Shown piece after piece: positions 1 through 64,000 of a DNA stretch of 64,000 bases. Positions within the stretch are counted from its first letter, which is position 1, and each line of letters begins with the position of its first letter. Source of the stretch: Beverwykella pulmonaria (taxonomy: Eukaryota > Ascomycota > Dothideomycetes > Pleosporales > Melanommataceae); assembly GCA_001599595.1 (NCBI GenBank), contig BCHH01000015.1, positions 128,914 to 192,913 of the forward strand, written 5' to 3'. The translations under genes and the position numbers were made by a program. Under the pieces are notes generated by a model. The model did no database searches. It saw only the letters and a list, made by a program, of their open reading frames with translations, and was not told the origin of the DNA.

Positions 1-1116
1 TAATTAAGGAAAGTAAAAACAACTATAATGTTAAAGAGAGTGAAGGGCTTCATTGCGGGAATTGTTTCTCGACTTCGCAGGTCTCGCTCGGGCCGGTACT
101 ATACAGCTAGTTTTTAAGTTTTCCCTTTCAATAGGATCTCATTTGAATAGGTCAGATTGATTACTGGACACCTTATGCACGTTGAGGTGTAGGGGCCAGG
201 CCACGAGAATGATATAGAGCAGACGTTGACAAAAAGTAATGTAAGTCTCACGTGTGCTGGAGAGGAGGAGGCAAAAAAATGGAAAGGTTCACAGGAGGCG
301 TGCAAACCCGGGTTCAGCTTGAAGTTCTCGTTGCATCTCGTACCCGTAACTATGGAATGTGACACAGCAGGGTGGAACAAAGTGCTCTCCGCCATAAATA
401 GCTATAGATTCATCTGTAATTCTCTTATCCAATGTAGCAACGAGTAGGGACCCCTTTTTCGGCTGTAACAACCTGAGCCTTTCAGGTGCTGAATGTGTTT
501 GGTCTTCTGAAAGAAAGACCATATGCACATCCCTGAATCAATGTGAGTGATTGCCATATATCGATTATTGCCCTTAAGAATCTTATTTATACCTTCTTCA
601 TGATACCATTTCTACTCACGAAAGACCAGTCTTGGAGATCGAACATAAGCTGATGTCACGTGTCGCACGTGCTCTACCATGTGTCCTATTCTAGCTAGCT
701 CCCCTTCAGGGTATATATATAGTCGTCGTGCAAGCAATCAACTCTTCACAGCTTTCACACTCCTTGTATACACACTTTTACCCATCAGACGATTGACTGC
801 TTCCTTTCATCGTGATAGCTGGACCTTAAGCGCCAGTACCGCAAATTACGTAGTAGATTGCAAGGGTAAGACCCATCTCGTGTGGCGTACGCACTGTGCG
901 CAGAACAATCCAAACTTAACGGCTGCCTATTTTTACAGCCGGCTGCACTACCGGTACAGCTCTGGGCGTCTTGTTGTGCCATTGGAAAGGTCCTCGTAAT
1001 CTGCTACTTGGCGTCTCAGCTGAGGTCAGCCTGGCACGCACCTTCCAACTGTCCTTTAAGATGTCTTTCTTCACAATACCAGCAACTCTTTCACAACGAT
1101 CGCCAAGGCAGCCGGC
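1..1116. other. Gene-free spacer and promoter of the GT32 gene
   Basis: No coding region could be supported on either strand; open frames here are short and lack recognisable motifs. A TATA-like run lies at 711-721, about 400 bp before the start codon at 1117, and is followed by a pyrimidine-rich leader-like stretch from about 735. An ATG at 1061 lies in another frame and could act as an upstream start. Confidence 0.5.
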
Positions 1117-2043
1117 ATGCTGTTATCGGGGCGGCCGTCAGGTTTGGCGTTCTATGCTTCGACCTCGCTCATCACCTTGCTCGCTGTCACACTGCTGTAC
1201 CACTACTGGGGACTCCACGACCAACCGACATCTACGCAACCACAAATAAAAACCGAGATCCCGAAGAAAATATGGTACAAACTAGGTTCAAAAGGTCTCA
1301 ACAACGAGACCCAAGAATGGACTGATAGCTGCATTAAGAGTAACCCAAATTACAAATCCGAATTCATGACGGATGCTACGGCTGACGTCTACGTGGCAAA
1401 GGCCTTTGCATCCCGTCCTGATATTGTCGAGACCTATTTGAATCTCACCATCCCAATTCTCAAGGCCGATTTGCTCCGCTATTTGCTACTGTACGATGAA
1501 GGCGGCATCTGGACAGATCTCGACGTATCTTGTGAAGAGATACCTATCGACGATTGGATCCCCCGGAAATACAAGAGCGGGGCAGGTCTGGTTGTGGGGT
1601 GGGAATTTGATGTGGGCTGGGGAGACAACTTTATCAGGCAATTCACAAGCTGGACGATAATGGCCAAGCCGGGGCTGCCACATATGTTGATGGTCATCGA
1701 CGACATTTTGACTGGATTGCGAAACAAGACGACAGAGCACAAAGTCTCGCTTGGTAGATTAACGCTGGCGATGGTTGGAGACGTGGTGGATATCACAGGA
1801 CCAAGAAGATTAACAGCTAGCGTGCTCAAGGGCTTGGAGGTCACTCTTAAAAAATCCTTACCTGTCGCTGAAATTTCAAATCTTATGGAGCCAAAATTGG
1901 TGGGCGATGTCTTAATTATGCCCGGATATTCATTTGCCGCGTCAGCGAACAAATACGGAGACAAAGAGCTTCCAGGACCATCGTTGGTCACGCATCATTA
2001 TGCTGGCACCTGGAAAAACGACCACGGTGGAGAAATACCTTAG
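1117..2043 (+). CDS. GT32 family (OCH1-like) glycosyltransferase, type II membrane protein
   Basis: A single-exon 308-residue protein. A short cytoplasmic N-terminus is followed by one membrane anchor (about residues 11-31), as in Golgi type II glycosyltransferases. The catalytic region starts with PKKIWYK (about 49-55), and the sugar-nucleotide/metal-binding DxD motif is in WTDLDVSCEE (D134 and D136), preceded by the helix KADLLRYLLLYDEGG typical of the DXD-containing family (PF04488). The C-terminus THHYAGTWK resembles the HH-x-W end of OCH1-type alpha-1,6-mannosyltransferases. The family transfers mannose or other sugars to N-glycans or lipids in the Golgi; the substrate here is unknown. 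Length is slightly short for OCH1 itself, so a paralogue rather than the founding OCH1 is likelier. It has no co-directional partner, and the next gene lies on the other strand about 1 kb away. Confidence 0.85.
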   Translation: MLLSGRPSGLAFYASTSLITLLAVTLLYHYWGLHDQPTSTQPQIKTEIPKKIWYKLGSKGLNNETQEWTDSCIKSNPNYKSEFMTDATADVYVAKAFASRPDIVETYLNLTIPILKADLLRYLLLYDEGGIWTDLDVSCEEIPIDDWIPRKYKSGAGLVVGWEFDVGWGDNFIRQFTSWTIMAKPGLPHMLMVIDDILTGLRNKTTEHKVSLGRLTLAMVGDVVDITGPRRLTASVLKGLEVTLKKSLPVAEISNLMEPKLVGDVLIMPGYSFAASANKYGDKELPGPSLVTHHYAGTWKNDHGGEIP

Positions 2044-3030
2044 GCTCAGCTTGCTAATGATCTTGAGATTACTGCTGGTACTTACCTACGCGTCTAAAAT
2101 CATTCAACAACTATGTTCGTTGCGTTATGGATTCAGATTGAACGTTTGAACCACAAGTCATGAATATCGAGGGCTTCCGCAATCGTGGGGGGGGGGTCCG
2201 TTAGGCAGGTTCATGCAGAACGACGAAAGGCTAGACGCACGGAATCGATTAAATGAACGTGCTAAGAGCTCGGGCCCAACAGCGCGCTGTCTTTTTCGAC
2301 GACCTTGGCTACTTCGACATGTAAAAGGTACCTATTCATGGGTGACGGAAGGAGCCGATACCGTGTGATACTATTGAGCAAACTTGAGGTCGCTCCCAAC
2401 TTCCTCCCATTTGGATCGAGTACGAAAGTACCACTTAGCAGTATCAACAATCCTTTTAGAATGAAAGCCTCAACCCCAGTCTTTTAGGTCTCCACAAGAA
2501 TAACTTATGAAACGGAACCTAGTGTGTACTATAATAGCCGATAGGAATGTGTCGAAACGTTGTCACTCTCCGATGCGATCCCGAATACTTCACGAGTCTA
2601 GTTTGTCTCAAATAATTGATTGAGACTGCCTTCAGTTCGACAGCAAAGCTAGTCCGGTCTTGGTTGCACCTAATGCGTGAGTTATATATTATAGTATGGT
2701 CAAGAGGAAGAATTGTCCGGTTAGGATTTGAGAATCTTATAAATAGAGACTTCAATTAGTAATAACTCCAAAACCTGAAATACTACTCTAGTATATACCA
2801 TTTATAATACTATAGGTCTTGGAGTTGTTTGACTTTAAAGTACGAGATTTTTGGTGTGTTTTCAGGTGCGCCGCTTGCCTATCAATTACAGCATGAACAA
2901 TTAATTCTTGACACTATTGGAAGCAACTCCCTTGTAATTTCACTTTGAATATTAACTGTCCTCAACACTTCTCTTGTCGCTAATCAAAGCAGCGTTCTTT
3001 CAACCATGGAGGCATTCTAATGCCCATGAT
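2044..3030. other. AT-rich intergenic spacer
   Basis: This lies between the convergent ends of the GT32 and short-chain dehydrogenase genes. It contains a G homopolymer near 2187 and several TA-rich tracts around 2680-2830. No gene, RNA or repeat family was recognised. Confidence 0.5.
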
Positions 3031-4134
3031 CTACTCAGATCCCCTAGGATGCTCTCTTGTATGTATTTCCATCGACGCAAGAATCTGCCGTACTCCAGCA
3101 AACTCCAACTCATCCATAGTCTCCTTCCAAATCTGCTCCATAGTGTTCTTGCCCTCAGCAGTATACATAATAGCGGCGAACCTTGGAAGTCAGCTTTGAG
3201 GACAGTTGTGGCTGAACAGTACTTACGGATAGATAGTCCAGTTTACCACAAAAGACCCATGAGTTTCCTTTCCCTTCACGACCGCCGCATCCACATAAGC
3301 CCAAGCTCCCTGCTGTTTGGTACGGGCCGTGAGCGCAGCCATAGTTTTAACCACAACCTGGAGCAGCCCTGGAGCACTGCGATTAAGCCCTGTCCCACCG
3401 ACAAGGCCTGGCTCTACGGCGTTGATGACAACGTCCTCGAAAGAAATCATATTGCCCAGCCTCAGCACAAACATAAGTACCATCAACTTACTTACGCTAT
3501 AGCGCTCGGCAGAGGAGGCAATGGTCCAGCCCTTGGGATCATCGAACGTTGGGAAGATGGGAACGGAATTGCGGTTTGGTATTGCGGCTTGCCAGCCCAT
3601 GGCAGAAGCAACAATGGTCAGACGACCGGGTGTATTTGGTGGGCTTTTGGATTTGAGGATTGGGAGGAGGAGAATAGCGAGCAATGTGGTAGAGATATAG
3701 TTGACTTGAAACGTCTTCTCATGGCGTGTAGAAGTGTTGATTTCGAATTTTATGTTGGCCATCCCGGCGTTGAGGATGACGGTGTCTAGACGTGGTAAGG
3801 TGGCGCATTTCTTCGCGAACGCTTCTATTGAGTCGTAAGAGAGCATATCCAAGGCCCATACATCGATCTGGGCCTCTGGGTATGCTTTTCGTAGCGAGAA
3901 TGCTGCGTTCTCTCCCCTCTCAATAGAGCGCACGGCAATGATGAGGTGCGAGAGGTGTAGGCTCAGCAAAACCTTCGCAGCTTCGAGGCCGATGCCGGTG
4001 TTGCTGCCAGTAATAATTGCAGTTTGACCAGAGAGGTTGGTTGATGCTGGGGGCGGCTTGCATGTTGTGAAGAATTGAGACCTGATGAAATGCTTGAAGA
4101 AGCTTTGGATGGGTGGAAGTGTGATGGATGCCAT
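3031..4134 (-). CDS. Short-chain dehydrogenase/reductase (SDR), two exons
   Basis: Predicted NAD(P)-dependent oxidoreductase of the classical SDR fold, 352 residues. Exon 1 is 4134-3227; a 45-nt GT-AG intron occupies 3226-3182; exon 2 is 3181-3031. The cofactor motif TGSNTGIG is at residues 42-49, NAG at 122-124, the catalytic Ser is probably S177, and the catalytic YxxxK is YSVSK (Y212, K216). Without the intron the frame would stop straight after NWTIYP. Splicing restores the usual SDR tail, in which FAAIMYTAEGK is followed by an amphipathic helix. Fungal members of this retinol-dehydrogenase-like group reduce or oxidise small alcohols and ketones, often in secondary metabolism; the substrate cannot be told. 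There is no N-terminal signal peptide. It is divergent from the gene at 4741, about 600 bp away. Confidence 0.88.
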
Positions 4135-4740
4135 AGCTGGAGTTTGTTTTTCGAAGATCGGAGTACAATTGTGCTTGTAGAAATCAGTGCTACTTCTCTC
4201 TTATACACTATGCTTCGGACGATGCGTTCGACTTCGCACCAACAACTCGCCATCCTCAGATACCCCAGAAACTCTGAGGATCTAAAAGTGGCCTAGCGTC
4301 TACCTAAAAGCAAGGAAGGCGCTGCACGCTAGACCTGCTTCCGGGCAACAATGTGGTTGGGTCCGTGCTTACAATGGTCCCGAGAACTTATTTTCCCTCC
4401 GGTTATCTCCTTTCTCCTTGTTACTCTTCGTCCGCCTATATAAGTCGTGTCCTAGCTCTTAGGAGTATTAGAAATCCATTGCCTCTTACTCCTTTTGGTG
4501 AGCATTGTGGTCAAATAGGCTCCATGTGCCGGTATTTCCAGTATTTCGAGTTCAAATCATTCGACAAATTTCTACCAATCACCAGCGAGCATTCTGAAGT
4601 CGAACAGCCTTTAAGGCACACAGCAAAAAAGCCTCCAAGGAGTTCGTATCAAAGACCTTTGCTCTAAAGAGGAAGCACTCCGGTCTCGCCAAGTGGAATT
4701 TTTTTTTTGAATAGGGTGGATAGCCAAGACAATTGCGACT
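4135..4740. other. Divergent promoter region
   Basis: A roughly 600-bp spacer between the SDR (minus) and the transcription-factor-like gene (plus). A T tract sits near 4700-4708. No gene or clear regulatory motif was recognised. Confidence 0.45.
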
Positions 4741-6197
4741 ATGTTAACTCAATTCGAATTCATATCTTCAGGCGGCTCCGGAAAGCCCACACTAGCGGAC
4801 AGACGTCTCATACGTAGCCGCTGCATGCAAGGGAAGAACAAACGGGAAGGATCACGTCGGTCCAAACAGCAGGAAAAACAGGTTGCCAAAATCGTATCCC
4901 AAACACCCGAAACACTACAAATTTCTCAGACACTACGGCCTCCTCCATCCGATATAGCGCTTGTTCGGTTGCCGGGAGAATTGGGACTACACTCTGAAGA
5001 AATTCTATTCAAATGTTAGTACCTTTCCCAGAATTTTCTTTCATTTGGGTAATAGTTAGACAGACCTTACGTACGGCGCTATCCGTAGTCTCGTCACCCC
5101 AATTGAGGTCTGCGTCAATGTCGACCCTCTTAAACCCGACTATTTCGCATGGCCATTTTACGATACTACCTTATTCCATGCTGCTATGCTCACTACATCC
5201 GCTACGAATGATTATCTGCTCAAACGGCCTCTGACGAAAACCACCTTCTTCCATTTGCGACAGACCTTGTATTTTCTAAACGAAAAGCTAACTGAGAAAG
5301 ATGCGTATCTGGTCGACTCGACTGTTTACGTTATCGTGATGCTTATGCTTATGGCGGCCACTTTCGGTGACTGTGCTGCTGCTAGCGCGCATATGAACGG
5401 CCTGAAGCGTATAGTGGATCTTCGTGGGGGGGTAAAATATCTTCAATCTAATCCGAATCTTCACTATAAGCTGGACCGGTAGGTCGAACCCCGCCCGAAG
5501 AGTTCTAAAGTCTAACATACTCGTATACAGGCTGGATCTTGCATGGTGTCTCGGATTAGGAGGCAAGCCATGCTTCGCGGACCACAGCATTTCCTGGGAT
5601 CCTTTATTCGTTGCTCATGCCCTCTCTCTTGACCAAAAAATCAGTTTAGACATTAATGGTTGCAGGGTAGTCGACTCACGATTGTCTGCAGTCTTTAATG
5701 ACACTCGCTGTCTAGTCAGGTTGATAAATGAGCACTTCTCTCAAAACACCAAATTCCATGGCCACACATTCCAACAGGCGATCAACTCAGTCCAATCGCG
5801 ACTTCTGCTCCTCAAAGATATGCTGAGTACTGTGATGGATGAGTGCGTATGTCTGGCGATGCTGGCGTTCTTAACGACCACGTTCCACATTCCTGGGAGA
5901 AAGGTGCCATATAGAGATTTGAGGAAACAGTTGCGAAGATCGTTTCAGGTGGTTCAGGATGATTTGATGCTGTGGGTACTGGTGGTATGCGCTATCTCTG
6001 TCTTAGATAACGACGAGGCCTGGTTGTCCGCGAGATGGAGTGCGGTGATGAAGAGTGATCTATCATGGAAGGAGATCAGACAGAGGCTACAAAGCATCAT
6101 GTGGATCGATTGCATTCACGACAAACTGGGGCGAGATGCTTTCTTGACTCTGACGAATCGGGTTCAGAGTAGAATTGCTGGGGAGGAATTTGAGTAA
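4741..6197 (+). CDS. Fungal-specific transcription-factor-like protein (Fungal_trans_2/DUF3468 type), three exons
   Basis: Predicted 451-residue protein. Exons are 4741-5014, 5064-5478 and 5531-6197, with introns of 49 and 52 nt (GTTAGT..CAG and GTAGGT..CAG), and all junctions keep frame. The N-terminus has the signature of this family: a short FEF segment, then a basic RRLIRSRCMQGKNKR stretch (about residues 22-36). The middle reads YGAIRSLVTPIEVCVNVDP and continues into PDYFAWPF, followed by a helical Fungal_trans_2-like region. No Zn2Cys6 cluster is visible, as in many members of this family, so direct DNA binding is not shown. The family is widespread in Pezizomycotina and mostly uncharacterised; some members sit in metabolic clusters. 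Its neighbours give no clear target. Confidence 0.78.
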
Positions 6198-7451
6198 TTG
6201 CTTTTATCAGGCAACTCTTTGAGCAATTCGAGCAATTCGAGCAAGTGGGCGCAGGGGAGGAATCTGTTTTAGGTTGCACTGTTATTTCTACCCGGGGTAA
6301 TTCAGTAACCCAGTAATAATGGTCAGAGAACAATTCCCATGGAGTCATAACTCTCTCTCTTAAGGTCATTAATTCGCAATGAACGTATCCATACTATTCC
6401 ACGTTCTCTGGTTCTTAAGGCTTAACATGCATTTTGTTTGATATCAGCAGCACACATCCTTAGCTGTCATCTCCATCCTGCACCTATCTCCCCATTTACG
6501 TAGTCTTGCCTATTCGTCTATCCACTTCTCCCTCTCTCCCCGCTGCGCTTCTTGTATAGTCTTTTCCTTTCTCTTTAAGCGGTCCCATAGCGCACTTCTA
6601 TTAACCCTATATTACTTTTAAGTAGTTAAGGGTGTGAAGAGAGGTGAAGACATTTGAAGAGATGTGTATATAGCTATACGAAACACTCTTTTTAGTACTA
6701 TAAAGTCAGGCAATGCGATAGAGGCTCTAATCTAAGCAGTACCGTAGTAGGTTCGTGTGTACTGCAACTGCAGCGTGCGTGTCTAAATAAAGTTGCCTGC
6801 AAGGGAGGGTCATCTCGCACTAATAGGGTTGAGAGTAAGGTTCGGGGTAGATAGGAGTGTATTTTGGGAGAGACGAATCGCTTCCAAGCCACGTTGGCAG
6901 CGGGGGAACACTAATAGGCTAGATCACATGACACCTGAGCCATATTGTCTCCGTACAGGCCCGGTACCGGCCTTACGTCGCCTTACTAAGTATAACGTTA
7001 AACACTAATTTCTAGAGTTAGCACTCCTTCACAAACTCTTAGATGAAGAATTAGAATTTTCAGGTATAGATATGCTACTTAGGCAAGATAGTATCCAGTT
7101 ACTAGAGTTTGAAGAGACGGCGTGTTGGTGTGATTTAAAAAAGTTAGTATGATGACGAACATTGTCTTCACTATCATGGATGCTGGACTGCAGTTGATAA
7201 GACAAGTTGGCTCTACTTCAGCTACACTAAGATAGAAAGGAAAAAGGTACTACTAGGGATGGTCTTTAAATGGAGGAGTAGACGCCCTGAGCGCTGCGAT
7301 ACGAGCAGCACTGTCATAATCTTTGTAATTGCAATGCTAAGGTTGTTAGTAAAGGTTGATACACGTATATTTACGGCCTTACTAACCAAGTAAAAGTGCT
7401 CGCCCATGTGTGGGTTGTAATGTAGAAAATCCACGTAAGATGCCAATTTGG
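6198..7451. other. AT-rich gene-poor spacer
   Basis: No supported gene. There is a 9-bp GAGCAATTC repeat (two exact copies and one partial) at 6221-6245 and a palindromic GGTACC-centred stretch near 6960. From about 7120 to 7280 the plus strand reads open for roughly 50 codons without recognised homology. This may be decayed mobile DNA next to the TIR element, which is inference only. Confidence 0.4.
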
Positions 7452-7453
7452 TA

Positions 7454-7586
7454 ACGTATTCGATAAGCGAGCGGGCCAGACAAGCGAGCGGGCCAGTCCA
7501 AAACACACCAAAATCCAGTGATTTTAGAGCCAGATATCTCAACAACCACTAAATAATAAACTGTAAAAATGAAATCATATACTTTA
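7454..7586 (+). repeat. Left terminal inverted repeat of the MITE
   Basis: Left arm; the first 109 bp match the right arm perfectly. The internal 15-bp direct repeats lie at 7465-7479 and 7482-7496. A short minus-strand reading frame that starts inside this arm belongs to the repeat, not to a gene. Confidence 0.85.
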
Positions 7587-7744
7587 ATATAGGTATTCTA
7601 CAACAACTTCGAATATTAAAGCGCTGACTTGGNCGGTTATCTGTATACATGCATTTAGCTACGTATTGGCCCCCACTTCTCAGTATCTTGCTAGCTACTT
7701 ATTTAATAACTGTAAGGTCTTATCATATTGAGGAATATCTATTT

Positions 7745-7877
7745 TAAAGCGTATGATTCCATTTTTATAGTTTATTATTTAGTGGTTGTTGAGATATCTG
7801 GCTCTAAAATCACTGGATTTTGGTGTGTTTTGGACTGGCCCGCTCGCTTGTCTGGCCCGCTCGCTTATCGAATACGT
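7745..7877 (-). repeat. Right terminal inverted repeat of the MITE
   Basis: Right arm, the reverse complement of 7454-7586 with four transition mismatches confined to the inner 24 bp. Confidence 0.85.
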
Positions 7878-7879
7878 TA

Positions 7880-8349
7880 GGTATTTTGTGGAGGAATTTG
7901 AACGATTGACATATGCCAACTTTGGCACGAATTTTACATACGCTAATTAAGTAGCGTCCCAGCAGTGTGCTGCTAAGGTCCCCATCCCAGTTCTTCTACT
8001 CTCCACCACCTGTTCTTATGAACAAAATCTTCAGGGAAGCGCTCGCGCGGCGGTGCAACAAGGAGAATGTCCTCACGTCGACAATTACCAACGGCATGCA
8101 CTGTTCCGAGTTGTTTCAGGCTGGCTGATGGCCGCAGTGGTGTACTATGGATCTCCAGCATGGGCTCACAAGAGAAGCATTTGGCCTCCAATTTCAAGTG
8201 ATTTTGGCTTGGTGGAAAGTTCTAGAGATGGGGTTGACGCGCCCTCAAGGCATCGAGCACATCGCGACTCGATTAGGGAAGCACCAGTCATCGATGCCGA
8301 TATCAATTCAACACGGTCTGGAGTCTAACAGAAGCTCCGTGAAAGACTC
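7880..8349. other. Spacer between the MITE and the HET pseudogene
   Basis: No gene recognised. Short open frames exist on both strands but carry no family motif. This stretch could contain the decayed 5' part of the HET gene, but I see no sequence support for that. Confidence 0.35.
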
Positions 8350-10603
8350 TCTCGCCTCGCGTTAAGGAAAGGCGTCCTGTATCACTCTTTGCATGATAGC
8401 GAAATCATCTGCATCCTTGAACTCCAACCTGGATGCTTCGACGACCCTATGGCGTGCAGCTTCCACTATACAAGCCTCGGCATCTACATATGGACTACGA
8501 AGCACTCTTGTATGTCTGGGCAGACAAGCGTGAAACATTTTACGACGATATCACCGGAAAGTGGGAGAACAACATCTACACCGTTGAGTGCAATGACTAC
8601 GAGAAAAAAATCACTCCAAATCTCCACCTGGCGTTACAGCATATACAAGTGTCTTCGAAGTCCGTTTCTTGTGGACGGACGCTCTTTGTATCAACTAGGA
8701 TGATGATCGAGAAAGAGCTCATCAGATAACGCTTATGGGCTCTGTATACCGAAACACAACAAGCGTTTTGATTTGGATTGGCGAGCGAAGCAAGAGTGCC
8801 ATATTTGACGATACACTTGGTAAATTCCAAAACCCAACCGCTGGGTTTGAATATGTAATAGTGTAACATTCGTTTAGTGCCATTTGCGATATCGTGAACT
8901 GCTGGCAGGGAATTAATATTGGACGTCGCTCTGCCTGCTATACACTCAGCAATGCATCTCAGCCTAGCGAGGCCAGAGAGTTCGGCATATTCGAAGAAAA
9001 CCCATCTGCGACACAAAGATATGAAGATAAAGAGTTGATGTGCAAATTCAAGGACTACCAATACCTCGACCGACACACTCGAAAGAAGTACGACTGGAGG
9101 CGAGGCGATGAGAAGTTTGACGAGAAGGGGGCCAAACGGACAGGCCTCGGCATCGATATGACACTAAAAGCAGCGGCCGATTCGCAATTCTGGATGTTGA
9201 TTGAAGCCCTCTTCCAATGTTTGTGGTTCTGGCGAGTTGGAGTCGTGCAGGAAGCAGTTTTAGCCAAAGCTGCTGTAGTGAAGTAGAATAATGTAGAAAT
9301 CAACTAGCAATAGGTTGGACTGGCTTTCGCGATTCTGAGACAAACTATCACGAAATATGCGAGGGAATACACATCGGTGGTGTTTACAATGCGCATCTCA
9401 TGTTTCGCATGTCACCAATGAGCGACCTTCCGTCACCTGAGCTGTCTTTCGTTGAACTGCTTTGCCTGACTCGCCAATTCGAAGCCACCGACTCTCAGAA
9501 TCGTATTTACGGCCTGCTAGGATTGAAATCTGTCGGCAACGACCCAGATGCGAGATCTCTCTTTCTTGTGCCCGACTACACCCTTAGCGCCGCCGAGCTC
9601 TCGAATCAAGTGGTGTGGAAAACAATTCGGGACACTGGAACTTATCTGTGCTATCAAGTGTGCAGTATACAACAACCCAGTACGAAAGCGAATATGTACT
9701 TGGGAATCCTGATGTAGGGTCCGCTCGCTAGAGACGCAAGCTACTCCAGAGTACCGCAATGGGAGCTTGCATATCGGAACAACCTTCTCTCCATGGGATA
9801 AAAACGAAGTATTTGGTGCAGTGAAAGGGTTTCCTCTAAAATCACTAGATGAAATCGATGACGCACCCAGTTTCCTTCGCATAGAGGGTATACATATGGG
9901 GACCGTAGGGTACGATAGTGTCTTCATGTAGCATGATGTCGATACCAGCTTGCTTAGCTCGAAGCACCCAGGACCCTTTTTCTCTACTAAGAGTGGTCTG
10001 GCACTCCATTTTCACGTGTACACTGCAGGTCGAAATTCGTATAGCGCTCTGATTGAGTCTAGGGATGATGCACTTTTCGATTTCGCCGCATACACTCTTT
10101 CACTCCATAGTCGAGCTGATGCTCAGGGCAATCGTAACAATGACGAAATTGACTCGCTCGGCCTTCTGAACAGCCAACCACACGAACCGCGAGAGACTAA
10201 GAGCTTTACCAGAATCTTAAGATGCGGCCGAATTTGAGAAAAATGCTGGAGATGTGGGCACAGCAGGGTGATACGGCACGTTTCCGTCAGAGAGTAGTCA
10301 CCGTCTGTCTACACCGGCGCCTCTTTCTTACACTCAAATGGTTTTATTGGCCTCGCGCCTGATTCTGTCCGGGAAGGTGATATCGTCGCTGTCCTAGCCG
10401 GCAGCGATGTTCCTTTCCTTTTGCGACCTATCGCGGATCCTGAGCCCGCACCAGAGCCTGAGAGCGCGTCTTTCCCTGTCGAGGCTCCGTCTCAAGGTAA
10501 ACGATTTCTCCTTGTGGGCGAAGTTTGGGCCACAAGCGGAGCATCAGACATGAGGACCAATTCTTCCAAAATTGATATTGCAGGAGATAATAACCTTTGG
10601 TAA
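8350..10603 (+). pseudogene. Heterokaryon-incompatibility (HET) domain pseudogene
   Basis: HET-domain landmarks appear in the right order but in different frames. LHDSEIICILELQPGCFDDP is near 8381-8440. DYEALLYVWAD (consensus YEALSYVWGD) is near 8490. WTDALCIN is followed by a TAG at 8696-8698 where the family has Q (CINQ). LMGSVYRNTTSVLIWIGE is near 8730-8785, LFQCLWFWRVGVVQE near 9210-9255, and the ATDSQNRIYGLLGL block near 9485-9525. The C-terminal block, ending in GKRFLLVGE, is near 10340-10525. Stops and frameshifts separate these pieces, too many to be explained by introns. HET proteins trigger incompatibility-type cell death in non-self recognition; this copy is not expected to make a working protein. 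The C-to-T change in the conserved Gln codon fits RIP or ordinary decay. Confidence 0.85.
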
Positions 10604-11220
10604 TTAGGTCAAAAAAGTTCCCAGATCGCCCATGTGGGGGAAATTGAGCGCGTCAGCTTGAACAAGGTGATATCTTCACGACGGGGATGCTCGAAAAAAA
10701 TTCGCGCGTAGTCCTGAAGAAGCAGATCTTTCATATCTAGTAGCGGTGTCGGGATTTCTTTTGAAATATTGATATCCTACCAATTGTCACGTCCAAGAAT
10801 CATAGCAGGGGACCCGAGCAAATTCAGGCAAGGAGGAGATAGACGAAGTACGTCCTGCTCAGCTTTGTATCTGCCAGCAGGCCACTTACAGCATCCTAAA
10901 GATCCTCCTAGCCACACCCCACCATTATTCTCGGAAGCTAGAACATGTAATGGTACGAATGGCGCTTGAACAATAAAACATCATATGGATATGGTGGGGC
11001 AATCGTTCCTCTTGCAGGTACCGAGAGACTTCAACCGTAAATTGATTACTTGGCCACTTGAAGATGTATAATATATGCGCAAACTCTATCCAAATAACGA
11101 CGGCTAATGCAATATTCTTGGAATTGAAATTTCCCCACATTGACGCGAGGCCGTAATGGCTCTGTGCATCCGATAAAGCTAAGGCTGCTGTCGGATCACG
11201 TTGGATCTCCCACCACCAAG
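10604..11220. other. Intergenic spacer
   Basis: Between the HET relic and the DUF8021-like gene. No gene or repeat recognised. An in-frame ATG at 11140 lies upstream of the chosen start at 11221 but would bury the signal peptide. Confidence 0.4.
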
Positions 11221-12202
11221 ATGTTCAACATTCTTCTTTCGGCGATTGCGCTCGCAGTGACGACCACCGCGCATTGTACCAGACCGCAGCTTGCCGAAGC
11301 AGTAGACACATACCTCGCCGCGCAAACCAGCGGCCAAATCCCTGACTTCAAAGCCCGCTTCGACAACAGCACGTGGCTTGGCTACTACGAGAACGCCAAA
11401 AAAGTCGACATCGACGCCGGGGTTATTAACAGAGCCCTCCCTATCACCCACAATGTTACCATCTACGACACAACTGCGTGCGTGACGTACACTGAGGTCA
11501 TTGTGAACAGCACAACAGATCCATATGTTATTGGTACACAACTCAAGTTCGCCAACCACAAGATTAATAGGGTGGAATCTATTGTTACGAAACCTGGTGA
11601 CTGGCTCTTTAACGTTACGGGTTATGCATACTGGGTGACTCAGGAAGACTGGAGCGCGATACCGGCCGAAAAGCAGGATACGCGCGATACAATCAAGAAG
11701 GCTGCTGATGCGTACCTCGACCTTTTCAACGCACCCAACACCACGGTTCCATGGGGCACGCCCTGTGTGCGTCTTGAGGGGGGCTTGTATGGAGATCCTG
11801 GCCCGAATGGGACCTGCAAAGTTGGCGTTCCATCTGGAGTGCCAATTACCAACAGAAGATATGTGGTAGACGAACAATTTGGAGCTGTAGACGTCATGGT
11901 GCGAATCTCCGGGTACAAATACTGAGACCAGACTTAGCATTGGTACTAACCCCTCTTAATAAACGATTGCTAACTTTTTCTCAGTAAGCACACCTTCCCT
12001 TTTCTACACTATTGTGTGGTGCCTACCTTGAATAAGTATCGTTTCCCCCGTCTATAGGAATTTTGCTAACTGTTCCCGCACATTAAGGGTTGATTTTGGA
12101 CAGAGCAAGTGGCCAGATACGCATGAGTTTAGGATTTTGAATGGAAAGATTAGGTATGTGCATACAATGACGCATTGTGGGACGCCGAACTGTGGGGTGT
12201 GA
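11221..12202 (+). CDS. Secreted DUF8021-like protein, two exons
   Basis: Predicted 268-residue secreted protein. Exon 1 is 11221-11912, the intron 11913-12087 (175 nt, GT..AAG), exon 2 12088-12202. The start was chosen at MFNILLSAIALAVTTTAH, a clear signal peptide ending before the CTRPQLAEAVDTYL segment typical of the family. Several N-glycosylation sequons and paired cysteines fit secretion. Unspliced, the frame stops after ISGYKY. Splicing joins ISG to VDFGQSKWPDTHEFRILNGK and RYVHTMTHCGTPNCG, the conserved C-terminal signature of these fungal proteins, which have an NTF2/SnoaL-like look. The function is unknown. The intron is long for this genome and contains an internal branch/acceptor-like GCTAAC..CTCAG (to 11984), so a small middle exon cannot be excluded. 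Confidence 0.75.
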
Positions 12203-13681
12203 GAGTAAGAATGTGAAGGGAAGGAGTTCTAGGAGAATTTGTATATCGATTGAGTGAGGTTAGGGAGAACTGTACAACATATGAAGTTGTTGAAGAAAAT
12301 AGTAGATGTATAAAGTGAGGAATGTTCCAGCAACGCTTGAGAAATTGAAATACAATTCTAGAGGATACTGTAAGGTTCTCAAAAGGTTGGCTTCAACCTT
12401 TTTTATATGCAAAAAGATTCTTGCAATGTTTCATAGCTACATACCCTACAAACCCTTTAATTACTATTCTTCTGTCTCACTTGCTGGCTCTTTCTACCTG
12501 AGGTTTTCCATCGGTTGGCTTCTGGAAACAATTGCCGGCGAGCTACTTCTTCGTACGCTATATTTTCATTTCCAACATTTATTAAATTATCATCGCTTAA
12601 CGTTGGGTTTCAAGCTTTGGGTGTTACTTCCTAAGTTTAGGCTTGACTCCTTACAGTTCCTATTTTTACTTCTCGGGCTCATTCCTGTTAGCTTATGACT
12701 CTATTGTTTGTGTTGCTAGATTGGCTTTCGAATTTTCCACCTGTACAAAGTGTTGGAGAAGAAGAATGCAAAATTCAAAAAAACCGAAATCCAGTTTCAA
12801 AGCGCCAAGCTCAACCTCAAGAAATAAAGGTAGCGGTTTTTTGGTACCTAAATATGTGTTTGAGAGACAGCAGTTGAAGCTTGAGACCCAGCTCCGAGCG
12901 GTTGGCTTAGGATGCATTCTGCTACGTCAGTACATAAGCAGAAGTGAGATCCAAGCTAACTTACTGCTTTTGTGCGGTCTGTGGTAGCTTCACTGATTGA
13001 TGATATCTGGATTATGAGATTATCGAGGCGGTACTCAATTCTGCTGTAAAGTTCACGAAAGCTCTGTCTTTTAAACTTACATTGCGAGGCGGTTATGTCA
13101 TGTTTTAATCATGACGACAGTAGAGTAGGAGCAGATGTTGAAAATGCGTGTATGGATGTTGCGTTCTTTATTGTGCTTGAAAAGTTCTTCGCATAATTCA
13201 TAAATTGCTCTTTTTGTTTGTTGCATTTGTACAGCACTGTGGCATGACCTCTGAAAAAGGTAGGCAAAGATAGTTCCAAAGCACCGGAAGAGGAAACAGA
13301 GATTTGACGATCATAATAATAAGGAGCGGTAAGATGAATATACATCCGCATCAAAAGTCAGTAATATGCAATCATTTACTGAAAGCCGTGAAGAAAAATA
13401 TAGCCCAAATTAACGTTGTGAACAACATGTGAATAGAGGATTACTTATGCCTCTAATAGTTTGACCACGCAAGAACCTTGATTCAATGTGCTTGTATTGT
13501 ACGGAATACCAAAGGTCCTTCCCTGAGCCTCTGAGAGCATCTTGCGTCTCACACCTGAATGCAGCTTTCTCTTAGTCAAAAACTGGAAAAGAAGCCAATG
13601 TATTAAAATTTATCTGTGGCGCATTTTCAGTAATGCGTTGAGTTTATCAGCATCTCTAACTTTGTTAAGATACGCTCATCT
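12203..13681. other. AT-rich intergenic region
   Basis: About 1.5 kb between the convergent ends of two secreted-protein genes. Short open frames with low-complexity hydrophobic translations occur (for example 12306-12700) but have no codon or family support. No repeat or RNA gene recognised. Confidence 0.45.
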
Positions 13682-14872
13682 TTAGAACTTATCAGGATCC
13701 ACAGCAAACACATGCCTAAACCCAGGCTGTTCCATCAGCGACCACAACCCAACTCCCTTTTCATAACTTAAATCTTCTGGTACCTTTGGGAAAGTATCAG
13801 CCACAGTCTTCTTTCCTCCATTCCAAGAATAACTCATTAAACTCCCACCACTCTGCGTCAAAAAGAACTTTCCATTAATTGAGGCCGCTCCCTGAATCTT
13901 CGTATTCCCATGCGAAACTGCCTGTGAGGCTGTCGCAATTCCACCAGAGGTCTTGAGGAGCCGATTTGTGTAGTCGATGTCCCAACGAACGAGGCGACAG
14001 TCTGTTCGTGTAGCATGATATTCACCGACGAGGATAGAGTCGGGAGTTGTGGTGCGGTCGAGCGAAATGAACGAAAAGCGGAGGTCTGTCACTCCGCTCT
14101 TGGATTGCCAATTGTACCATCGTACTTGTGGAATAACGTACCTAAGTCGCGTTAGACATAGCTATAATAGTAGGACAATTGAGACGTACTTGTATCCGTA
14201 AGCCCCAAATTTTCCATTCGTTTGCCTGCCTGCGTCATCCTTGATGCTATCGTCGACCTCATAAATATGGTCGAGGTCAAATACCCTCAATCCACCTGTT
14301 GTATCGACCACATATAGCAGATTCCCATACCACATTATACCACCCGCGTGCAATCCCGCGATTGCCTCGAAGTCATCAGCACCCTTTGGCCTTACCAGCA
14401 ATACATGTCGGTACTTCTTCGCACGTGCAGAGCTTTGTTTGACAAACGAAATTCTAGCGCCTCTCTTTCCATCATCATAATTGTCAGAGTGCCATGAGAT
14501 GAGCTGGATGCGATTGCCTTCGTACTCTCCTGAGGCGTATGCGTCAGCAGAAGTGGTGACGCCTTGTGGGTACCATTTAGTCGTATCTTGGTCATTGAAA
14601 TCGGAGCTGGATTCCCATCCATAGGCAGACGAGGCGACGAGGTTCTTAACACTAGGCGAGGTGCCGGGATTGGCATGGTTGAGATCGCCCATGATAGTGC
14701 TAACCTTTACGTTTGGAAGAGCGGCATCGAGTTTCGCGATCGTGGCAGAGTACGCGCCTTCTTTGAGTTTGTAATCGGAAAGAGTGAGGTTCTCCCATGC
14801 TGCAAATGCCGGTTGTGAGAATGTGAACAGCAAAGTGAGGAGACGAGCGACGTTCAACGTATGCGACGACAT
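13682..14872 (-). CDS. Secreted protein of an actinobacterial-like family, two exons
   Basis: Predicted 380-residue secreted protein. Exon 1 is 14872-14190, with a 48-nt intron 14189-14142 (GTACGT..TAG, branch TCTAAC); exon 2 is 14141-13682. The start was placed at MSSHTLNVARLLTLLF, which gives a clean signal peptide; an upstream in-frame ATG at 14953 would bury it. Recognisable blocks: KWYPQGVTTSADAYASGEYEG, LHAGGIMWYGNLLYVVDT followed by RVFDLDHIYEVD, GYKYVIPQVRWY across the splice junction, FSFISLDRTTTPDSILVGEY, and the end GLWSLMEQPGFRHVFAVD. The same order of blocks is, from memory, characteristic of uncharacterised secreted proteins of Streptomyces and relatives. A beta-propeller-like fold is plausible. 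No function is known. Confidence 0.78.
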
Positions 14873-15827
14873 GTTCAACGCACGAAAAGACCAAACACGG
14901 CGTTTATGCCAACTATCAGGAAATTCCCAATTATGTATACCATCATCCTTCACAATTGCGGCTGAAGCCTCACTACCTGAAGCTCGTCATTTTGGTAAAG
15001 CGTGTTGCGCAGGTACACGGGAGAATACGATGTCGCCGGAGATTCAGAGATCGTAAATCGGACGACTATGGGCTGTGATGCGAGGAATGCGGGAAGAACC
15101 ATATGGATGCAGCTTCGAGGCGTTGGGCCTATGTTTATTTTTAGTACATCCTTCAAACACTAGAGGGCTTGGCGTCCATATCTATGTCACTGCTAATTAA
15201 TTATTTCCCACCCTGTTGATTTGAAACTGTTTCGCAGAACTTTTGTCCTATTATCTCGAGCTTGAATTGACGTTCTACAAATCAATCCCATGTACTACAT
15301 GTTAGCACGTCCGAGGAAAACTACGAATAATAGGATTGGCTTTGCCTTGCAACTCGTACTGTATTTGCCAACAGGCATTTTACAACCTCCTAAGGATCCC
15401 TTAACTGACCGTAACTATCTTTAAGCAGGGTGTGGGTAAAAGGGTATCAAGATGTGCATTGTGTGGTATGTACAGCCGATATATATGACAGACTGATTAG
15501 TCAGGGGCATATCCATGTGACTGTATGGAGTCCTGGGCTTACATTATCCTCCTCGGATGTGGGAACATGTAGTAGTGGTTGATCTATGGTTGGATAGGAT
15601 TTAAATGGGACGGGACCGACTGGATATGGGAAAACATCTCAAGAAATTTATGATTGCAATATTGTCTCTAAAAGTTTGACTGTGGAAAGTGAACAGTAGG
15701 TGAGTACTCAAACCTAGCCTCGCAACTTCAGTCTCGGCCTCAAGCTCAATAATCTAGTTTTCGACTCCCCACCCCGGATGTATCAAGAAAAACTGAGCCT
15801 AGAAAGCCATCAAATAATGAAAAATAA
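14873..15827. other. Intergenic spacer
   Basis: About 950 bp between two minus-strand secreted-protein genes: the 3' flank of the DUF1996 gene and the promoter of the gene starting at 14872. No gene recognised. Confidence 0.4.
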
Positions 15828-17252
15828 TCATTGGTATGTAACCGGCAAGCTTCCGGGTAGCTCAGTGAGCCCTAAATAGCAGTTAGTATACGTTTCGAGC
15901 TTAAGAGACTCGAAGAAGACACTTACATCCTTCAACAGGCTCCTTAACAGCCTGAGCCTTGGCGCACGCAGTAGACACAGATGCCGCTTGTGTCTTGAGG
16001 GTTTTGCAAGCGTTTCCGCTGCACCTTGCATCCAGTGCTTTCTGGAGGACGCCTTCTTTCCAACCAAAGAGGTAGTCACCATGTTGCCCATAGCCGGTTC
16101 TATTGCAGCGTCAGCGTTGACATGCGTGAAACGGCCAGGGTGAGGAGCGAAAACTTACCCGTCGCCCATGGAATATACAAAGGGTTGCGATCCGTCCGTT
16201 GGCCAGAGGCTCTTGTCATTGAACACAGTGGTGTCCCACATCACTTCGTACATAAGTTGTGGGAGCCTCACTGGGTGTGTGGTCGGGCACGGTCCTGAAC
16301 GATCTGTCAGTTTCCTTCGCTAGAGGTGCGCCTGTTCACCTGCCAGTTGACTCAAAGGATCCGCTCGAGGGGTAGGCGACGTGTTGTTTGTGATCCGGGC
16401 TGTCGAGATTCTTGCCGTCCCAGCATCTGAAAACGCATTAGCACTCAAATTCGTAGAACTTTTACCGGAAGTGGGAATGGGAGGATCATACGTTGGAAAT
16501 GTGATAGTGGTGCGAATTCCACCTCCACACTGCTTCTTGGGTAAGTCGAATGTATCGTCACCAGTGCAAGGAGCACCCCCAAAAGGGTCTTGCTTTTTAT
16601 TCGAGAAGCAACGGTGACAAAGTTGTTTCTGTTGTCCTGTCTTAGTGCGGAGCATGGCGTCTCCAACGATCATACGGAAGCCCTATGTTTCGTTACATTA
16701 ACCATGCTCTTAAATGTGTTAGAGAGTGATGTGGAAAATACAACTTACTTTTGGGAAAGCAGTAACCTTAGTCTTGCCATCGTATGGGGGAATGTAGTAC
16801 ACTGTCACGCCCTCCTTTCCGGACAGTCCCAAATTCACCATCTGAGGCACGCGCTTGAACGTATTGTTCTTCGCCTTGAAATACAGATTTGCGGTCCAGT
16901 AATTGGAGAAGTCTTCGCTATTTTTGGTGTTAGATGCGACTCCACAATGCTCTCAACAACTTTGAGCTTACCTGTAATCGCAGGTCGTGCAAGTAGACTG
17001 CGTTGCTGGGTCGTAATCTAGCGCCTTCATAGTGGCATTGAAGCTGTTGCCTCCAACTATTTGGTGAAGATGAGTCGAGGGAGTTTGGCCAGGTTGCACA
17101 AGAGGGTCGATGCGGTCGAAGACAAGCTGCGAGCACTGGAAGCGCATCATGGCAGACTGCGCGAACTGGCGGGCCATGATGCCACGGCCAGGGCCGGCAA
17201 CGGCTTTCTGCGCGGAGAGCGCGAGCGCAAGAACGAGAGACTTCCACTGCAT
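15828..17252 (-). CDS. Secreted DUF1996-domain protein, seven exons
   Basis: Predicted 358-residue secreted protein. Exons: 17252-16972, 16917-16749, 16682-16492, 16426-16344, 16294-16159, 16099-15927 and 15871-15828; introns 49-66 nt. The N-terminus MQWKSLVLALALSAQKAVAG is a signal peptide. DUF1996 landmarks follow: MMRFQCSQLVFDRIDPLVQPG, STHLHQIVGGNSF, CTTCDYR, NYWTANLYF, AFPKGFRMIVGDAMLR, FPTCWDGKNLDSPDH, HPVRLPQLMYEVMW, QPFVYSMGDGTGYGQHGDY and FGWKEG. The end, VEGWLTELPG, is also typical. The fourth intron is best explained as GC-AG (donor GCAGGT at 16343-16338, branch CTGAC, acceptor 16295). The GT donor 4 nt further on breaks the frame with every acceptor of reasonable distance. DUF1996 proteins are secreted or wall-associated; the biochemical role is unknown. 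Confidence 0.85.
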
Positions 17253-20200
17253 TCTGAACGGATTTTGATGTCAAATTTGAAGTTGACGCAAAATCAATGT
17301 CGAAGAGAGGGAGCAGCAAGGACTTCTTAGGTACACGTACCCATTGCTGAAATGCGCGATAGTACAAACAAGCCACCCACATTACCCTGGAAGTGCCCGA
17401 TTTGGCGAGATTGAAAGTGGATCATCGCTTCTTGTAGGTTGCAAGGACAACTGCCGTAGATTAAAACTCAAGTTTTCATATACGGTTCTATTCGAGCCAA
17501 TCACAGCGCTCAGTTTGGTGTGACGAGGTAAACTGCAGACCAAGAATGTTTCAGCACGGTCGAATCAGGCTACGATCTGTAAGATTTCCATGGGCGAATG
17601 GAAGGTTGTATATGAATTGATAGTGTTTAGGAAGTTTGATGGGTTCTAGCCACAGGGTGAAAGGTGAGGTCGGGTTCTTACAATATGCTCAAATGTAAAT
17701 TGACTTAGCTCGTTCAAGAAAGCTAGTCGAATAATGTTGTTACTACAATAGCGAAGCATGCGCGAAGTAGAGTTTCTTGTGGTCGATGGCTAACCCAGTG
17801 TGAAAATGTACAATGTAGCTTCATTCATTTTTCTTGTCACTCCACTGTAGTTGTAGGATGAAGACGAGGATGCGAACTCACGTCGAAGATTTGATCACGA
17901 TTGAAATAGATCAAGTTTGATGGGGGCAGGAATAAAGGGAGAATATTGGTCGACGACGACGACGTCAAAGCTTAAAAGTAAATTGCTATGCTCTGTCACT
18001 AGCATGTTTACAACAAAAACCTCACTGTTATCGTTACTAAAAGTGTATTATCTCAAAGAGTCATGATCTTCCCTGCTGGGCGGTCCAAATATGATAAAAT
18101 TGATGATTGATCACCATTTTTTAGTTCATTAGCCTCTCCTCATTAGTGAGATACTTGCCTACCTTCTAATCGTTGAATAGGAAATAATAAGGCACTATTG
18201 ATTAAGAGAGAACAAGAAAGAATAAAGAAAAGTGTATCAAACACAAAAGTGTAACCGATCATTTGATAACGGTTAGCAATCCCCAACATCCATATGCTGA
18301 GCGGAGGATACTTGCATGATCTTCCTCCGAATATACCCTGAATTGCAAGGACAACATGTTAGCGGTATACATATCGATTCGTCATCGTATAAAAATATTA
18401 GCTGTTAATCTCTTACTTTCCATACCTCAGACCTCAAGCTACCTTCAAGGGAATCACGTACCTAATAACGAGTTCGCGGCAAAGGCTAATACGGAGCCAT
18501 AGCCGACGGCACCTACTTCTCCACCGATGGTAGGCATTTTCTCGTCTTTTTAGGTACTTTCTATTTCTTCTTGATCCTCCTGGTCCCATAATTGAGCTTC
18601 AAGGCCGTTACAGCTCAACAATTCCTTCATTTCCTCTTATCCAACCAGTTTGAACCAGCGCGTGTTAAAGACTTGCATTTATTGGTAATCTGCTAACTTC
18701 TAGGTATATAGAAATTATTACTTGCGTACTAGTATACTACTTGGGCCTGCGAAGACTCGCCTTTGATTGGATGCGTGGAGGACGGTGGTTTCGGTAGTTT
18801 TGGAGGTAGCGTTGACTTGTAGTTAGAGAAGAGGTATAAGGTAGTGAAACCTAGTTGGCTGCTTGATTAGGCTGGAGCTATTGTTTCGGCAGACTTGCGG
18901 ATCTAGTCGACGTCGAAGTTCTCACAGAAATTGACGATATTGTTGAAATTTATAGTCCTTCGCCTCTTCTTCTATTGTAGTTGCTCTTCCTCGTTAATTT
19001 CTTCTTACTTCTCTGGTTGAAGAGGGAAAAATAACTTCGGCGGCGGTGGAAGCCTTTCATACCCTTGCCTTCTTCCTACATTACCTTGTGTTCCCTCCTC
19101 TCACCCTCTACGCCTAGCGACCTCCATCTTAGTCGTGACGACGCATAGGGATCCAGGAGTCGCAACTTAACAGAAAGTGAATAAGAAAGAGATTGAATGA
19201 TGAGGGCCACTTGGCCCTTCAACCAGCTTACTATTTTCCACTACAGCATAGTTGTGTGTCAGCTATAATAAAACGTTTACAGACGATGCGGATCCCCGCC
19301 TCGACACCAGCTTGCGTATATTTCGCGAGTAGGTAAAAGAAGGTACTTAGTCTAGGTGAAGGTGGGGTAACCTACAAATGCTCACTAGATCATGAGCAGA
19401 GTGCAAAGCTTACAAAGTGAAGGCTTAGCCCCTCAGCCAAATTACACACTCTCCCACAACGATCCAAAATGCGATTGCGTGATTTCCTAGGGGTGGAGAC
19501 GCAAGCCCTTCAGGTCTGCAAGACTTACCGCCTGCGTACTCCACCTCACCTTCCACTTTGAGGCTAGAGAATGACTTTGTATCCTGCATCCCCACGCATC
19601 TTCCCAAAGTCAAAGCATAACGTGCTGAATTCGAAAAGACCGAAGCTACCTTCTCAAGCGCTTGCACAAATGCAGAAGTCTTTTATTGAGATCGTCGCCT
19701 AACACACTCGCCGCCAGCTTTGGTGGATTTATGGTCCTAGAAGATTGGATAATGGCAGTGTTTGAAGTATACCTGTTTAAAGCATTTGAGCGCTGCTAAA
19801 GTATAGAATCTGGCAAGAGAGCAGCGTCTCCTGAAGTACCTAACCCCTTCTGGCGCGCGGGGAATTCTTGTCTGGCATAATACTTGTGGAATCTACATTT
19901 GTAACGGTTTAAGCTTGTCCAGATGTAGTTAGTTGATCTGACTTGATCTGTCCCAGAACAACGCAGTCGCCATATAATCATTGTCCACATCAGAAAACCC
20001 TTACAACATTGATAGCACAATGCGATATTACGCCACGGGTTCAACCCTAAGTTCCTCAATGTAGACGTATGTAATTTATGTTGTAACAAATGAAGCTTGC
20101 ACTTGATGGAAAGAGTTGCCCAAATACAAAATTCGAAGGAAACGCAGACGTAATTTCAGGATGCAAAGAAACGATTCTATAAAGCAAGCCACGGCACTTT

Positions 20201-20276
20201 TAAAATTTAAAATTTATTTTTACTTTTTGTATATATACAAATAATATTTAAAATTTCACTTATAAAACTTCAATTA
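17253..20276. other. 3-kb gene-free AT-rich region
   Basis: Promoter of the DUF1996 gene followed by a long spacer. Both strands are closed by frequent stops. A stretch at about 18480-19150 has a purine/pyrimidine-biased, protein-like texture with many TAG and TAA codons in all frames, as decayed coding or transposon DNA would have, but I could not identify it. No RNA gene was found before 20277. Confidence 0.45.
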
Positions 20277-20312
20277 GCATCGGTGGTTTAGTGGTAAAAT
20301 TAGCCGTTGCCA

Positions 20313-20337
20313 CAGCGCCTTCAGAGCGTCTGTAAAC
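20313..20337 (+). other. Canonical anticodon-loop intron of tRNA-Gly
   Basis: A 25-nt insert one base 3' of the anticodon, where the tRNA splicing endonuclease normally cuts. It can fold on itself (CAGCGC with GCG-U-CUG around a CTTCAGA loop). Placement is unique if the 37/38 rule is applied. Confidence 0.75.
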
Positions 20338-20357
20338 TCGGCTAGCCCCGGGTTCGA

Positions 20358-20411
20358 GTGAGTTTGCATTATCAGCCGCCATTCCTAGCAATGAAGACTA
20401 ATTCAAAATAG
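20358..20411 (+). other. 54-nt spliceosomal-intron-like insert in the tRNA T loop
   Basis: Starts GTGAGT, has CTAAT at 20398-20402 as a possible branch site 9 nt before the 3' end, and ends AATAG. Because flanking bases differ, the insertion borders can be placed in only one way, and that placement is exactly GT..AG. Its length matches the protein-gene introns in this window (mostly 41-70 nt). It separates the two halves of the B box. Confidence 0.7.
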
Positions 20412-20436
20412 TTCCCGGCCGATGCATTTACCTAAC

Positions 20437-20443
20437 TTTTTTT
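20437..20443 (+). terminator. Pol III T7 terminator of the tRNA-Gly gene
   Basis: Seven consecutive T residues 11 nt after the discriminator base, the usual Pol III termination signal. Confidence 0.7.
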
Positions 20444-21145
20444 GGTACTCACCTACTTGAACAAATATAGAGGAAGAAGGCCAAGAACGCTCAGAGACTA
20501 TATGTAGAATTTATTTTGCTGTTGTGTGTGAAGTCCAGAAGCGAGGTTGATAGCGCGGCCTCTTGAAGCCGTGCACGTGCTGTACATAGTTAGAATATCT
20601 ACCTCTAAGAATATAGAAAAGCGTGACTACAGACGTCGAAAGAAACACGTGGTTTTGCAGATAAGAGTATCTTCATAAAATTCACTACTCTGCTTGATAC
20701 CAGCCAACACCGGAACGTCCTTGTTGTATCTCCTCGCTCAATCTCGTCGCCCTCGACATTGCGCCACGGGTTGTTCTTCGCGGTCGAGACGATGACGGTA
20801 GTTCAATCGTATACAAGGATAATCAACGCGTCAACAGCCCCCGAAGGCATCGCTCATACTACATGCTCAGTATATTTCCAACATGCTAGCCTTCTGCTCT
20901 GTCATGGTCTTCCAAAGCCTTTAATTAAGACTGCGTCATCCCCATAATGTTCGACACGAGATCCTGCACCATCTTTATTCATATCCGCGGAAGTTCATGA
21001 ACACGCCACACATATGAATTCCTTAGGTCACTGGTAATCTTAACCTCGGTGTAACCTGTTTGGCGAGCGGCATTGTTTCAAGGCCAAGCCAGAGTCGGAC
21101 ACAGGCTTGTCGCATTCGAGCGATCGAAAAGTATACCTAGCACCA
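20444..21145. other. Intergenic spacer
   Basis: About 700 bp between the tRNA and the 3' end of the histidine kinase gene. No gene or repeat recognised. Confidence 0.4.
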
Positions 21146-24100
21146 TCAAGAAAACAATTCGTTAATTCGCTCATCTAGTCCCGGCGTTGGTGGCTCCGTA
21201 CTCGGTGTCGTGACTTGAGGCACAAGACCTTTCATCATATATACCAGATCAGCCGCTTTGAATGGCTTCTGCATGACACGATCCTGAATTTCATAAGCAT
21301 TGCCACTTTTATTCGATTTTATGAATTGAAAGTCGTGATGGGAATACTTACTGCACCAGCGGCCACGGCAGTATCGATCTGCTCCTGTCGCACATTGGCC
21401 GTGACCGCAATGACTGGCAATCTCAAGCCCATTCTCACACCTAGTAAGCCCTCACCGTCTCGCTCCCTCTTTCGTATCTCGCGCATTGCTTCGATCCCAT
21501 TCAGCACTGGCATCTCCAAATCCATGAGAACCACGTCGAAATTCTTCTGTTCCAGGAAATTCAGGGCCTCAAGTCCGTGATTGGCGACCTCGACGATACA
21601 GCCGGCCTTCCTGAGCTGTTTGCTGAGAACCTGTTGATTAATGAGGTTGTCTTCGACAAGGAGGACATCAAGCGGTTGCGGAGCCGGGCCCACACCGCCG
21701 CATTCTTGGAAGAGCTCTCCAAGTGTCTGTGGACGGCGCTCAACACGTCTAGTCTTCACGTAGAAGCCAAATGTAGATCCATGACCAGGTGTGGAAGACA
21801 CGCCGATTTCACCGCCTTGCTTCTCAGTCAATTCTTTCGATATGAAAAGCCCCAATCCGCTGCCACCGTACTTGACGTGCGTGCGCATATTCGCTTGTCG
21901 GAATCGCTCGAAGATCTTATGGATCTCCTTTCCCTGCATGCCAATGCCCGAGTCTTTGACAGTGAAGGTGAGATAGACTTCTTCGCCTTTGCCCCATTCT
22001 GGATTCCCTGTTACGTCGCCGTTGTCCTGGCCCTTGGTGGCCCAGAACATATCTTCGTGAAAGAAAGTGCGCGGATTGGATAGCGAGGCACCAAAACGAA
22101 TGAAGATCTCTCTTTTTTCGGACGGTTTCACAAAATTGATAGCGTTTGTAAGGAGGTTAATAAAGATTTGAGTGACACGGGAGGGATCGAGATACAGATA
22201 GTCAATCTCCAGCTGTGCTAGCGATTGGTCTGGTGTAACATTGGAGCAAATTTTGTTCGACTTGAGCTCAGCATCGAAAATGCCGACGATGGAGGTAACG
22301 AGCTTGAAAGGCCTCACGGCGCTCGGCGTGATAGATAGTAACATAGAATCAAGCTTACTCAGCGTCAGAACGTCGTCAATTATTCGCTTCTGGTGATTCG
22401 CGCATTGCATAATTATATTTGCTGATGCGGCATTGTCCGTCATGGCATCAAGGCAGGACTCGGGAATGTCTGTGAGCTTCAAACGGAGATCATCGAGGGC
22501 GTTACTGATTTCGTCGGCGCAGTGGACGATGGCGCTTAAGGGGTTCCTCATTTCATGAGATACAACATCAATAAAAGCTTCCTGTTGTCGCTTTGCCTCT
22601 CGGGCTTCTGCAGCTAGCTGTGCTTGAAAGGTCTGAGCCCACTTTAGCCTGCTAATGTCGGTGGTGCAGGCCATGATGGACTTCACCTTACCATTCTCGC
22701 GGTATGGGAAGGCTAGAACCTGAAGCTGAGCAGGCTCAGTATTTCCAGTGGGAGAAGTGTAGAGGCGTTTCAATCGAAGTTCTGAATTCACGTGGTTGAG
22801 GCCATTGACAAGCTGATCCCAGAGTTTCTCGGCCTTGGTCCGATCTTCATCCAGGTAGACATCAAAGAAGCGTTTTGGCTCCAACTGCTCTTGCTGGCTC
22901 TTGCCGGAGAGTGCATAGTAGTGGTCGTTGGCCCACAGCAATTGCCCTTCCAACGAAATGTGGACCATGCCGACTGAGGCATGCTCAATGAGGTGACGAA
23001 GCTTCATGTCGCTGAATGCGAGGTCGGCCTGCAACTGCAGCTCCCGCTTCCTGGACTCTTCTGTATCGAAAGCGGAGGATATAATACTAGACGCCATTCG
23101 ACTCAGGTCCTTTAAGAACTGCTGGCAGAAGTCATCGTGTGGCCGATGCGGGTTGGTCCCGACGATGAGATAGCCGAATACGCGCGACCCACTCGTCATG
23201 GGTAAGATGGCAATCTTCTTCGAAGGCGTGCCGAAACCTTGCCAGGAAATGGAGTCGAAGCGTTGGTCGTAGTCAATGGTGAGCGCCTCCGACCCTGCGC
23301 GGCGGCAGTCGGGGATGAGGCCTTCGGAGCTGTTTAGGTCGTGCCCATCGACTATCAGGTTGTGGTTCTCAGGGAGGCCAATGTGCCCCCGCAGCCACAG
23401 CATGGTCGGCTCGGAGGTGGTGTCGGCCTCGTACAGCATCGCCAGGGGTATGTCATACCCGTTGGTCTTGAGGGTGGTAATAATGTGAGCGCTCACAGCT
23501 TCAGAGGTGAGGTGCGGGACAGCGGCCATGCGATTGAGCATCATGGTCCGTCGTTCGGCCAGCTTCTGCTCGGTGACCTCGACGAGCGAGTTGTAGAAGC
23601 CCTCGGGCTGGTTAGTGGGACCACTGCTCAGCGGCACGAAGTTGCCCGCGAAGAAGGCCTCCTCGCGCCTCCCCCAACGCTCGACTATGAGTGACATGGA
23701 TGCCGAGTAGTCGACGCCGCGGCCGGTGCGGCGGGCCTCGTTGAAGTAGGGCGCAATGCTAGGCCACAGGTCCGGATAGCCCTCAACGAAGGTAGAGCCC
23801 ATGAGCCTGGGGTGTGCCTGGGCGGCGAGGGGCATGTAGGTCTCATTGTAGATGGCGACGAGGTCGGGGCCCCTGCAAGAGGTCAGTTCTTGGACTAAGC
23901 ACCGTGTGTATGCTGTTGTCGTTGGTATCCAGGCTGCGGACATACCACCACAGACAGGCCGCGCGCGAGTCTGCGAGGACCATGCGCGTGAAGAGCCGCA
24001 GCGTGGGGCTCCAGTCCTTCAGTGGCCCCAGCCTGCTACGCGTCCAGTCGGTCGCGCGGAAGAAGCGCACATGAGCGCTGTCGGGCAAGTCGAGTGTCCA

Positions 24101-24193
24101 GTCGGCACCGGCGTCTTCATCGTGCCCACACTTGCCATGGTTCCTACCATGTTGCTGGTGTTGTGGGTGTTGCGGGGGGTGGGCGTTGGTCAT
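21146..24193 (-). CDS. Hybrid histidine kinase (PAS, HisKA, HATPase_c, receiver), three exons
   Basis: Predicted 968-residue cytosolic two-component sensor. Exons 24193-23946, 23872-21352 and 21283-21146; introns 73 and 68 nt. The N-terminal region (about 30-130) begins DWTRSRLGPLKDW and continues across the first junction as CLWWGPDLVAIYNETYMP, the divergent PAS-like module seen in many bacterial and fungal hybrid kinases. A GAF-like segment follows (about 190-345), then a PAS domain (about 372-490). The phosphoacceptor is His522 in SHEMRNP. ATPase boxes: N box INLLTNAINF (about 654), G1 DSGIGM, G2 GGSGLGL (752-758). The receiver phosphoacceptor is Asp867 in MDLEMP. Exon 3 supplies the QKPF motif, with the conserved receiver Lys. 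No membrane segment. It should pass phosphate to a histidine phosphotransfer protein. In-frame ATGs upstream to 24406 make the start uncertain. Confidence 0.92.
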
Positions 24194-24452
24194 GGCGGCC
24201 CCTGCCTTGCATATGTGCGACACGGAACGGCGACAGGCGAGGCTACACAGATCAGTCGTGTTGGCCGGCAGTACCATTGAGCATTCCCGCGAGAAGAAAA
24301 CTGCTTTGCATCCGCTGCCTCGCCCTTTTTGCTGCGCCCGTCGCGCGTCAGGGGACATTCTCGGGGCGTCTTGGCCTGCCGCCACAGATCGCCAGGGTCT
24401 AGACATTGCAAAGGCACCACGACCAAAATCAGCCCTCTCTTACCCTCCCGGC

Positions 24453-26481
24453 CTACCTTCCCTTCAAGATATCTTCTGCAACCTTCTCCGCCAACATATA
24501 CACCGAGCTCTGTGGATGTCCCGGCAAGCTGAACGGCACCACGGAATTATCCACGACTCTCAGCCCCTTCACCCCGAACACTCTTGCTTTCGAATCAACC
24601 ACAGCGCCCTCGTCTCCAGTCTTCCCCATCGCACACGTCGAGCTCGCGTGCCAGATTGGCTGTGCCGCCTGCCTGATGAAATCTAGAATTTCCGCGTCAG
24701 AAGAAACCGTATCCCCAGGCACAATCTCGCGCCCAACAACAATGCCTGCAATGGCAGGACTATTCCAGGCCTCGCGGATTCGTCTGAACGCTGCGACGAG
24801 AATCTCGCCATCGGCGGCATCCGTCAGCCAGCCTAAATTGATGACGGGTGGGTCGAGGATGGACGAGCTATTGATTGTCACATGACCCCTGGACAATGGC
24901 GTAAGCAACGTCGCACTGATCGCCCCAATCGTCGTCAGATTCTCGATCCCACTGGGAAAGCCTGACGCAATATACTCGATCTCGGGCCAATCAGACGGAA
25001 ATTGCGCGAGTAGAGAAGCAGTGCGGTTCGAGAACCGGGAGCGACTCTTGGCAGGAAGTTTCTCGAAGGAGAGATATCCTCCTGCAGAACTGTATGGTCC
25101 TGTAGCGTTGGAGACGTATTTTTGTAGGGCTTCGGCTTGTTGGGCGGGTGTCGAAAGGTACGTCCCAGTATTTGGGGCGCTGATGCCGCTGAGAACATTG
25201 AAAAAGATTTGGTCCCACAGGTTCTGGCCGACACCTGGCAAGCCGAAGATGAGGGTTATGGAGTGAGCGGAGAGTGTCTCAGGGGGGCCGATGCCTTTCG
25301 ATGATCAGTGCTCAGTCAGGAATAATGGGAAGAGGTGTAACCCACCCGACAACATAAGAAGTTGCGGGGAATGGAAGACGCCTGCTGAAAGGATGACTTC
25401 TTTCTTTGCAGACACCACATATTCCAATCCTTCCGTTGAAATGGCCACTCCTGTCGCTCTCTTATCGCTATCAAACAAAACTCTCGTCGCCAAAGAATGC
25501 AAATACACAACGAGCCCCGCGTTCTTCTTCTCAATCACCGACTCCAAGTAGCCACTTTCGGACGAACTCCTTGTCGCATCCTTTGGGTCAATCGTACTTG
25601 GCACCCATGCCCCTCCGCTCACTTTCCCGCTACTGAATCCGCCTAGGTTCAGTCTCATTCCGATCGCTTGAAGGGCACGTGCTAGCCAAGTCTGAGTCGG
25701 ATCGACCCAGTTCCCCCACGACACCTGTAGAGGGCCGTTGAAGGAATTGTCGAAGACGGAGGGATCGTGCAGAGCTGTCGCGTTGGTAACCTTTCGCTTC
25801 TCCAGGTTTGGAGGCGTAAGGGTGCAAGACCGTTTGAAATACGGAAGAATCTTAACAAACGTATAGCTCTTATCTCCCACCAGATCTGCCCAATATTGAT
25901 AGGACCCAATAGTTCCGCGATGATACGCCATGGTGTTGATGGCGGAACAGCCACCTAGCGTTTTGGCCTGTGCGTAATGGATGCGGCGATTTCCTGCTGA
26001 GGGTTGGGGTGTAGAAAGGAGGCCCCAGTCCATGAGGGGCTGGCGCGGGTATTGTTCTGTGATGTCTAGGAAAGGCATGATGAGGCTGTAGTAGGGGACT
26101 ACGGATTGGTTTCCATTATCATGTTCGTACCTGCCGCCAGCTTCGATAATGGCAACGGTTGAAGATGCAGAGAGTCGGCTAGCTAGGGCGAGGCCTGCTG
26201 TACCTCCGCCGATGACTTGGGGGCTTCTCAGTAAGAGAACAATTGCAGGAATACATGGAGTTGGTCAAGTGGAATTTGTCTGGCCCCCAGGCAAAGAATC
26301 ACAATTCAAGGCCAGTGGTGTAAAACAATTAGAACGAGAGCAAAGATCACCTACCTACATAATCATACGACGCGTTCCCTGGAATCCCAAAACTACGTGA
26401 ACCCAGCTGTTCCTTTTGCGCAGAGCTGCATGCCGCAAAGCAGCACAAGGCTATCCCAATCTTTCCAAGACCAAATACCAT
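24453..26481 (-). CDS. Secreted GMC oxidoreductase, three exons
   Basis: Predicted 612-residue FAD-dependent glucose-methanol-choline family oxidoreductase. Exons 26481-26355, 26215-25346 and 25294-24453; introns 139 and 51 nt. The start at MVFGLGKIGIALCCFAACSS gives a signal peptide; an alternative ATG lies at 26535. The ADP-binding motif VIGGGTAGLALASRL is created across the first junction, followed by VAIIEAGG. The GMC signature region KTLGGCSAIN and the second signature with SAGVFHSPQLLMLSGIGP are intact. The active-site pair is His548 (WHASSTCAMG) and His592 (GHPQSSVY). Members of this fungal branch oxidise alcohols or, as in versicolorin B synthase, catalyse related cyclisations; the substrate is unknown. 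Lies 260 bp downstream of the kinase start region on the same strand and next to the EthD gene. Confidence 0.9.
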
Positions 26482-27275
26482 TGCCTTGCTCAAAGTGAAT
26501 AAAATGAGTAAGAGAGGTGACAGACTGATAGGCAAGGCAAAAAGCGTAAGAGGCAGGTTCGGACTATGCCAGCTAGCCTAAGATGGGAGATCAAAGGTGA
26601 TATAGGCCAGTCATCAGCCACGCAGAGATATTGGTGGCGGCTCACATTTTACCGTCTCGGCCTTCTGGCCTTGGTGATTCAACCAATTGCGATGGGTGTT
26701 CGCTACCATGCGCTATTCAGCGAGGGTATATGCTGGGATGACACGGACTTGCGGGCGTAGACGGTATTTGACTCCTTGCTATAGCCGAGGAAGTATACCT
26801 CTAAGGAGAATAACAGTAATTTGTGAGCAGGAATTTTGGCAACTCAAAAAGACCTGCTAGCACACATAGTAGGGCTTTACAAAATAGAGCTCATCATATT
26901 GCTCGTAGCCTTGTTTTGCTCTCCTCGGACCTGTCAACATGTGGTATGGAATTTTTTGACAGCCAAAATACTGCAGGATTGTGCTAACTATCCTCGGTTC
27001 TGCGCTTTTTCTCTCCTTCTGTATGACGGTGTCAACTCTTTGCTAGAAAGGGAAGGATAAGGGGCCGAATTTTCACAGAGACAGACACGCAGCGAAGCTT
27101 TTTGGATACATGGATGAATTGATACAAGGCATGAGGATCTGATCGGATGGTGTGCTCGAAAGAAGAGTTGTGAAGGTTGGAAGATTTAGGGATTGATTGA
27201 TTTTTGTTCTGCCTCTCTCAACTGGACCCATATTGTTATCCTGGTCTTTCCCTTCTTGCCTTCTGCTCATTCTAT
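26482..27275. other. Intergenic spacer
   Basis: About 790 bp between the GMC oxidoreductase promoter and the 3' end of the EthD gene. Short open frames only; nothing recognised. Confidence 0.4.
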
Positions 27276-27824
27276 TCAATGCGCATACTTCCTCTCGTGC
27301 TCCTCAAAAGCATCTCGATATTTTTTCCCTTTATAACCGACCGCGCTCTTCGTCCCATGTACCATATCGAACATGTTTCCAACGACCTTCGTGACCGCAC
27401 GACCTTCTATACCCTCTGTATCGAGTAACACTTCCTCGTCCGGCTTGATGACGTTGGCGTAGTATGGATCTTTGAACGCTTCCTTGAAATGGTCTAATGA
27501 TGGAACCGTGAACATGGCTATGCCGTCAAAGCCAACGAGCGGACTATTGACATCGGGAGTAGAGTTGAAGTCGGTGGGGACAGTCGTACCAGAGACGTGG
27601 ATCTAAAATGTTAATTGATTCTAAATAAAGCTGGATGAGAGCCAGGCTCATGAGGTCGAGAATACCTGTTGGTAACGTCTGATTTTGTGTTTCTCTGCCC
27701 AAGGGATGACTTTGGCGGCATGCACATTTTGCCAATGGTCGTAGAATTGGGCTTGAGTCAATGCGGGATTCCGCTTGATGTAAATGAGAAGTTGGACGCA
27801 ACTTGTCTCAATGGATTGAGCCAT
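27276..27824 (-). CDS. EthD-domain protein, two exons
   Basis: Predicted 161-residue cytosolic protein. Exons 27824-27666 and 27602-27276 with a 63-nt intron (GTATTC..TAG). It begins MAQSIETSCVQLLIYIKRNP and continues TQAQFYDHWQNVHAAKVIPW, the EthD (PF07110) start of a dimeric alpha-beta barrel. Exon 2 has DGIAMFTVPSLDHFKEAF then DPYYANVIKPDE and the DMVHG segment, as in fungal EthD proteins. Fungal EthD-like proteins include decarboxylases and dehydratases of polyketide pathways, and accessory proteins of unknown activity. It sits between two secreted GMC oxidoreductases, sharing a 738-bp divergent promoter with the second, which suggests a small metabolic gene group. Confidence 0.85.
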
Positions 27825-28562
27825 TATGGAGGTTTGGGAGGGGAAATTGGCACGGTATCTATGGGTAATTCTCCTACCTTAATCTCGTTACGCTACGACA
27901 AATTACATTGAATGCTCGCAGATGTGCGAATGGCACACGCACATGAGAGCGTGGATTCTCGCGTGTGAATGAGGGGCAGGAAACCGGGTGAAGTTTCCCT
28001 GGAGAGGCGGCTCGGTGCACGTCCACGGTTGGACAAGTGCCGACCTCTGGTGGTGCCTGCACGGCCACTCCCGAGGACGGCATCTATAAATACCGGGCGG
28101 GCGGGACAAGGTCAAGGGCGTGAACAGGGTGTTCTGAGATTTTTCCGAACACGCTCAAAAGCTTTCCAGTCTCGCAGTCTGCGCCTCTTCTATGGCAGGA
28201 GAAATTGCCTATGGTATGGAGACGACGGATAGATACACGGATCCACCATTTCGGCCTGAGAGTCGAATAAACTTCCTCCCATTCGTTACGACGCTCTGTC
28301 ATTCATCGGCCATCATCTCACATTGGGCGTACCTCGCCCCTGACAGCCATCAAACATGTTCACACCCCGCGGTCCCCACCAATATGGGGCGCAGGGACCC
28401 ACCCGCGTACCTGGTCAATAGCTTATGCATGAATGCAATATGCGCATCCAGCAACTCGGTTACAGCTGATGGCCGAGATTACCTTGTTTCAAGGCTCTAT
28501 AAACATCCCACCTACTCATCTTTTCTTCGTTCTCCCTGTCGTCCAGCTTCAATCGAGTGACA
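27825..28562. promoter_or_regulatory. Divergent promoter of the EthD gene and the second GMC oxidoreductase
   Basis: A TATAAA at 28498-28503 lies about 60 bp before the plus-strand GMC start codon. On the minus strand a TATTTATAG-type element at about 28083-28092 faces the EthD gene but is 260 bp away. A 122-codon plus-strand open frame (28192-28560) fills part of it; without recognisable motifs it is not called as a gene. Confidence 0.55.
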
Positions 28563-30700
28563 ATGTTGTCAAGTATTGTTCTGAGCATATGTCTCGCGGC
28601 GGGCGCCCATGCCCGTCCTCACGCCGGTCGCTCTGCACAGACGATCGATTCCAGGGAAGTATCGAATGGCACGTACGACTTCATTATCGCCGGTGGAGGT
28701 ATTGCCGGAATGACTGTTGCTGATCGACTTTCCGAAATCGCAAATGGTAAGCCGAAGTCAAGCATTCCTTCTCCTCACAACCTGCTCACATGTCCTTCTA
28801 GTCTCAGTCCTCGTCATCGAATATGGTCCGTTTGATCAGCGCGACGAAGGCGTAATGATTCCAGGCGCCTACTTCCCAGTACCGTATCTATGGCTGCCTC
28901 TAATGAGCACTCCGCAGACAGCGCTCGGTGGCACTTCATACCTTGTTCCAGCTGGGAGAGTTGTGGGAGGAGGCTCTGTTGTCAATGCCATGTTCTTCCA
29001 CCGCTCTAGTGCTGAAGATTATAACGCATGGGACCAGCTTGGTGCAACTGGGTGGGCCTGGGATAACTTGCTTCCGTACTTCAAGAAGGTAAATGAGCGC
29101 CTGCTATCCTACCCTAGCTCTTGGGTGTTTATCAGTACTGACCTAAATACAGAGCGAGACATTCAACATTCCAGACTCAAAATACGCTGCGGAAAGCAAC
29201 CTCACCTGGGATGAGTCTGTGCACGGCTTTAACGGTCCGGTTCAAGCGAGTTACGCACCCTACGATTACCCAGGTGCTGGTAGGGACTTTCCACCACGAT
29301 GCAATAGCCTTAGCTAACTTTCACATAGCGAACTTCTACAACGCAGCGCGAAGCCTCGGAATTTCAGCCAGGCATGACCCAAACGCTGGTGATGCTACAG
29401 GAATCTTCCACCTCCAACATTCCGTCGATCCAAAGACACAGACCCGATCCTCCGCTCGTATCAATCATTACGATAGAGTCATCGATTCTAGGCCCAACTA
29501 TCACGTTCTTCCCAACAGTATTGTCGCAAAGGTGGTCTTCAAGGGTACCACTGCCGTAGGTGTGGAATACATCGACCGTGCTAGCGGTGCTAAAAGCATA
29601 GTGAGAGCGAGTAAAGAAGTGATCATCTCCGCAGGCTCTGTCCACTCTCCTCAGATTCTTCAATTATCGGGTATTGGCGACGCGTCGGATCTTGCAAGCT
29701 TTGGCATTGAGTCAGTTGTGCATTTGCCTGGTGTTGGGCAGAACTTACAAGATCACTTGAATCTTAAAGTCGACTACAATTGTGAGTAAATATGGGGGAA
29801 TCAGTCTAGGTCATCGAGAAAGGCGCTTATCAAACCTTCCAGATACATCCAATGTCTTCCCAGACGGCGGCTCTCTCCAATCTAACGCTACGTTTGCCGC
29901 TGAACAACGTGCTCTCTACGACGCTGGCAAACCCAGTGCCTTCGACGTTACGGCCACAACCGGGAGCCAAATAATCCAACTTCCACTATCTAACTGGACC
30001 AGCGACTCAGCGTCCATCATTGCCCTTGCCAAATCGCAAGACCCCTCCGTACTCCTCGGTGGCAACCCCGACCCCACTGTACTCTCCGGCTTCAAAAAGC
30101 AGCGCGAAGTCATAATCTCGAATCTCAATACCGTGGCCATTGGCGACATTTCTTGGAACACTGGCCCTGAGACTAGCATTTATGTAACACGGCCACTCAG
30201 TAGGGGCTCGGTTAAGCTCAACTCGACGGATATTTTGGTCGATCCTCTAATCGATTTTGGGGCCATCACGGACCCAACGGATCTAGAGATGTTACTCGCC
30301 ATCTACCTCAAGAACAGAGAATTAATGGCGACGCCCGACATCGCCGTCCTTGGACCCATTGAGACAACACCGGCTCCGGGGCTGACTGATAATGAACAAA
30401 TTAAAACGGCACTGAAAGCGAAGGTGGCGCCTAGCAACGCACATATGTGTTGTACAAATGCCATGCTGGCAAGAGAAGACGGAGGAGTTGTGGATCCGCA
30501 GAACCGAGTTTATGGGACTAAGCGACTGAGTGTGGTAGATGCCAGCGTGTGGCCGTTCGTTGTTGCGGGCGGTCCACAGGCGAGCGTGTATGCCGGCGCT
30601 GAAAAGGTAAGTCTCCTTCTTTTCTCTTTCACTAAAGTTAATGGCTAATTTGGCTCTGCAGGCCGCAGACATTATCAAGGCAAGGCATGGGCTACTGTGA
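28563..30700 (+). CDS. Secreted GMC oxidoreductase lacking the second catalytic His, six exons
   Basis: Predicted 615-residue protein. Exons 28563-28746, 28802-29088, 29153-29273, 29329-29781, 29843-30606 and 30662-30700; introns 55-64 nt, all frame-keeping. Signal peptide MLSSIVLSICLAAGAHARP. FAD-binding motif IIAGGGIAGMTVADRL, then VLVIEYGP; GMC signature GRVVGGGSVVNAMFFHRSS; second signature with SAGSVHSPQILQLSGIGD; LPGVGQNLQDHL. The active-site region keeps the first His (H549, in NAHMCCTNAM, matching the spacing of HASxTCxM). The position of the second His or Asn is Gly592 (AGGPQASVY instead of GHPQSxVY). This predicts altered or lost alcohol oxidation, or a non-oxidative role. It aligns residue for residue with the neighbouring GMC protein at this site (His592 there). 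Confidence 0.9.
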
Positions 30701-32599
30701 ACAATCTAGGGCTCAAGTCTTCGTAATATTATATAATGAAAAATCTTGATGAATAGAAATCACAATTGAGCATTAACGAAATCAGACACTTTCATGATTT
30801 TCAGTCTGCATCTTGTCAGCTGGATATCATAAAATGTGGGGGAAATAGTATATGAAAAAAAAAAAAAAAAGAGATGGAGGTAATAGCCTGTTACAAGCAA
30901 TACGCAATGTGCGAACATCTCTGGGAGGTATCACAATAAACGGAGAAACGTTTTATCGAGCACGAGTGGTCATGGTAGTAGTTGGAGGCTGGCGCGCATT
31001 GATGGAGGTCGGAAAGACCAATGTTTGTCTTTCTGTGCTTTTCTGAGTGTGAAGAAAGGTAAGGATCAAATGATAAGCACACACCCAAACGAACGGCGGC
31101 ACGATAATTATCTTGCTTAACGAGCGTAAACTTGGGATAGTAGAGGCAACTTTATCAAATTATTCTCCTTCTATTGTTTACTTTTTCGGCCAATAATTCC
31201 TCGCGTCATAACTGTCTTTTCCAGTTTCTCTTCTTACACTTCTGCGATACATGATTAAGGAATGCTCTATCTCATTTCGTATTGATATAGAGATGTCAGT
31301 GCGCATCAATAAGTAATTACAAAGAAACAAAATTTTAATATCCGAGAAAACGTTCAAAAAGTACCCAAAAGATGACGGTAATAAGCCTGAAAACTTTGAA
31401 AGCTGATAACTTAGACGAAACCAGAGCAGATGCCGTTGGTCGCCTGGTTTCAACTACGGCTTGTTTCACCCTCGAAGTGACTAGACTAGCAATCTTAGAC
31501 TCTAAGACTAGTTCTTTAGACTCTTCTCTCGGTGAAATTACCATGTTGCTGTTTTGGGAAGACTAGACGACACTTAAGTAGGGTTCAATGAGTAGATCAA
31601 TTTGACATCCACTTTCTAGCCCTATCGGAAACAGCTGACTTAGCAATGGTTATGGGGTTTTGAGCCATTTCCAGCACTTACTTTCGCTAAATGATGAATT
31701 GGGATATTGGATAGTTCTGTGACTTTCCGCTATTCGCCTTTCTAAAGAGTAGCCCCCATCGTCCGTTTCATCGATAGGACACTTCTCATCAACTGATACT
31801 CCGGTTTGGCGTCTGTTCTTGCGAAACAACTGAGACTATGCGTCCCTCTTTATCTTAGATATTGAACAACAACGGCTCTATGGTGGCGTCAACAGTGTTG
31901 ATGTTCCGAAACCTCTGTCTTCGTCGTCGCAGGAGTCCTCCGACACGCCGCTCACTGGAGAATAGAAGAACGGTGTAGAGGTATAAGGTCCTCACAATCT
32001 CATAATGAGAGATGAGTCGTTATTTCTCAGTCCGCGGCCAGTTATAATCTTCGGCTAGACCAAATTGAAGGCTGTAGATTGTGTTGGTTTCCTTCTTGAA
32101 GTTTGCGAATCTCTCAAATTCTCACCTGGCTTGCGCATTGCACAATTCTTCAGGAGCTTAGCCGCCATTACAGTGAGCACATGGTGTAAGAGAAGTGAGA
32201 GAAAACTATATTAAGACTGAGCAATCCGGCAAGTAAATTGGAAGATGAAGATGTTTGTGCTGGAAGCGTTCCTATATGTCAATGACTTTCAGATATAGAC
32301 GTATAAACCCCCGAGAGCATACTAATAAGACGCAGTCTTTGCGATTTAGACCAGGGATGCTACTCAAACACCTGAATGCTGGTAGCTAGTCGAGCTTTAC
32401 CCCTAAAAGAGGCTGTTAAGTGCCAGAGAAGGAAAATGCTGACATCGAATGTCGTCTATGTTCACAACCATTCCTACCTTTTATTTCTCATATACAGTTC
32501 CCTCTTCCACCCACGGCTCAAGTGTGTAGCCCCGGAAGGAGATGTGGGACGAAGCTGTTAAAAACCACACGCTGTACAAACTCTCCCGTCTAACAATTA
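30701..32599. other. 1.9-kb AT-rich spacer
   Basis: Contains a 16-nt A homopolymer at about 30853-30869. Short open frames occur on both strands without family motifs. No gene or RNA recognised. Confidence 0.45.
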
Positions 32600-33328
32600 C
32601 CAAGATCAACATCACCTATCCTCATCCTCACAGAGCCTTTACTCGCAGATACGACAATTCAAACCTAAGCCATCGGGTGACCTCCGCGAGTTGCGCCGTG
32701 AATACTGTGTATGGGTTCTAGAGCTGATTGAAAAGTACAGAGGTCCCTGACACGCAGGAGAACAGAGCTCTCCATGAAATTGTCACTAATATACAGGCGC
32801 ATAATTCTCTACAGCGTGCGGCTGGCTACGCGTTTGGAATGAAGCGGGATAAGAAGCCTAAATAGGTGTTTAAGCTTGAGCTCTCACGCGTAGCAATAAG
32901 CGTAACAGGATTGATTGGTTTCTCTACAGCAAGCACGTTTTGCTACCAAAGCTTTAACCTTGCTACAAGGACATTCGTCGTCGTAATCCTACCCGGCCAG
33001 TGCTACTAGTTGAGGATAACGCATTTCTCCATACTAAGGCGGCTGCTATATGCGAGGCTGACTTACACCAACAAGGGATTTGGAAGGCGCTGCATCCACC
33101 TCATACCCCTGATCTTAACACTATTGAGCCTTGCTGGGAATACCAGAAGGACATGCTTGATATCCAGTTTATGAAGCCATCGTCAAGGAAGCTGTCGCAC
33201 ATGCACGAGATCTCATCTCAACACAATGGATACAGATGGATAAAGCTGCCCAGCGCTATTGCAAGGGCTTCAAAGATAGGTTATATAAGTGTTGGGAAGA
33301 AAATGGCGATAACAATTGGCGTGGCTAA
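32600..33328 (+). pseudogene. Relic of a Tc1/mariner-like (DDE) transposase
   Basis: The C-terminal half of a fungal DDE transposase is readable with stops and a frameshift. RIDWFLYSKHVLLPKL is followed by TAA at 32955-32957. Then comes DIRRRNPTRPVLLVEDNAFLH (DDE second Asp in VEDNA), then KALHPPHTPDLNTIEPCWEY, the block before the third acidic residue. After a frame change near 33170 come KEAVAHARDLISTQW and CKGFKDRLYKCWEENGDNNW, ending at TAA 33326-33328. The 5' half is too decayed to place. The VEDNA and PDLN-IEPCW blocks are typical of Tc1/mariner-superfamily transposases. I could not find its TIRs. Confidence 0.75.
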
Positions 33329-34471
33329 TAAGCTTTTAACGATTTTTGTTGCTTTGGCATACTCGCCACAACGTTCCATCATAGAAATTATAGGCTCTGA
33401 TTGGCCCAACCCCTGTAGATAGCAATCCATATGATTGGCCATCTGATATGCACTTTTCAACATGGAGTATCCTAGCAGAACATTGTGTTCCTCTACATCC
33501 TATGGCATGCCTTCTAGCCCGGTCTCCGATTCCAAATCTTGGCAGCAGGCCTTGGCAAAGATTCTCGAAAGAACCGCATCCATTCCTGTGCCACACTGAC
33601 GAGGTGAAAGTGAGACGAGACACCAAGCCAGATGCCACGGGCTGTGCAAGATGAGCCAAAAGTCTTAGTACCAAATATAAGTCGCTTGGCGAGGGTTGTT
33701 TAGACTTTGCTTTCGAGGGGATCGTCGTTTCATCAGGACGCCTAGCCGGCGCCTCACGGAAACGAAATCTCGGGAAATAAGGGATTTCCTCTCACGGCGC
33801 TGCCACTGCCAAACTGGGTATTTATTTGATATAAGCACTAGTGTACACTTTAGTCTCTTACCTGTATCCTTTTAGAATTTATTTGAGCATTCTAAACGGT
33901 ATGTTGGTTGAAAAGAAGGCAGTTCTGGTGTTGGCTTTTTCCCAAGATTTCGTTTCGGCGAGAGCCAGCCTCGTGCCCTGTTCGGTGTTTGCCGTAGATT
34001 GGCTTAGCGAGAGGCAAATTGACCACACAGCAGGGTAGTCGGGGAGTGTAGAGAAAAGGTACTGGAAGTGGGAAAGTGTAGGCGCACTGTGTTGAGTTAC
34101 CGAAACTGGCGCATTAATACAAGAGTGGCTTAGGGGAAGTTGATATTGCGAAGCCGTGAGCCTATTACGGTATCAGCAGCTTCGGACAGTGGATGGATGT
34201 GCTGCGGTTGCGAAGGTCAAAAGTGTTGTAGATAGCAATTAGATATTAGCGGGCGTATAGACTGGCACCCTCCAGGAAGCAATTCTGTATCCGTCTATGT
34301 GAGTTGATTGCTCGTCAAACCATGACAAGTCCTCTCACTCTAATGTAATGTGAATTGGAATTTCGTGACCCAAGCCCATTTTATACCTATATCCGAAACG
34401 AATGCAATCGCGTGTATGGTGTCCTGAATCCAGCATGACACTTCGTCCTCCAAAGGGGTATCTATTCAAAC
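33329..34471. other. Intergenic spacer
   Basis: About 1.1 kb between the transposase relic and the 3' end of the acyltransferase gene. Short open frames only. Confidence 0.4.
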
Positions 34472-36105
34472 TCATGCGTACTGCATGGCTCCGCTCTTTT
34501 CGTCCTCACTTTCGAACATATAGTCCTCCAACGCTTTTGTTGCCCTTGCACACCAGCTGTCGACATATATTGTCCAAAGATGGGCCATTGCGTAAAGCAG
34601 AGCAAACCAGATAGGAATGGCGACAGCAAAAACGAAGTAACTGTCGCTTCGGGGAATCCAGTGGAAGATGGGGTCGCCATTTTCGGGCTTCTCAACAGTG
34701 AAAGGCTCCACAGACCAGCCATAAATGAAGCGCACAAGCACGACGCGGAGCAAGGTGCCGTGGGTGAGATAAACAGCAAAGCTGTTTCTGCCGATCCACA
34801 TGAAAACTTTGTTGGAGAAGAGTTCTTGGAGAGTAGGGGACAGCCAGATCCCGGTTGCCATAAGGTCCCATCCCACTGCGGTCCATCTCTTAGAATAGTT
34901 CGTAGTGCCGGTTGGGAAGATATACCATCCAAAGTCCAACATCTGTTGGGACCAGGGGGCGTAATCGGGTCGTTCTCCGGGAAAGCTTGCGCAATATAAT
35001 CCAACAATGAGAAGGGTGGTATACACCACTCTGCGAGTTCTTGGCCAGCTGTTGACAAAGGCTCGGAAGTCTACGTCGGATCCCACATCGCACAAAAATA
35101 CCCCGAAAAGAAACTGGCACTCAAAGGTTTCTACCGCCAAGTTAGGATATGTAATCTAAAAGGAGATTGGAATAAGCGTATACCCTTTTCTGGAGTTGCA
35201 TCCCACCAATACCACGCCCACAGAACAAACACGGTGAACACTCGCATGCGGAATTTCATAAAGATGGTCGCAAATAGAGTTACGTAAATAGTGAAGGCAC
35301 CCTGTAGCAAGGGCAGTAGTGCCCATTGATGATCATCGTACTCCTGGTGGCCGTTGCTCCAGACAGTTCGAAAGTTGCGGAAGAGTCGGGGAATTTCCGT
35401 ATCAAGGGTGCCAATGTCCTTTGGGCTCGAAGACCTCAGCCATTCCGAATCGCACCGGCTCGAAATATCGAAACCCCCTAGCTGAGCAAAAAACCAGGCA
35501 ATACACATGGCGATAGTTGCGGGCATAATTAGGCGTGGTGGTCGTCGAAAGGCAGATTTCCCAAGTGTAACCAGAGCCCCTGCAAGATTTCCCGATTTGA
35601 CTTGGCGAAGTGGCTTTATAGCGCATACATATCCAGTCAGAAAGGCAAACATGGTAACTCCAATGCGGCCTTGCCATGGCATCCGAAGAAAAGGCAATTG
35701 CAAGAGCGTAGGGGCGGCATCAGGGTTATCGCGTGGGTACCACAAGTGATAGTTCCAAGCTCTGCAAAGATGTGTGACGACAACAATGAAGGAGGCCATT
35801 CCACGGACGCCCTGCAAGAAGACTTAGAACACGATAGAAAAGTTCAGACCACGAACTCTTACCTCGACCCATTTCACGTTCTGACGATTCTCTACGCCCA
35901 TTTTCGTAGGCGCAATCGCAGTCGCAGTTCCCGTTCCAGAGTCCTTACGAGGCGAAAGTCGAGAGATAGCGTGGCGCAAGATCAACAACGGAACCTTGAT
36001 GAGGACCGGCAAAGTCATGCAGGCGGCGATGGGCAAAGCAGGCGAGATGGAGGCAAAGAAAGCAGACGCAAGGGAAGGACGGCGTAAGAGCGTGTAAATA
36101 GCCAC
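34472..36105 (-). CDS. Membrane acyltransferase, acyltransferase-3 family, three exons
   Basis: Predicted 509-residue polytopic protein. Exons 36105-35863, 35811-35184 and 35130-34472; introns 51 and 53 nt (second one GTATAC..TAG with branch CTAAC). Exon 1 encodes a basic, partly hydrophobic N-terminus. The core starts GVRGMASFIVVVTHLCRAW, the conserved LRGIAAxxVVxxH-type motif of PF01757, with the key His. It continues RIGVTMFAFLTGYV and RRPPRLIMPA. At least eight hydrophobic helices follow, including WIGRNSFAVYLTHGTLLR near the end, which is also typical. Bacterial and fungal relatives transfer acyl groups to sugars, lipids or small molecules at the membrane. The fungal homologues are mostly uncharacterised. 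The C-terminal tail is acidic and probably cytosolic. Confidence 0.85.
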
Positions 36106-37136
36106 ATTTGCAGTACTTGAACCAAGAAGGAGGGTAGGGTAGGAGACCGGGATGTGTCCAAGACAACCCCGTGCGAAGACGCCAAAGACGGGCGCCCCAG
36201 CGCTTTTGTGGACATGTAAGGCCTTGGCGCGATAGAAGAGCGTTCAGGAGGCGTTATGATCATCGATGGTTTTTCCCTGATGGTGGCTTTAGCCCCATGG
36301 TGGAGCAGCGCCGAGCCCTGCGAGAGGACGGCCGCGTAAGACCGTCGGCAAGCCGGCCTTGGATCGCTGCTTTCATGCCTACGTCCCATACAGGACTAGG
36401 AATTTTGGCGACGGGCGGATACGCATGTGCGGGACCAGGATGGATAATTATTGCATGACGTCGACATCCATCAGCATCGCTTCCAATTCCCCAGTATACT
36501 TGCACGCAGCGTCCAGCGTGGCTGTCGTCATGGTTCGTCACGGCTACACCAGCCAGGTTAAGATTGTTCTTCGCTGCACCACGCAGGGGACGCTGATGCG
36601 AGTGGCGCTGCGACTGTTATCTGCCACCTCTTGGCGCTTGGCGTATGCCGCCCGAAGCCACTGGGCGGGGGCGTGGACGGTTCCCGCTCCGACCTTGTAG
36701 ACAGGAGGATCATTTCTCGTACGAAACGAAATGCTGACACAGTAACGCCTCCCGCCGCACTGCCGTGCCAAGCCCATCCGCCGTGGCACAGTTGCCAGAT
36801 GACGAGAGGAACAGGAGGAGCAAGGGCAGTGTCGAAGATGCAGAATCGGGGCACGTTGGGGCTGGCAACCTTGGGAGCATGTGGTGCAGTCCATGTTGCC
36901 GAGTGGTGTCGGATTTAGATTGAGAGGAGCATCGAGGCTGGGGTTGTACGACCGTCACGTGCCATCCCGCTCCGGCCCCTGGCGCAAACAACCCACGGAC
37001 TCGCGTACTACGCGAGGCTAAATGAAACCTCAACGCTTCCACGGCCAAACAACGTGATTGCTCGCGTCCCAAGCCGTTCATAGTTTTCTCTCCCTAACTT
37101 TATAAGAAATATGCCGCCAGCGCCCCAATGGCATGC
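36106..37136. other. GC-rich intergenic region
   Basis: About 1 kb upstream of the acyltransferase and downstream of the 2OG-oxygenase-like gene. It is GC-rich, so open frames of 90-125 codons occur in several frames on both strands at the same place. None has a motif or a consistent frame, and I call no gene. Confidence 0.45.
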
Positions 37137-38317
37137 TTAATGATTCTGCTCAACAATTTCCTTCGCAAATGTCGCAAAATCTCGCCGCTCGTCGACCATT
37201 TCCCACAGGTTGGGTTGGGTGAACACAGCCAGTGTGTTCCGTGCTACCTTCCCTCCAGTTCCAACGCTAGCTCCTCGAACGAAGTGAGGCACAGCTTTGA
37301 ACTTGCCCTTCGTGATCATCTCCAGCGCCTCACCAGTCTGGAAACCGAGACAATCACGAGGAATGCTGACTTTGACCACGGCACCGGTCCGAGAGTGGAT
37401 GTAGAGACCGGCCTTTGGATCTGGGGAGCCGTCGAGTTCGTCGAGTGGGGAAAACAAAGAACCCGTCTGCGGGGGATGAGCTGCCTCGTCAACAAACATG
37501 GCTGATGTCAGACCGGTGAGGCAGCCGTGGTCGAGATGTGTTGCACACCAGTCATCGTCATCCCCGTTGGTTGTCGCCTGGCCTTGTGTCTGCGACGGAG
37601 CTGGAAAGTAGTGCAAGAGCCGGGCCTTGGTGGAAATGCTCGTCTTCACAACATGCTCGAGATAGCCCTTCTCGTAGCCTTCAATGTTGGCTTCGGCGTA
37701 TCTATCGCATGCTCGTGCGACCAGTGCAGCGATATCGATAATCAGAGTGCACAATTCTCGGAAGGTCTCTTCAAAGCCAGGTAGGAGCTCATGCGATGGC
37801 CAGATATTGGGAGCAGTATACTCGGAGAACGACGGATATCTCTTGGCCACAGATTCCTGCTGGTCCTCAAACCCCGCAGCGCAATTGACGTAGTATGAGC
37901 CCTTTAACGTGTCGTAGCGGCCGTCTTTCAGCGTTTCCTTCCCACACGACCATCCAACAAGCCATTTCGATGCCGGAGACTCGAGTTTCTCTGACCATGA
38001 AGTTAGCCAACTGAACAGTCCAACTCAAGTTATAATGCTGGTCAACTCTTGGCGAAGTGATGCTGACGTACCTAACTCCTCTTGGGGCAAGCTTGCTAGT
38101 GCGGAGGAGTACGAAAGCATCTTGCGCCTGAGCTCATGAAATCGTGAAGGAACATCTTTGACGACAATTATTCCTAGCGATGACGGCCCAAAAGCCTCTT
38201 CCAGAACGGAGAAGTCCACATTCTCTTCAAATCTTGTTAGAGTAGCCTCAAGTTGGACTTTATCAGCGTACCTTGCCGAAGGTCCTCCAAGCTAACGGCT
38301 ACGGCTGGCTGGCTCAT
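37137..38317 (-). CDS. 2-oxoglutarate/Fe(II) oxygenase-like (clavaminate-synthase-like) protein, three exons
   Basis: Predicted 350-residue soluble protein. Exons 38317-38272, 38224-38072 and 37990-37137; introns 47 and 81 nt. It begins MSQPAVAVSLEDLRQENVDF, then SVLEEAFGPSSLGIIVVKDVP. This is the usual opening of fungal and plant proteins of this isopenicillin-N-synthase-like fold. Candidate iron ligands are H218 and D220 in ATHLDHGCLTGL and H302 in AVPHFVRGA. The last part (RNTLAVFTQPNLWEMV) matches the family C-terminal strand region. Residues after the HxD (GLTSAMF) fit. The substrate is unknown. It is head to head with the FRG1 homologue, 245 bp between start codons. Confidence 0.82.
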
Positions 38318-38562
38318 TGTGGTGTTAGTCATTAGGTCAGTAAGAAGGATGGCGGATTCAATTGCATTGCAAGAAGCTGCAAGGGGCTGGATTTATTATC
38401 CGGGTCCAACGGATCCAGTACACAGGTTGTGAAAATGGTTGAAGCTCGACCTCGGCGGGTGTTGATATTCACCTGCCTAAAAACATTCTGCCGCCCTGCT
38501 CCGCCGGCGACATCCACCTCACTTTCCGATGCCAGCCGCACCTCAACACCATAACCCACGCC
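38318..38562. promoter_or_regulatory. 245-bp bidirectional promoter (2OG oxygenase / FRG1)
   Basis: The only sequence between the two divergent start codons at 38317 and 38563. No TATA box is evident. Confidence 0.55.
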
Positions 38563-39421
38563 ATGGTCAAGCCACTGCACTTCAAAGGCGACAAGAAGGC
38601 CAAAAAGCGGAAGAGAGTAGCCGACCCTGACGATGCCGAGAATCCATCCTCCAAAGCCCTCGCCACCACCTCTGGCGCCCCGACCGTGAGCGAAGACGAC
38701 GACTCCTGGGTCTCAGCCGATGCGCCCACCGACGTCTCTGGACCCGTGTTGATCGTTCTGCCCACCGAACCAGCGACCTGCTTAGCATGCGATGCGAACG
38801 GCAAGGTGTTTGCGAGTGCCATTGAGAATTTTGTTGACGGAGACCCCACGACGGCCGAACCGCACGATGTAAGGCAGGTGTTTGTTGCAAACAGAGTCGC
38901 AGGGACGGAGAGCATCAGCTTGAAGGGCCATCACGGGAAGCAAGTCTTACACGCCGAATATCCACACCCGGCAGTCGCTAACAATGCTACCTAGATATCT
39001 CGGTTGCGACAAGTACGGCATCCTCTCCGCGAACTCGACTGCCATCTCACCCGAAGAATCTTTCCTCTGCATCCCCGTTCCCGACAACCCCTCTACATTC
39101 GGCCTTCAAACCGCGCGCGACAAGTTCGTCACCGTCGACGAGTCCGGTTCCGGCGGGCCAGAAGTACGCGGCGATGCCGAGGTCATAACCTTCAACACCA
39201 CGCTCCGGATTCGTATGCAAGCGCGCTTCAAGCCCAAGCTGCGTGCTTCGAAGGAAGAGAAGGCAAAGGAGAAGATCAGCCGCAAGGAGCTCGAGGAACT
39301 CATCGGCCGGAAGCTCGAAGACGACGAGGTCCGCAAGCTGAAGAAGGCGAGAAGAGAAGGCAATTTTCACGAGGTTGCGCTTGACTTCAAGGTCAAGACT
39401 TCGCACGACAAGTACGCTTAA
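38563..39421 (+). CDS. frg1: FRG1 family protein, two exons with a GC-AG intron
   Basis: Predicted 267-residue nuclear protein of the FRG1 family (PF06229), linked in animals to pre-mRNA processing and actin bundling. The N-terminus MVKPLHFKGDKKAKKRKR is a bipartite-type basic signal. The beta-trefoil core follows: DDSWVSADAPTDVSGPVLIV, SISLKGHHGKYLGCDKYGI, and the basic C-terminal helix region. Exons 38563-38939 and 38995-39421. The 55-nt intron starts GCAAGT, with branch GCTAAC and acceptor CTAG. Only the GC donor restores GHHGKYLGCDKYG; the GT 3 nt downstream would shift the frame. Confidence 0.88.
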
Positions 39422-40169
39422 TCAGGCTCCGTGCAATCGAAACCACAGGCTGGGTTAGACGCCATTGGATCTCGGCCAAATGAATTTGAAGCACCCGCCA
39501 AGCGATGTAGCCGCTTAGCCGAGATGGTTGAATGGCCTTGAGGAAAACCAAGACACGGGGAAATTTAGTGAGGCCACTAATTAGAAGTGCGCATTACGTC
39601 GCAGGTATGCCAAACAGGGCATGAATCCTCAAGGCAGGTGTTCCCCAGGTGTGACTTCGGCATAAACGATACAATAGTGGATGGGCTAAGTTCGGGTCAT
39701 CGACAGAAAGCTCTAATTAATTTCTTGTCGCTCAGTCAGCCTTCGAGCATCATGATACCTCGAAACTAGATGTAAGTTGCGTAACACTACGGTTTTAAAT
39801 AGTTTAATTAGAAGTTCTATGGCTGAGAAGAGCTAGCAGCCGATATTCACGTAGCACTTCAAAGAATTAAACCCTTAGTCTTGAACCACTCATGTTGAGG
39901 AATTGTGTAGATCACAGTATAATTTATGCATTCTTTTCCAGAACAAGATACAATATAACTTATCGTTTGTTGATCATCTTTTGGTCGAGCGCTAGCACTC
40001 TGGACGCCAGAAATTTTAGCACCTCTACATAAAGAAGTCGACCTCGATCGCGAGACTAAATCTGAATCTTTGACTAACGGCAACATCAACATGGCAACCA
40101 AAACACACAAGATTGGAATGATCTTTGGGCTCGTTGCTACTAAGAAACTGGGAAGTATCCAACACGCTT
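39422..40169. other. Intergenic spacer
   Basis: 3' flank of the FRG1 gene, AT-rich from about 39760. No gene called. A 126-codon minus-strand frame here is continuous with the minisatellite that follows and lacks support. Confidence 0.4.
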
Positions 40170-40240
40170 CATTCATCAACGCCAGGCCGTCATTCATCAA
40201 CGCCAGGCCGTCATTCATCAACGCCAGGCCGTCATTCATC
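40170..40240. repeat. 21-bp minisatellite, 3.4 copies
   Basis: Unit CATTCATCAACGCCAGGCCGT at 40170-40190, 40191-40211 and 40212-40232, plus 8 bp. Copies are identical. On the minus strand the unit, a multiple of three, reads as a seven-residue repeat MNDGLAL. Confidence 0.9.
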
Positions 40241-40674
40241 TAACAATATACTAGGACGAATTGACCATACGCAATCAGGCAACTATTAATTAGTGCACAC
40301 AGATCATGTTTCAAACACGCACACGCACACCTGGAGAGTACTGACGACATGATGTATTTTGTTACAATTTGAATAACCGTAGACCCGTATCGAAAAAACA
40401 TTTAAACCCACGATCATAAGGAGCGTCGTTTGATCCAAATATGCTGCAGCAATCCTTCCAATCCACCCACTCGGTTCGATCCACCTCCACAACAGGTAGC
40501 GTTCATAACGTAAATCTTCGATGTTGATGCTTGTGCTCATGTCAAACGACACAATGACTGCTTCCCTCCTCTCTCCAGCCCTCCTTCTCCAGACCTTCCA
40601 GCTATCCTAGTACCCACAACCTCCACCACTCTCTGGTACCTTTTATTTCCTTTTTACCCCTTCACTCACTCCAT
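40241..40674. other. Intergenic spacer
   Basis: Between the minisatellite and the 3' end of the membrane protein gene. Pyrimidine-rich after 40560. No gene recognised. Confidence 0.4.
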
Positions 40675-41583
40675 CTAAATATCCAAAATCTTGGTTACCT
40701 CCCCCTCACTAATCTCCCTTGCCGTCTCCTCGCTCACCTTTCCGGCCCCCTCCACCGTCTCCCTCTCCGTCTCTGCACTCGCTCTGCCCACCTGCCTCTC
40801 AATATCCCTATACAAGCTATCGTTCTCCTCGGGGTTTAAGAATGAGTATCTACCCGCGGTTTTGTCGCCATGCGAGCGGGACACCGGGTTGCTGGAGGCG
40901 GCCAAGTCGTGGTGGCAGTTGGGGCAAGTCAATGTGCAAGAGGGGGAGGAGAATGCTTCGAAGAAGCGGGCCGGGATGCTGAGGTAGAGGGCACGGAGTG
41001 CGAGGTAGATGTGGATCATCCTGGGGTGTGTAAGCGGTGGGTTAGAGGATGGGGAAGAAAGGGGGGGAATTGTGGGAAATGGGCTCGATATGATGAACCG
41101 ATGCTGAGGCAAGACTCTCGGACACGATATGGAAACGTTCAAAACTTACATGTTGATCATAAACGGCACCGTAGCATACGCACCTAACATAGTCTCACCT
41201 GGAGGCGGATAATACCTATAGTAATACCCGTTGTACGACAATTCCAACCATGAAAACACCATACAAACGACCAAACTAGCTCCCACCATGGCATCACCCA
41301 CAAAAGTCACAAAGTTGCGTGTCTTTCTCTTCCCGTCTTCTTTCGCAGCGTCGAGGGGGTCATGAGTGTGCATTTTACAGCGTTGGGAGTCGAAGTACAG
41401 GATTGTTGCGGAGAGGAGGGAGGATGCGGTTTGGGGGACGAGGGCGATGGCCGGGAAGAGCCCATTGTGGGAGGTAGCGGCGTGTGCGATGCCTAAGGAG
41501 AAGGCGAAGGGGTAGGTTAGGAGCGTTGTTTTGCGGAGCAGGGTGATGATGGGGTTCGGGTCGGGAGTCTGGTGGGTGGCCAT
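40675..41583 (-). CDS. Uncharacterised fungal membrane protein, two exons
   Basis: Predicted 259-residue protein. Exons 41583-41150 and 41020-40675 with a 129-nt intron (GTAAGT..CAG, phase 2, inside an ATG codon). About four hydrophobic segments are visible: TYPFAFSLGIAHAA, ALVPQTASSLLSATILYF, VGDAMVGASLVVCMVFSWLEL and MINMMIHIYLALRALYLSI. A cytosolic tail of about 95 residues follows. The tail has a CPNC pair and an acidic, Glu-rich coiled-coil-like end (SAETERETVEGAGKV onward). I do not recognise the family; the gene structure and clean splice keep it as a real gene. Confidence 0.65.
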
Positions 41584-42348
41584 GGTGGAGATCTTTCCGG
41601 TTTATTTAAGTAAACGATGGGAGAGAGGAGAAGAGAGTAGAGTAGAGGAGATGTTAGATATTGAATATGTATGGACGTTGACGAAAGCGGCGATGCTCGA
41701 TCAGATGTTGAAAATAGTTTTCAATCACAACACCAACCAGTCCTTTAAAACAGCCCTCACATCAGGCAACAAGAGCGCGTATATAAATTCCTCGCTGCAT
41801 ACAGCCCCGTCAAAGGATTCGAGGACACGCAGCCCACATCCTACGGCATTGGTTAGAATTCCTGATCGGGACGCTTGGCGGAGGCGGAGTCGTTCCACAA
41901 CCAATTGGATCGACTGCTGGATACTTTGGTACTACTTTCTGAGACGATAACTTGGGCAACATTGCTAGGGGCCTTGGCAAGGCGCATTTCACATCGGCGA
42001 ATCCTTCGTGATTGTTTATTTATGAGGGGTTCGTTCGATGTCGTGATTGATACAAACTCCCGGCCTAGTCTGTCTACGTTGGTGGTGCGTGTGAGGCAGA
42101 CTATTTGAATGAAAATGAAATTGATTGGAGGTACTTGCATGCTCTTTGTTGAGGATGATTAGGAGGTTGAGACAACAGCCATCCATTAGATTTGTATAAC
42201 CAGGGTTCGCAAGCACAACCCGATTCGGCGTCAATAGCAGCAGGCTCGACACGTACAAGAGGCACAATTGAATTCATACTCTACAATCTTGGTATTTCCG
42301 TCCTTCGCAATCCTAGCCTCCTTGGGCTTCTCCATTTCGACCCCGCGC
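41584..42348. other. Intergenic spacer
   Basis: Promoter of the membrane protein gene (pyrimidine/purine-biased just upstream of 41583) and 3' flank of the aldehyde dehydrogenase gene. Open frames here have no support. Confidence 0.4.
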
Positions 42349-43997
42349 TCACGACTTGTACACGTGAATGACATGAGCATTCATGAAGGCGAGGAGACCA
42401 GTCTTGCCCCACTCGCCGCCAATGCCAGACTCCTTGTGTCCACCGAAGATAGCCTGGGGTGTGGGCTTCTCGTAGCTGTTGACGAACACAGAACCAGCTT
42501 CAAGACGTCGCGCAACCTGGGAGGCCTTCTCGACGTCCTTACCCCACACGCATGCGCCAAGGCCCGTGTTGGTATTGTTGGCACGAGCGATGACCTCGTC
42601 GAGATCAGACCAGGGCTGGGTGGGCACAATGGGACCGAAGGGCTCCTCGGCGATGATTTGCGAGTCGTTGGGTGGGTTGTCGATAATGGTGGGCTGGATG
42701 AAGAAGCCCTTGCTGGCAGCGACATCAGACTCGCCGACGGCAAACTTGTAGCCCTTGGCCTTGCTATCGGCGAAGAAGCCCTTGACCTTCTCGTACTGCA
42801 TGGCATTCTGGATCGGGCCGAGGAGGTTGTCGCCATCGTCCGGGTTGCCAACCTTGACGGTCTTGGTGAACTTGACCATCTCGTCGAGGAACTCTTTGTA
42901 GATGGACTCGTGGATGTAGATGCGCTTTGTTGCTACGCACACCTGCCCACTGTTCTGGAATGCACCCATGACCACTTCAGGGGCGATCTTCTTGACATCG
43001 ACGTCGGGGAGAATGATGGACGCATCATTGCCTCCGAGCTCCAGAGTCACGCGCTTGAGTGTCTTGGCGCTGGCCTCCATGACCTTCTTTCCGGTGGCGA
43101 TGGATCCAGTGAATGAGATCTTGGCGACATCCGGATGCAAGGTGAGCCCCGCCCCAAGTTCGTTGTTGCCGCCAACTGCCTGGACGACGCCCGGGGGGAA
43201 GATCTCTTGCGCGAGCTCGACGAGCTTGAGGCCAGTATAGGGAGTGAATGGACTAAAAAAAGTAAGCTTTGGTACATCTGGGAAAGGAAGACAATGCTTA
43301 CGAAGGCTTGACAATGATTGTGTTACCGGTCAGTAGCGCGGGTGCGATCTTGCCCACGGAAAGAATCAAGGGGAAGTTCCAGGGAACAATGGCTACGCAA
43401 CATCAGTCCTAAGCACGTGACTATACCACATGGGTATCCTACCTCCGCAGACACCAAGAGGGGTGTACTCGGTGTAGACAGTCTTCTCGTCGTCTTCAAA
43501 CTTCTCTTCGGGGATTTCAAGTGAGCCTAGTTGGGTGATTAGAACAGGCGGAATCATCAGATAGAACGGAGAATGGGTCGCGCACAGTGATATTGGGTGA
43601 ATCCAGCGACACCGCCGACTTCGATGCCAGCAAACTTTTTCTGTGGTACAATGAGCTACCGATGCAATCATGGAGAAGAATTCGTGCATACCGGCTTGCC
43701 AGTCTCCTTGCACAGCAAGGTGGTGAACTCTTCAGCATGCTGGGTGAAGAGGTCGGCAAACTTCATCAGCAGCGCCTTCCTCTGCTCCACGGGGGTGTCT
43801 CTCCAGGCGGGGAACGCCTTCTTGCCAGCAGCGACGGCGTCGTCGAGATCCTTCTCCGAGCCAATTGGAACACCCCAGAGCTCCATACCTGTTGCCGGGT
43901 TTACGCCATGGTGGATGTTACTGCTGCTTCTGTTCTTGCCATCGACGACGTTGTAAAACGTCTCGAAGTCGAGGGTGGAAACTTTGGAGGGAGACAT
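42349..43997 (-). CDS. Aldehyde dehydrogenase, five exons
   Basis: Predicted 479-residue NAD(P)-dependent aldehyde dehydrogenase (PF00171). Exons 43997-43692, 43640-43586, 43526-43443, 43392-43302 and 43252-42349; introns 49-59 nt, some with weak donors but all frame-keeping. Motifs: PWNFPL and [10 protein letters not shown] in exon 4, [12 protein letters not shown], the catalytic Glu250 in LELGGNDAS, the nucleophile Cys284 in [21 protein letters not shown], and the C-terminal [17 protein letters not shown]. Length is normal. No targeting signal, so cytosolic. The promoter carries three GCGGGG motifs in a tandem repeat, suggesting carbon catabolite repression as known for alcohol and aldehyde genes of Aspergillus (inference). 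The last exon contains long antisense open frames that are shadows. Confidence 0.93.
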
Positions 43998-44062
43998 GAT
44001 GGAGAGTGTGTAGGCAGTGTGAGGACTTAGTAAATGCGAGGAAGGGAGAAGATGGAACTAAG

Positions 44063-44149
44063 GCGGGGGAGAGAGTGTACTTATTCTGAAGGCGGGGAAG
44101 AGGGAGTACTTAACATGAAGGCGGGGCAGAGGGAGCACCTCAGATGGAA
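44063..44149. promoter_or_regulatory. Three 29-bp tandem repeats with CreA-like GCGGGG in the aldehyde dehydrogenase promoter
   Basis: GCGGGG occurs at 44063-44068, 44092-44097 and 44121-44126, exactly 29 bp apart. Each is followed by an AGAG-GTACTT-like tail, imperfectly conserved. It lies 66-152 bp upstream of the start codon at 43997. GCGGGG fits the SYGGRG consensus of the glucose repressor CreA. Binding itself is inference. Confidence 0.65.
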
Positions 44150-46096
44150 CGCTCGGTCAACTACGGCAAAGTTTCACAATGGGAGCTGACGGCGATGACG
44201 CTGCAACACTTCTAATCGCCAATCTAGACGTCTGCTTTCCCTCGGTAGTCGCTCAATGCGGACGACATGTCACTTGTCAGTGTTTCGGGAGGGATGGCGG
44301 TGGCGGGGCAGAGCTCCCAAAGCTAGCTGCTTGTGGGGTGCTTGCCTCGAAATTCAAATCTTACAACCCACAGCGGGGCCGCTCAGTCAATCACCGTGTC
44401 TCTCTGCGCACCGCACGGCTGCAATGGGACAGCGCTGACGCTGTGGTGGAGCCTACGTTCTTGCATAGTAATCCTTTTTACCTCTGATTACATGGCGAGT
44501 ACAACGGCCAGAGGCGGTGAAACCTGACTCGCAGCAGCCGAGTCGTCTCTCTCTCTCGCGGACAAATCCAGCCAGTGCAGAGAACAGAACGAACTTGTTC
44601 ACAGCGCGCTGCTTCGGCCAGCAGAACCTCTGGTGGGGAGCTCGACAGGGATGCCGCCACCATCGGGAAGGTGGAAGACTTGTTGTTTCAGGCGGCCCGC
44701 AGGGGTAACAATGGGAGTATAGAAGGCCAGCAGCAACCAGAATCAGATTGGGTGAGCGTTGGGGAGGAAAGATGACGTTCGGGCAACGTTCGCTTTGAGT
44801 TTGAAGACGCGCTAGCACGTGGTCAGCCACCCCTCATTCGCCCTTGGCCTGCTTACTGCAGCCATGCAGCTCTATCGTTCATCCTCATCCTCACAACTAA
44901 CCTCATCTCGCCCTCCTCCCCTGGCCGATAAGGGTCCAAAGCGAGAATCGTCTCATCGCCTGTTACTCACTAACGGCTGCTGCTCGCCGCACGTGATCTC
45001 TACATTTGCCTATTAGCAAAACCCGGGGGAGCTCCAATTCTCCCACCTGGCCACTTCGCTAAACATATTAACCAGCGCAACATGCTAACAATAGCCCGCC
45101 CCAGTCTCTATCCGCGCCCACTTCAGGTCGAAAAGCGCAATTGGGCCCTCAGACAGCTCCACAGGCATGCGTTCGTAATTGCTTGCCCAACAGAACCCGC
45201 AAGCACAGTGTGCAGCACAGGGGAAAAAAAATAAGAGTCGGAATTCAATATGGGCCGTGATGAAGGATACGAAGTCTGGGAACCTGCATCTCGAGTCGGC
45301 AAGACCGTTCTGCTAATTGGAACTTTAATCATTCCCGCCTCTCGCTAAAAGGCATCAAGCTTCTCTGATCCCGGGGTGCAATCAACCGTCGCCATTCAGA
45401 CCATGACCTCGACCACGTCTTCCAATATATTCCATAGAGTGCTCGACTCTTTCGAGCCCGTGGATCTTCTATCACGTTGCGGCGGCGTCGTCTCGCGAGC
45501 TATTTTTGGCCTCGTCCGTCCCATCACTTCACCATTTCCTGGGCCTGCCCCAGCCCGCCCCAGCTTTATCAGTGTTCTAGAGCCAACGTGTTCTCTACGC
45601 CCTCGAGTTTCCTTCCACTTCTCGTTTGGTGGCCCCGTGTACGTCTGCACCAGCAATTTCGGCGGCTCTAGTCCGTGGCAAAGAGTACCAGGTTCGCATT
45701 TTCCCGCCAAGAGCCGACGGCCTGGTTGTTGCTCTCGACGGCAAACAATGTGCTATTTTTTGTCCTACTGGACGACAGATCCATCAATTCACCAATAGCG
45801 GTAGACTTCCAAACGGGCCGTAGGACCGTGCCTTCTCCAAACCCTCTCGAGCGTTCGTGAACAATCTACAGCGTTGGGGATCGTGATGCGCCTCTCGTAC
45901 CGGGAGAATGCTTCAACATTTAAACTGAGCGTTGCTCCCTTCCTTTCTTGTTCGTCCCCACATCAAGCTCGCCACCTCCATATCAAGACCTCCATCTTTC
46001 GAGTTCAAGATACTCTCTAAGATTATATATATATTGCCTTCCTTTTGCTTCTAGTCTCTCGAATATCAGAACCAAGACGCTCACCACATCACCAAC
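44150..46096. other. 1.9-kb intergenic region
   Basis: Upstream of the aldehyde dehydrogenase promoter and upstream of the DUF4360 gene. Open frames of 60-140 codons overlap in several frames between 44450 and 45860 without motifs. A TATATATATAT run at about 46024-46034 is a likely TATA region for the gene starting at 46097, followed by a C/T-rich leader. Confidence 0.45.
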
Positions 46097-46833
46097 ATGA
46101 AGTATACATTCACCGCTCTTGCCCTTGCGGCCCTCTCCTTTGCTAGCCCTGTTCCTGACGCCATCGCCTCCGCCCCGGCCTCCTTCAAGATCGCTAGCGT
46201 CATCTCCGGCGGCTCGGGATGTCCCCAGGGCTCCATCGACATTGACTACACCGATAGCCGAATTCTACCCATCTGTAAGACCTCGCCCTATATCCCATTA
46301 CATAATCTATAGGCAAACAGATTCTGATGCAAAGCAATCAGACTTCAGCAACGACTTCACCGCATCCGTCGGACCCACTGTTGCCGCAGATCAATCTCGC
46401 AAAAACTGCCAGATCGGCATCACCCTGCAGTACACTCCCGGCTACCAGTACGCCGTGTACAGCGCCGACTATGTTGGCTACGGCGATTTGGATGCGGGCG
46501 TCAAGGGCGTTGTCAAGACAAACTACTATTTCTCCGGATACACCAACCAGGTACATCTTTCCTTGCTAACTGTGCTATCTAAAGGGTAAATGCTTATAAA
46601 CATGTCAGGTTTCCTCTTCCCTCGCCATCCAAGGCCCCTTCACCGGCCGCTACACGAAGCACGACGACGTAGCGCTATCCGTCTGGTCGCCCTGCGGCAG
46701 CGAGACGGCTCTGAACATCAACTCCGAGGTTTCCCTGACACCCATGGGAAGCGCGGCGAGTGGCACGCTCGTTGCTACCAAGGAGAGCGCGAGGTTCTCG
46801 CATACTGTCTATGTCAAGTGGAGACAGTGCTAG
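46097..46833 (+). CDS. Secreted DUF4360 protein, three exons
   Basis: Predicted 203-residue small secreted protein. Exons 46097-46274, 46342-46550 and 46609-46833; introns 67 and 58 nt. Signal peptide MKYTFTALALAALSFASPVP. DUF4360 (PF14273) landmarks: SVISGGSGCPQGSIDIDY, NDFTASVGPTVAADQSRKNC, ITLQYTPGYQYAVYSADY, GYGDLDAGVKG, IQGPFTGRYTKHDD and SVWSPCGSETALNINSE. Four cysteines at conserved places suggest two disulphides. The family is common in secretomes of plant-associated fungi, animals and bacteria; its function is unknown. A TATA run about 65 bp upstream suggests strong, regulated expression. Confidence 0.9.
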
Positions 46834-47407
46834 GCGGATAGCAGAAACGCGATCAAAAACCCGTGTGTAGGGGAGATGAGGCGTGAGATTTTAGTTCTAG
46901 AATATTTTTCCCCTTTTGCTGCAATACCCGAATTTTATTCAAGCAAAAATATGTGCAAGAAGATGGACGTGATAAAAAGTGACCGACCTGGTCCAACGTA
47001 CACCGTGCACTGAACACATCTATCCGTCCCATCTAACTCCGTTTCTGCCTTCTACCTTCTCTGACACAAAAAAACGCGTTCCATCGTCGGACCTCGCCGT
47101 CTCCCTACTCCACAAACCAAACCAAGTCACCTCATCCACCCCCACAACTGGGCCGCGATCCGAGACGTCCACAAAAGCTTTCCTGTGCGTTTATATTGCT
47201 AATATCTAAACCATCCCGCTACCTGGTCCAAATCCCGTCCATGCATTTTCTCCAGGATATATATTTTCTATTTTAAACCCCTCCGTATAGTGCGTGCTGC
47301 GGAGCCCAATGCAAGTACAAATGCGGGGAGGAAAACCCAGGCAAAAACAGTATAAGTGCATAGTACAGTGCATAAATACAATCCTACAGTGCGCGTCTGT
47401 CTATTGC
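46834..47407. other. Convergent 3' spacer
   Basis: Between the stop codons of the DUF4360 gene and the ABC transporter gene, about 570 bp. No gene recognised. Confidence 0.4.
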
Positions 47408-49991
47408 CTACCGCATCGAGGTAGGCGAGACGCTACCGTCGCGCTCCTCGTCCACATCCCTTTCCTCACCCTCATTACCCCCATTTTGGTCACTCTCCTC
47501 CTCCTTCTCCTGGTATGCTGGTGGTCCCAGCTCATCCCCACCCTCAACCCACACCTTATTCAGCTCATCCTCAATCTCTTGCCTCCTCGTCTTCCACTCC
47601 TCGACCTTCGCAAGACGTTCTCTGAGCTCGGCGAGTTCTTTCTCGACGCTCGATTTCTCGCTCTCAGTGCCAATGCGTTGGAATTCCCATTCTTCGCCGT
47701 GGGCGCCGAGCCCAAGGGTTAGTGTGAAGGTGTGGTACCGTTTGAGGGACGCACGGGTTGAGATGGTTATTAGTGCTGTGGGGCATAGTCAGCACAGGCT
47801 CTCAAAAGTAGCGGTATGGAGATGAGGGGGCAAGGAAAAAGAACTGACTTATGCCCTTCGCCTTAGCCCGTTCATACAACAGGCCTTCCACATCGCTAGA
47901 CACGGCACTCGTAGCCTCATCCAGAAACGCATAGCGAGGCTCATGATACAGCAGTCTGGCAATGCCAATTCTCTGCTTCTCGCCTCCACTGAATACATCT
48001 TTCCATACTTTCTTGGTGTCCCAGCCGCCCTCTCGATCAGGAATGTATCCTAGCTTTGCTTCTTCGAGAACTTGGCTGAGTTCGTAGTCTCGACGTCCCG
48101 CGTCTTTCATATCAACCTCGGTGTGTGGGTAGATGACCTGGTCGCGCAGAGTGCCGGTACTAAGGTATGGGCGTTGAGGCAGGAACATGATGCCGTCCTG
48201 GCCCGTGGAGCGGGGTCTACTTACCAGCCCACGATATGTGGGCCACAGTCCTGCAACGATGCGGGATACGGCGCTCTTTCCGACGCCGTTGGGACCAGTG
48301 ATAAGCAGATGCTCGCCGGAATGCACGATGAACGAGAGAGACTCGAGAAGTTCGTCGCCTCCCATGGGAAATAAGGCGGGAGCAACGACGGGGACATGTT
48401 CAAGTCGAAGACCGTCAAAGCCCTTGTGAACTGTGCCTTGGATGTCGGAGAGCGAATAGAGTTCAGGTCGTGTGCCGGGAAGTGGATAGTACGCGTCGGC
48501 ATGGACGCGGTGAAGTGTACTAATCAGTGTGTATACGCGAGACGTGTATCCTGCGAGTTCGGACAGATCCTTGATCGAGTACATCATTCGACCACCGGCG
48601 TCGGCAAGTGACAGCATGAGTCGCTTGTTAGTGATGAAGTCTTTCATCCGGTTGCGTTCCCGATGGGAACGTTCTCCGCTGCTTCCAGCCAACTCTGAGC
48701 CGCCGCCTCGTCCTCCCCATGCTGGTAAGAATACAGGGAGTGATGTGATGAGATAACCAAATGCGGACCACGAGTACTTCAACACAAAGTCTTCAAGCAT
48801 GTTATACCGGATCTTCAAGCTATAGATGCCTTCCATCCAATGTTTCAGCTCTTTGAATCCCTTGTCCAAGAAATGCTTCTCCATCTGGTCACCGCCGTAA
48901 AATGCGACCTCTTCGGCATTCGCTATGAGACGGGAATGGAGGGCGCGGAAGTCGCCTTCTCTGCGGCCTTCTACGGCTTTGAGTTTACCAAACGGAGGAG
49001 ACAGCCTTCGAAGAATGGTCGCCGTCAGGAAGTAATTTCCGAAAAGCCCAGTCAGCGCCAGCGGACCAAGAGATTGGACCAGTTGGTAGTTGAACACACA
49101 TATGTCCACGAACGGCTTTCCCAGCGAGGAATACAGCGACGCTGCCGATGCGCAGAACAGTGTCAGGTCCTGCGTGATGAATTGATCCGCACCTAGCCCG
49201 ACACCACCATCCATATTCGAAAGCTTGTAGTAGTTGAGGTGGTCGTTGAGATACAAGTCGTGAATGTACCGTGTAAGGCGGGTGCGGAAAGCGATTGAGA
49301 CTTTGGACTGCAAGAACTTGATCATCGCATTCGTGTACGATGAGAATGTCCCGACTCCCAGCCACTGCACGATGCCCCAGAGGAAGGCCTTGCCATTGCC
49401 GGCCACCAGGTCTCGCACAATCTCTCCGTCTAGCCGTGCAACGACGAGCGAGAGATATGTCCGCAGCATCAAGAAGACGCTGTGGCTGACGAGAAGCCCT
49501 GTTTCCTTGCTATTCCATCGCGGTATCATTATATTTAACAAGCTGAGGAATTGGTGGAGGAACGCGAGGTTCAAGCCAGGCTTCGTCTGGGGTGGGGGAG
49601 CTTGCGGATTGCTCCCATCGGCCATGCGCGCCGCGCGCGGAGGCTGGAGGAAGAGGCGACGGTGGGCATCGAAGGTAGTCTGTTTCGTAGGGTAGATGAC
49701 GACCTTGGACGTGGAGTCGCGGTACGGAACGTAGATGGTCCTCGAGCCGTCCTTGCCTCTCAACCCCGAATTCCTGCGCAGGAGCCGTCGCCCTGTTTCC
49801 TTCTCCGCGCGCCATTTTCTATACCATCGGCTTCCGCCATATGCAGAGCCAATTATCGCGAGGGCGAGTGTGATGGTGGAGACGAGCTTGGTGAACTTCG
49901 AGGCCCTGGAGACGCGGGATCGGAGGATTGCGACATAGCGGCGGTAGAGTTCCAGCAGTGGATCATGTCGAAGAGTTGATTGTACAGCCAT
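47408..49991 (-). CDS. Peroxisomal long-chain fatty acid ABC half-transporter (ABCD family, Pxa1/Pxa2-like), two exons
   Basis: Predicted 836-residue ABC half-transporter. Exon 1 is 49991-47849, the 73-nt intron 47848-47776 (GTCAGT..CAG), exon 2 47775-47408. ABCD-family transmembrane region: LNLAFLHQFLSLLNIMIPRW, SVFLMLRTYLSLVVARLDGE, the EAA-like segment NAEEVAFYGGDQMEKHFLDK (about 358-377) and YSIKDLSELAGYTSRV. Nucleotide-binding domain: Walker A GPNGVGKS (566-573), signature FSGGEKQR (from 667), Walker B YAFLDEATSA (D691, E692). After splicing, KGITLITISTRASLKRYH supplies the switch region, where a His is usual. A Glu-rich coiled-coil tail (about 100 residues) follows. Such proteins dimerise in the peroxisome membrane and import acyl-CoA for beta-oxidation. 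Which of the two yeast subunits it matches is not certain. Confidence 0.92.
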
Positions 49992-50389
49992 CGTGGGCTA
50001 TCGGCGTCTCCCGGGAGAGAGATGGCATCGGGCAATACAAGATGGCGGCGGAGGACGAGGTCGATGCTTGGTGACAGGCTTATGCTGTGCTCAATGGGAC
50101 GGCGTGGAGACAACCGTGCCTTCTGATTTCCTTGCTAGAATCGCATGGGTGACTAGAAGCTACATGTAGCAAAGGTTAGGAAGTATTCCGGTCTGTCATG
50201 TGTGTGTTGATGTCTATGAAGCCCGTAACGATGCCACATGCGGGCGTGAATTGGAGCCGAGGCATGTGAGAAAGCCTCGTGACGCCACCACCACCACCAC
50301 CACTGGAAGCATGCAACTTAGTAAGCATATAAGGAGCAACACACGGCTCAGAAACTGGTATTGATATTATTTGACAGGTAACAATCATA
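49992..50389. other. Spacer with an (ACC)n microsatellite
   Basis: About 400 bp between the ABC transporter start and the NOC2 stop. It contains an ACC/CCA trinucleotide run at about 50285-50303. No gene recognised. Confidence 0.5.
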
Positions 50390-52801
50390 CTACTCGTCGT
50401 CTTCCTCCGAGTCGTCGTCAATCAAGTCGATCTCGTCCTCATTCTCGTCCCCGGAGTCAACAAAGTCCCCCGCATTGTCCACAGCATCTTGCTCCTCGGC
50501 CTGCTTGCGCTTTTTGTCGTCCGTCTTCCTCGCGGCTTCCAACATCTTTGCCTTTTGTTCCCTGGTTTTCCTCTGTCCGGTAACGTACGCGCCCAGCGGG
50601 CTCTTTTCCCATTCGACATCCTTGAGGAAGCCTTCGACGCCCGCTCGATCATTTGGTGCAAAGTCGACCTTTGCCCTCTTCTCCTCGATCCACTTGGTGT
50701 TTGTCTCGAGCTTCTGAACTAGCAGTGCTATTGCAGAATTGATCTTGGCATTCCGGTTACCGCTGTTCTTCTTCGACATGGCCTTCACCCAGCGCTTTAG
50801 CATGACAATCACGGGCAATGCCAGCTCGGGAAAAGCAATGTTCTTGGCCCAGAGAACAAAGAACTCGGAAAGTAGCTCTGCTACTTGCTCGCCAACCCCA
50901 TCTTGATAAACTCTTGTCCGTAGGTATGCCTTGGGCGCTCGAATCGACGTGTTGAATTCCAGGACTTTCAGTGTGCTCGGCTTCGGTAGCTTCTTCATCT
51001 CCGCAGAGCTTAGCACCTCGACCAGAGCCGGCGCAAGTGGTATATATGTCAAGGTAGCGGCTGATATCCGGAGGAGAGATCTGATCAATTGGAAGCGGAG
51101 GGGGAAGTATTGCGCAGTCGGAATCAAACGCATAGCCCCGAGAGTGACTTGGACGATTGGATATATGAGTGGCCGCAGTGGTGACTCTTTGCCGGATTCA
51201 GCCTCCCGTAGTGACTCACAATGCGCCGAAACCACTCGCGACCAAAAGTCCAAGGAGTGGACGTACTGCCAGTTGTAGACAGTTTTGTACGAATCTTTGG
51301 TCTTGTTGGTGATGCTGGAACGTAGATGGACGGCAAGCTGCCGTATAAAGGCAAACCCCGTAGTGTATCCAACGCTAGGCTCAAGGCCCCAGAGTTCTGA
51401 AGCCGTGTTCTTCATCAAGTTGATGCCCTGAATGTTGTGCACGGTCGTATTCCGGGCGCCCTTGATGAGGCCCTGGTATGTCTGCTTCAAGACAGCTTCC
51501 TTAATGCCAGAATCGGCAATGAGAACCAAGCGCCGCAGGACCAAGAAAGCAGACAGCCGAGTGGCTTCGGTGTTGGCAGAATCTGCCCATACGGACGAGA
51601 CAATTTTTGTCACTTCCCGTACGATTTTCTTGAAGGACAGAATGTATGGTAATAGGGAGAGGATCGACTCTAGAGTCATCCGAAGCGTGGACGCATCGGA
51701 AAGGTTCTCGAGAAGATGGTGCAGAGAAACTGTGTGCGATTTAAGGAGCGGAGTCAGTGTGCGGAATTTCTTCGAGTCGGTAGACAGGCGCCTGTTCCTG
51801 TTAATCGATGGTCGATTCGTACCATTCAACTGACTTACACTTTGCCCGAAGCGGATTCCTTCACGGGTAGATGATGCTGGAGCACTCTCGGTATTTGCTG
51901 GAGGGCTGTAACGAGAACCTCGTGATAGGCTATTTCAAGTTAGTCGCCATGTGGCTGGTACAAAGGAGTTGAAAATACCATTTGGATCAGAGATGGAGTA
52001 CTTGTACGTCTTCCCGCCATCATCATTCAGATGTGCTGCGGCACGGAAGGCAAGCGCCACTTCCTTCATGGCCCTCAACGAGTAGGCCGTCTCCATTGAC
52101 AATCTCCATTTCTCGATAATCTTTGTTGTGACCTCTTTATCACCTGATTCTTCTTCTTCGTCTTCGTCTTCGTCTTCGTCTTCTTCGTCACTTTCGACTT
52201 TCGAAGCCTTGGCCGACTTCTGCTTCTTCCGCGGTGTCTTTTCGTCCTCGCTCGCGCTGAGCGCATCCATCTCTTCCAGGTCCGCGTCCTCCGCAAAGTC
52301 GAGAAGTTCGGCGTCGTTGTCCTTTAGGTATTTGTAAAACTCGGGGTCTTTATCCGCGAGCGCTGCGAGCTGTTCTTTGTGAGCCTCGGCGTCATCGCCC
52401 GAGTCGCTGTCAGGACCAGACTCGTCTGCGCCGGGTTCCGCCTCGGCCATTTCTTCGTCTGAGTCCGACGCTCCGTCTTCTTCAATGGGTGTGCGCTTTC
52501 GCTTTCCCGTCTTCGGCTTCCCCCCGCTCTTTTTCGCCATTTCTGGGAGCTGGAAGCCGCCCTGGAAGAACTGGTCCATGGACATTTCCCCAAGAGACTC
52601 GTCGGCCCCCTCCTTGCTCTTGGGCTTTTTTCCACCATCGATTTCTACGCCATTGGCGGGCTCGTTGTCTTGTGCTCGGCGCTGCTTGCGCTTTGCCTTA
52701 ATCTGCTGCTTCTGCTTGATCTTCCCTACGACTTTGCGGCTTTTGAGGACGTCGTGCAGGCGGTTCTTCTCGAACTTCTTCGTGGACTTGGAGGGCGGCA
52801 T
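50390..52801 (-). CDS. noc2: NOC2 nucleolar complex protein, three exons
   Basis: Predicted 773-residue ribosome biogenesis factor. Exons 52801-51979, 51929-51839 and 51797-50390; introns 49 and 41 nt. The N-terminus is lysine-rich (MPPSKSTKKFEKNRLHDVLK) with nucleolar-type basic runs, then a long Asp/Glu/Ser region including an uninterrupted acidic run at about residues 208-220. The Noc2 domain follows: SLRAMKEVALAFRAAAH, SDPNAYHEVLVTALQQIPRV, GLIKGARNTTVHNIQGINLM, LEPSVGYTTGFAFIRQLA, NWQYVHSLDFWSRVVSAHC and LRPLIYPIVQVTLGAMRLIP. The C-terminus ends in another acidic tract. Noc2 pairs with Noc1 and then Noc3 to move pre-60S particles from nucleolus to nucleoplasm. Head to head with VPS28, 229 bp apart. 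Confidence 0.95.
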
Positions 52802-53030
52802 CTTGGGGTGTTTTCGGCTCCTCGTTCGCCGCGGGATCGAGGTGGACGGGTGCGTGGTGCGGCTTGCATGGCCAAAGTTTGTGCTCGAAAAAGTTCACCT
52901 CGCGCCAAGATTTCGGATTCTGGTCCGAGCTTGCGCGCTAGCCATTCGCCGGAGCGAATGCAGGCACAGGCGACCGAACGATGCTGGCTTGACACGCGCG
53001 AAGCTCTCGAGCCTCTCATCACCAAGCATC
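52802..53030. promoter_or_regulatory. 229-bp bidirectional promoter (NOC2 / VPS28)
   Basis: GC-rich, no TATA box evident. It separates the divergent start codons of two housekeeping genes. Confidence 0.55.
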
Positions 53031-53851
53031 ATGTACGGGAACCGGCAGCTGGCCTACGCGCCCACGCCCTATATCCCGCGGTCTGCGCTGTCCGCGACCA
53101 TCAATCTTGATGAAGTACGCTCCCTCTCCCCGCCACGAGCTCCTCACAGTGGACCTGACGTGCCCCTCCTAGGAAGTGAAGCTGTTTACGACGAGCACCG
53201 AGCGAGACCTCTACGACTCTTTGGCCGAAATATACAGCATCATCATCACTATTGACGCGCTCGAGAAAGCCTACCTCAAAGACTCCATCACCGAGGACGA
53301 GTACACCGACACCTGCAGCAGGCTACTGAAGCAGTACAAGTCGAATTTGGCCGACGAAAGCGTAGCGCGGGCATTTGGCGACCTGGAGACGTTCAAGCGA
53401 GAATGGGATGTGTGTGGCGCTGTCCTATTGCTCCGTGAATCGCGCTGATCGAGCTTCGTAGATGGAATGCCCCAGGGCAACAGAGCGCCTCCGAGTCGGT
53501 ATACCCATCACGATTGAACAAGGGCCGTCGCATCAGCATGCTTCTCAAGGCGAAAACGCAGATGCTACCCTTATCGTCAATGCCACGGAGAGCTTCATCA
53601 CTCTCCTCGACGCCATCAAGATCGGCTTGCTCGAAAAGGACACGCTCCATCCCCTCACCGTCGAGATCATCCAGGCCGCCAACAAGGTCACGGATAAGGA
53701 GTTCGAGAATAAAGGAAAGATCGTGCAGTGGCTCATCACGCTCAATCAGATGCGGGCTGCAGAGAAGCTGAGCGACGACCAGGCTCGGGAATTCCAGTTC
53801 GACATGGAGCAGGCCTATTATGGCTTCAAGGCCACGCTTAAGAAAGAATGA
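53031..53851 (+). CDS. vps28: VPS28, ESCRT-I subunit, three exons
   Basis: Predicted 236-residue protein. Exons 53031-53114, 53173-53409 and 53462-53851; introns 58 and 52 nt. It begins MYGNRQLAYAPTPYIPRS. The N-terminal core-binding helices follow: EVKLFTTSTERDLYDSLAEI, YSIIITIDALEKAYLKDSI and YTDTCSRLLKQYKSNLAD. The third exon starts at MECPRATERLRVGIP, the conserved MDCPxAxxRLxxGVP motif. The C-terminal four-helix bundle, which binds ESCRT-II and downstream factors, runs to the end of the protein and includes ESFITLLDAIKIGL. Vps28 joins Vps23, Vps37 and Mvb12 in ESCRT-I to sort ubiquitinated cargo at endosomes and, in fungi, supports ambient-pH signalling through the Rim/Pal pathway. Length is normal. 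Confidence 0.96.
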
Positions 53852-54183
53852 ACTCCCGAGTCTCCGTCGCAGATCTACATGGCCAGCCTCCTTGATACCC
53901 CTCGTGCCATTCGTCGCCTTTGCTCGAGCATTTTTCGTTCTTGACAACAGCGACTTGACTACAGAGGTAGGAGCTAGTATGCATATGCCCAGTAACTGCT
54001 ACATGCATGCCATGTTGAGCCTCGACCAGGCTGTGAGTATCGCGCGCCTGTGATGGTCTTGGTCGTCACAGTTCGCTTTTCTCTGGCGCACGGACCACAC
54101 CGGCTTTCTCTCTGTAACACCTACCTCCATCCCACCCGCATTTATCTGTGTTGAAGCCGCATGGACCATGCACGTCACCCAAA
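53852..54183. other. Intergenic spacer
   Basis: 3' flank of VPS28 and promoter of the methyltransferase gene, about 330 bp. Nothing recognised. Confidence 0.4.
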
Positions 54184-55377
54184 ATGTCGGTGTTAGACGG
54201 TATGTGTTCTTGAATTCGTATCTTACCGCGCATCCTAGCTCTTGACGAAAAGTCGTCTTGCTGGCCTAGAACTTGCGGTTCAGCCAAGAGAATCATTTTG
54301 GAAGGAGTGCATGCTAACACAGTTATAGTGCTAGACCTACCGCAACTCTACAAAAAGCCCTCCGCCGAAGCCCTCCTCGAAACTCTCGTGTTGCTCACGT
54401 CGGCGCCGCCGTCATGGGAAAGCAGTGAGGATGGATCGCGCAAAGTCAAAAGGGCACAAGCACAACCCAAAGCCGTTCAAATAAGTCCCGAAGGAGTAAC
54501 GAGATACCTCACAAGCATCGTGAGCAGCGATCTGCGGTGGATACCGGACGACGAAGTCAAAGAAGAGATATGGAACCAGGCCAGCGCTCGATTGAGTGAA
54601 CGGTCAGGCCGGACAGCCATGGGCGCTATGTCCCGAAAATTCCGCATTCCCTCGCCGACGGGCTCATTTGAGCTCACCATACACGAGCCTACAATGCTAG
54701 GGGACGACTTGGGCCTCAAAACTTGGGCCGCTTCCTATCTTCTGGCCAAGCGTTTACACACGTTCAATCTCGTACAGGTCAGCAATCTACAGAGACTCAA
54801 AGTTCTAGAACTAGGCTCCGGCACGGGGCTAGTAGGGCTAGCGATGGCTGGTCTTGGAGCTGCTGACGTTGTGCTCACCGACCTGCCCAGTATATACCCC
54901 AATCTCGCGCGCAACGCTCAGGACAATTCCGAGGTTGTGCAGCAGAAGGGCGGTTCCACCCGAAGTGGTGTGCTGGATTGGACTACTCCTACCTCTCTCT
55001 GGGTTTTCCCAACGGGCGCTTCCGACGCAAGCGACGCAGGTGTTGAAATCCAGGACAAATTTACGTTAATACTGGCCGCCGATTCACTTTATTCGCCTGA
55101 GCATCCTCGCATGCTTGTTGATAGTATTGCAGAGTGGCTATCCGACGACATGGAGTCGAAAGTAATCGTCGAGTTCCCTTATAGGGATGCCTATCTGCCT
55201 GAGATTGACGAGTTCCGCAAGCACATGGGAGGGATTGGTTTGCATATTCTGGAAGAAGGTGAAGAGAACGGCTACGATGACTGGGGAGGGTCCGGAGAAA
55301 CTGGAGATGAGGACGATAAGGGTCTGGTGACTTGTTGGTGGTCTTGTTGGGGAAGAGACGTCCAAAAGCCATCGTGA
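54184..55377 (+). CDS. Family-16 (METTL21-like) lysine methyltransferase-type protein, two exons
   Basis: Predicted 354-residue SAM-dependent methyltransferase. Exon 1 encodes only MSVLD plus one base (54184-54199), then a 129-nt intron 54200-54328 with branch GCTAAC and acceptor TATAG, then exon 2 54329-55377. This start restores MSVLDVLDLPQLYKKPSAE. The alternative, an in-frame ATG at 54298 within the intron, is less likely. Motif I is LELGSGTGLVGLAMAGLGA, then VVLTDLPSIYPNLARN (motif II/acidic loop). LILAADSLYSPEH is the post-II region that replaces the DxxY motif of this family. An acidic insert lies near the C-terminus. Yeast relatives (Efm2, Rrg1) modify translation factors or act in mitochondria maintenance; the exact orthologue is not settled. 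Confidence 0.85.
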
Positions 55378-55824
55378 AAAAAAAAGCGCTCGGCACAGGC
55401 AAATATCACGCCTCTCGAAAATATCAGCTGTTCGTGGGGGCGCTGTTCTTCATCTTGAATCGTCCTACATCTATTGGCTTTTAGTCATGGAACATGGCGG
55501 CGGCATTCAAACTAGTGAGATCGGTGCATACGATAAACCACGATAGACCATAGACGTCCATAGAAGGTCGGATAATATGTACGGCTAAATGCTTATTCTC
55601 CTGCAATGGATTCTCGTCCCTCGCCGAAAGCGGCTCGCCGCGGGATAGCTCTCCACGAGCTTGGAGCTTAACACAGTATTTGGTCATCGCGCTTCCCGGC
55701 CCCTCAAGCTCAGTCTATATTTTCAATGACATCGTGCCTCTGTTTCCGACACCTCTTTCCATCCAAATCTAAAAGCTCAGAGACACCAGAGCAACAGGAG
55801 CAGCAGCAGCAAAAGAAATCAAAT
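55378..55824. other. Intergenic spacer and xylitol dehydrogenase leader
   Basis: The ATG at 55726 is in frame with the xylitol dehydrogenase exon 1 and would add a 33-residue Gln-rich extension. It is treated here as 5' leader. Confidence 0.45.
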
Positions 55825-57106
55825 ATGGCCTCGGAAACGGCGACGCAAAAGGTGAGGAGCTCGAACTACCCCTCCATCGCCCCTCCAACTCCAACTGTAG
55901 CTGGCATTATCACATTATCACGCTACCCAGCTTCACAAATATACGCATTGAATTCCAGTATTAACATGTACACATGAACAGAATCCCTCTTTCGTGCTCC
56001 AGTCTCCCAACAAGGTGGTCTATGAAGATCGACCAATTCCTGAGCTCCAATCGCCCTACGATGTCCTCGTCAAGCCGCGGTGGACGGGCATATGCGGCAG
56101 CGACGTGCACTATTGGGTCGAAGGGCGGATTGGACCCTTCGTAGTGGAATCGCCTATGGTGCTTGGGCACGAGTCTGCAGGCATCATCTCCAAGGTTGGC
56201 GACAAAGTCAAGAACCTGAAAGTTGGTGACCGCGTTGCAATGGAGCCTGGTGTGCCTTGTCGACGCTGCGTCCGGTGCAGAGAGGGCAAATACAACCTCT
56301 GCCCCGACATGGCTTTTGCCGCTACGCCGCCATTTGATGGTACGCTGGCACGGTACTACACACTGCCCGAGGACTTCTGCTACAAGCTCCCTGAGCAGAT
56401 GTCGCTCGAGGAGGGTGCCCTCATCGAGCCCACCGCCGTCGCAGTCCACATCTCAAGGCAAGCCAACATTCGGCCTGGCGACAGCGTGGTCGTGTTCGGC
56501 GCTGGACCCGTGGGGCTGCTATGCTGCGCAGTTGCAAAGGCTTATGGGGCAAAGAAGATTGTTACTGTGGATATCAACGACGAGAGACTGCAGTTTGCGC
56601 TCGACTACGCCGCGACGATGCCATTCAAGAGCCAGAGAGTTAGTGCCGAGGAGAACGCGAAGAATCTAATCAAAGAGTGCGAGTTGGGTCCCGGTGCGGA
56701 TGTAATCATCGATGCGAGTGGAGCTGAGCCGTGCATTCAGACGGCGATACATGCGCTGCGGATGGGAGGGACGTATGTCCAGGTGGGTTCACTCCCTCAC
56801 TTCACATCCTTCTTCCATATCAAAAATGCAAGTGCTAACAACAAGGCTTTCCAGGGCGGCATGGGCAAACCTGATATCATATTCCCCATCATGGCAATGT
56901 GCACCAAGGAGCTCAATGTCAAAGGCTCGTTCCGCTACGGACCCGGCGACTACCAGACGGCCATCGACCTAGTGGCCACGAAGCGCATCAGCGTCAAGGA
57001 GCTTGTTACCGGCAAAGTCAAGTTCGAGGACGCAGAAAATGCGTTCAAGGATGTCAAGGCTGGTAAGGGGATCAAGGTTTTGATCGAGGGGCCACCTGGG
57101 GAGTGA
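55825..57106 (+). CDS. xdhA: Xylitol (polyol) dehydrogenase, three exons
   Basis: Predicted 359-residue zinc-dependent MDR-family NAD xylitol dehydrogenase. Exons 55825-55851, 55982-56782 and 56855-57106; introns 130 and 72 nt. MASETATQK joins NPSFVLQSPNKVVYEDRPIP. Catalytic zinc residues: C47 in TGICGSDVHYW, H72 and E73 in GHESAG. Structural zinc: C102, C105, C108 and C116. Rossmann motif GAGPVGLL, and Asp in VTVDINDERL marks NAD specificity. The second intron is a multiple of three without a stop. Removing it gives TYVQGGMGKPDIIFPIMAMC, the expected alignment; keeping it would insert 24 residues. The enzyme oxidises xylitol to D-xylulose in pentose catabolism. An in-frame ATG at 55726 allows a longer, Gln-rich N-terminus; 55825 gives the normal family length. 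Confidence 0.93.
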
Positions 57107-58586
57107 GTTCGTCCATTTTTGCGTGCTGAATGGGGACAGGAAAAAAAATAATTGGTAATGGGTTTCTGTATGAGGATGCTTGGATGGACAATTGACCTTA
57201 GCTTTCGTTATCATTATAAAGCCACTCTGCATCTGTTGGTATTACAGTGGATTAAGCGAGCGATCCGCACAGGCATAAATATACGGCCCCGGCAATTTAG
57301 AAGGAGGACACACCCGAGAATCAAAACCTACAATTGGCAAGCTAGCAGAGGACTTCGACGTCGCTGCTAGCCCTTGCTACGTAGAAGATTCGTGGTCACA
57401 AGCAATACATACTCTTTCTACCGTACCCTTCCAACCGTACCCTGCGCTCTTGCACCGCCGTGGATTAGCGTTCTGCGAAACCCACGGGCAGTCGATTAAC
57501 AGCGTCTATAGGACCTTCCCATTTCACGGGCGGGTATACCGACAGCATCATTGAGATGAAAAAAAGACTTTTTCCAAACCACACCAGACCATTTACGATC
57601 CTGATATCTCACAAATAGTCGCAATGACAACGACAACATCCATAACAGCAAGCAATCTCCCCCATCGGCCACCAACGGCCACCCAAACCGCGCCAGCGCA
57701 TCTCTTCTTACTACCGATGCCAAATCCAAATACCTCTCCACCAACGAGGGAAAACGACCACGCGCATCAAACGAGGCGCCCTCGAAGTGAATCATGAAAG
57801 GTGGAGAGGGTACGCAAGAGTGAAGCAGCTACGAAGGCGCGAGGCGAGACTTCGAGAGAAAAGAAAAACCTTATCACTATACGCGTAACAGAGAGTGGAT
57901 ATTATGTATTTGTATGTTTGCGGTAAGGCGTGTATAAGGAGGTAAGGAGGCAAGGAGGCGAGGAGGCGAGGCTTCCAAGGTTCATTGTCGTCGATCAGTC
58001 GTTGGTGATGCGTGCCTGAAACCCGCAACGCATGGCATGTGCGGGTCGGGATAGAGGGGGTGCGTGCAGGCGAGGCATCTGTGCATTAAGCTTAATTCCT
58101 TGAATTTTGAAGGACAAATTGTGAAGTCTGATGCAGTAATCTCAATTCACATCACGATTTGCAAACACAGTGAAGGAGGCTTTGGTTTGACTTGGTAGCA
58201 ACACTGGTTTCCTATCTTATCAATGTCTTGGCCTTGGGAGTTTGCTGTCTACCAGTCGCTGAGCTGCGAGAAAAGAAGCTGATATGTTTACGTGTTTAAA
58301 AAGTGTAATATGGCAAAGCAGAACTAAATCGTTTGCCGCCGTATATAGCCTAGATTCGCGCCCGTGAATTCCGTTTCCCAGATAACGCCTCCGCCGTGCG
58401 GACTGATCATGTGATCGAGATGGTATAAAGCAAAATGCGTGTCTTAATTGATATGATAGATGGTTTGAGAGAGAGATATGGAAAGAGGGGGAAGGTAACC
58501 GTCGTCCTTTGAGATGAAGTATAAAGTCCGTCCATGAGCTTGTCGTCGTAAGAAGTGAATCATTGCGAGGTGGAGGGAAGATAGGA
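57107..58586. other. 1.5-kb convergent intergenic region
   Basis: Between the stop of xylitol dehydrogenase and the stop of the small membrane protein gene. A purine-rich nonameric repeat (AAGGAGGYR-like, about four copies) lies at 57938-57970. Open frames on the minus strand lack motifs. No gene called. Confidence 0.45.
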
Positions 58587-59158
58587 CTAGACTCGTCCTC
58601 GGACCGTCGAGCCTCGTTTGGGCAGTGTCCAAGGTTCGGGACATACGACCTAATATCCAATTAATATTGTGCGAGGCATGAGAAGATCAACGGTGCGGTA
58701 CGTACCTCGCCTTCACTATACGCCCAAAAGTAGGCAATCATGCCGACGATGTAGTAGAGTCCGGAGTTAGTGCCTTGGTAGATGAGGAGGGCGCATAGCG
58801 CGCTGAGCGGGTAGATGATGAGGCGGGCCTCGATGGAGCGGTGGAAACCTGTGCCGGCGATGAAGGAGAGCGGCCATTCGTATGCGATGCCGCAGATACC
58901 GAGGATGAGGTTGACGATCTGGAGGGCGGGAACGCCCTTGACAGCGCCGTCGAGGTTCTTGGTGAGGAAGTCCCAGAAGATCTTGGGCCAAAAGAAAGAT
59001 TCTAGAGCGGCTGCTATTTGGTCTGGTGAAGGTCAGTTTATCGTTCGTGATATAGATGGCGAAGCCAGCCATGGGCGCCTCAGAATTCAGAAATACGTAC
59101 ACGCAGCAGCCGTCAGTATGATCAGGCGAGCCCAATGATTCTTTATTAGCTTCCCCAT
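58587..59158 (-). CDS. Small fungal multi-span membrane protein (DUF7727-like), three exons
   Basis: Predicted 145-residue integral membrane protein. Exons 59158-59101, 59022-58706 and 58649-58587; introns 78 and 56 nt. It begins MGKLIKNHWARLIILTAAAY. Four hydrophobic segments: the N-terminal one, VPALQIVNLILGICGIAYEW, LIIYPLSALCALLIYQG and YYIVGMIAYFWAYSEGE. The short C-terminal tail is VVCPEPWTLPKRGS onward. No single reading frame shows this gene; it appears only when the exons are joined, and all junctions are consistent. I believe it matches an uncharacterised, widely conserved fungal family (DUF7727 from memory). Its function is unknown. It is divergent from noxA across a 3.6-kb gap. 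Confidence 0.82.
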
Positions 59159-62100
59159 GGCGGATGGTGTTGTGCGTGTGCGTGTGCAAAGGAAGGTATT
59201 AAAAGAAAGGACGAGTAAACCGACCCGGCGGTGGAGAAGAGAAAGAACGACTGTGGGGATTCGCGCAGCGAGCTACCAGTAGCCACGACAGAAGGGCATC
59301 TGGTGGAGGGCAGCAGCGGGGGGTTTTGATATTCCAGGCGTCGAGGCTCTCTCTTCCCAAGGCGGTTACGGCTCGCGGCTAGCGGTCGTGCACGTTCGAG
59401 GTGTCGATCAAGGGACGGTGGTGGTGCGAGACGAGACTGAGGCACGGACGAGAGCTTGGAACGTCGGTAGCGGTGGTGGGCTGAGGCAGGTTGGCAACGA
59501 GGAGGCGTGGAGGGGGAGATAGTCTCAGGATGCTGAAGGCAGAATGTTGCGGTGGGTGTCGATACCGGAAGCGTGTCACGACGAGATATGGAGGGGAGGG
59601 GAGCACCGTAAAAGAAGAGAGAGTTTATGCGCTGGGGGGGCGTGCGGGCGCACAACGGGCAGGGGAGCGACGTCTGTAGCCGCTGTGCTACCCCGCCGCG
59701 AGGGCAGGCCCGCCTGGTGATTGGGCGGGCGGGGGACACTGATGCATGGACTGTGCCAGGTGTCCAGCCTCTTCTGCAGAGACCCTGGCGCCCTCCTGCA
59801 CGCCAGCAACCTGCACCCAGCGCCTCGGATGGCCCCGAGGCACCACAGCGGCGAGGGCACGACGAATGGCGGCGGCCATTCACCATCTTGGCGCCGTGGC
59901 TTCGAGAAGACGGGCAGCCCACGCCCGGCACGTGGTCGGCCAGCAAGCTCCGTCGTGGTACTTCTCCATCGTGAGTCGTCCGCCTCACAGGGCCTCCTCC
60001 CAGGACACCGTTGGCACACGCTTAGCGGATCCACGAGATAGCACCGTCCCGAGGTCCCTCTGGCTCGCAAATACCACTTTGATTCGTAACAGCCGGCAGG
60101 GTCGGGCATTCTCAAATGCTCATGCCGCGCCGTTTCCCGTAGACAGCCTCGCTGCGGATGCCTCAGTCCCGGCAAGGCCAAGCTACGCCTCAGGTTTTAC
60201 ACATGGCCGTGTACGGTACGTTTAGCGTGTGTTCTGTTTTCGGCCAGCATTTATCCGTGCCATAAGGGTCTGCGGCCTGCAGGCTCGAACCACCGCAGCC
60301 TCAGGGGACCATGAAGGGGGGGATCTCTGAACATCAAACGATCGAGTTTGCCGCCACAAACTGTCATGCCGTTCCCGGATGTTGACGTCTGCGGCCTGGC
60401 ATTTGAGGCGATCATCGCACCTGCGACAAGGCCACACCCGAAAGCTTGACCGTTCTTCTCCAAACATAGTGGCCTGACTTTCTGAGAAAATGGTCTGACG
60501 TTGTTTGTCGCCGCCTGCGGTGCCTGGCTGACTTTGAGGCATGAGAACGTGTGGGGACGGCTATGCAGTTTGCAGCTGCGTGCAAAAGAAGGGGAACATG
60601 CTGCTTCTCAAACAATATGGTCTGATGTTGTTTTGAGACTACGGAAAATTTCTTTCGAGGGCGGCGAGGGGGTGTCGACGTCAATGTCGATATCAGATGC
60701 CAGATTCTAGATTGCCTAATTGGGAAGTCTACGAGCGTTCACTTGGTCCGACAATGGTACCGCAGCGCACCATGAGATGTGTTCCGCTGTCAGCAGCAGC
60801 AGGCCTTCAGCGGTCTGCGTTTGACTACACCAATGGCCCACAGATCGAAGATGCCCTCGTTGTACGACGTCTCGTCCTGGCCGTCGTCATTTTTTTATCG
60901 ATATCTACCATCGCATCCAACGCCTAGTGTTTAGCGCGGCCGGTCCGAGTCGCGTCCCTGCATGCCTGGGAATTCGGCATCCACACACATGAATTCTCCC
61001 ATTGTCCCACGCACCCATCCTCTGCAACCACTGTCACGCGTTCGCATCACCCGCAATGGTCGGCGGTGCGAGTCCAAGTGCGCATCCGTCCACTGTGCCT
61101 GCAGCTCGCTTCCTCTGTCACAGCCCTAAGGCAAGGCTAGCCAAATGTCTCTGATAGCAGCCCCACGGCGCCGTGTCTCTTCGAGCCGTCTCGACGTCGA
61201 CCACTGATGTGGAGTGGTGAATTAATCAGATCCCAAAATAGACAGCTATTGGATGTCTGGCTGGACTGCACCGCTCGCTGCGTGGCCCGCTCGCGCGTTG
61301 TGCCGCGGGTGAGCGCTTCGAAGGCCAAACATATTGGCTGCAACGGTGCCGCCTCCAAGGCCCCACGCCACTGTGCTGCCAACCACATCGCCGAGTCGCT
61401 TCACCGACATGGCCGCTGGTGCTCAACTTCACGCCTCGGCGGCTCCAGCCAAAGTCTTGCCCGACTCGCCCGCGCAGTCTGCATCACGCATGCGGTGCAG
61501 CGCATCCGTGCAAGGGCAAAGACCGCGACGCTGGTGGCTCCCGCGGCCAGGTACTTACAAGACGGACACGGTGCTGTCGTAGTCCCCACGACGACCCGAC
61601 TGAATTCCCTCCACCACTGTGCTGATCGCAAGCTTGACTCTCGCCCGTGACGTGCACCTTAGACGACACCTCGCGACGCCTCACAATACCTCACTCACCC
61701 TTAATCGTGCCTTGCGCGCGTCTTCGCTTCTCTGCTCCAACGTAGACTGTCTCAGCGGACCCCTGCGTATCAGATCTCCCACCGCGAAGGACCCTCTCAC
61801 GCCGACTCGAACGACCCCAACACAGTGCGAACACTTCCAGGAACCGCCTGCTATCACCGGCCTGCCATTGCAGCGGCTCAGGCACGCACGCAGAAATAAA
61901 AAACCGTTGACCGTGAACTCTATCTGATTCTGCCATCTCCAGCTGTCAATTGCGCAAAGAACCGCCGTTTGCCAGTGTCTCTCTCACCCGTCCTGCAGCG
62001 TCACTCCACCAACACGCGCACTCGCTCCTTCGGCATTACTGTGCATTACTCAGGGATAGCCAGCGGCCTAAGAGCATCCGGAATACTCGTTACCATACAG

Positions 62101-62742
62101 CAAGAAAATGGTTCTGTGCCTGGCGCTTCAGGTTTGAGACGCTCCTCATACGTCTAGCACACATCGCATAGCCGCACCCCTCGCTGCACCCCCTCGACAA
62201 TTGACCGCCACGGCTCACCCTCGTTGAGGTCTGGTGCCGATTCCACTCTGCCTGTGTTCGATCGTATTCGGAACCTGCCAACTGTCATCCGCCTTATTAT
62301 CCTTCTGGTATACCGTAAAACTACCGGGGCACTGGTTTGAGCCACGCCGTTCCGTGCAGGCCTGTCGGTTTCATCACAGCGCGTCGCTCCACCCGTGAGA
62401 GCACGGCTCCTCCAAGATCCACCTGATCTGCGCCATAGCCAACTCGACGTTTACTTTCTAATAACCCTTGGTTCCCTTGGTTCTTCGCTTGGGTCGCATC
62501 TCTACCTCCGCTCCCTCCACCACTCCCTCCACCGTCCTCCGACACCGACACTCTTTACTTCACTTCGTTATCTGGCTGGCCGGGTTGAACTTGTACTGGA
62601 CTCCCTCCTTTCCGGTCGACGTTCGCATTATTCCCACGTACATTCTTTAATTGTCGCTGTAATACCCGTTGATGCTTCGCGTTTGGATATTGGTGTAGAG
62701 GCCCTTTATTACTACCAATCGACCACATAGGCCACCATCACC
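59159..62742. other. 3.6-kb GC-rich gene-free region upstream of noxA
   Basis: The longest gene-free stretch of the otherwise dense right half. GC-rich, with many overlapping open frames of 60-280 codons on both strands, none with a motif or a consistent exon model. A GTGCGTGTGCGTGTGC run lies at about 59165-59180. A short near-repeat (ATGGTCTGAYGTTGTTT) occurs at about 60488 and 60617. From about 61900 the sequence becomes C/T-rich, as in fungal promoters and leaders. It may hold a long noxA promoter/5' UTR with upstream ORFs. Confidence 0.5.
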
Positions 62743-64000
62743 ATGGCAGGCAAATGGGCGCAGTATTTCACATTGAAGAAGTGCATCTTCTACTTCTTCT
62801 TCTGGGGCTTCCATTGGGCTTTATTCGCGATTGGATGGTAAGAACGGTACCAGGCTTTTGTTCGCTTGAACATCCGCGCTGACATAGACACAGGTGGAAA
62901 CAGGCCAACGAGTCGCGTCTCGCGGCACTCAATGGCTTGCAGTTCTCTGTCTGGATTTCTCGAGGTGCCGGTCTAGTGTTATCCGTGGACACCATGGTCA
63001 TTGTTATGCCCATGTGCAGGAACATCCTACGAGTCATCCGACCAAAGGTTAGATGGCTTCCTCTCGACGAGTCCATGTGGTTCCACCGGCAAGTCGCCTA
63101 CGGCATGCTTTTGTTCACCATCATACACACCGGTGCGCATTATGTCAAGTACGTCAGAACTCCCGGCAACAAGCACATGCACAAGCTAACTTTAAAACAG
63201 CTTCTACAATGTAGAGAAGACACAAGTCCGTCCTGAAATCGCGCTCCAGATTCACTACCAACAGGCCGGTGGCATCACCGGACACATTATGCTCCTCTGC
63301 ATGCTGCTCATCTACACAACCGCCCACCACAGGATCCGACAACAGTCATTCGAGACCTTCTGGTACACTCACCACCTTTTCATCCCGTTTCTCCTTGGAA
63401 TGTACACCCACGCCTCCAACTGCTTCGTCCGCGATACCGCGAAACCTTTCTCACCCTTCGCTGGAGCGAATTTCTGGAACCACTGTATCGGTTACGAAGG
63501 CTGGCGTTGGGAACTTGTTGGTGGTGGCCTGTACCTCGCTGACCGTCTGTACCGCGAGATTCGTTGCAGACGTCAGACACAGATCGTCAAAGTCGTTCGT
63601 CATCCATATGGTGAGTCCTGTTGTCAAGAGCGTATGCCATACCAAAGCTAACAGATCAGATGCCGTTGAGATTCAATTTACCAAGCCCAGCATGAAGTAC
63701 AAGCCCGGACAATGGCTCTTCCTGAACTGCCCGGAAGTCAGCTACTACCAGTGGCATCCGTTTACCATCACCTCGTGCCCGAATGACCCGTACATTTCCG
63801 TCCATGTCCGACAGGTCGGAGACTTCACCCGCGCTCTCGCTGATGCTCTAGGGGCTGGTCAATCGCAGTCCAAGATGTACGACGAGCTAGACCCTATGGG
63901 TATGTACGAAATCGCTCTGCAGCACGGCCAGAAGATGCCCGCACTTCGCATTGACGGACCCTATGGAGCGCCCGCCGAAGACGTCTTCGAGAACGAAATC
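62743..64000 (+). CDS. noxA: NADPH oxidase NoxA, 5' part (truncated by window end)
   Basis: The first 367 residues of a gp91phox-type NADPH oxidase. Exons 62743-62837, 62894-63148, 63201-63610 and 63660-64000 (continues); introns 56, 52 and 49 nt. It begins MAGKWAQYFTLKKCIFYFFF, as fungal NoxA does. LQFSVWISRGAGLVLSVD, WFHRQVAYGMLLFTIIHTGA (heme His in the third helix), GHIMLLCMLLIYTTAHHRIR and FETFWYTHHLFIPFLLGMYTH (fifth helix with heme His) form the heme membrane domain. FAD binding is WHPFTITSCP, and GPYGAPAED opens the NADPH domain. No N-terminal EF-hand or NoxB-type extension, hence NoxA. It makes superoxide at membranes and is controlled by NoxR and Rac in fungal development and fusion. 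Confidence 0.95.

Follow-up and report, generated by a model that had tools for sequence, protein, structure and literature searches.

A tRNA-Gly(GCC) gene of Beverwykella pulmonaria with a spliceosomal-type intron in its T loop, one of at least 19 tRNA genes split outside the anticodon loop

The window analyzed here, a 64,000-nt stretch of the Pleosporales ascomycete Beverwykella pulmonaria, corresponds to positions 128914-192913 of contig C15 (BCHH01000015.1) in a 45.6-Mb assembly of 31 contigs, and carries on its plus strand a tRNA-Gly(GCC) gene (20277-20426) with two inserts, of 25 nt and 54 nt. Exon 1 (20277-20312) provides the 5' strand of the acceptor stem, the D arm and the anticodon GCC, and extends up to position 37, where it meets an ordinary anticodon-loop intron of 25 nt (20313-20337) at the endonuclease-type position 37/38. 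Exon 2 (20338-20357) covers positions 38-58, ends in GGGTTCGA, and is followed by a 54-nt T-loop intron of the spliceosome type (20358-20411). This second insert lies at 58/59, away from the canonical 37/38 position, which 20313-20337 alone occupies. Exon 3 (20412-20426) contains the 3' strands of the T stem and the acceptor stem and the discriminator A. The gene is flanked on the same strand by a TATA-like element, TATATATA (20230-20237), 47 nt 5' of tRNA nucleotide 1, and by a seven-T run of the Pol III terminator type (20437-20443). An earlier sequence-only reading of this locus had reported the GTGAGT start, the TAG end and the T7 terminator, all of which are indeed found in the sequence. 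It had also placed a CTAAT motif 9 nt before the intron end; the branch-site motif is present (20398-20402), but that figure is counted from its last base, and its first base lies 14 nt before the 3' splice site. Elsewhere in the window, on the minus strand, are a histidine-kinase-like open reading frame recognized by eye (21319-24018), a peroxisomal ABC transporter gene whose product is 93% identical to a Pleomassaria siparia protein (47802-49997), and a Noc2 gene with Melanomma and Pleomassaria as the closest named records (50390-52894).

In the unspliced window, neither ARAGORN nor Rfam reports a tRNA at the Gly locus. Once the 54 nt are excised, ARAGORN types the gene as tRNA-Gly(gcc) with a 25-nt intron at 37, and excision of both inserts gives a 71-nt mature tRNA, the same as that of a paralogue at C11:917907. 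As this paralogue has no anticodon intron, it gives independent support for the 37/38 intron borders of the window gene. The proposal of a two-insert tRNA-Gly(GCC) gene with a 71-nt mature form is thus confirmed both by ARAGORN after excision and by the C11 paralogue. The stems of the window gene are paired, not decayed as in a pseudogene. In predicted folds, the unspliced 150-nt form keeps the acceptor stem and loses the cloverleaf, and the 71-nt form has the acceptor, anticodon and T stems. A group I or group II intron was considered and set aside, as the insert is only 54 nt long and no group I/II intron core was matched in Rfam between 20200 and 20500 at E-values up to 10.

A genome search with the joined Gly(GCC) tRNA as DNA query (68 nt, with three anticodon-loop bases missing) found three Gly(GCC) genes, and all three have a T-loop insert at 58/59. 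The inserts are 54, 53 and 50 nt long, and each begins with GTRAG and ends with TAG. The three copies agree completely in their mature sequence, but their introns, at 59-63% identity in gapped alignments, are nearly unalignable. A 150-nt query that included the window intron matched only these three genes, and a scan of viral contigs with the Gly exon gave no match. The 32 best-scored RF00005 matches included no intact Gly(GCC) gene; ARAGORN typed 30 of them, none as gcc. The sequence-only reading had held that many intact Gly(GCC) genes, together with the absence of any transcript, would point to a recent pseudogene, and no intact copy was seen in these genome searches, which were not exhaustive. 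A GCC anticodon is required for reading GGC and GGU codons, and therefore at least one of the split Gly(GCC) genes should work.

The T-loop insert is no lone oddity, as inserts of this kind recur across the genome. The junction itself is a poor guide to them: the pattern GGTTCRAGTRHGY had 39 genome matches compared with 52 for its reversed control, and a second junction pattern, HGTTCRAGTRAGY, had 23 compared with 47. Because the 13-base junction motif is not enriched over its reversed control, most GGTTCRAGTRHGY matches are due to chance, and the evidence lies in the surrounding tRNA and not in the junction motif. In 14 of the 39 matches, the window gene included, a T stem is re-formed after an AG 47-55 nt downstream; these belong to Gly (three), Ala(AGC) (two), Asp (two), Arg(ACG) (two), Pro (two), Val(AAC), Cys and Ile(TAT). 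Among the remaining 25, L095 and L100 had a chance 5-bp match and no tRNA. The pattern HGTTCRAGTRAGY, which represents a 58/59 junction after a non-G at position 52, yielded no tRNA in any of its 23 matches, all of which were fetched.

In an excision test, a GT..AG segment of 47-54 nt was cut from each of 62 GTTCRA|GTR junction matches before submission to ARAGORN. A tRNA was called in 11 of the 62 spliced sequences and in none of the unspliced ones, with the expected isotype in 10 of the 11 (the Asp gene on C2 was mistyped); one Ala gene was also called with a second AG, at 68 nt. For the Asp gene on C10, the Arg gene on C5 and the Pro gene on C8, a D-arm intron must be removed as well before ARAGORN makes a call. 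Altogether, ARAGORN found a tRNA after excision in 18 of the 18 genes tested, with the expected anticodon in 15; Asp C2, Arg C5 and Pro C8 were mistyped, with an anticodon-loop intron still in place, and their isotypes were assigned manually. ARAGORN also accepts deletions that are one to a few nucleotides off the border, in a few genes further off, and it called tRNAs for some deletions without a terminal AG. Since small loop changes are tolerated, the border that it gives is only rough, and the exact borders were derived from the canonical seven-base T loop and from paralogues.

The resulting catalogue contains 23 inserts outside the anticodon loop, distributed over at least 19 tRNA genes and 13 manually assigned isoacceptors: Gly(GCC), Ala(AGC), Asp(GTC), Arg(ACG), Val(AAC), Val(TAC), Pro(TGG), Pro(CGG), Cys(GCA), Ile(TAT), His(GTG), Lys(CTT) and Ser(GCT). 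Fourteen of the inserts are at 58/59. Three others are located in the T stem, either at 53/54 (His on C2 and Lys(CTT) on C12) or at 52/53 (the Val(AAC) gene C3b), and one in the variable arm (Ser(GCT) on C2). The five in the D arm are at 15/16 (Asp C10, Asp C2 and Val(TAC) on C6), at 12/13 (Arg C5) and after position 20 (Pro C8). Four genes, namely Asp C10, Asp C2, Arg C5 and Pro C8, combine two such introns with an anticodon-loop intron. By eye, one anticodon-stem pair of the Ile(TAT) gene is mismatched. The catalogue is incomplete, being built from the best-scored candidates only, and one genome search missed the already known Pro C8 gene. Genes for Glu, Phe, Tyr, Trp and other tRNAs never appeared among those best-scored candidates, and a DNA query with 14 tRNA sequences returned only two Met genes, both known already. 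About 53 tRNA genes were seen, plus a truncated one, but as split genes were sought deliberately, 19 of 53 is a biased share. The truncated-looking locus (L082, from C8:2188285) has a tRNA-Asn(GTT)-like 5' part and an anticodon intron with no T arm seen after it.

The inserts have the splice signals of spliceosomal introns. Together with an intron in the U6 snRNA gene described below, they form a set of 24, all of which have GT..AG at borders defined by structure. All 24 have a G at position 5, and 21 have a T at position 6. A YTRAY motif occurs 13-17 nt before the 3' end in every one of them, compared with a mean of 1.7 and a maximum of 8 in 5000 shuffles. The introns are 47-55 nt long, with a single exception of 72 nt; other exceptions are an AAG at one 3' splice site and a T or C at position 3 of five 5' sites. 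Five protein-gene intron candidates in the window, joined by open reading frames and selected for the branch motif, measure 48-73 nt, against 47-72 nt for the tRNA and U6 set, and have YTRAY 12-19 nt from the end, although this sample is small and noisy; the ABC transporter gene has an intron supported by homology, which was left out of the comparison. We are confident that the inserts represent spliceosomal-type introns in genuine tRNA genes.

The split genes also have the sequence signs of Pol III genes. A run of at least five T residues starts no more than 15 nt from the 3' end in all 19 of them. TTTT is a Pol III stop signal, and it is absent from all 24 introns, whereas shuffling at constant composition predicts 6.8 introns with TTTT and never gave zero in 5000 shuffles. 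In a noisy de novo set of protein-gene introns, TTTT was found in 12 of 56 candidates (Fisher p 0.014). As TTTT does occur within an exon of both split Ala genes, its absence from the introns does not reflect a strict ban. A TATA-like motif at -60 to -30 was found in 18 of the 19 split genes (shuffle mean 5.9) and in 21 of 31 other tRNA genes (shuffle mean 8.5), a difference with a one-sided Fisher p of 0.025, although the motif is loosely defined and is common at unsplit genes too. The 31 do not include a partial gene (L044), one without an ARAGORN call (L045), an unsplit Leu gene (L065) or the truncated Asn gene, and two genes had shorter upstream DNA (64 nt for Val C3b and 49 nt for L127). 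Within the genes, the introns at 58/59 leave the B-box core GGTTCRA intact on their 5' side, with loss of the later C, and in the His gene, split at 53/54, the last G of the intron is directly 5' of TTCGATTCC. In Asp C10, Asp C2 and Arg C5, the A and B boxes are both interrupted, and TFIIIC binding should therefore weaken.

The only U6 snRNA gene found (1501-1670 of L121, from C3:4042637) provides a parallel. It is interrupted after GATGACA by a 55-nt GT-AG intron, in the arrangement GATGACA|GTAAGT..CTAAC..CAG|CGCTCAATC, and it has a TATA-like element upstream, a T-run and, past the terminator, a motif resembling a B box, GGTTCGAATC. A 101-nt U6 match was initially a candidate for the full-length gene, but it runs into the intron, and the true 3' end is further on. 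The 5S rRNA genes are different: at least 23 were matched over nine contigs, all of them 120-121 nt long, and hence not every Pol III RNA is affected.

That an intron of the spliceosomal type lies within a gene of the Pol III type, one of two options raised by the sequence-only reading, is now strongly supported, but that reading had also taken the split B box to imply lost, weak or Pol II transcription. The latter proposal is not supported, as the three Gly(GCC) genes found are all built in this way with identical exons, their introns lack TTTT, and a TATA-like element and a T-run flank the gene. Among the alternatives, the one that survives best is a combination of spliceosomal introns with transcription by Pol II, which would give a capped precursor and would explain why broken A and B boxes are tolerated. 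The spliceosome normally works in association with Pol II, many of these genes have interrupted internal promoter boxes, and TATA boxes serve Pol II as well. However, the consistent T-runs and the TTTT-free introns argue against it, as does U6, a Pol III-transcribed RNA whose gene has the same kind of intron together with its own T-run. We therefore regard Pol II transcription as improbable.

Even less likely is removal of the inserts by the tRNA endonuclease and ligase, with the GT-AG appearance being incidental. A precedent is Cyanidioschyzon merolae, for which the available text of PMC9602550 describes introns in the D, anticodon and T arms and tRNAs with three introns, and that of PMC3978253 links such introns to bulge-helix-bulge (BHB) motifs. 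Excerpts of the same two papers indicate further similarities: the nuclear tRNA genes carry several introns each, their A and B boxes are interrupted, and a TATA-like element upstream and a T-stretch downstream have been proposed to drive their transcription; for broken-box genes, PMC3978253 proposes initiation at an upstream TATA with no involvement of TFIIIC. In contrast to those BHB introns, which are linked to the splicing endonuclease, the introns described here have GT..AG ends and a spaced branch motif without exception and are 47-72 nt long. A strict BHB motif with a 4-bp central helix was found in none of the 22 introns tested, i.e., all but those of Val C3b and U6; the best, in the His gene, reached three of the four pairs. 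Moreover, the anticodon-loop introns in unsplit genes of this genome are 9-34 nt long, and GT..AG ends are possible in only 2 of 18, even when any of seven registers is allowed.

Comparisons between paralogues bear on whether the split genes are instead recent pseudogenes that arose by insertion into spare tRNA copies. Ala(AGC), Ser(GCT) and Lys(CTT) do have unsplit paralogues, and there are an unsplit Pro(AGG) gene and a different, unsplit Asp gene, which speaks for such a scenario. The split Lys(CTT) gene (L081, C12:408490-408643; intron of 53 nt) and its unsplit counterpart (L031, C5:2977690-2977791) are identical at 103 of 103 nt, a stretch that includes a 29-nt anticodon intron, whereas their 60-nt upstream flanks align at only 60%; the pair may result from gene conversion or a recent copy. 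Ala(AGC) is represented by two split copies, with different introns at one site, and an unsplit copy, all identical at the 72 tRNA positions, and the split and unsplit Ser(GCT) genes are identical at 80 of 81 positions. These unsplit paralogues confirm the intron borders and show that introns were recently gained or lost. In the Asp pair, the exons are identical and the introns are recognizably related (75% and 71% identical), a pattern consistent with descent from a duplication. Between the two Val(AAC) genes, the exons do not differ but the intron sites do (58/59 and 52/53). On the other hand, no intact gene was found for Gly(GCC), His, Cys, Arg(ACG), Val(AAC), Val(TAC) or Ile(TAT) in searches that were non-exhaustive but in which intact copies should outscore split ones. 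In addition, the exons are kept while the introns diverge, and the T-runs and TATA-like elements are kept as well, which makes the pseudogene explanation highly improbable. Least probable of all is an artefact of assembly or contamination, since copies on many contigs have distinct inserts, all with splice signals, and the borders match the unsplit paralogues.

Considering these alternatives, we believe that the window locus is very probably a working Pol III tRNA-Gly(GCC) gene, one of at least 19 with U2-type spliceosomal introns outside the anticodon loop. Our best inference is that the spliceosome would remove these inserts from Pol III precursors before the endonuclease acts at 37/38. In the proposed pathway, the upstream TATA element would position Pol III through TFIIIB, with the A and B boxes weakened or partial, giving a precursor whose 3' end lies at the T-run. 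The spliceosome would then take out the T-arm, D-arm or variable-arm intron while the precursor is not yet able to form a cloverleaf. Finally, the restored tRNA fold would permit finishing by RNases P and Z, and the tRNA endonuclease and ligase would remove the 37/38 intron. Somewhat more tentatively, although we consider it more probable than otherwise, this lineage may have made the spliceosome an obligatory step for a large share of its cytosolic tRNAs.

In this scenario, the introns may have entered tRNA genes on many occasions, chiefly at one position directly past the B-box core, and such gains may have been tolerated because an upstream TATA box could replace TFIIIC-dependent initiation. 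Our leading guess for the preference for 58/59 is that most tRNAs share the exon sequence there and that the B-box core must also be preserved. In the Dothideomycetes, the same fungal class, introner-like elements are known for recurrent spliceosomal intron gain, but the shared intron sequence expected of such elements was not seen here. Among 276 intron pairs, only the T introns of the Asp paralogues stand out clearly, the others being close to noise. Introner-like copies of the 54-nt insert, for which the earlier reading had suggested a search, were not found elsewhere at the sensitivity of the search, and an introner family was dismissed on a genome-wide search with the window intron and pairwise comparison of the others. 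Intron gain can be tested directly with genes for the same tRNA that differ only in whether a spliceosomal intron is present.

Nuclear tRNA introns are generally taught as a separate world, cut by the endonuclease at 37/38. Canonical introns of this type are present in several of the split genes, including the 25-nt one in the window gene, but the inserts described here differ from them in position, length and ends. The nearest precedents are the spliceosomal introns of fungal U6 and U3 and the endonuclease-type ectopic introns of Cyanidioschyzon. The fungal U6 and U3 introns, like those described here, are short GT-AG introns in genes for small structured RNAs. Here, however, the hosts are nuclear tRNA genes of many isoacceptors, split at conserved tRNA positions, which may carry an endonuclease-type intron in addition. 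According to an excerpt of PMC5832005, no small structured RNAs other than U3 and U6 were known to be frequently split by an intron, and in the available part of PMC8450103 eukaryotic tRNA genes are said to have no more than one intron. According to the accessible text of PMC11782384, four intron classes have been reported for all major RNA types, with nuclear tRNA introns being of the archaeal type. Spliceosomal introns in nuclear tRNA genes are not mentioned in the available portions of PMC10245619 and PMC6461891, and no report of them was found in the literature at the level of titles and abstract openings, where subscription journals were thinly covered.

If our interpretation is true, several tRNAs would be built by two unrelated splicing machines in sequence, and tRNA supply would be tied to spliceosome activity. 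It would also extend spliceosomal splicing of Pol III transcripts beyond U6 and U3, and would demonstrate tRNA transcription despite broken internal promoters. From a practical point of view, the split genes expose a blind spot in tRNA annotation: as ARAGORN and Rfam missed the window gene, tRNAs that appear to be missing from other fungal genomes may be likewise hidden.

A minor observation concerns the 5' splice sites. Four of the five D-arm introns and the intron of Val C3b start with GTYAGT, in three cases as GTTAGTAAT, while the introns at 58/59 start with GTR. This GTYAGT bias possibly reflects an A-box constraint or a shared origin.
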